Below the pieces are notes generated by a model that made no database searches, was not told the origin of the DNA, and saw only the letters and a program-made list of their open reading frames with translations. Below, piece after piece: positions 1-64,000 of a DNA stretch of 64,000 bases. Each line of letters opens with the position of its first letter. Position 1 is the stretch's first letter. The position numbers were made by a program, and so were the translations under genes. The DNA comes from Bimastos eiseni (Eukaryota; Annelida; Clitellata; Crassiclitellata; Lumbricidae): assembly GCA_959347315.1 (NCBI GenBank), contig OY365806.1, positions 50,018,842 to 50,082,841 on the forward strand, in the 5' to 3' direction.

Positions 1-16
1 CTATTACAATCAATCA

Positions 17-6080
<6,064 letters not shown>

Positions 6081-6378
6081 CTCTGCAGCCTCCTACAGTT
6101 GTGTGAAGGAGGGCTCGCCTATTTGATTATATAAAAGTCAAGATTAAGGAGAAGAATGGTAAATAATATGCAAATGCAATATGTAGATAATATGCAAAGA
6201 AGAACGTGTAGGAAAGAAAGAATAGGAAGAAGCATGCGATGGGCAAGAATGCGAAGACGAGAAGATAGATACAGGAGTAGGTGAAGATAATGGGGAAATA
6301 TAGAATGAGAATGGGGAGCAGGTTGGCTAAATAGAATGATGACGATTCAGACGTTGCAAGGCCCTAATAAGGAAACGT

Positions 6379-6960
6379 TTGAGGGGCCCTCGTAATCGTA
6401 TCGTAATCGTAATCGTAATGTCCAGATTTCTAAAGCGCCACTTCAAGGCTAAGCGCTGGGCACCAGCTTATTCACGAGCGCTGCGTCAAATCGAAAGGGT
6501 TGTCCAAAGGATAGTCCGTGGGCGGTCAGAGTTCGGTTTCCAGAAGGTCAGCAGGGAGGCAGAGTAGCTGTAAAGGAGGGTGTCGCTTTGGTCGAGGATC
6601 GACAGGTGGGATGTCAAATAGTGAGTCTGGGTAAGAGTCCTTGAAAATGTGCGATTTGAGTTTAGAATGGAAAGCCCGGGGTGTGATGGACAGAGGCGCT
6701 AGGGACAGATGATGTTGCATGACGGGAAATGATGGTGAAGGAACCGAGAAGGCACGAAATTCAGGAGGTAGGTCGTTCCAGAGACGAGGTGCGGTGTTTG
6801 ATATTGCGCGATTGGAGAACTTGAGATTAGATGTGATCGGAGGTCGAGTGAGGGTGAGGTAAGGGGACGATCGGTTAGAGCGGGTTGGCTGGATGGTGAA
6901 GAGTTCGCGAAGATATTTGGGCTGGGAATATTATATGGAGTTGTAAGTTAGTGATAAGAT
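6379..6960 (-). mobile_element. CR1/L2-type LINE 3' end with (CGATTA)n tail
   Basis: Reading the minus strand from about 6960, one frame gives the ordered C-terminal LINE blocks: FSNRAISNTAPRLWNDLP, then PPEFRAF, then LSITPRAFHSKLKSHIF and KDSYPD. It ends in a CGATTA repeat at about 6392-6420, the usual microsatellite-like LINE 3' end. This is a different family from the copies at 0.4-1.3 and 56.6-58.1 kb. It lies upstream of the esterase start. Confidence 0.8.
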
Positions 6961-7084
6961 TTTGAAGTGAATGCGCTCTGGGATTTTTAGCCTCTCACTT
7001 CGCTCTTGTAAAGAGTGCGTACAACAAAACAGGCCAATCGACTATACGGTTTTTAAAATAACCACTTGGAATATTCAAATGGCC

Positions 7085-8725
7085 CATCGGCTTGTCGACA
7101 GTTGTATCGAATTAGTCTTGGTCTCGAGACGGTCTTGAGACCGAAAAACTGCGGTCTTGGTCTTGGTCTCGAATGCATCGGTCTTGGTCTTGGTCTTGGT
7201 CTCGGACCGTCGGTCTTGGTACTAAAGGAACGACCTTGGGATTGGTCTCCGTCTTAGATTAGCGTTCTTGGTCATTTGCCGTATCAGAGCTATTTCTTTG
7301 ATATTTGTCGGTAATTTTAGATTATTAGAGACACCGGAAGTTTAGGCATTACGCGCTTGTTATCGATTTATGACGTGTTGACCATCTATATACAAATGTC
7401 ACTATGGGCAAAAAAATGCATTTGCAACGGAACCAGCCATCTCAAAATTTGCATTCACAAAATGTCGAGGTTTTGGAACAACCTAATAATTATGTGGTCG
7501 GCCACGGGTAGTCACTGTTAACATACAATTCCGAGTAGAAGTAGGCCTACACCATTCGCACGGAACGTTAATCTACTTGTTCAGATGTCTTATTTAAAAC
7601 CTATCGTATACTGTAAGTAATTTATAGTGTGATATTCTCAGGCCGAAGCCAAGGGCTGAACCCACAAAAGTTCATACTGGCCGGTGAAACTGTTTTCTGG
7701 ACCATTATTAAGATTAGTATTCTTCAGCAACAAAATTAATGTTTTAAACGTGTTATTCCGTTTTAGCGTCTTAATAAATTGAATGGTTTATAAAAAAGAG
7801 TATCAGTCTTGGGCTTAGTCTCGGATCACCCGGTCTTGGTCTTGGTCTTGGCCTTGGACCTCTCGGTCTTGGTTTCGATCTAAAATTAGCGTTCTTGGTC
7901 ATTTGCTGTATCTGAGCAATTTTTTATATTTATCTGTCATTTTCGATTCTTAGAGACCGCATGGTTTTGTCCAAAGCGATTGTTATCGATTTATGGCGTG
8001 CTGACCAAACTAATATATCCTTATATAAAAATTTACATATATATATATGTTTGTATATATATATATATATGAAGATCTATTAATTTGTGTCGCCGCTCTC
8101 TCCGCTCTAATGAGCGAGGCATGCTCATTGTCCCATTTGCCCGTACAATTACTAAACAGAATTGTGCCTTCTCAGTGGTTGGCCCCTCGCTCTCGAACAT
8201 GCTAGTAATTATATGATCGGCCACGTGTAGACACTGTTAACCTACAATTCCGAGGTCCGTGATACAGGTACACCGTTCAAACGGAACGTTATTCTACTTG
8301 TTCAGATGTATTAAAGTATTTACCTAACTGTTGTATACTGTAAGTAATTTATAATGTGATATTCTCAGGCCGAAGCCAAGAGCTGAACCCGTAAATGTTC
8401 AAAGTGGTAGGTAAAACTGTTTCCCGGACCATAATTAGGATTAGTAGGCTATTCTTCAGCAATAAAATTGATATTTTAAGCGTGTTATTTCGTTTTAGCG
8501 TCTTAATAAATTGAAATATTTATGAAAAAGAGTATCGGTCTTGATCTTAGTCTTGGGCCATCGGTCACGGTCTTGGACCACTCGGTCTCGGTTTTGGTCT
8601 TGGTCTTGGACCACTCGGTCTCGGTTTTGGTCTTGGTCTTGGACCACTCGGTCTCGGTTTTGGTCTTGGTCTTGGACCACTCGGTCTCGGTCTTGGTCTT
8701 GATTTTTGGTCTCTTGTCCAACACT
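7085..8725. repeat. Tandemly duplicated 0.63-0.73-kb block with GGTCTTG-rich arrays
   Basis: Segments after 7126 recur after about 7800 and partly after 8526. Examples: GCGTTCTTGGTCATTTG at 7262 and 7889; GGCCGAAGCCAAG at 7641 and 8368; AAAAAGAGTATC before 7805 and 8535. Offsets are about 627 bp early in the unit and 727 bp late in it, the difference being an insertion with an AT repeat near 8036-8070. Each unit opens with a GGTCTTGGTCTTGG array. The block may derive from a hAT-like element: a CACTG-type end is visible near 8727, but a convincing left terminus is not. Confidence 0.75.
8573..8720. repeat. 33-bp minisatellite (GGACCACTCGGTCTCGG...)
   Basis: About four copies of a 33-bp unit starting GGACCACTCGGTCTCGG. 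The unit length is a multiple of three, so frames stay open on both strands and yield an 11-residue periodic peptide. There is no start context or gene neighbour to suggest it is coding. Confidence 0.9.
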
Positions 8726-8759
8726 GGGCCGTCATAGTCCGAGATTCAAATCTTTAAAA

Positions 8760-9535
8760 AAAATATGACATCGGCGTGCGATTCGCACATTTGCAGGTCA
8801 ATTGAACGTGTGCGTTGTGATGGATCATTTAGCCAACTATAGTCCAGAGAAACTAACTTCCCAACACACTCTCCGAAAATGCTGCGTTGTCAATAGACTT
8901 ACTTTCGATCGGCGTATAGAACTTCGATGGACAAACTGAAGAAACTGTCAAGTAAACGCCTATGTATTTATAGATGAGGTTTAACCACGCTTATCGCGTC
9001 ACCTCTAGCATGTGGCTTGTCAACAAAGGTTTTTCATCTGAACTCGTGGGAGATAGACAACATGTCACAGAGCAATAACTTTGGCGTATAATCTATTGCC
9101 GAATAGAGTTTCTTATCGCTTGTCCATTCTTGTTCTTAGAACTATGTAACCGAGAGCACAATTCCCCTAGATTTATATGAGCTACTTTCAACAAAACGGA
9201 GCAAGATTTTACAATTGACCTTGTCTGTCAGTTGGACTCGACAATACGTTGGGCGGTCGTTAGTTGTTACTGAACCTTCACTTGTCAGTCTATTGGCTGC
9301 AATAGTGTAGTGCAATTAGGTCAATTAATGATTGAATACAGATTCATTAAAAAAATTAACTATCTTTCATTTTATACAATAACGTGTAACCTTAGCCTGT
9401 TCAAGTTATTTTCATTTTTTTGGGCTCCCCTGTATTGAACACTGATCGACGCCTCTGCGCACGTATATGCGTAACTGTTTGACTTTAACTAAGAACTATT
9501 CCTACATTAAACTTATAAGAGCTCGGCTCCACTGA
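8760..9535. other. Intergenic, nothing recognised
   Basis: AT-rich sequence without coding frames, terminal repeats or known repeat blocks. Confidence 0.5.
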
Positions 9536-9539
9536 GCAG

Positions 9540-11196
9540 ATCGATGTGAGTCACATCGATGGATTTCGGTCTTTTAGAAGGGATCGGCTGGCCAGACGAG
9601 CAGAGGGCGTGGCAATCTATTTTGCGGAGCGCTGCAGGGCCTCGGAGATTGATCTACCTGCTCTGGATCCGGACTTCGGCCAAGGACCGGGTGATCTTCG
9701 TCGGAGCCCAATATCACCCGGCACGACCGATATACACAACTGAGGCCCTTCTCGACAGAATCGAGCAGTCTGTTGAGTTTCTTGCATGGACGGATTCAAG
9801 AGCGCTGATCACCTTAGGTGGGGATTTTAATCAACTTCACGAGCAAGATATAGTAGAGCGAACTGGTCTCATCCCACTCATCCATCAGCCAACCAGGGGT
9901 GAAAACATCCTAGATAGATTGTTTGTTTCAGAAATGTGCTTATCGTCAGTGAAGATCATGGACTGAGCCATCAACACGGACCACAAAGTCATGATCGCCC
10001 TACCCGTTGGCATAGTCACCAATCGCCACAAGAAACAGCATAAGGCCATATTTCTGAAACGAACTCCGAATCAGCATGCCCCCCCTCCTCCAGGAGCTGT
10101 CGACTGTCGACTTGTCTTATATTCAACAAATCAGGGATGTCCAAGCTGCTTGGGACGCCTTCTATGCGGACACCATAGAAAGATTGGAGCGGTTCTATCC
10201 AAAACGGGAAATCACCATGACATCGTCTGATCCTTACTTTCTGAAACCTGAAATGAAGCATCTACTCAGGCTCAAAAACACACTGCTGAGAGCTGGTCGT
10301 ATCGAGGAAGCCTCGGCTATTGCGAAAGGAGTTTTGATCAGGATAGACAGAATTGTAAAGGGTCAGCTTAGCTCAATCGATATTTCTGATGGCCTGCAGA
10401 CGCTTTGGAAAAGTGTCGAAAGTTAAAGAAGCGTGGAGCACCAGAAGATGCAGAGGATGGTCTCACAGCTGATGAGTTAAACAACCCCCATGCCACCGTC
10501 TCAGCGGATGAGAACTATGTTCCACCAAGCAGTAAAGTAACAGTGCACAATGGAAGACAATTTATATCAGAGCTCCGCGTATTCAACATTTTGGACCGAT
10601 GGGTGCCGATGGGCTACCAGCGTGGTATCTTCGCTTGGCTGCCCCGGGTATCTCGGAAACGCTCGCCTATCTTGTCAACCTGTCACTGTCTCAATCACAA
10701 TTACCGCAACAGTGGAAAATGGCAGTCATATGCCCTGTTGCTAAGGTTCCATTGCCGACGAAACCAGAAGAATACCGCCCGATCTCTGTAACGCCGATAT
10801 TATCTAGAATAGTAGAACGCGAGCTAGTCCATCGGTTCATCTACCCAGCCTTCGAGGACAAACCTGTCGCAGACCTCTTACAGGATCAATTTGCTTTCAG
10901 ACCAACAGGATCAACAACATCGGCTCTCGTATTCATACAGCATCACGTTTCTCAGTTACTTCTGACGAACGATTATGTGGTCTTAGTTTCACTCGATCTG
11001 CCAAAGGCCTTCATTCGGCGAGACATGCTCCACTCCGCGGCCAAACTGGCAATCCTTAACTTACCTGATCTTGTCTCTTGTCTACAATTGGGTTGTCAGT
11101 TTCCTCAAGGGCCGATCACATGTCACCAGATGCAGAGGCCACATATCGAACGTCAGAGAAATCGAGAGCTCAGGACCCATGGGCTGCCAACTATAT
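9540..11196 (+). mobile_element. Non-LTR retrotransposon (LINE) with endonuclease and RT pieces, decayed and 3' truncated
   Basis: Frames on the plus strand carry APE-endonuclease blocks (GVAIYFAERC near 9610; LGGDFNQLH near 9815; LDRLFV near 9915; the TDHKVM equivalent after a stop near 9975). The reverse-transcriptase region follows (10600-11190): YRPISVTPILSRIVERELVH, DQFAFRPTGSTTSALVFIQH, VSLDLPKAF and a frameshifted SVIQGS-like tail. Several frameshifts and stops (for example at 9964 and 10423) make it inactive. The catalytic FADD box and everything after it is absent. The element stops abruptly in an AT repeat at 11197-11226. Clade is uncertain; the GSTTSAL block suggests a CR1/Daphne-like lineage. 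Confidence 0.85.
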
Positions 11197-11860
11197 AAAT
11201 ATATATAAATATATATATATATATATCAGTTTAGCATTGTGCGATAGAGTATGGTGGATGATGAGGAGAGCCTCTAGCGACTTTAAATCAAAATAATAGA
11301 CCAAGTGATTGAACGCTATGTATGATCAATACGACCAAACTCATTGTCAACAAGGATTTGACTAAGGAGCCGTCCACATATAGGGGGTTTCGAATTTAGG
11401 CGATTTTTGCGTACGGATGCGTTTGGTGGGGGAGGGGTCCCGAAAATCGCCTACGTAGGGCCTACGCAGATGAAATTGTCCAATTATGACGTCCACAATA
11501 CAGAACATGAAAATCAGAACAGTAAACCTAATCACAGATATTCCTGCTCAATCAATTTTAGGTAGCATTAAAACGGTTTCAAATGCAAGTGTTGTTAGTG
11601 TTTTAATTCTTCATAACAGTTAACAAATTTAAGCTGTTAAATATGATGCTTAACAAAATTAAATAGCCTATGGTAAAATCAATGTCTGTGTCTTATAGAT
11701 GTCTTTAGGTATTTAACTTTTGCAATGGAGGGGGGTAGAGCTCAGATGTACGTACGCAAATGGGAGAGGATCCACGAAATGCAACAGAGGCGAGAGGGTG
11801 TGCGAAAATCCGATATTTATGCGTAGGTAACAATTATATGGATGGGCCCTAACTGCGAAA
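11197..11860. other. AT repeat (11197-11226) and unassigned sequence
   Basis: A short TATA-rich repeat closes the LINE. The rest has no frame or repeat that I recognise. Confidence 0.5.
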
Positions 11861-11869
11861 AGAGATGAA

Positions 11870-11935
11870 TGAGAGCGAACGTTTGCAATCGTCATAAACA
11901 TCATCGTCGTCGTCGTCATCATCATCATCATCAGT
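11870..11935. repeat. CGT/CAT trinucleotide-rich stretch
   Basis: Imperfect CATCATCGTCGTCGTC runs. Low complexity; the His/Arg-rich frame through it is not supported as a gene. Confidence 0.7.
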
Positions 11936-12023
11936 CACATCGGAGACATTGTCTGCGGAAAAGATGGAGGACAGTTGAATTCTCTGGCAAGCGCATTATC
12001 GCTCACACCGTCACACACTTATT

Positions 12024-12473
12024 ATGTATGTATGTATGTATGTATGTATGTATGTATGTATGTATGTATGTATGTATGTATGTATGTATGTATGTATGTA
12101 TGTATGTATGTATGTATGTATGTATGTATGTATGTATGTATGTATGTATGTATGTATGTATGTATGTATGTATGTATGTATGTATGTATGTATGTATGTA
12201 TGTATGTATGTATGTATGTATGTATGTATGTATGTATGTATGTATGTATGTATGTATGTATGTATGTATGTATGTATGTATGTATGTATGTATGTATGTA
12301 TGTATGTATGTATGTATGTATGTATGTATGTATGTATGTATGTATGTATGTATGTATGTATGTATGTATGTATGTATGTATGTATGTATGTATGTATGTA
12401 TGTATGTATGTATGTATGTATGTATGTATGTATGTATGTATGTATGTATGTATGTATGTATGTACGTATGTAT
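12024..12473. repeat. (ATGT)n microsatellite, about 112 units
   Basis: Essentially perfect ATGT units over about 450 bp, with a single interruption (ACGT near 12464). All long frames across it (MYVC.../HTYI...) are artefacts of the repeat. Its true length may differ from the assembled length. Confidence 0.99.
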
Positions 12474-12679
12474 CGGTATCAATGAATGAGGGCAGCGTAA
12501 AAAACAGCAATAGCCAAAGCATCGCTGAACACCCCACTTCATCCTCAAGAGCCTTCACATGATCTACTTAGACCGGAGAGGGACGGCGCGCGGTCGTCTC
12601 AAAGAACATCTGGTCCACACTTTGCGACGCATCCTGGCCATCGAAGGACCGACCACCGAGAAGACGATAACCTCTGGAC

Positions 12680-13043
12680 CAGAGGTGTCAAAGAGCCGAC
12701 ACGCGGGCCATTTCTGGCCCGCAGAGCCTTGATTAAAACCCAACACAAATCGTAATCTCAACATTTCTACTTCGCCCATAAAAGCGAAGTCTCGGGAAGC
12801 AGCTTATTCACAATCGAATTTGTCATTTGAAAGACTCTATCATCAGTTTTCTGTGATGTTTGTAATTGATAATACATATCAAAGTAACGTTTTCAAAGCC
12901 TAATTCAACTGTTTGTATGTCCCCCCCCCCCTTTGAGATCCCAGGCCTACCCCATTTTTCTCAAGCGACTTCGGCAAACTGGCCCGCTACCTGTTGGAAA
13001 ATGTTACTATTGGCCCGCCATTACAAAACGTTTGACACCTCCG
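12680..13043. mobile_element. hAT-type non-autonomous element
   Basis: The 364-bp element begins CAGAGGTGTCAAA and ends TTTGACACCTCCG, imperfect inverted termini of the widespread CAG(G/A)GGTGTCAAA class, with GGCCCGC-rich subterminal motifs at both ends. Flanking 8-mers CTCTGGAC and CTATAGAC match at six of eight positions, consistent with an old hAT target duplication. No transposase. Confidence 0.7.
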
Positions 13044-13344
13044 CTATAGACTATTATTATTCTAATTTTTGTACCCGAGGCAAATACTGATCCCTCGGGT
13101 TGATAGAACTACTCTCCGGAGAGAAACATATGGTTTTCTGGAACGACTTAATATAATTATCGTTTTTGTTGTTAATATTATTCTTGTCGTCTTACTGATT
13201 TTCTGTCTCTGCCACTGCCAGAATCTGTTTCTGTGTCCCTATCATAGCGACCTGTTCTGCTTCGATATGTCTTCATGCCCTGTCCTCTGTCCCCATTAAT
13301 CTCCCAATTTGATTGCCGAGCGCATCAAGCAAAAGAGGCATCCT

Positions 13345-13398
13345 AACCTAAGACCCTAACCCTAACCCTAACCCTAACCTAAAGGGTTAGGGTTAACA
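13345..13398. repeat. Interstitial telomere-like repeats in inverted arrangement
   Basis: Three to four CCCTAA units are followed within a few bases by GGGTTAGGGTT, so the two strands meet and form a short hairpin. Matches the animal TTAGGG telomere unit. Confidence 0.85.
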
Positions 13399-13399
13399 A

Positions 13400-15870
13400 A
13401 AGAGGCAAAAGAGTAGCTTAATGCATGTACGTGTAGGCTTACCAAAGCACTAATATGGAGGCGCCTCTCGCGTTCAATCTGCCGCCGTCGATTGCTTTGA
13501 CGAGCAGCGTTTATATGACCTCAGACTGTGACGACGACGACGATGTGGCTCAGCGCGTGAGACTTAGATCAAGAGTCACACGACAGAAGCAGCATGTGCG
13601 GTGTTATTTATCTTAGCGTACGCACGGGTCAACGGCCACAGCCTTTAATTTGATGGTGACAGACTGTCGCAGGAGTTCAGAGTAGCAAGGTAGGGGTCAT
13701 GGAAGGTCAAAATCGATCACATGTGTATGGGTGCTTTGTAATAATTATGTCACAGGTCATTGGAGGTTACGGAGGACCAAACTAGGTCACAGAAGCAAAT
13801 TGTAAGTTAGACAAAAGAACTGGGTCACAGGAAAGTGTATGAAACATGAACAGAAGGCAAGCAACCAAATTAAAACAGAGTTTGTGCTTTTATTAGGAAT
13901 ATCTTCATTGAAGATACAACCTGCTAACAACGCCTTGTCAAAAGTGCCCACCATGTACAAAACTTGTTCCTCCATGAACATTATTCTCTAACTATTGTTA
14001 AATTTAGTCTTCTAAAAACATCAAACTATTCACAAATAGCCTGTTTCTGCATTAAAGAACTAAGCAGAAAACGATAAAACCATTGAAGCCTGGGTCAGAA
14101 TAGTTACATAAAAGATAAAAGGACGAAAAATGATCAGAATCCAAAACATACAAATGAGACGGTTAAAACATAAACAGGATTCCGTAACTTGCAGGACCTC
14201 ATTAAACCATATCTATTGTATCAATATATTTATATAGCGCCTATAGCAGCACCCACCAATCAGAGGTGATCACCTGTAGATCAAGGAACAAAAGCATTAA
14301 TCTGATGGAGCCTAACTTTGCTTCATGGATTAGGTTCGAAATAATGGTCAACTTAATAAATGATGGCCAGTTTTTCCAACAACATATGCCACAAAAATAT
14401 CCTTTTATCCACAGCAGAACTCAGGCTTGACAGTAAACAAAAGCTGTTGCATTCAGTGACAATTCCTCTGTGCTCGCAAAGACAAAGAAATTCATTCATT
14501 TTCAACTAAACTAACAATATCCATAATTACCAATGTCTAAAATAATTATGCTATGAAGCATCCCAAACAATGATGGTTCATTAGGTAACACATGCGGCAA
14601 TCAAATGCTTTCAAAGATGCAGTTTCCAAGTATCCTGCGGTATTCCCTATGATTTATATCTGGCTTTGAGGAAACCTTGGAGGGCAAAAGTGAAACTCTA
14701 AAAGAAAAAAAGCTATGCCCGATAAAGTAGATGGCAAAACAGCACAAAGAGAACTGCAGAAAACTGGCTAAATCAAATCAGATGAAATAATAAGACAAAA
14801 ATCTGATCTTTTTGCCAACAGATAATGTGACCATTAATTAGAAATGTAGATATGTAGACAAGGAATGCAGAGAGAACGCCTGTCACCTTCTAGGAAACAT
14901 ATTCAACCGGCGCCTACAACCTCATCACTCAAACCAGCCCCACAAACTAGCAAGTACAAGAGCTACATGTATTATTTCTTCATTTTCTCCCAACTGCAAT
15001 ATACTAGTGACAGAAATTGGATAGGTATCCTCTATGCCAGAAAAATTGAAATGTAAACCATTTCCATCTGAAACCGGAATCCTATACAAGGTGTAACATT
15101 TTAAAGAACAAACTTAAGCCGAAATATAACTTACAGATTTTACGGATACTCCAGCAGTAGTAATTTTGATTACAGGAATCAGTAGTTTTAGCAGGACATT
15201 CAATTATCAACTACAAAGACTAGAAATATATATATATGATTATATATATATATAATATATATTCTATGATGCTAATGTACCTATTTTATATCCAATATGC
15301 TGGAAAAGGTGCTATTATTATAATAATGCTCAAAAACCTTTCAACCAGGCATGAATATTCATTTCCAGTCTGGCACCGCAAACACAATAAACTATCATTA
15401 TAAGAAAAGCCACAAGTCATCCTGAAAATAGTTCTTAAAAAAAGAGTCTTTACTGGAGCGGAGCATGGCACGGAAATTCCAGATGGCAACTAAAACAGCA
15501 ACACCGAACTAATCCACAAGACCAACGCTAACATTATACAGGTATACAAATACATATGCATATGTATGTCTATAATTATTAGAAAAAATAATGTGTATTC
15601 TCTCACTCACACGTGCATACCACACACACATGTGCAAGCACATGGTTCCACAGGATTTAAAAGAAATACAACATCTACTGCAAGGGATCTGCCACCATAA
15701 AAATCGATAAAAAGATCTATGACGAGTTTTTCTACAGAAAATGTGCCTTTGCACGGCTAGATTTAAACACAATATCTAACCACATAACTCAGCATTTCTT
15801 CATATACAGAAATGTACTAGTGCACAGCATATATAAATATAAAAATATATATGATTTTCTATAGTACATA
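13400..15870. other. Intergenic or 3' flank of GSK3, one L2-like tail near 14215-14260
   Basis: AT-rich sequence with no recognisable exon. TATTTATATAGCGCC at about 14228 is the reverse complement of the L2-like 3' tail. Microsatellite TA runs lie at 15225-15260. Part of the stretch could be a long GSK3 3' UTR, but nothing proves it. Confidence 0.4.
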
Positions 15871-16500
15871 GACTGTGCCTGAAATAAAGGGATCCCTAAT
15901 GATGATATAAAAATAAATGGTAAATATTGGTTGATTATTGAAACTCCAGAACAGTTTTAATATTGACATATTTATCCACAAATGTGTAATTTATGAGAGT
16001 CCTGGTTTAAAAAAGTATGTCACAGTGACATCTTTAAATTACAAAGTTAATGCCTGGTAGAAATTTGATCAGCTAGTCAATGATGCTTCTATTGGCTAAT
16101 GGTGCACGCGTGTTGATGCTTGTCTCGAGGCCAAAGACAACACTTTTAACACACTTTGTAGTTTAATATTATTCAAATGCAAGAATAAATTTGAACTACA
16201 TTTATGGTGGTTTATCGATAACATTTTTAAAAAGTTAAAAATTATGTAGATGAATTTTATGCCGTCCTTAAAACTTGAATGCTGACATTATTATGACACC
16301 ATTACTGGATGACAAGATCTATCGTATTTTATGCCGTATCAGATAAAACTAGTATGTACTTTACTGAACCACTTGCAAATGCGTTGTGGGCACATCATAA
16401 ATATGTCAGGATTAGAACAGTTTTTGAAATTTAAATCGACGAATGTTTACTATTTATTTTTATATTATCCTTAGGGGTCCTTTTATTTCTGGACACAGTG
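15871..16500. mobile_element. Mariner-type non-autonomous element
   Basis: The termini are about 60-bp inverted repeats: left GACTGTGCCTGAAATAAAG, right (reverse complement) CACTGTGTCCAGAAATAAAA. TA lies on each side (15869-15870 and 16501-16502). Length 630 bp, no transposase. A related left-end copy is at 28088. The right end abuts the assembly gap. Confidence 0.8.
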
Positions 16501-16526
16501 TATATATATATACACACAGTGAACTA

Positions 16527-16726
16527 NNNNNNNNNNNNNNNNNNNNNNNNNNNNNNNNNNNNNNNNNNNNNNNNNNNNNNNNNNNNNNNNNNNNNNNNNN
16601 NNNNNNNNNNNNNNNNNNNNNNNNNNNNNNNNNNNNNNNNNNNNNNNNNNNNNNNNNNNNNNNNNNNNNNNNNNNNNNNNNNNNNNNNNNNNNNNNNNNN
16701 NNNNNNNNNNNNNNNNNNNNNNNNNN
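16527..16726. other. Assembly gap (200 N)
   Basis: Exactly 200 N, so the gap size is probably a placeholder. Frames read through it are meaningless. Confidence 0.99.
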
Positions 16727-17810
16727 AGTGTTTACAAATTGTGTAGGCATTTAAAAATTCCTGGTTTCAGACATTGCCTGTAACATATATAGATTTACAA
16801 CTATTGGTGACCAAAACTTTGCTATCTTGACAACAACAACACATGCACAATCTACAATTGACGAGCGTTTCTCTTGAGTTTGGCAGCACATGAAATAATC
16901 AACTGGGTAAAGTGTGAATATAAATGTATTCATATGCATTCATATCTATATGGTAATTATAGTTGTAAATTTATATATAGTGCCACTTCCATGTATACAG
17001 GTACATTAGTATGTTCAGCATGCTCGTATTTGTTCAATTTATGCATGGCGCCATGTTGCTGCGCTCTAATGTGTTTAGTATGTGTAGTGTGTGTCTGTAC
17101 AAACTCCCTGGGACTGTACCCATTCCAGACACCTTGATGACAAACCTCAGTGAGTACATCTCAACCAATGACCGATCTCTGTCTTTAACTTGCATCTGTT
17201 AGTGTAAACCAATGTTTATTTATATGTAAACACATATATTATGTACATATGTGTGATCGTGCCTGCATAATCCTTCACTCTGGTTGTAAACAACAGGGGC
17301 ATTGAGTGACTTGCCTGTAAAAGTCAATTTAATTTACATCAGACCTCAAATTCTATGAAAGATTTGACAGGCAACGTTGTTAAACCATTTCTGCATATTA
17401 ACTCTTTAACGATGAGCTGCACTGTCTTCCCGATGTTCCCATACATCATAGTATGCACACGCTGTTGAAGCATTAAACAAGAAACTGTAATTCTCGATGT
17501 GAAAAGTTGCAACCTATTACTATTGGTGATAGACACTTTCTGTTTAACCCAACAGTACAGCACTACCAATCCAATGCAATATCAAACTGTATGGTCAACT
17601 TTGGTAACACACGAACATGTATAATTGTATATGCATATAGGTGCCTGCTATTTCTGATACTTAAAATCAATATATTTTACATGGCAATTTATAATCAGAC
17701 AATTTCCTCAAGGTAAGCTTGAGCATAACTGTTATATCTACATAGACATCAAATCTAGGCACATATATATACACAAGAACATAAATATGTATTATTACCA
17801 CATATGCATG
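16727..17810. other. Flank of GSK3, nothing recognised
   Basis: AT-rich sequence with short CA/TA runs. No frame with family similarity. Confidence 0.45.
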
Positions 17811-17816
17811 TTTATT
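17811..17816 (-). terminator. Candidate polyadenylation signal for GSK3
   Basis: AATAAA on the minus strand, about 310 bases after the GSK3 stop codon at 18125. It is the first perfect signal noticed downstream. A later cleavage site is possible. Confidence 0.35.
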
Positions 17817-17943
17817 GTTTTCTAAAGAAGCTGTGTGATACAGCACAACAATTCGTAATAACTACCAAATTCCTAAATAGTCTTGAGAGGAATTACTTTA
17901 CAGCTTATTTACAAGTTCGTTTTTTCAATACACCTAGTAATCA

Positions 17944-18000
17944 TACACACACACACATACATATAAACACATACACTCTGTGTGTGTATATTTATACACA
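17944..18000. repeat. (CA)n/(TG)n-rich microsatellite
   Basis: Short runs of ACAC and TGTG with TATA interruptions, just downstream of the GSK3 stop codon. Confidence 0.75.
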
Positions 18001-18124
18001 TGCATACATATGCATGTCTGTATATTTATAAAGCATCTTAGTCACATGACGGCCAGCCAACTACCACGTGTCTACGATTGGCAGGACGTCAGTTTTCAAG
18101 CGAACTGCACAAGGGCACCAGTCT

Positions 18125-30167
<12,043 letters not shown>

Positions 30168-30894
30168 CTAAAATTCAGTAAATTTTACTCAGTTTTAGAG
30201 ATCTATAAGGAAACCAATTGACATTAAACCTATTTCAAATACGATCTGAGTGAGATCTTTTGGGGTGTTGTGTGACGAGGTAGAAAAACTGGCTAGTAAC
30301 AGAGATGAATAGCTAAGCTGCACTGCCCAATTTCCAGACCTGCACTGCAAAGCACTGATTAAAATTATATAATTGTATATCTACTCATAATTTGCTTCAA
30401 TCGTTAACAATCATGCATGTTAATTAGTGGTGAGGACTGAGTAGGTGATGTAACTTACTCATACTCAATGATGAAGTATGGGTAGCCAGGCGTCCGTTCC
30501 AATGGATATGGGCAAAAGAATATTGACACCTCTAGTGAAATATAGTTATTAACTCATATTGCACCAAGTTAACTGAATTTGGGAATCTTCTTGGAGTGAT
30601 TAAGTGGAACACTCTCAAATGAAAAAAGTTGGAAACTGAATTACTGATTGATCAACTTACTAAAAGTTTTCACTCCAGAATAAGAACCTGGCTGCGACTG
30701 TTGTCCTACTTTGGCACCTTCTATAAACGACGCTGGTCTTTGGCGCCCACTCATTTCCAATTTTTTTCAGTTGGCAAACCTTCACAGATCAAAACAATCA
30801 CTGAACTTATTGATCACATCGCAATATATCACAGCCACATCAATATACAAATAAGAGCTATTAGTTTACAATGGTGAATGGTGCTCATGACCAG

Positions 30895-30975
30895 TGATCA
30901 CGCCAGTGCCAAGACTGCCTCTGAGTAGATATCTTGAAGGCAATGAAGGAGCACTATATAAATGCTCAACTACAT
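30895..30975 (+). mobile_element. L2-like 3' tail
   Basis: Contains GTAGATATCTTGAAGG followed by AGCACTATATAAATGCTC, a copy of the conserved GCGCTATATAAAT 3' end. Confidence 0.55.
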
Positions 30976-30999
30976 GACCAAGATACACAAAATGGCCAG

Positions 31000-32750
31000 C
31001 ACTCAGATAGTATAGAACACCATGACGACCCAAAGTCCACAGTTTCTGCTCAAATAAGTACTGAGAAGCAAAGTGCATTAATAGTACCATGAAACTGTAA
31101 AACATCAGTCAATATTTAAGTATAAGACAATTGCTATTAGTAACATAAATTGAACTACATTTCGGAAGCAGGAAACAACGGGCATACATGATAATCGAAA
31201 AATGTTGGTAATCAAAGATTCTGATAGTGATAGTGTGTATCCATGGCTTCAACATTTTTACACATCTATGGTTTGATCATATTGTTAACTTGGCCATTGT
31301 CACTACCAGACTGATAAACACATCTACCAATTTGCCAAAAACTTATTTACAGAATCTTCACTTATTGAATGCAGGCACGAGTGCAAAATCTGGGCATGTA
31401 TATATTCATGGAATTGCGAGGGTCGTTTAAGGTCAGGTAAGATTTACATAGTGAGAATCGGTTAGGGTAAGTTTACTGACATCGTGAGGTGTGATCAGGG
31501 TTAGGATTAGTGCTGTCATTAAAAAACATGATACCTTCAGCGCAGCATGCCAAAAGATACCGTACGATACCTGGAAATATATAGTGCAATGGTGCACTTT
31601 GGCCAAAATGTGTTGAGCTCCCATTCTTAAAGGAAATGCACATCAGTTAATCTCTCTGGTTACCATTATACGTCTTTAAACACGATATAATATAATCCAA
31701 ACCGTTAACATTTAATATTGCGTATTATGCCAAAAAGAGCAAGGCGCTGTAGAAAATTTAATACGATTTCACTGTCACGAATCGTAACTATCTTTGAATC
31801 TTAATAAAAATTTATTTGTGAAACTTTGATTTTACATAATTGCGTTGTATTCATATTTCAAATGCGAATACGAATCAGCTAGTCTGTGTGTTTACCTTCA
31901 CACGCCTTAGGTACGATTTAAACTAAAGCAACACTGCAACTTTATGTGATACTTGCAATCATGCACAATATCAAACAGGCTCAACGTATTTAAGAAAATT
32001 TAATATAATTTTACCGTTATGTATTGTAACTATACGTGCAGACTTGACCTACGAATTAAAACGCTGAATTTCAAACAAACGACGTCTCAGGTTAACAAAG
32101 AAGAGATGGTTACATTCGGCTGTAAAATTCAGATTCGTCTGACACTACAATTGTTAGAAAAAAGAACGTAATAAAAGAAAAATACGAACTAAAATGACAA
32201 CGAAATGTAGTTCAATTTTCGTTACTAATGGCCGTCGTCTCATACTTACAATATTGACGTCATCCACGGAGACCAAGGCTGAGCCCCAGACTACGGATCC
32301 CTAGATTTACAATTTAGTTACTCGGTTACAGCACCATCAAGCAACTGTTGACATGGTCATCCAAATGACTGCTAGCATAACCGACAAGCTGCTTATAATT
32401 ATAAATACCTTAATTGCTCGTTTCATCCAGCTTTTTGTTGCGATTTTTAGCATAACACAATATGACGCAACTTTGCAGAGCATCATTGCACTGTAGTTAG
32501 TAGAAACCAATTAAATATTTATCCCGTTTGGCCTTCTTCATTTAGAGCATTTTAGGTTCCACGTTCGGGCGATCTGAACACATTGCCGCTCTCTTTGAGT
32601 CATCCGTGTAAGCTATGTCCGCAAGACTCAGACTGCAGTTGATTTTTTCGTGCTTGTGATATATGTAGCTGCTCTCTGTCTAGTCATTCAGTGAAGGCCA
32701 ATTAATTATAGCTATTGGCCAGCTTAGCTATAATCAGTAATGGCATAATT
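31000..32750. other. GSK3/eIF3f intergenic region, first GSK3 exon not located
   Basis: The divergent interval should contain the GSK3 promoter and first exon. I saw no minus-strand frame resembling the GSK3 N-terminus. A perfect donor (GTAAGTATG) on the minus strand near 32249 could end a non-coding or unusual first exon, but its phase does not fit the next exon. Confidence 0.4.
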
Positions 32751-32756
32751 ATGATC

Positions 32757-32996
32757 GTCGTCTCATCCAGAGTCATCCTTCGAAAGCCTACAAACCAAGC
32801 CGATAAAGCAAACATTCTTCAGTGCTGTAGTGGTGGATTCGCAGAATGAGATGGACGATGTTTCAGTTTCTGTGGACTCGATTGCTACATTCAAGAAGAA
32901 ACTGAGTAAATTTGGCCAAGGGAAAGACGGAAGAAATCTAAGAAATGGCTGTCAAACCGGCGAAATTTTTATCTACGAGATTACAATTATTACGAA
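32757..32996 (+). mobile_element. LINE C-terminal tail, probable
   Basis: One open frame reads FFSAVVVDSQNEMDD, then SVDSIATFKKKLSKFG before a stop. It matches the common LINE ending F(S)xRVVDxWNxLP...SIATFKKRL..F in order and spacing. No clear 3' tail. Confidence 0.5.
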
Positions 32997-33136
32997 ATAA
33001 TTATTATAAGCATAGTCTGCGTTTAAAGTCTTTGTCCCAAACAACCCAGAAGCCTTAGCGACAATTTTTACGCTGCTGTACAGGATTACTATTCTTAGGC
33101 GTACATGTGCCTGTTCTGTTGTACTGTGTAGTGTTG

Positions 33137-33202
33137 ATGAGCAAAAATGTCGTTAAACGTCGTGTGTCATGTTCATCCCGTCGTTTTCTTCAGCATAGTT
33201 GA
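33137..33202 (+). promoter_or_regulatory. Possible overlapping upstream ORF of eIF3f
   Basis: An ATG ten bases before the eIF3f ATG opens a 21-residue frame in a different phase that overlaps the coding start. Its context is weak (T at -3) while the main ATG has A at -3, so leaky scanning is plausible. Whether it is transcribed is unknown. Confidence 0.35.
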
Positions 33203-36200
33203 TTCCTTTGAGCGACGGAATGAGGATGCCAGAAGAGTTATAGGAACTTTGTTGGGTGAGAAATAGATTTTAACGTGTTTTTGTAGTTCAGTGACAGCGT
33301 GACTGTCGGAGCATATGCGCGGTCCTGCTAAAAGCCGAATTTGTATTCTAGCTATGGATCTAATGAAACAAAGCCAAACGCTGGCTTCTTTTTCATGTAG
33401 TTGAACGGTAATTCAGACTATAGAGCACACTTAAAGCTTCAAGAAAATAGCAGGGTTTGATTGTAGATTGATTTCTGGCCAATCTCTGCCTTCTGTGACC
33501 CTCTGGAAACCGGACTCGATCTCCTTCCAATTTTCCCTCGGACAACCCCTATGACTTAACGCAGCGCTCGTAAATAGGCTGGTGCTGTGCGCTTAACTTT
33601 CGAGTGGAGCTTTAGACATTTGGGAGATTTTGATGGCTTACTTATAGTTTCGGCGACCGAAACTTACACATAATATTTTGATCTTTTGGTATGCTGCCAT
33701 TGGTCAGAACAAACTAATTCTGGCACATGATTGACATAAAGGAGTAACCATGATGAATTTTCGTATATGTATAGTAAATACCCTGACCGTGACCCTAAAC
33801 AACCCTCACAACGCCTAACCTGTCTCTAAACGATCCTCGCAATGCTTAACCTGACCCTAACCAACCCTGACGGCGCATAATTATAAAAAATTGAAGGTTT
33901 TTAAGTGCACCTGCGTTAAAGGTTGTGCAGACGTCGCAGAGGTTTCCACGCACGCCTGGCCCAAAATATTATTATGCGTAAGTTGCGGTCCCCGAAACTA
34001 TAAGTAAGCCATTATGATTGCAAATCTTAAATTGTGCCATGATAACCTCAGTGTTTAAGTATGGATAGTTTTAATAATTTGCTTCAAATTCTGTGCAGGT
34101 ACCATCGAGAAAGGCAATATAGAAGTGACAAACTGCTTCACAGTTCCACACAATGAGTCGGAGGATGAGGTAAAATGTTAATTCTAATATTGTTGTGCTT
34201 TTTAAACAGTTTGTGCAGTTAAACTGATGTGATCAATACCACAGGCAGTTGAATAGTAAAATGGCACAGAGAACATTGCATAGGTTTGATACCTGCTGGC
34301 CCCATTAGTTTGATTCAGCCTTCAGCAGCAGCTGAATGGACTTGCACCATACATAGATGAAATCGACTTGTTTAACATGTGATCATATTGCTACTATTTC
34401 ATGTAATCGTACTTCGGTTTGTCATGTTGAACTCGGTACACAAATATGATCGTTGTTATTAGAAGAGGAATTTGTTAAAATTAGTGATTATTGTTATGTG
34501 AAGACTTGCATGATCTTGGTATGGTTGTGTTTCAATGGGAATATAACTCTTGCCTTATTATGGTTGACTCTAATTAATAAGATTACCCTAATTTCTGCTG
34601 TTACAAACATGGTGATCAAAATTAAGGTAGAATATTTCACGATAAAAAATTAGAATTTTGTGCTTTGTTGTTTGTGTAGGTAGCCATTGATATTGACTTT
34701 GCCAAGAATATGTATGACTTGCATAAGAAGGTCAATGTGGCTGAAGTTATTGTTGGATGGTAAGCACTTAGTTCTAAGTATTTAACCATTTTACTGTAAC
34801 TCAATTTGCATCAAATTTGAAAATGAACATATTTGCATCACATTTTGACTAGGAATGTAATGAAACTCTCTCATGGAAGACTTGTTTTGGTTGCTTCTTA
34901 ACGACAAGTATGTACTGAAATGTGTGGAAAAACAATGCAGCTCATTGTAAAATGGTTAAACTACACAAAAATTTCAATTGTATAGTATTTTTTTATCAGG
35001 CCTGTCTAGAAAGGGGCAAATGCCCTGGGCCCAGCGATTTTTTATGATGTGAACGTCTCTGGTAGCAAATTCAGACAATACAATCTCTTTCTTCTTTTAA
35101 CAAACATACCATTTTCTCCTCAGACTAGCCACATTTACAAAATGCAACTTTGGCCTAGAGCGGTTGCCAGTTAGCAGCCAGCAGGGACGACATAGTTTCC
35201 CAGGGTAATTAAGCAAATGCTGTGACTCACTCTGCACAAAAGCAATGGGCTTTGGACATTATCCCACAGGTTTTAGGAGCTGAGTGGTCAGAAGCAGCTA
35301 CACGCTATGGGAACAAATTACGCTTAACCCGATAACGGGTTAAAGACTGAAAGTAATATTAGAAAATGAAAAATGTGATGTTTAATATCGGTGCCGATTA
35401 TCATTACCGATACCTGATACCGCCGATATCTGTGATAATTGGCCCGATTATGAGTATGGCCGATTAATCAGCATATCCTTAATTCTGTGGCATTTAGGAA
35501 TGAACCAATTGTCCATTTCCTGACTAGTAGCGAGTTTTATGAGTTGTGCTATACCGAGTCTGAGTTTTGAATATTTAAGAAAGTCTCATTCTCTTTATCT
35601 TGAGTTTGGCAGTTTATACAATTTTGTGAATAGAGTGAATAGAAGAGTGCTACGGAACTCTGCTGAGCCGAGTTTCAGTTCATCCCTACTCATTATGCAT
35701 TGTAAATGAATGAGTTTTTAATTTGAATTGGGTAATTTGCTTACTTACTCAGAAACGATGGATGGCTCAATTAGTCTAGCATTTTAATCCTTGATCTCTG
35801 GGTTAAGTTGATTCGCCCATTTGAATGCTTGGTCAACAGTCGAGTATTCTGACCACCCCGCTGTCGCACCATTGTTTCATTTATTTTGTAAACCTTTCTT
35901 TTAATTTGAGTCTTGTTGCTTTTCGAAGGTACTCTACTGGTTCAGATGTCACAGAACATTCTGTTCTCATTCACGAATATTATGCTCGTGAATGCAAGAA
36001 TCCAGTCCATCTGACGGTCGACACGTCACTGAAAAATGCTCGAATGGCCATGAAAGCTTTTGTCAGGTACGACCGCCTGTCACAGAAATATTCTTTTCTG
36101 GAAGAGGCATTTTATAAATGTGTGCAAATGAATTTCAAGAATGCTAATTTCAAATCGTGCTGATTGTAATGCATCGTTTGCAGTGTCAGTGATGCTGAAA

Positions 36201-39125
36201 GCCACAATTCATTGTATTTCTCTATGTATTCCTACTGTATGGCAGGTACTGATTTGGAGCCACTTTACACTTGGATCTGCTTAGTAGTTGGCTGCCTGAG
36301 GAATCTCTTCAGTATAAACTGGAAGGAGGAGGAGCTATAAAAATAGTTGGTTACTGACTTCATGACCATGAACCATGCAAAATAAATGCTCTGGTCAGTC
36401 CATACCTAGTTTCTAGAGTAACGCTTCATGTAGTTTTTAAACATATTACTGATCAGAGGATGTCACTCATCTATAGATGGATATCCAGATAATGAGACTT
36501 GAATGTTTAGATGAGTATCTGGAGACTGAGACTTGAATGCATTTTGTGTAGTTCACAGATGGGAGTTCCAGGAAAGACGACTGGAACGATGTTCATCCCT
36601 GTTCCACTTGAGGCTGTCTCTCACGACCCAGAGCGTGTTGGAGGTAAAGCATCTCGAAGAATCACTTTGCCTTTTTCAACTGTACCATGTAACTTGCTGC
36701 ATAGAGGTTGTATTTTAATGTGGCTATACTGTACTGAACATTTTGTGTGTGTACATATATATACATCTGTTTATTTGTTTCTAACACCTTTTGAGATCTT
36801 CATAAAATTACCATGGTGTTTTTAGTGGTGTGATTGATCATGTTTGACACCAGACAGGCTGCAATGCGTTAATTCTCATGATTAATATTAACCCAATATT
36901 TTCCAGTTTTCTTGGACAAGTTGTGATAAATTTGATTTACAATAGTGTCTAGTGACTAGATCGCACATTTTAAAACACCTGAAAACGGGTCTGTTGTAAT
37001 GGAACTTAGTCTGGAGGGATTTGTGAATAGATATAAGATATATTTACTGGAATGAATGTACATATTTACTGATTGAATGAATGAATCAAAAAGTTGAATG
37101 AATGAATGTACCATTGGTACAGAGTCGTGCTGATACATAAGGTTTGACTGGATCAAATGAAAATCAGATTCTTCCATATATGGGATTATTAGTGGTTGAA
37201 TTTGAGTTATGGAAGCACATATGATGCTATGTTTGCATTTTGTGTTTGCATTTGTTCTATATATGCTGTGTTTGGTTTGTGTTTGTTTTGACCAGTTGAC
37301 TTCCTTCAGTTGACCAAGGAGAGACCAAAGCGAGTTGTTGGGCTTGTCAACGACCTTCAACAGGTCAACTCAACCTGTCTGCATATGCAGAGCTTGCTGA
37401 CTAAACTCGAAGAGTATGTTGAGGGCGTCATTGTAAGTTCGTTTCATCCTTCTGTCTCTGACTAATTCTTTGAAGTCATAGACTTTGAGAAGTGAGCAGG
37501 AAAAAATGTAAACTACGAAAAATCTTTAATGTTTATAGAGAATAACATTTCATTTTTTGTGATCATGAGTAATTTATATTTAATTATATTTAAGTAATTT
37601 TGTTGTATAGTTGTTGTACTTTATTTTTATCATTTTTGAAGATGGTCTCACTGGTGTAAGCCTTTTGATAGCATTGGCCCATTGGGTGACTTGTGGTTTT
37701 GTTAGGCTGGCCGAATACAGGCTGACAGCTCAACCGGTCGATTGTTGATGGAGTTGGTCAATGCTGTTCCAAAGATCAGTCCAGAGGACTTTGAAGAATT
37801 GATCAACACTAACATGAAGGTACAGCAATGATTTGAAATGAACTTCTTCTACTTCTTAGGTGCTCTATCCTTATGAGCAAGGATTATTCAGCTAGTGATG
37901 CTATTCCTTTGGTTTTTGTAGTCCATTCTCACTCGCTCCTTTGTCTTCCAGTCCGACTGTGAAGACAGATCCAGGAATGCAATTGTGCCATTCTCCACCA
38001 TATCCTCTTTGTCATCATTCAGTTGGAAGCATAGTCTCCCTTCCTTCTCTCCCTTCCTTCTCTCCCTTCCTTCTCTCCCTTCCTTCTCTCCCTTCCTTCT
38101 CTCCCTTCCTTCTCTCCCTTCCTTGTCGACTTCTAACGGCCAAATTATCTGGCTGGGTGGCGGTAGGTGGCTGGCGAACATTGACTTGTTCGCTGAGGTC
38201 TTCCCGTGTATCACCTTCCTGGATTTTTTTGGGACTAGGGACCATATTGGATGGAGCTTAACTTTTGTTTCCACATTTATAAATCAGTTCACCCATACCT
38301 GCTATTACCAGTTTTACCAGTTACACACTTTTCCTGTTCCTTTTCTTAGGTGAGTGCAGCCAATCGTATCCATGCATTTGTAACCAGCAGATTCGACCAC
38401 TACTGCTCAATCTTGGTGGTTTTATGCCATGCTCTTATCGTCTGCATAGACCAGGTTCTCTTATCTGCTGCTCATCTTGAAGTTGGGCACATTCCTAACT
38501 ATACCTCTGTCTCAGCCTATATGCTTGACATGCAGCACTCCAGTCATGCAGCATATCTCCTAAAGGATGACTATGCTGGAATGGCAGTGCTTTCTTAGTA
38601 GCACCCCAGAATACCTGCATGGACTCTGTCTTGGCAGCATGTTTGAGATTAGCTAAATGGATCAATCTCTTAGTATGTTTCTTGAAGAGGCAAACTACAT
38701 ATTCTTGAAATGAATGAAAGTTGCTGCACTTGCTGTCATTTACATCAAATCCTCCAACATTGTATCATATCTGGTTATTTATATAGCACTTCTTACAGTG
38801 CTCGCTATTTAGAAGCGCTCTCAGTGCGACACCCCAAGGAAATAAGAAAGTGTTCAGGTAATGAAGGGATGAGGGTGGGAGCCCAATTACAAGCTTACTA
38901 CAGATAATGGGGGGGACCTCCATTCCAGATGAATGGGTCCACGATAGCAAAGGCCGATATATCGCACTTGGAGCCGTTTTTGTTGGTATGATGATTAGTT
39001 TTCTTTGCATTTGATTGATAATTGTGGTTTTGGATTGTCTTTCCAAGGATCTGTTGATGGTGGTCTACCTGAGTAACCTTGCTAAGACGCAGCTCATTGT
39101 AAATGAGAACTTGAACCTCCTTTAG
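33147..39125 (+). CDS. EIF3F: Eukaryotic translation initiation factor 3 subunit F
   Basis: Eight exons: 33147-33255, 34099-34169, 34680-34759, 35929-36066, 36552-36643, 37296-37432, 37706-37819 and 39048-39125. All have GT-AG borders and continuous phase, giving 272 residues. It starts [19 protein letters not shown] and includes [63 protein letters not shown] and the ending [16 protein letters not shown]. This is the MPN domain plus C-terminal helices of eIF3f. The protein works in the eIF3 complex that prepares the 40S ribosome for initiation. The length equals the human core without its Ala/Pro-rich N-terminal extension. The MPN metal-binding HxH is absent, as usual for this subunit. The gene is divergent from GSK3 and convergent with the ion-pump gene. 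Introns carry a palindromic element, hAT and LINE fragments and a minisatellite. Confidence 0.96.
33633..34012. mobile_element. Palindromic element with about 50-bp inverted ends in eIF3f intron 1
   Basis: ATGGCTTACTTATAGTTTCG at 33633 is matched by its complement ending at 34012; the similarity continues through CATAATATTTTG on both sides. Length 380 bp, no coding. The interior includes degenerate CCCTGACC/CCCTAACC units (33780-33870). No clear target duplication. Confidence 0.7.
35375..35482. mobile_element. Fragment of the ATCGGC-rich hAT family
   Basis: Several ATCGG/CCGAT motifs end in GGCCGATTAATCAGCATATC, which corresponds to the left terminus of the element at 20017. Truncated; in eIF3f intron 3. 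Confidence 0.6.
38037..38124. repeat. 13-bp minisatellite in eIF3f intron 7
   Basis: About seven copies of TTCCTTCTCTCCC, strictly pyrimidine on the transcribed-sense strand. Confidence 0.93.
38350..38640 (+). mobile_element. L2/CR1-like LINE relic in eIF3f intron 7
   Basis: A frame reads [16 protein letters not shown] followed by a LLSAAHL block, matching the LINE motif HAFVTSRLDYCNSLL...VQNSAARL. After it, 38635-38664 (GCATGTTTGAGATTAGC...) is repeated almost exactly at 41766-41795. Confidence 0.65.
38770..38835 (-). mobile_element. L2-like 3' tail, minus orientation
   Basis: ATTTATATAGCACTTCTTAC is the complement of the GCGCTATATAAAT tail. Confidence 0.5.
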
Positions 39126-39293
39126 GCCTCAGAGCACAAGAGAACAACTTCTAGGAAACGAATTGGTTGTTTGCACTACAACGCTTCTGGAAAAGGACTC
39201 TAAGAACCAGAGATCGAGGTTGACAATATTTACTATAAAATGGACAATTTGACAATGAATGGACATTTTCCATCTGTTCAGATTTTTGGTCGA

Positions 39294-39299
39294 AATAAA
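39294..39299 (+). terminator. Candidate polyadenylation signal for eIF3f
   Basis: AATAAA about 170 bases after the stop codon, the first perfect signal in that direction. Confidence 0.4.
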
Positions 39300-39639
39300 A
39301 AGGCTTGTCTCAAACAGATTTTGTCTAAAAGTTTCTTGTCTAAAAATATTAAACTGCAGTGTACATTATTTAATTTCGGTTGGTACGTATGTAAAGGACA
39401 TCCACCAAAGCGGACTTCTTTGACCCCTTCCCAGCCATCTCAGTCCTCATTTGCTATGCTCCCAACAGTTACAATGCCTGGATCCGGCTACATTTTTAAT
39501 TGTGCAGGGCCAACTTCAATTAGATCTAACATTGAGCATGCTCTACAGCTGGAATTGAGAGCTTCAGGTTGTGTTTAAATTTGGATAAGTGAATGTATCA
39601 AGCTTTGATGTTGGTGTTTGGGTTCTTTTCCCCAGTCCC

Positions 39640-39770
39640 TCTGCGATTTAGCTACTTTTATTTCATCAATCCCATTTCCATTTATGTATATTTGTTTCGT
39701 CAATCCCGCTTCCATTTAGGTGTTTCTTTTCGTCAATCCTGCTTCCATTTAGATATACTAAAATAATTCA
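39640..39770. repeat. Tandem repeat with TTCGTCAATCCNGCTTCCAT units
   Basis: Three to four units of about 38 bp, each containing TCGTCAATCC, GCTTCCATTTA and a T-rich spacer. Related units flank the LINE at 0.4-1.4 kb. Confidence 0.75.
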
Positions 39771-39799
39771 AAACAAGTGACCTGCGTGCTTTTGTCGAC

Positions 39800-41750
39800 G
39801 CGGTATTTGCCGATGCTGAAACCCAAGATCACCAACGTTTGGATTTGGCAGAACTACGTATTTGGATGACCCCCCTCCCTCGAAACATTCTGGACAGCCA
39901 AGGAGTTAGAAGATGTGGGTACGCTGAAACGAACAAGTCTTAAGTTTAGACGTGAAGGAAAGTTAGGAGCCAATAGAATGTACAGAATTTGGGATGATCA
40001 ATTCCAAGGCACCAAAACAGACACTGAATACCAAAATCATTACATTCATTGCAAGTATTTATATAGTGCTTCTATAACGGGACAACTGATAGGCACTCAT
40101 TACCCAATGCTTTTCAACAGAATGCACTATTCCATCATTTTCAAATGATCAAAGACAAATGAAGCAAGTTAAACCAGTCTGCACAACTATGCAAACTGCA
40201 ATTATTAAAAGATCTTTCCCGGCAAATGCACATGTAGTCTACTGTGGCAATACAATCGTCTTTTCTATCTCCTTTTGTTATGATGCAGTCAATACATTTA
40301 GCTAGAACTTAATCCCCTCACCTCTAGAGACTGATTTATCGATTTGCACGCATGTTACTTATCCCTGAGAAACCAACATATCAATTTTGCCACCCATGTT
40401 GCCTGGGAGCTCAAGGTCAGATTAATATTGCACAGGGAATTCAGAGGCAGAAGGTTATGCAACACAATTTATAACAAAACCCCTTTTAACAACTTCATAG
40501 CAATATGTATAGCTTCAATACAATTGAAGTCCATGCAGCTTAACAATGTACCAGCCAGTGTAAGTGCTCTGTCATGAAGGTCAAGATAAACTAGCAGCTT
40601 TTAGCACCAATTGAAGAGGTGACAAGCATGGACAATAATAAGTAGCTAGTAATCTATTCAATAGCAAACCAGAGCAATGGAAGAGCATGCATGGACCATA
40701 CTAAAAGTAGAAAGTGGATGAGGGAACAGCAAAGATGTCACAAGTTATGAAAACTAGACAGGTTATTACAACCATAGCAAAACGTTCTCAAGATCACTCA
40801 AACCCTAAGTGTTGTCATCCCTGTGAAGTGTTAGCGACTTCATTTTCTTAGCCTTCTACATAGGAGGATTGGCTGCATGGTCCTTAACAATGTAACATCA
40901 GTTTCGGTCATTCAAAAAACTATATATGATGTCAACATAGCTACTCAGAGGCACTCCCAGATCAACTGCAGCTGAAAAGGACCGGTTTCAGAGAGGTGTC
41001 ATATGCGATGGGGTTACTTGATTTTTGCTAAGAATTATAGAAATCTTGAAAATCTTCCAACTCAGATGAAATTTTAATCTGGAAAAGTTGTTTACAACTA
41101 AATTGACAATCACACATGTATAATTTTATAGCATATCAAAGCTCAGTCATTTTTTTAAACCACTTATTACATGCAACTGAATTGTCACAATTGTTTGTGG
41201 ATCAGATTGTTATTATCACTATTTCTTGGATATTAATAAAGTTTAATAATAAGACAAAATTATGATTGAAAATAAACCAGATCTCCTCAATGATAAAAAT
41301 TAGCAGTTGTTACTCAAGTATTTCTGCTCAGCACAGACCTAAAAAACAGATCTTTTAATTTTCAGTAATGAAACAGCCCCGGTCTCATTCAAAATATCAG
41401 ATCTTTTAATCAGTGGAGTTCAAACAATAATTACAAAGATCAGATCACATTTAAGACAAACAGTGCAATCAAAAACCATTTAACACCTGACCTTCCACAA
41501 TAAAATTAAATAGTGGTCACTACACTTCAAGATGGCTGCCTGAAAACCAACTGATCAGCACCTAAATCATTAGAGTTTCTACAAAATATGCTTTCAATTA
41601 CAAATTTCGGCAGTAGCAAGGAAAGCAAGGCTTGTTAACAACCTCTATCCATTGCACAGTAGACCATCTCCAAGGTCTTCACATACCTCAAAGCATGTGT
41701 TGTAATAAACTTGCTGTAATTCTTGTTAAAGTGGTTCATTCATCTTTTTC
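39800..41750. other. Intergenic between convergent genes, one L2-like tail near 40050-40100
   Basis: Only ATTTATATAGTGCTTC near 40057 (a degraded L2-like tail) was recognised. The rest is AT-rich and non-coding by eye. Confidence 0.45.
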
Positions 41751-41759
41751 CATAATTCA

Positions 41760-42230
41760 TTCGCAGCATGTTTGAGATTAGCTAAATGGATCAACTCCGG
41801 TGTGGAAATTCATCCCCTTAATACATGATGCAATACCTTACATGGACCTCATCAGTAAAGTTATATGCTTGGCATGGTCTTAGGCAAAGATCTTTTGGCC
41901 ACAGCGCAAAAACATGTCCTGCTATAAGGTACCTCATTGATAAAATAATTATATAAGATTTAGAGCAGAACTTTAAATAACATATAGTTTGGACATGGTG
42001 TTTGAAAATTGGTGGTCATTTTTCTAACAGTCAGATATGCAAGATCACCTTCATTTCATCTTTGGGATCAGAATCAGATCTCTTGTGCCTCATATGTCTT
42101 AATCTTGCTTGCTAAAGTTGTAGTTTCCAGTGCACTTGACTACTGTAACTTGCTTGTATTGATACATGTATCCCCAGTTTTCAGGCACACAAGTTCATTG
42201 ACAAGAAAGATGCTCAAGAAATAACCATGG
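41760..42230 (+). mobile_element. LINE relic
   Basis: The plus strand reads LLAKVVVSSALDYCNLLV near 42100, the LINE block L..AFV.SRLDYCNSLL. A short stretch at 41766-41795 repeats 38635-38664. Strongly decayed. Confidence 0.5.
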
Positions 42231-42707
42231 TTTCTAAGTGGGAAATATAATAATTGCTCGTTGCATAACACTGAGTCAACTAAGATAAAGGCTGGTCTCT
42301 TTCTTAGATTAGCATCGTGACAAAGACTATCTGGCACAAATATAATGGAGGAAACATATGAGTTGGTGCAAATATTGAATAAGCTGCTGGAGAACAACGT
42401 TGTATAAATTTGTTGTTTTTAACATGACTCCAAGGACTCTGCAACATCACTGCCAACATGCAGTACCATTCAACATTCAGTGATCACTATCTGACTGCAC
42501 TCACATAGCAGCAGCGTTTCTACCATTAAACATGGATGCTAACTTATTTTATCTCCTCAAAGTATTATGTAGCTCATTACCGAACCTCATGTGATACAAA
42601 AACAGTTTTTCACATACTATACAAAAGCATCATGGACACATTCCTGACAATCAATCGAGTGCTAGCTAAAGTCTCGCTTATTTCAACCAGCGCATGGTTT
42701 CTTGGTG

Positions 42708-45700
42708 TTAAAGGCATATCTCTTTTTCCAGGAATCCTCCTGGATTCAGGCGGATGAACAGCTTTCGAAATTCATCGTAGATTGTGAGTGTTATCACAAA
42801 CAGCAGCGGCGCAAACCACCAGTGCCACCTGGCGAACAAATACATAAAATGATGGCACTGTTTAATAACAATCTCATACATTTTTTAACTATTAAAAACA
42901 AAGTGCATAGCACTATCTTATTCAAGTGTACCACTTCACATCATAGGAATTCTTCAGACGCACACATACAGATATTACGGATCCAGTTGACAGAGACCAA
43001 AAAAAGAGGACAATAAGCTCTTGTGGCCTTTTCAACTTAGCTTGAGAGAAATGATGGATCACAATAGGATTTCTAGAAGAGGTCGGACTTGTGTACATTT
43101 TAAACGGAAAGCGCTTGAGTAAGAGAGAGAAAATGAAGCTGTTGGATGACATGGGGTACAGAAACGAAGAATTTGGAGAATTCCAGGTGAGAAATCGAAA
43201 CAAATTCACAGTGAAGAAAATCACCAACACAAACATTTAATGCTTCTTGGATTGGCGATCGTATGTGAAATGCCAAAGCACATGGAACCTATTTCAATTT
43301 CTGATTCAGAGTCACGAAACAAGTGAATGAAAACACCTCATCCAAGTGATGTCGTTCAGGTAATCGGCTATAAAAGTGATATCAGTACAGCTCTACTAAG
43401 CATTCCAAGAAAGTGTATACTCAGATACTGCAAAACTGTTTAAGCACGCTGAGCAGACTTGATAGCAAAATCCTCGAGACATTGAATGTGTACATTCAAA
43501 ATGCCATGCCTCGAATTAAGATTTGCTGAACACATAAGTTTTATCGATTTATTGTAATTGCAATCATAAAACAACAAAAGAAGAAATCTACCCTGTTAAT
43601 AAATTATTAAGCAGAATTTCAAGCTGTCCTGCTAAAGATAGAAGGAATTCATCCTCTCACCTGATTGGATACATTCGAAGACCTTTGTCCATACCAGGAC
43701 AATATATGAAGAAGAAAGCAAGGAATGTCTCCAGGAAGAGCGACCAAATCAAGTAGGAGTTCCTGTGCAAAAGCATACCGGTAATCTAAACTGTCTTGGC
43801 TGTCCAATAATCCACAGATATCAATTCCAAATGCCAGTACATCAGTACAGATGAATGCATATCTGTTTGCATCAATGATGCATCTGATTATTTTTACTTC
43901 CAAGTCTCAAAAAGTTACAAAACACTTTAGTTAGAAATGTTTCTTAAGCTGTATATCACAGAACATTATGAACTAACTGAAACTTTGTACAAGATATAAT
44001 AAAACTAAAAATTTAATTTACCATGGTTTAAAATGAGCATGCCTATTGCAAGTACAAGTGAGCAAATTGGTTACCCATAATATAAAGAAGCATTCCTGTA
44101 TCAATAAAGACTGCCTTATTATAGACCCTTGTCAGCCTGTATTGAAGGCCCGGTGTAGTTGCTCTTGTAGTTCCATTTGCACATACAGCAGCCATACAAA
44201 ACTGCATTCCCTGTGGTAGGCCCTATGGTTTTGAAAAAATAATAACAAGAACAATGTTTGGCCTGAATGAATCATTTTACCCAAAGCCTTGTTTAGCAAA
44301 TCCGTTTGTCCTCGTCTTACAAGCAATCAGGTTCGCCCACTGAAGCATGACAATGCTGAAGAAGAATCCTGTCTGACACGTATACTCCAGGATCCGACGT
44401 TGACCAAATGACTGAAAATGAAATTCAATTACTTTGCACATCAGACTTTCACATCAACTGATCATCTACCTAAATGTTTGTGTACTTAATGTTTGCTGTT
44501 TTACATGTGTCATTTCTACTGTCGATATTACTCATATTTAAAGTGCACAGCTTTAACATCGAGAATCACAAGGTTATCACCTTAGGTCACCAATAGAGCA
44601 AATAAAATTATTTTCAACACTAATTCCAACAATAATTTTTGTACCTAAAACCTCTTCTTAAACAAAATAAAATGTAATTTAGTAAAACACCAACAACTTT
44701 AAGTAACTAGTTTAAAAATTATTCTCATAATAAATTTGTTTAAAGAAAACCAGAAAATAGTTAAGCACCTAAAAAAATTAAAGTAAATAAATAAAATACC
44801 AATCAGCTGCCTGTTAATTCTATTTCAAACATACCCATTCTTGGCCAAAGGCATCCTCAAGGTCATTGACGCCTCTCGTTCCCCAGATTGCCCTCAGTCC
44901 AAGCAATCGCTGAGGCCAGAATCCAGCCTCAGCCATGATAGCAAAGTACGTGAAAAATGCACCACAAATCTGTATCATGCCGTTCTGTCCAAATGCTATT
45001 GTGAACAAACTAAAACGCAACACCATACACATCAGTATGAAACAACTATTTTCATTGTTTACCTCAGGTTGACCTGATAATTTAAGAAAGTTCAGTATAA
45101 AAACCATCCTTTAACACTTTGACCTATGAACTTCCTATCTAAATAAATACATCATGTCAAATCAAAATGTCTTGTTCAGCTAAATCTCATGACATTCTGG
45201 TTGAAACATCACTATTACTTATTGAAAAGGACCAAATCCAGAGAGAATGGAATAGCTATCCTACATAAGGGAAAGTGCAGCTTTATTGTTAATATTTTGC
45301 ATTTAACCACAGGAGAAACAAGACACAGGAATGACAAGGTTCAACCACAGGTTAATAAAGAAATATCAATAAAGCTGTGTTTTTCAAAATATACATAACT
45401 TGAAGTAGGTCAGATTCACTGAGAGTCAGGTCTATTACAGACCAGACTATCAGGAAATAATTTAATTTAAAGATAAAACCTTTTTTTTACAATGCTTAAA
45501 ATTGAATTACTTGAACAGGTTCAATGAAATAAGTTGAAAATAGTTGTTGGAAATAAATAATGACACCCGTAGTATTTTGGCAAAACAGGCAATGACAGTG
45601 CCAAAGGCCGGCCATGATCCATATGAGAATACATTCATTGTGACCAATGGTCCCATTGGTTTGGTGCAAAATGTGAACATTTCTTTCACATAAAATGAAG

Positions 45701-48700
45701 CACTAACAGTACCAATGAGAGTCAATTGTATTACTTTCGACTGCAAAGACGGTTGTGCTTTGGATCTCGTGGAAGACGCCTCATGTTGTCCGACTCCGGA
45801 TTCTCAAACGAGAGAGCGATTGCTGGCAAAAGATCCGTTCCAAGGTCGATGAACAAGATCGTGAGAGCACCAAGCGGAAGCGGAATGTGAGCGATGACAG
45901 AAAGCATGAAGGCAGCCATTTCTGGAAGGTTACTCGTCAATGTATAGGCAATTGACTTCTTCAGGTTGTCAAACGTCAGACGGCCTGAACACACCATGAT
46001 ACAACATGATGTAATTAATGGAATTTATTTAGCTCCTTTCATGATGTCTACTATATCTTGTTCAGCCAATGGACATAATCATGGTGTGTTAGTTAAATTC
46101 TTATTAGTTTACCTAATTTAGCTTTTCAAAAGTGCTACTTAAAAGGCTCTTGTACAAATATGGCCAATTATCAGTGAATGTCATGGAACAGACTCTTAAA
46201 AATTTGCACACAAAATCTGGACATAAGTAAAGAACACTAATACATTACAAATTACCAGAATACAATGCTGAATATTACCTTCTTCAATACCAGCGACAAT
46301 TGATGCAAAATTGTCATCGAGGAGAATGATGTCGGCCGCCTGCTTACTCACGTCAGATCCACTGAGCCCCATTGCAATCCCTAAATAAATCATTTGCAAA
46401 ACAAACACTTGAAGCTATGTGTTGTCAACATCAAAGTGCAAAATTTGCATGTTCTAATAACACATCTCTTAAACCAAATTCAAAGGAACAGCTAACACTA
46501 ATATCTAAATACCCTTTTAATTGAATATATAACAATATTTTACAAATAATAAATATCTATATAATTAAGATTCATAGATAAGTCCATTATACAATCTACA
46601 CTGTGAAACTGACAGTTTTACTAACGAGTTGCATTCCATTAATGTATAACTTTATTTCGCAAATAACAATGGAAAACAAATGCTAACAAATAACGTGTCC
46701 TCGGAAAAATGTAAATTTTAACATACACAGATAATCTTAAAAATTAATCTAATTATAGAATGAATTAATGTTCATAGTCAGCTTTCATAGGTTGCATTCC
46801 ATAAATGCAACGTAATTAGGAACGTACCAATGTCAGCCTTCTTGAGCGCTGGTGTGTCATTAACACCATCACCTGTCACCGCAACGATTGTTCCCTGTCG
46901 CTGACACGCTTCAACAATAATCAATTTCTGGTGTGGTGTTGTTCTTGCAAACACTATCTCTGGATGCATGTATAGAACATTGTCCAGTTGTGCAGGGGTC
47001 ATGTCACGTAGGTCAGCACCATGGACAACACACGCTCTGGCATCTCTGTCAAATAACAAATCATTTTCTAATGCATTCTGCCAACTGCTCATAGTGTGCT
47101 GGTATAAAGCATATGGTGTCAAATAAAAGTTGCCTCGTGTGTGTTGCAACTGTTAATTCATTGCAGAAAGTTCGATAGGACAGAAAAACGTAAACCAGAG
47201 CAGAGTAAAACAATAAAACTATGAAGACATAACAAGGCTTTGTCTCCACATAGTTTTATTGGGAAAACCAATGGATAGATAGTCTGATAATTGACCAAAC
47301 AGGATGGAAATTATTAATTTGTGTCAATCACCTTAAGCATGGCTTGCAACAGGAACTGATGATGATGAAAATTTAATCTGATTTTGAGAATCTATGGCCT
47401 GTCATAGGAGAAAGGGAAATGACATTCAAAAATCATAATAGTTCAGCCAGATGTCCAATAAGGTCAAGAAAGCACAGAAAGTGATATGATAGAAACAATT
47501 ACTAATACCACTGGCAGCATAATCACTGGTAGAGCAAAGAATAATAGGTTATCGAGTCTCGACTGGGTTTTCAGTTCGCCCAGTTTAGTCCTTAGAAGAG
47601 CAATTTCTTTTGTAACATTCTCATATCTTGCATCTTGTTTAAAGGTCTTCATTAAAGTCTTCCTAGTGTAGAAGTGAAGGACCCAATGACTCAAACATTC
47701 TTTCAAAGATTGGCCTTAGTAGTTTTTCAAGGCAAATCAAAATACACCTTCTACTATTTTTCGAATGCAATCTAACTTTTATGGAAAGCTGAAAATAATA
47801 GATATCATACATTTACACTGTGTTATGATCACCAACCTTGGAGGCACTTCTGTGATTGGAATTCCCAGCCTGGCTGCAATGTCGTCCACTGTTTCGCTTC
47901 CATTTGAAAAGATCCCAACTCCTTTGGCGACGGCCTTTGCTGTGATCGGATGATCACCAGTAATCATGATCACTTTGATCCCGGCCATGTGACACCGATT
48001 AATTGCGTCTGGAACTGCTGCTCTCGGCGGATCGATCATCGAGACCATTCCTAGGAAGCGCAGTCCGGTCTGTGGAAAGTTTTCATCGTCAACATCAAAT
48101 GGATATCCGTGTGGAAACTGTTCTATTGGAAGACGGAGGTCACAGACACCAACCAGACGCTCTCCCATTCCACCCAGCTGAACGAAGGCATGGTGAAAGG
48201 CCTGTCGCCAACTGCTGCTGATCTTCTGCTCCTGACCACCAACCATGATCGAACTGCAACGATCAAAGACTCGCTCCGGGGCTCCGGTCATCACCAGAAG
48301 GTAGCGCTGATCACGAGGGTCATCCATTTCGTGTATTGACACCTGGATAATAGAGTTATACTTCAGATTACATTGCTCTAATTATTATCATTTCATCACT
48401 ATGAATGCACAGGTGTTATGTACATCTCCATGCATTTATTTAGCTCTCGTATTTAATGACAAAGCCTCGGTTGATGATGCTGAGCAATGAAGGGTCACAT
48501 GATGTAATTTGAAGGACATGCTTAAGGTCCCTACATAGCAACCATCTGAGAGGGTGGCTCAAACCGTCCCTTTCCGAGTTACAAGTGAGCAAAATAACCA
48601 ATCAGTTACATTTAATTGCAATAGCAACAAGAAATTACTTATTGTAATTGTGGGCTTAATTACAACATTGTAATAGCAAATTACTTCTTTCTTTCGCTCA

Positions 48701-51700
48701 TTTCTGTGACTTCATCAAAGGTCACTAACTAAATCAAACATTTCCAGGTCACCGCACATAGCATGCACAAAACCTCAATCATTTGACTAATCTAATTCTT
48801 AATTAGTAACTTCTCTAACACCCATGTATAAGGCACAAACAACTCCAAAATTGTCTTTACTCAATTAAAAGAAAATTTAATCTTGGAAAGAGGATTGCAT
48901 ATGACATACTTGATACTTGATGACAGAGTTGAATGGAATCTCACAGACTTTGCGGTTTCTCTGTCGAAATTCAGCAGAATTTCCAACGGCAAGTTCCACA
49001 AATCTCAGAAGGGCAATTTCAGTTGAATCTCCATGACATGATCTGAAATGCATTTATGTAGAGCTTTATTAAGATGATGCGAGGGTCGAGAAAATTTTGC
49101 TTCATTTACGTCACTTACTCTATTTGATCACCCAATCAATGAAAACTAATGATGTTCATTACATTGTGTAAAAATAATGCAGAATGACAATTGGTGTAGG
49201 GCTTACAATAAAGATAATTGTCTAGAGTATGATAAGAGCTTTTATGGCTTTTACTAATTACGTGTATGAAGTCTGAAACTCATGTCCGAGACAAGTTTAC
49301 ACAAGAACTGGTTGGGGTCATTAACAGTCTGCACAGCAGGCACAAACCCACAATCACTGGATTACAGACTCAGTGAACTGCTGAAGAGACCACTTTACTT
49401 TCTTAAATTATAAATAACTTGAGTCTAACTCAAACAATAATCACTGTAATGCAAAACCTTGGCAGAAGAATAAAATTTATTTTCTGACAAAATAGAGATA
49501 CTTGCCTTCGTAATGGATTTCCCGACCCTCCACGAAATTCTGCTCGGTTGCAGAGCATGACCGCTCGGGCGAGACACATCCACGTCGGATTGTCCCTATT
49601 GTAAGTGGCATCTGTTCAACAAATCAAAAAACGTGTTCACAGGATTGACTGTGCTTCTGGTAATAAAGTTGTGTGGCACAATGGCTGATCGGTTAGAGCG
49701 GTCAGCCCGTAACGTTCAGTGTGCACTGAGCGAGCGGGTTCAACCCTCAGCCCGGGAGTCACTGTGTAGGGACCTTGAGCAAGTCTTTCACGCACAATTG
49801 CTCTGCAGTACAACTGCAATTGCGCCGTCGAGGCGTGTGCATGCACTTCTAAGCAAAAAAATGTTGGAAGAAGGGAGGTATCAAATTTCAGAAATAAATA
49901 AGTAATTAAAAAATTAGTACGGTAACATCTATTGTGCCAATGCACAAAAGGCATCAACCGATGGCTCACCAGAAAACAAGCCATAATCAGATCAATATAT
50001 ACAGAAGATAAATAAATGGACAAGCAATCTCTAAAATATAAGACTTAGGCCAAGAATGAAATGACCCAAGTGACTGAATGAAAAGAAACAAAACGAGAGT
50101 TCCAAAATCCACGTCCAACAAGGTTAAAATCTCAGTCCATTACGACTTAGACATAGGGACATGCTGTGGGCTTTCTAAGCACTAGCAGCTCTCAGCCTGA
50201 AGTCTATATGTGTGCGTGTTCTTTTTAGCCGTTCCAGGATTGGGAGCGCTCCTGAGTAGTAGCCTTGAAAGGGCGCTACATAAATCTTCGTAATGAATGA
50301 ATGAATATAGGTTTTTCTTCGTATTCAATGTTTTATTTTTTGTTAATTATGCTATTATAATTTTCCTGTGTGGGTGTTTAATAAATTTCACCAAATTGTG
50401 CCAAAAGTTGTTCTTGATTTTCACCAAGTATCAATTACATTATATTAACCTTCAACCCTTATCCCTCCAATTATTACATCAAATGCATTAAAATTGGCCG
50501 CTGTAAGCGGCCTCAGTAGTGGTAAGGGTTAAGGAAAATGTACCTTTCTATTGCCTTGCATACCTCACCAACTCTACATTTAGGTCACCATGTCGCAAGA
50601 GCATTCACTCGTTTCCTTTAAGTGGTTCTATATAAATTCCCAGTTATGAATTTGCACTTTATGCAGACTATCTTCCGTGGAACTTCTTACGTTGCTGTTC
50701 TTCGCTGAGGTCAGCGTACCAGATCTGGTTGTCAAACCACATGTGAGAGACAGTCATCTTGTTCTGTGTCAGTGTTCCTGATTTGTCGGAGCAGATGATT
50801 GATGTTGAGCCGAGAGTCTCCACTGCCTCCAGGTTCTTGATCAGACAATTCTTATCAGACATTGCCTTTGCGGCCACAATCAAACACACCTGAAACAAAT
50901 AAAAATCAGCTATTATTTCTCATCACAATTTCAAAATAACGGTTACAAAAGATTGTAGAACAACTAAACTATAATATAAAGAAAAAAAATTAATTGATTA
51001 ATTTCTGAAACTATAGAAATTAGGAGCCGAAAAATGGGCCAAGTAGCTATTCGGCATTCGGCCGAATAGTAGCAGTTGGACCGAATACAAATAGTTGTCA
51101 CTTGATATCTGTTTCTGCGTATGGATATTACGATTTCAGAGCTCTAGAGGTAGATGTCATCACGATGATGAGATATTCATTTATTTAGAAATAACACAAT
51201 CGGACAAAAAGCGCAAAATTGCTGACATGAGTGACAGTGAACAATAATAGTAGCTAGAATAAAAAACAAACTACATAGTAAATGTTTTTGCATAATGCTC
51301 TGGGGATAAATTGAGAATCGTTTTGGGTGAAGGACATGGTGTGTGCTCTAGGTCTTAATTGGCGATTGGAGTGGGGCTGGAGTGGAGATAGAAGTTGGTA
51401 AAGAACATGCTTGGGGTTGTGTAAAATGGAGAAAATGAGTGTGGCATCTGCTACGTTTGCAAGATTGTGTTTAAGATTGTTCTAAATAACTTAGGCATTT
51501 AGCTCTTCTCCGGATTCTTTCCAGGCACTCTTTATCAGAGGCTAGGGTCAGACCCCACTAGGATAACAATTTAGCAATGGTAAAATAACAGTTCAAATGA
51601 GAAATTAACAGATAAAAACATCCTTTATATGTAAGAAAAGGGAATTGCTAATAAAGAACAAAACAAATCTGAAATAAACAAAATAAACCATACATTATTT

Positions 51701-54700
51701 TTATCAGCATAGCAACAATAATCATAAATAATGAGAGAGTTGATTAGTGCTTAGATTAATGCTAAGCAAAAAAACCAGTTAAGATATAAATGAAATTAGT
51801 AAGCTCACAGTTATAAGTGGAAGCAATCCTTCAGGAACGCAGGCCACAATTAACCCAATGAGAAAGATGAGGGCATCAACCCAGATGGCGTGTAGAAACT
51901 GCGACTCAATCATCATCCACAAGAAGAAGAACAAGAGCGATACAAAGACAGCAATTCCAAAGAGGATGATGATCAGGAATCGGATCTCACGAGCGATCAG
52001 AGTCTCCTCCCCAACCTCCGTCCGTGCGGCCACGAGGGCTATGCGACCCATGACGGTGCGGTCACCAGTCCCAATTACGACGCACCGAGCGACCCCTGAA
52101 AGATGAACAAGGTCAAGAATTCAATCTACAATCTGGAATTATATGCAGCAGTATCTGAAGCCATGCGAACTGCACCAAGATCTGCGTGGCAGGTGGCATT
52201 TTCACATCTCATTTGATTCTGAGATAAGAGAAAGAGAGAGGTCAGTGAGGGACAGATATAGTGAGAAACTGATGGATAGATAGAAAGAAGTAAATAGTGA
52301 ATTGGTACAGAGCAAACAAGAGACACAGAGAAAGACAGAGGCAAATAGAGAGATAGACAGAGACACAGACAAAGATAGACATAGACAAAAGTGACAAAGG
52401 ATGGCTTAGACAAAGATACATACAGAGAGACAGAAAGAGTAACAGAGAGAAACAAAGAGAAAGAGAGAGATAGAACCTGTGAGACATATACAGAATGGGG
52501 ATCGACAGACTGGATACTGAAGAGGAGCCTCATAGATAGCGACAACTATTGAACTGACACAGTCATACACAGGTGGAGAAAGAGACTTATAGAAGCAGAG
52601 GAAACAGATAGATTCTCTAACATTATCTCTAAAGTTCTAAACACAGCAGTTCCTTCATCAATTACCACAGGCTCATTGGTGCGTCCAAGTCACATATGCG
52701 TATTAGTCAGGCAAGTTCAAAAGCCCAGGACTTGCTATATCCATACCGATTCAATGTAAAACCACACCCATAACTTTCATCCAACACAGTTCATCATACA
52801 GATGCTCTAATGCTGATAAAATTGAGAAACAGTTGACGCTGACCTTCTACAACATTTGTTGAATAGAAGATGAGGTTTCTTGTCTCCAGAGGGTTTTCGT
52901 TTGTGTAGTCGGCCGTCCGAACTTTTGGTTCCGATTCTCCAGTCAGTGCAGAATTATCGACCTAAAACGATCGACGATCAATCAGTATGCCACCTATAAG
53001 ACTTTCTATAACAGAAGTGTATCTATGTTCAGCAATCACAGTGCAAACCATTAAAGCACCTCATGACTAAATAGTCAGTTCTTTGATAAAACAAGACCAC
53101 AAAGCTAAAGAACGCAAATATCTGCCTACAAATCGACGAATTAAGAGACAAGGCAGTCGGTCATTAAATTTTTGGGAAAGAGTATAAATAGCATTATCAT
53201 GATCAAGTCTTGTAGGAACACTATATAAGTTTATGATTACTTTCGTGATTATCATTATGATATAGACCTTTAACCAAACACTTAATTACATCCTAAATGA
53301 TAACGATGATTTTTTCCTGCCTTGAATCCTTTTGCTGCTATGATTCTCATATCCGCAGGGATTGTGTCCCCCGTCTTTACTTCAACGATGTCCCCAACGA
53401 CAAGCTCCTCTGCGTGTATGCTCATCTTTTCGTTCTTTCGGATAACCAGCGCAAACTAAACAAAAACACTATATCTAGTTATCTATGTATATATTGATTG
53501 TAATATATACACCTGTATAAACGCAACACCGATGGTAGAGCAAACTACGCTCGTGATAATATATCTGAGGCATCTTGGCTGTCGAGTGTCATGATGTAAT
53601 GTAACAGAACAATTGAATAACGGGTCTCCTGCGGCCATCAAGCACGTGGAAAAGTTGCTTCCTAAATGTTAGAAAAAAAACGCAGTGCAGTCCGCATCAA
53701 GTGGTACACAATGAATTTCCATATAAAACTATTTCAAAATGATACTCCAATGACAGAGCAGCCCTGACACGCAAGTGGAGACGTCCGAGACCATGGAACT
53801 AGGAGATCCACATAAAAATGAAACCACAGAATGAAACACTGGCAACTGAGCTGAGTGGAGACTGAAGTGGATAGCATTCTGCATTCATCGATCATAGTAC
53901 ATAAATATGATTAGGAAGAATGAGAAGGCATTCAGTTTCTTAATGATTAGAATAAAGATCAGCAACAAAGGATTAAATTGTAAATCAAATCAGCAAGCCA
54001 AGACAATGATATATGTGACGTACAAATGATTTCTATTAGGTCTTTTGTAATTGTAGCAAGCAGCAAAAATAAACAGTGATAGCCGTAATTTATTTTCAGA
54101 AGACAGTACTCATTTCACGGGCGCCATCATTAGTGTCATTATTTTGCAATTATAATCACTAACAATGTAATAGAAGAATAATATAATATTGTGGCAAAAT
54201 TTCCTAGCTGGTTAGCAATTATTGTGCTCAATGTCTCGCTACAATGTCTCACTTTGCTTCGGGTATATATATAGGAGAGACATAAGTGCAGAGCAGAATG
54301 TTTAAGATGTATGCTGGAATGTTAAGAAGGTTGGAAAAGAAGAAGTTGTCGTAGTAATAGTTGCAAAGACAGCGTTTTGTACAATAACTGTTCGATGACT
54401 GTGGATTTTATCAAAGCAATAAAGATAACTCAGTCGGAATTGAGTCGAAGTTATTTGTAATGAGCTCACATCGTTGACATAGGTAGTCTTTCTCATATCT
54501 GCGCCAACAAGCCAGACTTACCTCGTGGACAGTCGAACCTGGCCAAAACAACATTGCAGCCTCCTGAGGATTAAGGGGAGGTGAACCAGAATTGCCACAA
54601 CTGACACCACTGAAGTAGGGTAGAATCGAGGTACACAACAAATTGGAATGCAGAAGTGGGGTGAATTGCTACCCAGGCACCCGAGTACGTTACAAATTGG

Positions 54701-57700
54701 TGCACCAGAAGTGAGGTGTAACGGTTTTGCCGCAATGCAATAGCGCTTCCTATTCTTTATTTGATCGTAGAACCTATGGGAACCCCATCCAACACTACAC
54801 ATATTCTGTTTTAGGTAAAAACGCTAGAGAATGCAGACACTAAACATCAGTTTAGGCCAACATTAGGCAAATAATAACACAAATATCGATGACAATTACA
54901 TATGAATTCACTAGCATATAAAGTTATACACAGATTTTAAGCAAAAAGCCTAATAAGACAAATTTTTATACATTATTTAAAATTGTTTAAAGCTTATCAT
55001 TCACATTTAAAGTTTTCCACGGAACCCTTGTCTTCATCTCACGAAACCCTAGGGTTCCACCGAACACAGTTTGGGAAATGCTCCTTAATGTGTCATTTGT
55101 CAGATGACATACCCCATTTTTACATTTTATGGACACTGTTCTTTGTGTTAAATTCTTTCCATTGGAGGAAGAGTAAGAGGTATAAAAAGTGGTTGAAAAG
55201 GAGGGGGGGAGGAAGAAGTGGCGGATGTGTCGACTTTAAGTGGTTCATCTGAGATAGTTAAAACTTAATGTCATAGGATGGAAACACATCTAGTGATACA
55301 TAACTGCAATAATCACCAGTTTAAAAGAATTATAAAAAGAACATTTATTTTAAATAACTTTGGGAGACAATCCAAAAGATTAGTATCAACCAGCATGAAC
55401 GGTGAGGAATTTAATTAAATAAAGAGATATAATGCAAGAAAAAATGTCCTTTTATCTGTGTAGAGAAATGATTTCCAACATATAACATCATTGTTTAACT
55501 TCTGAGGGACCATTTATAGATTTTAAAAGTATATGAAAAGATAAATAACAACCTGTGGTGCCAGCTTTTTGAAGGACTCCATGATTCGAGAACTCTGTGC
55601 CTCTTGGTAATAGGAAAAGCTTCCATTGATAATGACAATTCCAGCCAAAATGAATCCCAGGTAGAGCTATAAATACACAAACAAACATAAAATTTTAAAG
55701 TGATTTCATTACCACTTATTTATTGAAATAACTTTTATACACAGACAAGATCATTAAAAGAGTCTGCTCAGCAGGTGCAAAATTATCATTGTTGGATTGT
55801 AATTATAGTAGTAATCAAAGATTTATATAGCAACTCATCAGCGGCACACCCCGACCTATTAACAGAAAACCAGTATCAAATGAAAGGCTTTTAGATGCTT
55901 ACAGACTAGAGGCAAGAAAGACAATCCAACAAAGTGTGACTCCTAGTAAAGTACCTCTACAACAGGACTAGGGTTTCCAGATATTTCTGCAAAAAGGGTC
56001 ACATCATCAGCAAAGTGCATGTTAGATGTATGTGCCTGTGTTTCCTTTGGCAACATCCTGCTCCACGATCTGGTCCAATGGTCGGTCAAAGGTCCTGGTT
56101 TGGGAACAGGCTAAAACCCTGATGCATACCTTTCTATGCTGTTACATCAATAAAACTCAAACTATTAACACATAATAGGCAGATAATGTTGACAGAGGAG
56201 AAGAACATTGGCTAAGATGACAAAGGCAAAGTTATGATACAACGCAGTACCAAAAAAATTCTTGGCTCTCTGTTACAAGGACCATGAATGCTTAAATACA
56301 ACGCATAACTCTGCCCACAGTACCAACTCACATTATCAGCTGGAGGTTCTTCGAGAGTTGCGCCATGAATTGAGAAGACAATGAAGCATAGGCAAGACGC
56401 AGTCCACAGAAGCAGGTTCAACCAGTTGAACATGTGTTTGCACAGTCGAACCCATTCTGGAGTTGTCTTTGGGGGACTCAGTTCGTTTGGTCCGTCACGT
56501 TCAAGCGTGTACTTGGCACGCTCCATACTGATTCCCTGGACAGGTCATCAAAAGTGTTCAGATCAAACATGGCTTATCCAAACAAGTATGCATAAAGTTC
56601 CATAATAAAAATATTTCATTACTTCTCTTTCTCGTTTATTGCAGCCATAGCAAACGGTACAAGCAGTTAACAAACAATACAGATTATAAACTATAGGTTA
56701 CAAAAGGCACCCCAAAAGGGATCGAAATCCCGCTAGCAGGGACACCCAAGTAGCTGAAATTAACAAGAGGAAAAAGAAATAAGATATACGTCAATCAATA
56801 TTAGTCCTAATTCTAACTCGAGAGGGCTAGGATCATCGAAACCATTAGACAGTCATAAACGCAAACAAATTACCAACTAACCCTCAGCACCAAACAGAAT
56901 CTTAAAAAATTAACTTAATTAAAGCGGTTTGTGAGCCTGGACGATGGGTGGTGGACCAAAGGCGAGCGAGTGACCCGTTTGATAGTTGTGGAAATCATAT
57001 CATCGAGCCATTTCATTTATTAAAAAAGTACGCAAATTATTTTTAAATGTATAAGGGTTGATGGACAAACGAATTTCAAGCGAAATAGCGTTCCAGAACT
57101 GCGGACCTGAAGATTTGAGACTAAATTTACGGAAATTTGTTCGGGCTCAATCATAGCGGTAAGTGTGGGAGTTCCTTGTGCAGTAGGCATGGGTGTCGGA
57201 GCCCAAGGAGAAACAATTTAGGAACACTGATGGGAGTAGACCGCGCTCATAGCGGTAAAAAAATATGCCTATTTGAAGAATTCTAATTTTTTCTAATTTT
57301 AGAAGCTGCAAATCTTTAAATAATGGGTCAGTATGTGCAACTCTATGGGCACCCGCAACCAGACGTATGGCCCTTTTTTGTAGCACCATAGTTTAGTGAG
57401 CCTTGACTTATAATTTGAGGACCAAATTAAATTACAATAGGTTAAGTATGAATAAATCAAGGTATGGTATAATTGAAGTTTAATGGAATTAGGGATAATG
57501 CAGGAAACTCTGGATAATATACCAATATTTTAAGCTATTTTATTAGCAATATGATTTATATGTACAGCCCAGGATAGATGGTGGTCGACATATACCCCAA
57601 GGAACTTGGCGGATTCAACCTGATCAATCGGTGTGCCTTTTATGTGGAGACTTAAAAGGTTTAGATCCTTTGGTAAAATTTTCCTATTAGAACTGAAAAG

Positions 57701-60219
57701 AATGAAATTTTTCTTATCCAGGTTGATCGTGAGCTCACTGGCGCAAAACCAATCGGCTACTTTTGATAGCTCCAAGTTCATATTATCAAGAAGTTTATCC
57801 AACGATTTATGAGAAAGAAACATATTAGTAACATCTGCAAACAGTATAAAGAATAAAATTGAAGACACGTACGTTGGCTAAGTCATTTACATAAAGAAGG
57901 AAAAGGAGCGGTCCTAAGTTGGAGCCCTGCGGAACACCATAAGTAATAATAGCACTATCAGATAGGTGGCCATTGCAGCTAACGCGTTGGGAGCGGCTAT
58001 CAAAATAACAATGAAACCAATTTAATTGGGCACCTCTGATACCATAGTTTTCTAATTTTTTAAGGAGGATTTTATGGTTTACAGTATCAAACGCTTTTAC
58101 TTGGCAGTGACCAGATAAATAACTGTAAATGGCTCCTACTAATTTTAAGCCTTTGCCCTATCATTGGTAAAAATTAAAAAGCGTATAGGTTAAAAAGGCT
58201 GTACATAGCTTAACAAAATATTGCATAAAAACTAGTTTTTTCAGTTCTGAGAGCGAAATATATGGATATTTAAAAAGGTATGCACAGATTTTTTCAAAAC
58301 AAAATATGGCCCCTTCCTGATTTTTGTAAGAGAAAACAGCAAATTACCGTATCAAAATTGACTCCAAGTCGTTCAGCTAATTCTTGAAGACTGCATTTGT
58401 GTTCCACCTGAAAATATATATTGTAGAATAGTTAGCACATCATTACAGAATTGAATAGATGATCACCACATGTTCAAGTGAAATTAATAGAACAAAATAA
58501 GTGTAAAGACAAATTATTATTTTTCAGATAAAGGCTCAATTTGCTAATTAAGCAGCAGTGTAGTTGTTTCATAAAAGTGCTTTATAAAATAATGTAGGCC
58601 AAACTATCTGTGGATTCTGGTTGCATGGTGAGCTGCAAAGAAAGAAAATGTTCCTTGTTGGTGATAAGAAACAAGTGCTCTGGTCTATATGATGCATTTC
58701 TTTGGGTGCCAGAGGTACTTAACTTGACAGGCATCTTTCTCCCAGCCTATGTCACAACCTCTGTTTTACCTCAGCTTCAGATCAACAGCCTTGATCAATA
58801 GTGAAGAACAAAATTAATAGTGGCTTAGAATTATTTTTAATTCATGTATGCATATATTTCCAACCTGTGCTTTTATATGACAAATCGAACTCTGCAAAAA
58901 ATATTTAAAATAGTTAGACCTTAATTCTTTGATGATAAGCATGTACTAAAATGTATGATAAAACAAAGTCAGAAAGATTAACAGTGAATACACAACTAAA
59001 AAGATGGAAAACTGCACAATGGAATACTAAAACTTAAATATTGATTGAAGTTTCCAACCAGACATATTGAAATATTAACAGAGAAGCTACACACAGACCT
59101 CATGAAAAGACACCATAAATATGTTTAATAACAATTATGAGAAATGTCAAAAACTCTTCTGACCAGCTCCAACTCTTGCTTCAGGTTCTCGATGTCCTCC
59201 CTTCGCAGTTTCTTAACCTTCCTCTTCTTCCGCAGTGGCCTTCCCTCTGCCGATAGTCCATCGTCCGCGATTGGCGGCTGAACAGCAAATCGGTAGCTGT
59301 CCGCCCTAGGCTCCTCCTAACATTGTACAATGTAACAACATGTAATGCCAATGTGATGTTAAGTAGCAGAATCAATTTCGTATTAACAAAGTAAGGGTAA
59401 TATACTTGCAAACATAGTCTGTTGAAACCCCTTAGAGGCAAAAACTATAAATATAAAAACAAAGATAACGCATTTGTTTTAAACAGCTCAAACGAATCTC
59501 ATAGACGCATCAAAGCATTTTGAGGCATTAGAGGGAATTCAAGTAAAGTGCAAACCCCAAACTGCGAGTTAGGCATCGTGAGGGTCTGTTAGGGTTAGTA
59601 TTAGGTCTAGTTAGTATACAGTTTGCAAACGGTTGGCAGATTACTGGTTTGCAGTTCGAATCTTACCAACACCTCATTAGAGGCATTTAGGTAAAGACTA
59701 CACATTTGTTTACATTTTTCTCAACAAACCAGCCGGATGAGATTTTGTCATGCATCTTTCTCCTGGTCTATGTCAAAACCTCTGTTTTATGTACTTTTGT
59801 CTCTATTGACACCTCTTCCTATTTTGATCTGCATTGCTCTGTTTCTCATCGTCTGCCTCTGTTGCCTTGCTCTCTTCTTGAAGTTCTTGTCATCTGTCGA
59901 CAGTTGTTTCGGTGCTGGCTAACTTGCCACTCCATGTACTCACCTTGCTCCTACTTCTTATGTTTCCACAGACACAAATCAGCCAGAAATTTGCTCCATA
60001 CTTTCCTGAAACTGGCTGAAAACTTCCGAAGAGCTATCGCGTACCTGCATCGTAACGCAACTTACGCATCCAATATAAACCGACTAAACACAATATACAT
60101 TCCATTTTCAACAGCATAGTTTCATTTTAGCGTAAAAGCAAGATAGGGATATTAATTAAATTAAGATTGAACTGTTTTAAAATTCCTACATCTTTCTTTC
60201 TGATCTTTTGCGAAGCCAT
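42708..60219 (-). CDS. ATP1A: Na,K-ATPase-type P2C ion pump, alpha subunit, divergent
   Basis: Nineteen exons, high to low: 60219-60190 (tentative), 59316-59164, 58407-58348, 56535-56332, 55666-55553, 53455-53321, 52961-52844, 52095-51809, 50889-50691, 49611-49506, 49042-48910, 48342-47837, 47045-46828, 46380-46279, 45984-45735, 45009-44835, 44411-44281, 43762-43661, 42828-42708. Phases all agree; about 1047 residues, near the family's 1020. Seen in order: Lys-rich N-terminus, M1-M2 with [20 protein letters not shown]4 CVPEGLL, phosphorylation loop DKSGT (Asp about residue 402), [23 protein letters not shown]5 [10 protein letters not shown]6 IDLGTD, M8 QWAN, stop after KEICL. By family, a plasma-membrane cation pump working with a beta subunit. 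Ser in TLTSN is Na,K-like (H,K pumps have Lys). DKSGT, TGAPER, QWAN and the C-terminus depart from canonical pumps. Two introns have GC donors. Confidence 0.93.
43355..43398. mobile_element. Right-end fragment of the ATCGGC-rich hAT family
   Basis: AATCGGCTATAAAAGTGATA and the following CAGTACAGCTCTAC parallel the right end of the element at 20017-20699. In the last intron of the pump gene. Confidence 0.55.
44095..44235 (-). other. Unexplained open segment in pump-gene intron
   Basis: The minus strand is open across this stretch and ends [16 protein letters not shown] before a possible donor (G/GTAACC). It starts after an AG with a mediocre pyrimidine tract. It is about where the ninth membrane helix is coded, and [10 protein letters not shown] weakly resembles NKILIFGLFEE. 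The phases do not allow insertion between exons 17 and 18 without a frameshift, so it is not annotated as an exon. It may be a transposon fragment. Confidence 0.3.
48490..48605 (-). mobile_element. tRNA-derived SINE, copy 3 (fragment)
   Basis: The reverse complement shows GGTTTGAGCCACC (B-box-like), then TATGTAGGGACCTTAAGC and GTCCTTC, matching the body of the SINEs at 28640 and 49671. The 3' part is lost. Confidence 0.65.
49671..49908 (+). mobile_element. tRNA-derived SINE, copy 1 (best preserved)
   Basis: RNA polymerase III A box TGGCTGATCGG (49682) and B box GGTTCAACCCT (49737) lie 55 bases apart. They are followed by the family body (TGTGTAGGGACCTTGAGC, TTGCTCTGCAGTACAACT, GGTATCAAATTTCAG) and an AAATAAATAA tail. 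It inserted in the pump-gene intron 60 bases upstream (in gene sense) of exon 10. Confidence 0.85.
50225..50310 (+). mobile_element. L2-like 3' tail with (AATG)n end
   Basis: GAGTAGTAGCCTTGAAAGGG then CGCTACATAAAT, ending in AATGAATGAATGAATA. Same 3' end family as at 30895 and 62640. Confidence 0.6.
51015..51150. mobile_element. Fragment of the GCCGAATAG-rich hAT family
   Basis: Starts GGAGCCGAAAAATGGGCCAA and contains CATTCGGCCGAATAG, parallel to 25130-25260. Truncated. Confidence 0.7.
52230..52480. repeat. Imperfect GA/ACAGAGA low-complexity stretch
   Basis: Purine-rich with recurring AGACAGAGA and GAGAGA words. The Ser/Leu-rich minus-strand frames over it are artefacts. Confidence 0.75.
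54000..54790 (+). mobile_element. Possible LTR-retrotransposon remnant
   Basis: A TATATATATAGG box near 54262, an AATAAAG near 54420 and, downstream, two near-repeats of AATTGG..GCAGAAGTGGGGTG (54640 and 54697) resemble an LTR followed by a primer-binding leader. No gag/pol was seen and the borders are undefined. Confidence 0.3.
56640..58160 (-). mobile_element. CR1/Jockey-like LINE, RT to 3' UTR, inactive
   Basis: From about 58110 downward the minus strand encodes [21 protein letters not shown], then [20 protein letters not shown] and the RT C-terminal part (57868-57530), where the catalytic FADD reads FADV after a frameshift. The rest (57389-56990) has [20 protein letters not shown] and [15 protein letters not shown]. 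The 3' UTR near 56710-56770 shares the GGGATCGAAATCCC hairpin-like block with the LINE at 427-1321. Inserted in pump-gene intron 3, same orientation as the gene. Confidence 0.85.
58728..59800 (+). mobile_element. Possible second SINE-like family (two short matches)
   Basis: GCATCTTTCTCC..CCTATGTCA..ACCTCTGTTTTA occurs at 58730 and again at 59752. Upstream of the second copy, AACGGTTGGCAGA and GCAGTTCGAATCTTACC (59630-59665) resemble A and B boxes of a tRNA-derived head. Pump-gene exon 2 (59164-59316) lies between the two matches and is not part of them. Confidence 0.35.
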
Positions 60220-60299
60220 TTCTACCTTCGACAGCGTACAATGATTGTTATCCGCACACAGGTATGGTCAGGTGTTTGTGCTTCTGGCCATACCAGGCA

Positions 60300-61360
60300 G
60301 CAACTTCGTATAGCGCAATTCTTGTCTGCGAGCCTTTTCGCTTTGGCGTTGAGCAAGTTTGGATATGCAGAGTTATAATCATCGTATTCGTTATAACTAT
60401 TACATCATTACTGCTGCTATTATTTCCCCTAGCCTACAGGATTGATGGGGACTGGAATATTGTCGATAGTGTAGATATAATTAATTAGGCCTCATTAATA
60501 AGTTACTTACTAATTCATTCATCCGTTCGTTCATTACAAAGATTTACATAGTGCCCACTCTAGGCCACTGCACAGGAGAGCTCCGAACAGCAAAACGGCT
60601 GAAAGGATTGCGTAAAACGAGTTCCTCCGGAATGGAATGGTCTCACAACTACAGTCCGCCAAGCTACATCAGTTGCACTATTCAAGTCAAAACGGAAGAT
60701 CTACCGTTTCCCATTGAACTATGACTGAGAACGCAGCGCAGCGCGCTTTCGTGCAAGACTTGTCTCGTTAAAGCGCGTTGTGGATACCTATCTATATAAT
60801 TGTATTGCATTGTAACAAGTATTCATTTAGCGTTATTCAGTGTCTACGAATCGACTAACCGAAAGGAAAGTCCTTTACCATCTGTATTAGAGTTAGACAA
60901 TGCTGTCATGTTTACGTAGGCCTACCATTGCTCATTTTATAAATGAATTAGTTTCGTCTTTCGTGCTGTGATGACATGCCATCGATTTAAAATACGAAGG
61001 TATGGAGTACACATGATAGCATTAGCATTGCGATAAAAGGAAAGAAGACAGATGTACAAGTAAATTAAATGGCTTCTTTTAAACGAATTGTGCAAATAAA
61101 CGCTAGGACGATTCAAAGAATCTTATGGTAATTCATTAGTGCATGCGAAAAATAGAATTCGCTAGATGGCGAAACACTTCCACTGCATTATTCAGGACAT
61201 TCGCTAGATGGTTCGTAGATGGTTCGTGTAGTCTGCTCTCGAAAGACATCTTGTAAATTTCTGCACTAAGGACGAACAAAATGCCGAGCATAGGCTTCCA
61301 AGTAAGGCTAAGCTGCACAGACACCTAAATACATACTAATGATATCATAATCATAAAATT
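60300..61360. other. Upstream intron/5' flank of pump gene with an L2-like tail at 60515-60600
   Basis: ATTCATTCATCCGTTCGTTC then AAGATTTACATAGTGCCCAC is the complement of the L2-like tail with its tetranucleotide end. Nothing else recognised. Confidence 0.45.
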
Positions 61361-61417
61361 AAAATTACCGGCGTGCGAAGGAACGGGCCCCAAAAAGCTG
61401 ACTCGGCGGGCACACTG

Positions 61418-61425
61418 TTTATATA
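61418..61425 (-). promoter_or_regulatory. Candidate TATA box of the pump gene
   Basis: TATATAAA on the minus strand is followed about 50 bases later by a donor-like CGCCG/GTAATT (exon end at 61369). That could make a short untranslated first exon spliced to the coding exon at 60219. Position and strand fit; no direct evidence. Confidence 0.35.
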
Positions 61426-62060
61426 CGACAGAAGGAGAGTCTCTCCACGTGACTGCAAACTTTATTGTCGTTTACGATCGGTTGAAATATTCTGAGATTC
61501 GTCGTCGTCGTCATCGTCGTCTGTATTCGTTGACGTCCGCATGGAGTCGAGCAGTTTACGTCGTCGCGGTCGTCGGCAGCCGCAACACCAGAGGCACCAG
61601 CGACCGCCGCAGCATCGGCCATCATAGACGACGGTGGGCTCTGAGCGGGGAGTGGTGCAGCTGCCGTATTATAGTAGCAATGGCCAGTGGCTTGTGTGGT
61701 GTACGCATGCTGTCCGTACGTGCTATGTCCGTAAAGTGGACATTGTAGACTCGGCCTTCATCGTGCGGCGCTGGTAATCGTATGTCGTCCAGAACAGGCT
61801 TTTCGCCAGTTGTTGCGCTTGTCCTGTAGCTGTAAGCGAGCATAGGATTTGAGCCTTCTTCTGCCAGGATTTGACGACGAAAACATGTCAACGACGCGGT
61901 TGTGTCGATTCGCTGGGATGAAGGACCGCGTTTCTAGCGGCGCTGCACAGAGCGAACTTAGACCTGCGATCGTAATAGGATTCTTACGACGGTCAACAAG
62001 CAATGGCTTATCCGTTGCTCGGCTTCGACGAAAACTCACTCTTCAGTAATTCTTGTTCGC
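61420..62060. other. CpG-rich stretch between divergent genes
   Basis: Visibly richer in CG dinucleotides than the rest of the window, with GTCGTCGT runs. Long frames are open on both strands (for example 62039-61758 and 61891-61622, minus) but show no domain and overlap one another. Most simply a bidirectional CpG-island promoter for the pump gene (minus) and the secreted-protein gene (plus). Confidence 0.5.
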
Positions 62061-62186
62061 AGATAATGCGATTGTCGTAAAAAGTCGTTGTGGCGATGCG
62101 TAATAGGTTGTCGTCGTCGTTGTGGCGATAGCTGTCGTCGTCGTTATCATCGTATAGTATAGTTGACGGAGGTAAGCACAGTGGCA

Positions 62187-62862
62187 ATGTGGAGTCTATA
62201 CATGAGTCTCTTCTGCCTTCTGCAAGTTGTTTCGGTTGCCTGTGCAACTGTGGCAATGTCTCTGTCAGAAAAAGTGCAACAAGGTAAGAAATGCAATACT
62301 TGCTTTCAAATTGCATTGTTGGTTATTATTGTTTTGAAATGCAAGTTGTAGAGATGCAACTCAGAGGCTCCAGGTCCAGCAGTGCATTCATTTATTATGG
62401 ATCTCCTCTATTGTCTGACATTGTGTCTTTGGGCAGTGTGCCTGTATATCTTCGGGATATCTTCACCTTAACTTCGGCCTGCTGTGGTCGCTGATCTTTT
62501 TGATCGACCTCCAGAGGTGACTTTGTGGTTCCACACTCTCTCACTTCCACCAAACAGAATAGAACTGTCTCAATGTTTGGAATAGCCTCCCATCTGACCT
62601 GTCTAGCTCTTTCTATGAACTTCTCAAGACTTTCCTCTTTACCGGGCCTGTGTAGGGTAGCGCCTCTGAATAGTTATCTGAAGAGAGGCGCTATATAAAT
62701 TGCATAGATAGATAGATAAATAGATAGATAGAAGAAGGGAAGAAGGTGGGTTTGGAGGTATCAATGCTGGTTTAAGCTATCTCCCATTATGATACATTCA
62801 ACAAACATTGTTCTTTTGTCTGTAGATCATTTAATTGTTAGTTCAGTGAAGACAGATTCCCA
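62187..62862 (+). CDS. First exons of an unidentified secreted or membrane protein
   Basis: Exon 1 (62187-62283) begins ATG and codes a clear signal peptide, MWSLYMSLFCLLQVVSVACA, ending at a consensus donor G/GTAAGA. A second exon (62826-62862) follows a strong acceptor (TTCTTTTGTCTGTAG) and ends at A/GTAAGT. It continues the frame in the right phase, adding DHLIVSSVKTDS. Later exons were not found before the right edge. I do not recognise the family. The gene is divergent from the pump gene across a CpG-rich interval. Confidence 0.5.
62470..62725 (+). mobile_element. L2-like LINE 3' end with (GATA)n tail
   Basis: Frames give a decayed WNSLPSDLSSSFYELLKTF block (62575-62635), then GCGCCTCTGAATAGTTATCT and GGCGCTATATAAAT, ending in GATAGATAGATA. 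The most complete copy of the L2-like tail in the window. Lies in intron 1 of the secreted-protein gene. Confidence 0.7.
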
Positions 62863-62869
62863 GTAAGTC

Positions 62870-63720
62870 CACTGTATCAACCATGCAGTTGTATACATGA
62901 ATCTTTGCTTCAACTGGTCCTGATTGTTACACACTGAAGCCACACATGTCATATCTGCCAGTTGAAGTGTTTCTCCATCTTTCTCCCAGTTACTACATTA
63001 GTTAAGACCTATTCCCCAGATATTCACTGGCCCAGGATTTCCACTCTCCAGCAACTGTTTCATGCTGTCAGCCATTAAGGATATGTTTTCCAGATAAATT
63101 TCTCTCCAACGGACCTCTCTTCTCAATGAGTTTCAGATGCACTAAAGATACATTTAGTTCCATTATGCAATAAGTCCACTTGACGCTTACAGGAACACAT
63201 ATGATGATACATATGAACAATTGACCACTTGGCATGTCATAAGCTCTGCACATCACCATGATCAACAAGACATTCTGCAACTAATGATGTATAATTTTAT
63301 ACAATTGGAATATTATGGCATTTTGGCAGAATTTACAACATGCTGTACTTGAGAGATGAGAGTTTTGGTAAAATCCATTTAAACTTAAATTCCAAAGGGC
63401 TTAAACTTGACATATAAATTTTCACTTTGCAAATGTAGAGACTGCAAGTAGGCCTAATGCTACAATTGTATTACGGTATATATAATTGTTTTCATAATTT
63501 TGTGCTGATCATAGTGGTTAGAACTACTCCAGTTTTGACAGTAAGCTTATTCATTTGCATATTGATTCCCAAGAATGGTGATGTCAAATTATGGATCTGA
63601 ATTTTACCTGCGATCATTTTGAATTAAAAAAAACGTGCAATTTTCTATTTTGATTAACTCTGTTGCCACCTTGATAGCCAGTAACTCTTCTATGGTTAAT
63701 GCAAGTTACTACATGCAGAC
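62870..63720. other. Probable intron, nothing recognised
   Basis: AT-rich, no exon-like frame with family similarity. Confidence 0.4.
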
Positions 63721-63724
63721 ACAA

Positions 63725-63930
63725 ACGCACATATACAGACATATACAGACATATACAGACATATACAGACATATACAGGCATATACAGACATATACAGAC
63801 ATATACAGAAATATACAGAAATATACAGACATATACAGGCATATACTGACATATACAGACATATACAGGCATATACAGACATATACAGACATATACAGAC
63901 ATATACAGGCATATACAGACATATACATGC
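63725..63930. repeat. 10-bp minisatellite (CATATACAGA)n
   Basis: About twenty units, with A/G variants (CATATACAGG, AATATACAGA). The period of ten keeps several frames open on both strands (YRHIQTYTD...), which is not evidence of coding. Confidence 0.97.
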
Positions 63931-64000
63931 AGCAGAGATAGACTTGGTACTTTTTCATGAGTACAACTCAAATGCTAGAACTTTGAAGTGTTTTTAAATA

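Follow-up and report, generated by a model that had tools for sequence, protein, structure and literature searches.

A probable sodium-pump paralogue under constraint in the annelid Bimastos eiseni, with a likely weakened grip on ATP and likely no normal third Na+ site

What becomes of a P-type ATPase that carries DKSGT and TGAPER in place of the near-invariant DKTGT and KGAPER? The question is raised by a gene of Bimastos eiseni located in the window analyzed here, a stretch of 64,000 nucleotides in which a tRNA scan and an Rfam scan gave no matches. The gene (60219..42708, minus strand, as are all features below) is intact, encoding 1047 amino acids in 19 exons that are separated by 16 GT-AG and two GC-AG introns and contain no internal stop codon. 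Its product matches TIGR01106, the P2C ATPase alpha subunit, with 1520.2 bits (cut-off 946.1) over residues 48-1045, and the phosphorylated Asp, TGES, and TGDGVND are also present. Among solved structures it is nearest to the Na,K-ATPase alpha-1 (PDB search score 1400), and it shows 55-65% identity to the canonical Na,K-ATPase proteins listed. An earlier note had described an open 19-exon frame in which the other catalytic motifs are intact, and we agree: TGES, TGDHP, and TGDGVND are all unbroken. The interval it gave (48260..50830) does contain both altered motifs, but covers the gene only in part (exons 10 and 11 and parts of exons 9 and 12).

Exon 1 (60190..60219; 10 residues) was assigned by homology to P0002, P0003, and P0006, which start with MASQKI, MASQKI, and MASSKI, respectively. 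Exon 2 (59164..59316) encodes a Lys-rich N-terminus with a DSYR motif, resembling the motif reported for Na,K-ATPases in a paper dealing with Nak2-type paralogues (PMC3793950). Exon 3 (58348..58407) is followed by exons 4 (56332..56535) and 5 (55553..55666), encoding M1 and M2, and by exon 6 (53321..53455), which belongs to the A domain and precedes a GC-AG intron. TGES is located in exon 7 (52844..52961), and M3-M4 in exon 8 (51809..52095), where the sequence ACVPEGLL has Cys in place of pig N324. DKSGT is found in exon 9 (50691..50889), and the other GC-AG intron follows exon 10 (49506..49611). The N-domain exon 11 (48910..49042) retains the equivalents of pig E446, F475, and K480, exon 12 (47837..48342; N/P domain) carries TGAPER and TGDHP, and exon 13 (46828..47045) carries TGDGVND. 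After exon 14 (46279..46380), exon 15 (45735..45984) encodes M5-M6 with S806, N807, E810, D835, and D839 retained, while exon 16 (44835..45009) encodes M7 with an extracellular AFGQ replacing SYGQ. M8, M9 (with E985 retained), and M10 are encoded by exons 17 (44281..44411), 18 (43661..43762), and 19 (42708..42828), the last of which ends with EICL instead of the usual ETYY and the stop codon.

We compared this protein with seven retrieved relatives, Helobdella among them, which together with it form a clade of eight supported 100/100 on our tree, and with 139 other P2C proteins, the best matches listed, many of which are near-duplicates and isoforms. The codons GAC AAA TCA (50779..50787) specify the phosphorylated Asp402 (50787-50785; pig D369), Lys403 (50784-50782), and Ser404 (50781-50779; pig T371). 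The serine pointed out in the earlier note is therefore real at the codon level, and Thr occupies this position in all 139 other listed P2C proteins. The Ser404 codon is one base away from Thr. Ser is found in five of the eight clade members (the window protein and four others), whereas P0001, the closest relative (85% identity), has Thr, and Ser and Thr changed three times on the tree. Across the clade, the Ser in DKTGT is labile. We found no literature naming "DKSGT" together with ATPase, while the motif is spelled D-K-S/T-G-T in a paper on the C. elegans CATP-1 (PMC11631496).

The second motif behaves differently. Thr532 (codon ACC, 48286..48288) replaces the FITC lysine (pig K501) that a working 3 Na+ : 2 K+ pump would be expected to have, and Lys is present at this position in 139/139 of the other listed P2C proteins. 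The replacement of KGAPER by TGAPER is likewise genuine. The lysine is absent from all eight clade members, with four different residues standing in for it (T/T/I/T/T/D/M/T). Whether Ser and Thr are conserved at the two positions, as had been asked, thus receives a divided answer: the loss of Lys is common to 8/8 members, though with varied replacements, but the Ser is found in only five and flips. DKS/TGAPER as a conserved pair was rejected, given that the nearest relative lacks the Ser. No literature naming "TGAPER" together with ATPase was found.

A decaying pseudogene or an assembly error could produce such motifs, and from the window alone a one-base error would be possible at S404, where the nearest relative differs. 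An error at T532 is improbable because Thr recurs in P0001, at 85% identity, and Lys is found in none of the eight; at S404, four other clade members also have Ser. A first proxy of constraint was weak (the window protein and P0001 differ at 62/481 canonical-invariant sites vs 87/501 others), and after this was seen we adopted a split by positions that do not vary among the six remaining clade members, at which the two proteins differ in 13/421 cases vs 135/558 elsewhere (Fisher p 1e-22). Judged by this split, constraint along the window lineage is strong. Together with 19 open exons bounded by GT/GC-AG splice sites and the loss of the FITC lysine throughout the clade, it leads us to reject the pseudogene and to regard decay or error as extremely unlikely. 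The earlier proposals that random decay is a poor explanation and that the gene is a specialized paralogue are both supported by a clade of eight whose ORFs are full-length and in which particular sites are strongly constrained. The altered nucleotide affinity that it also suggested is conjectural.

Other substitutions, which the earlier note did not mention, are located at site III, elsewhere in the ion pathway, and at the C-terminus, and bear more directly on transport than the two motifs. Asn957 (codon AAC, 44331..44333) takes the place of the aspartate of the third Na+ site (D926 in pig, D923 in human ATP1A3), another residue that such a 3 Na+ : 2 K+ pump would be expected to have. This aspartate is missing in 8/8 clade members (N/A/T/V), while Asp is found in 139/139 of the others listed. 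In terms of human ATP1A3 the window protein carries the D923N substitution; neutralization of Asp923 in alpha-3 was reported to lower Na+ affinity >100-fold with K+ affinity unchanged (PMC9463140), and the Asn mutant is described as pathogenic with Na+ affinity lost (PMC7949067; PMC9463140), Asn for this acidic residue reportedly leading to rapid-onset dystonia-parkinsonism. The window protein further shows T797A, Cys for Asn324 in M4, and CL for the C-terminal YY. By contrast with these changes, the site I/II residues E327, S775, N776, E779, D804, and D808 are all (6/6) retained, as are the remaining tabulated nucleotide-site residues, and D369, E327, S775, N776, Q923, W924, and the TGES Glu are retained in all eight clade members.

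It is unlikely that the protein is a conventional Na,K pump and that these substitutions are near-neutral. Thr to Ser is a conservative change that the printed D-K-S/T-G-T motif accommodates (PMC11631496), and the retained nucleotide-site residues also agree with such a pump, but of the 479 columns with 99% or higher conservation among the 139 other listed proteins, 28 are changed in all eight members, D926 included, and the pathogenic human alpha-3 mutant at this very position argues against neutrality (PMC7949067; PMC9463140). At sites of the same conservation, 12 replacements are identical in 8/8. The protein resembles the canonical Na,K-ATPase alpha (ATP1A/Nak1) in fold family, phosphorylation site, TGES, TGDGVND, the tabulated site I/II ligands, Ser775, Trp924, and Cys930, and differs from it in the FITC lysine, the site-III Asp, the Ser in DKTGT, and the C-terminal, T797A, and M4 changes.

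Loss of site III matches the H,K pumps in effect, since these P2C members, gastric and non-gastric, have a site III that is not available to Na+ (PMC9463140), and Ala at the P778 position in four of the eight members, the window protein excepted, resembles the non-gastric H,K-ATPase. However, Ser is found in 8/8 where H,K pumps carry Lys (pig Ser775), Trp924 is present in 8/8, and Arg at 930 in 0/8. The window protein has Ser in M5 and Trp and Cys around site III, where H,K pumps have Lys and Ile/Arg, and has lost the Asp itself; H,K alpha-chain entries among the PDB matches listed score only 1161-1188 vs 1400. We rejected an H,K-type pump on M5 Ser, Trp924, and Cys930, and a proton- or H+/K+-type pump is very improbable.

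The likely reading is of a sodium-pump paralogue under constraint whose grip on ATP is weakened and which has no normal third Na+ site. The chances seem to us even that it is an altered pump which still cycles, forming the phosphoenzyme and exchanging cations, with weaker ATP binding and no working site III; from these two defects it would follow that the pump is slow, of low Na+ affinity, and possibly electroneutral, moving 2 Na+ : 2 K+ beside a canonical pump. We hypothesize electroneutrality with a precedent in mind: Cys930Arg removes Na+ binding at site III, and the Na,K pump is then electroneutral yet still Na+-dependent (PMC9463140). A pumping role may nevertheless not extend to the whole clade, because members other than the window protein have lost further catalytic or cation-site residues: N713H and D804E in P0001, E779Q and TCDG in P0002, and D808N, E954N, and R544 to S/T in P0005 and P0063. 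These losses, together with the altered C-terminus and SYGQ motif, agree with a pump-deficient alpha-like protein, one that keeps its fold and conformational cycling as a scaffold, a regulator, or a partner of the beta-subunit. Pump-independent roles have been proposed, though disputed, for CATP-1 (PMC11631496), a P2C (type IIC) alpha likened here by its description and D-K-S/T-G-T motif only. We consider such a protein possible but doubtful, as the window protein retains the tabulated phosphorylation residues, save the DKTGT Thr, and the site I/II ligands, and the phosphorylated Asp and TGES Glu are found in 8/8.

The clade of eight is grouped with 12 annelid-type Na,K-ATPases (support 97/98), although the annelid Owenia was placed outside this group, and AU tests of an annelid origin were marginal (p 0.04 and 0.026) with groups named after the tree was seen. 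The altered copy may well be confined to annelids. Arthropods and others likewise have second, faster-evolving Na,K-ATPase alpha copies, the Nak2-type paralogues (PMC3793950), but the window clade falls among annelid sequences, on a tree that took in no sequence identified as arthropod Nak2. No on-topic paper on an annelid or clitellate Na,K-ATPase duplication was found, judged by title. That an annelid-specific clade gave up the third Na+ site and, its ATP site weakened, exchanges 2 Na+ : 2 K+ electroneutrally and with low affinity for Na+ is, as a whole, a speculative and rather improbable proposal.

The Ser form of DKTGT is not new, having appeared in print as D-K-S/T-G-T (PMC11631496), and the loss of the FITC lysine is not private to the window protein. 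Elsewhere among the sodium pumps retrieved, both this lysine and the site-III aspartate are invariant, and if the window protein pumps, it would be a natural experiment on both residues and would allow a direct test of whether the sodium pump owes its electrogenic action to site III. Should it prove not to pump, it would be one more alpha-subunit paralogue with a suspected non-pump role.

A complete P2C ATPase gene, assembled here as 19 exons, lies on the minus strand of the window (60219..42708), and its spliced product comprises 1047 residues followed by a stop. Sixteen introns are GT-AG and two are GC-AG (53320-52962 and 49505-49043, minus strand; 5' ends GCAGGA and GCAAGT, with AG at each 3' end). 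The putative exon 1 was placed by homology with the N-termini of relatives (MASQKI, MASQKI, and MASSKI in the homologous proteins P0002, P0003, and P0006); P0001 and P0005 (Helobdella robusta) lack a stretch matching it. The product matches TIGR01106 at 1520 bits (cut-off 946), contains the Pfam domains expected of P-type ATPases, and scores 1400 and 1280 against solved structures of Na,K-ATPase alpha-1 and alpha-4, compared with 1161-1188 for the H,K-ATPase alpha-chain structures listed. The DKSGT and TGAPER motifs described in the earlier note were confirmed in the open spliced frame on the minus strand: DKSGT starts at 50787, with S404 encoded by TCA (50781-50779), and T532 of TGAPER is encoded by ACC (48288-48286).

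Two homologue searches, covering the best 120 of 7986 and the best 120 of 7763 matches, yielded 146 distinct proteins (120 from the first and 26 more from the second). Seven of them group with the window protein, namely P0001 (85% identity), P0002, P0003, P0005, P0006, P0007, and P0063; the other 139, a canonical set defined by excluding this group, include many near-duplicates and isoforms. A profile that was itself built from the group scored these seven at 1974-2094 bits and the next protein at 1833. In a tree of 34 rows rooted on gastric H,K-ATPase (the window protein, 31 of the 146 proteins, and two PDB rows), the eight members form one clade (100/100), whose stem measures 0.61 changes per site, and they were again together (SH-aLRT 100) in an unrooted quick tree of 41 rows (the window protein and 40 of the 146). 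The 34-row tree joins the clade to 12 annelid-type canonical rows at 97/98, with no resolution of its place among them; seven of the 12 are named as annelids (Eurythoe, Lamellibrachia, Capitella, Platynereis, Dimorphilus twice, and Hirudo). The annelid Owenia, which falls outside this group, beside the bryozoan Watersipora (81/90), speaks against clean nesting within annelids. Constraining the 12 annelid-type rows to group to the exclusion of the clade cost 8.9 log units (AU p 0.04); the corresponding constraint on the 24 protostome rows cost 18.6 (AU p 0.026). Both values are marginal, and the sets were named post hoc from the tree. We tentatively favor a duplication specific to annelids, and we assume that a canonical alpha gene accompanies this one in the same genome.

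For P0001, P0002, P0003, P0006, P0007, and P0063, the ORFs comprise 991-1048 codons and lie on contigs of which the longest is 3.2-4.6 kb. Because the window needs 17.5 kb and 18 introns for the same coding length, the simplest reading of these contigs is as spliced transcripts, suggesting expression in those species.

Residues in the comparisons below are numbered as in pig Na,K-ATPase alpha; the numbers and roles are general background except where a paper is cited. In the order window, P0001, P0002, P0003, P0005, P0006, P0007, and P0063, the position of the FITC lysine (K501) reads T, T, I, T, T, D, M, and T (K in 139/139 others), and that of the DKTGT threonine reads S, T, T, T, S, S, S, and S (Thr in 139/139 others). 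The earlier note, which read the two substitutions as altered nucleotide affinity or turnover or a specialised paralogue, had proposed checking their conservation: loss of the lysine holds in 8/8 members with the Thr itself not uniform, but Ser is found in only 5/8. Ser and Thr interchange three times on the tree, and the motif is further damaged in P0002 (DKTGA) and P0063 (DKSGS). The Ser is not new, because an article of 2024 about CATP-1 of C. elegans gives the motif as D-K-S/T-G-T (PMC11631496). The other tabulated nucleotide-site residues (E446, F475, K480, Q482, G502, and R544) are retained in the window protein; at the R544 position, P0005 has S and P0063 has T.

At the site-III aspartate (D926), the group reads, in the same order, N, N, N, A, T, A, V, and V, while all 139 others have D. 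The window protein retains the tabulated site I/II residues E327, S775, N776, E779, D804, and D808, as well as Q923, W924, C930, and E954. N324 (M4) is replaced by Cys in seven members and Leu in one. T797, an ouabain-site residue, is Ala in 7/8 (T in 133/139 and V in 6/139 others), and S894 of SYGQ, a beta-contact motif, is Ala in 7/8, this position being variable elsewhere too (S in 117/139). In the window protein, Cys-Leu replaces the C-terminal Tyr pair; among the other seven members the first Tyr is variable, and the second is retained. The other 139 show at least 99% conservation at 479 columns; every one of the eight members departs from them at 28, with the same new residue throughout at 12 of these, and the window protein departs at 90 (92/484 under a slightly different filter). 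Separately, five residues in exon 8 (window-protein residues 335 and 339-342, M3-M4 loop) occur only in the window protein and P0001; the other six members, and at least 99% of the 139, have gaps at these columns.

Several members lack residues that the window protein keeps (TGDGVHD and D804E in P0001; TCDGVND and E779Q in P0002; D808N and E954N in P0005 and P0063); these losses speak against a simple pumping role. The group is therefore heterogeneous, and what is deduced from the window protein may not be valid for every member. The window protein and P0001 differ at 62/481 canonically invariant sites vs 87/501 elsewhere, a weak split suggesting that the group follows a pattern of constraint different from the canonical one. 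When sites were divided by whether they are fixed in the other six members, a division picked after that result was known, the two differ at 13/421 fixed sites (four of the changes fall on the side of the window protein and nine on that of P0001) and 135/558 elsewhere (Fisher p 1e-22).

Intron 3 contains a probable decayed non-LTR element (57533-58157), in which a reverse transcriptase match (RVT_1, 2.5e-10, 57828-58157) adjoins an overlapping ORF in another frame without a Pfam match. Elsewhere in the window, a plus-strand ORF (10536-11195) weakly matches reverse transcriptase (24.6 bits, under the Pfam cut-off of 29.6), and a minus-strand ORF (29848-30174) matches the beginning of a protein kinase domain (27.1 bits, under the cut-off of 31.7) and resembles a GSK3 exon. 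Two minus-strand carboxylesterase-family ORFs (17-322 and 5778-6092; 99 and 38 bits) are possibly exons of one gene. A long short-unit tandem repeat (12006-12554) gives endless YIHT or MYVC runs in translations of several frames.

In narrow searches of the open-licence literature, no description of such a clade in annelids came up. The kind is known: Nak2 paralogues, as described in a barnacle paper, are also a fast-evolving second Na,K-ATPase alpha, and the DSYR motif in exon 2 of the window gene is like the conserved N-terminal DSYR motif given there (PMC3793950).

According to one study (PMC9463140), Gln923 and Asp926 are Na+ ligands at site III, neutralisation of Asp923 in human alpha-3 reduces Na+ affinity more than 100-fold and leaves K+ affinity unchanged, and the Na,K pump with Cys930Arg, which abolishes Na+ binding at that site, turns electroneutral yet remains Na+-dependent. 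The alpha-3 mutant D923N shows wild-type-like expression with ATPase activity down about 80%, according to another (PMC7949067). By analogy, the window protein would still undergo phosphorylation, would require high cytosolic Na+, and would export fewer Na+ per cycle. Judging from the mutagenesis literature, loss of Lys501 would be expected to weaken ATP binding. The pump may also be electroneutral, by extrapolation from single mutants of otherwise canonical pumps.
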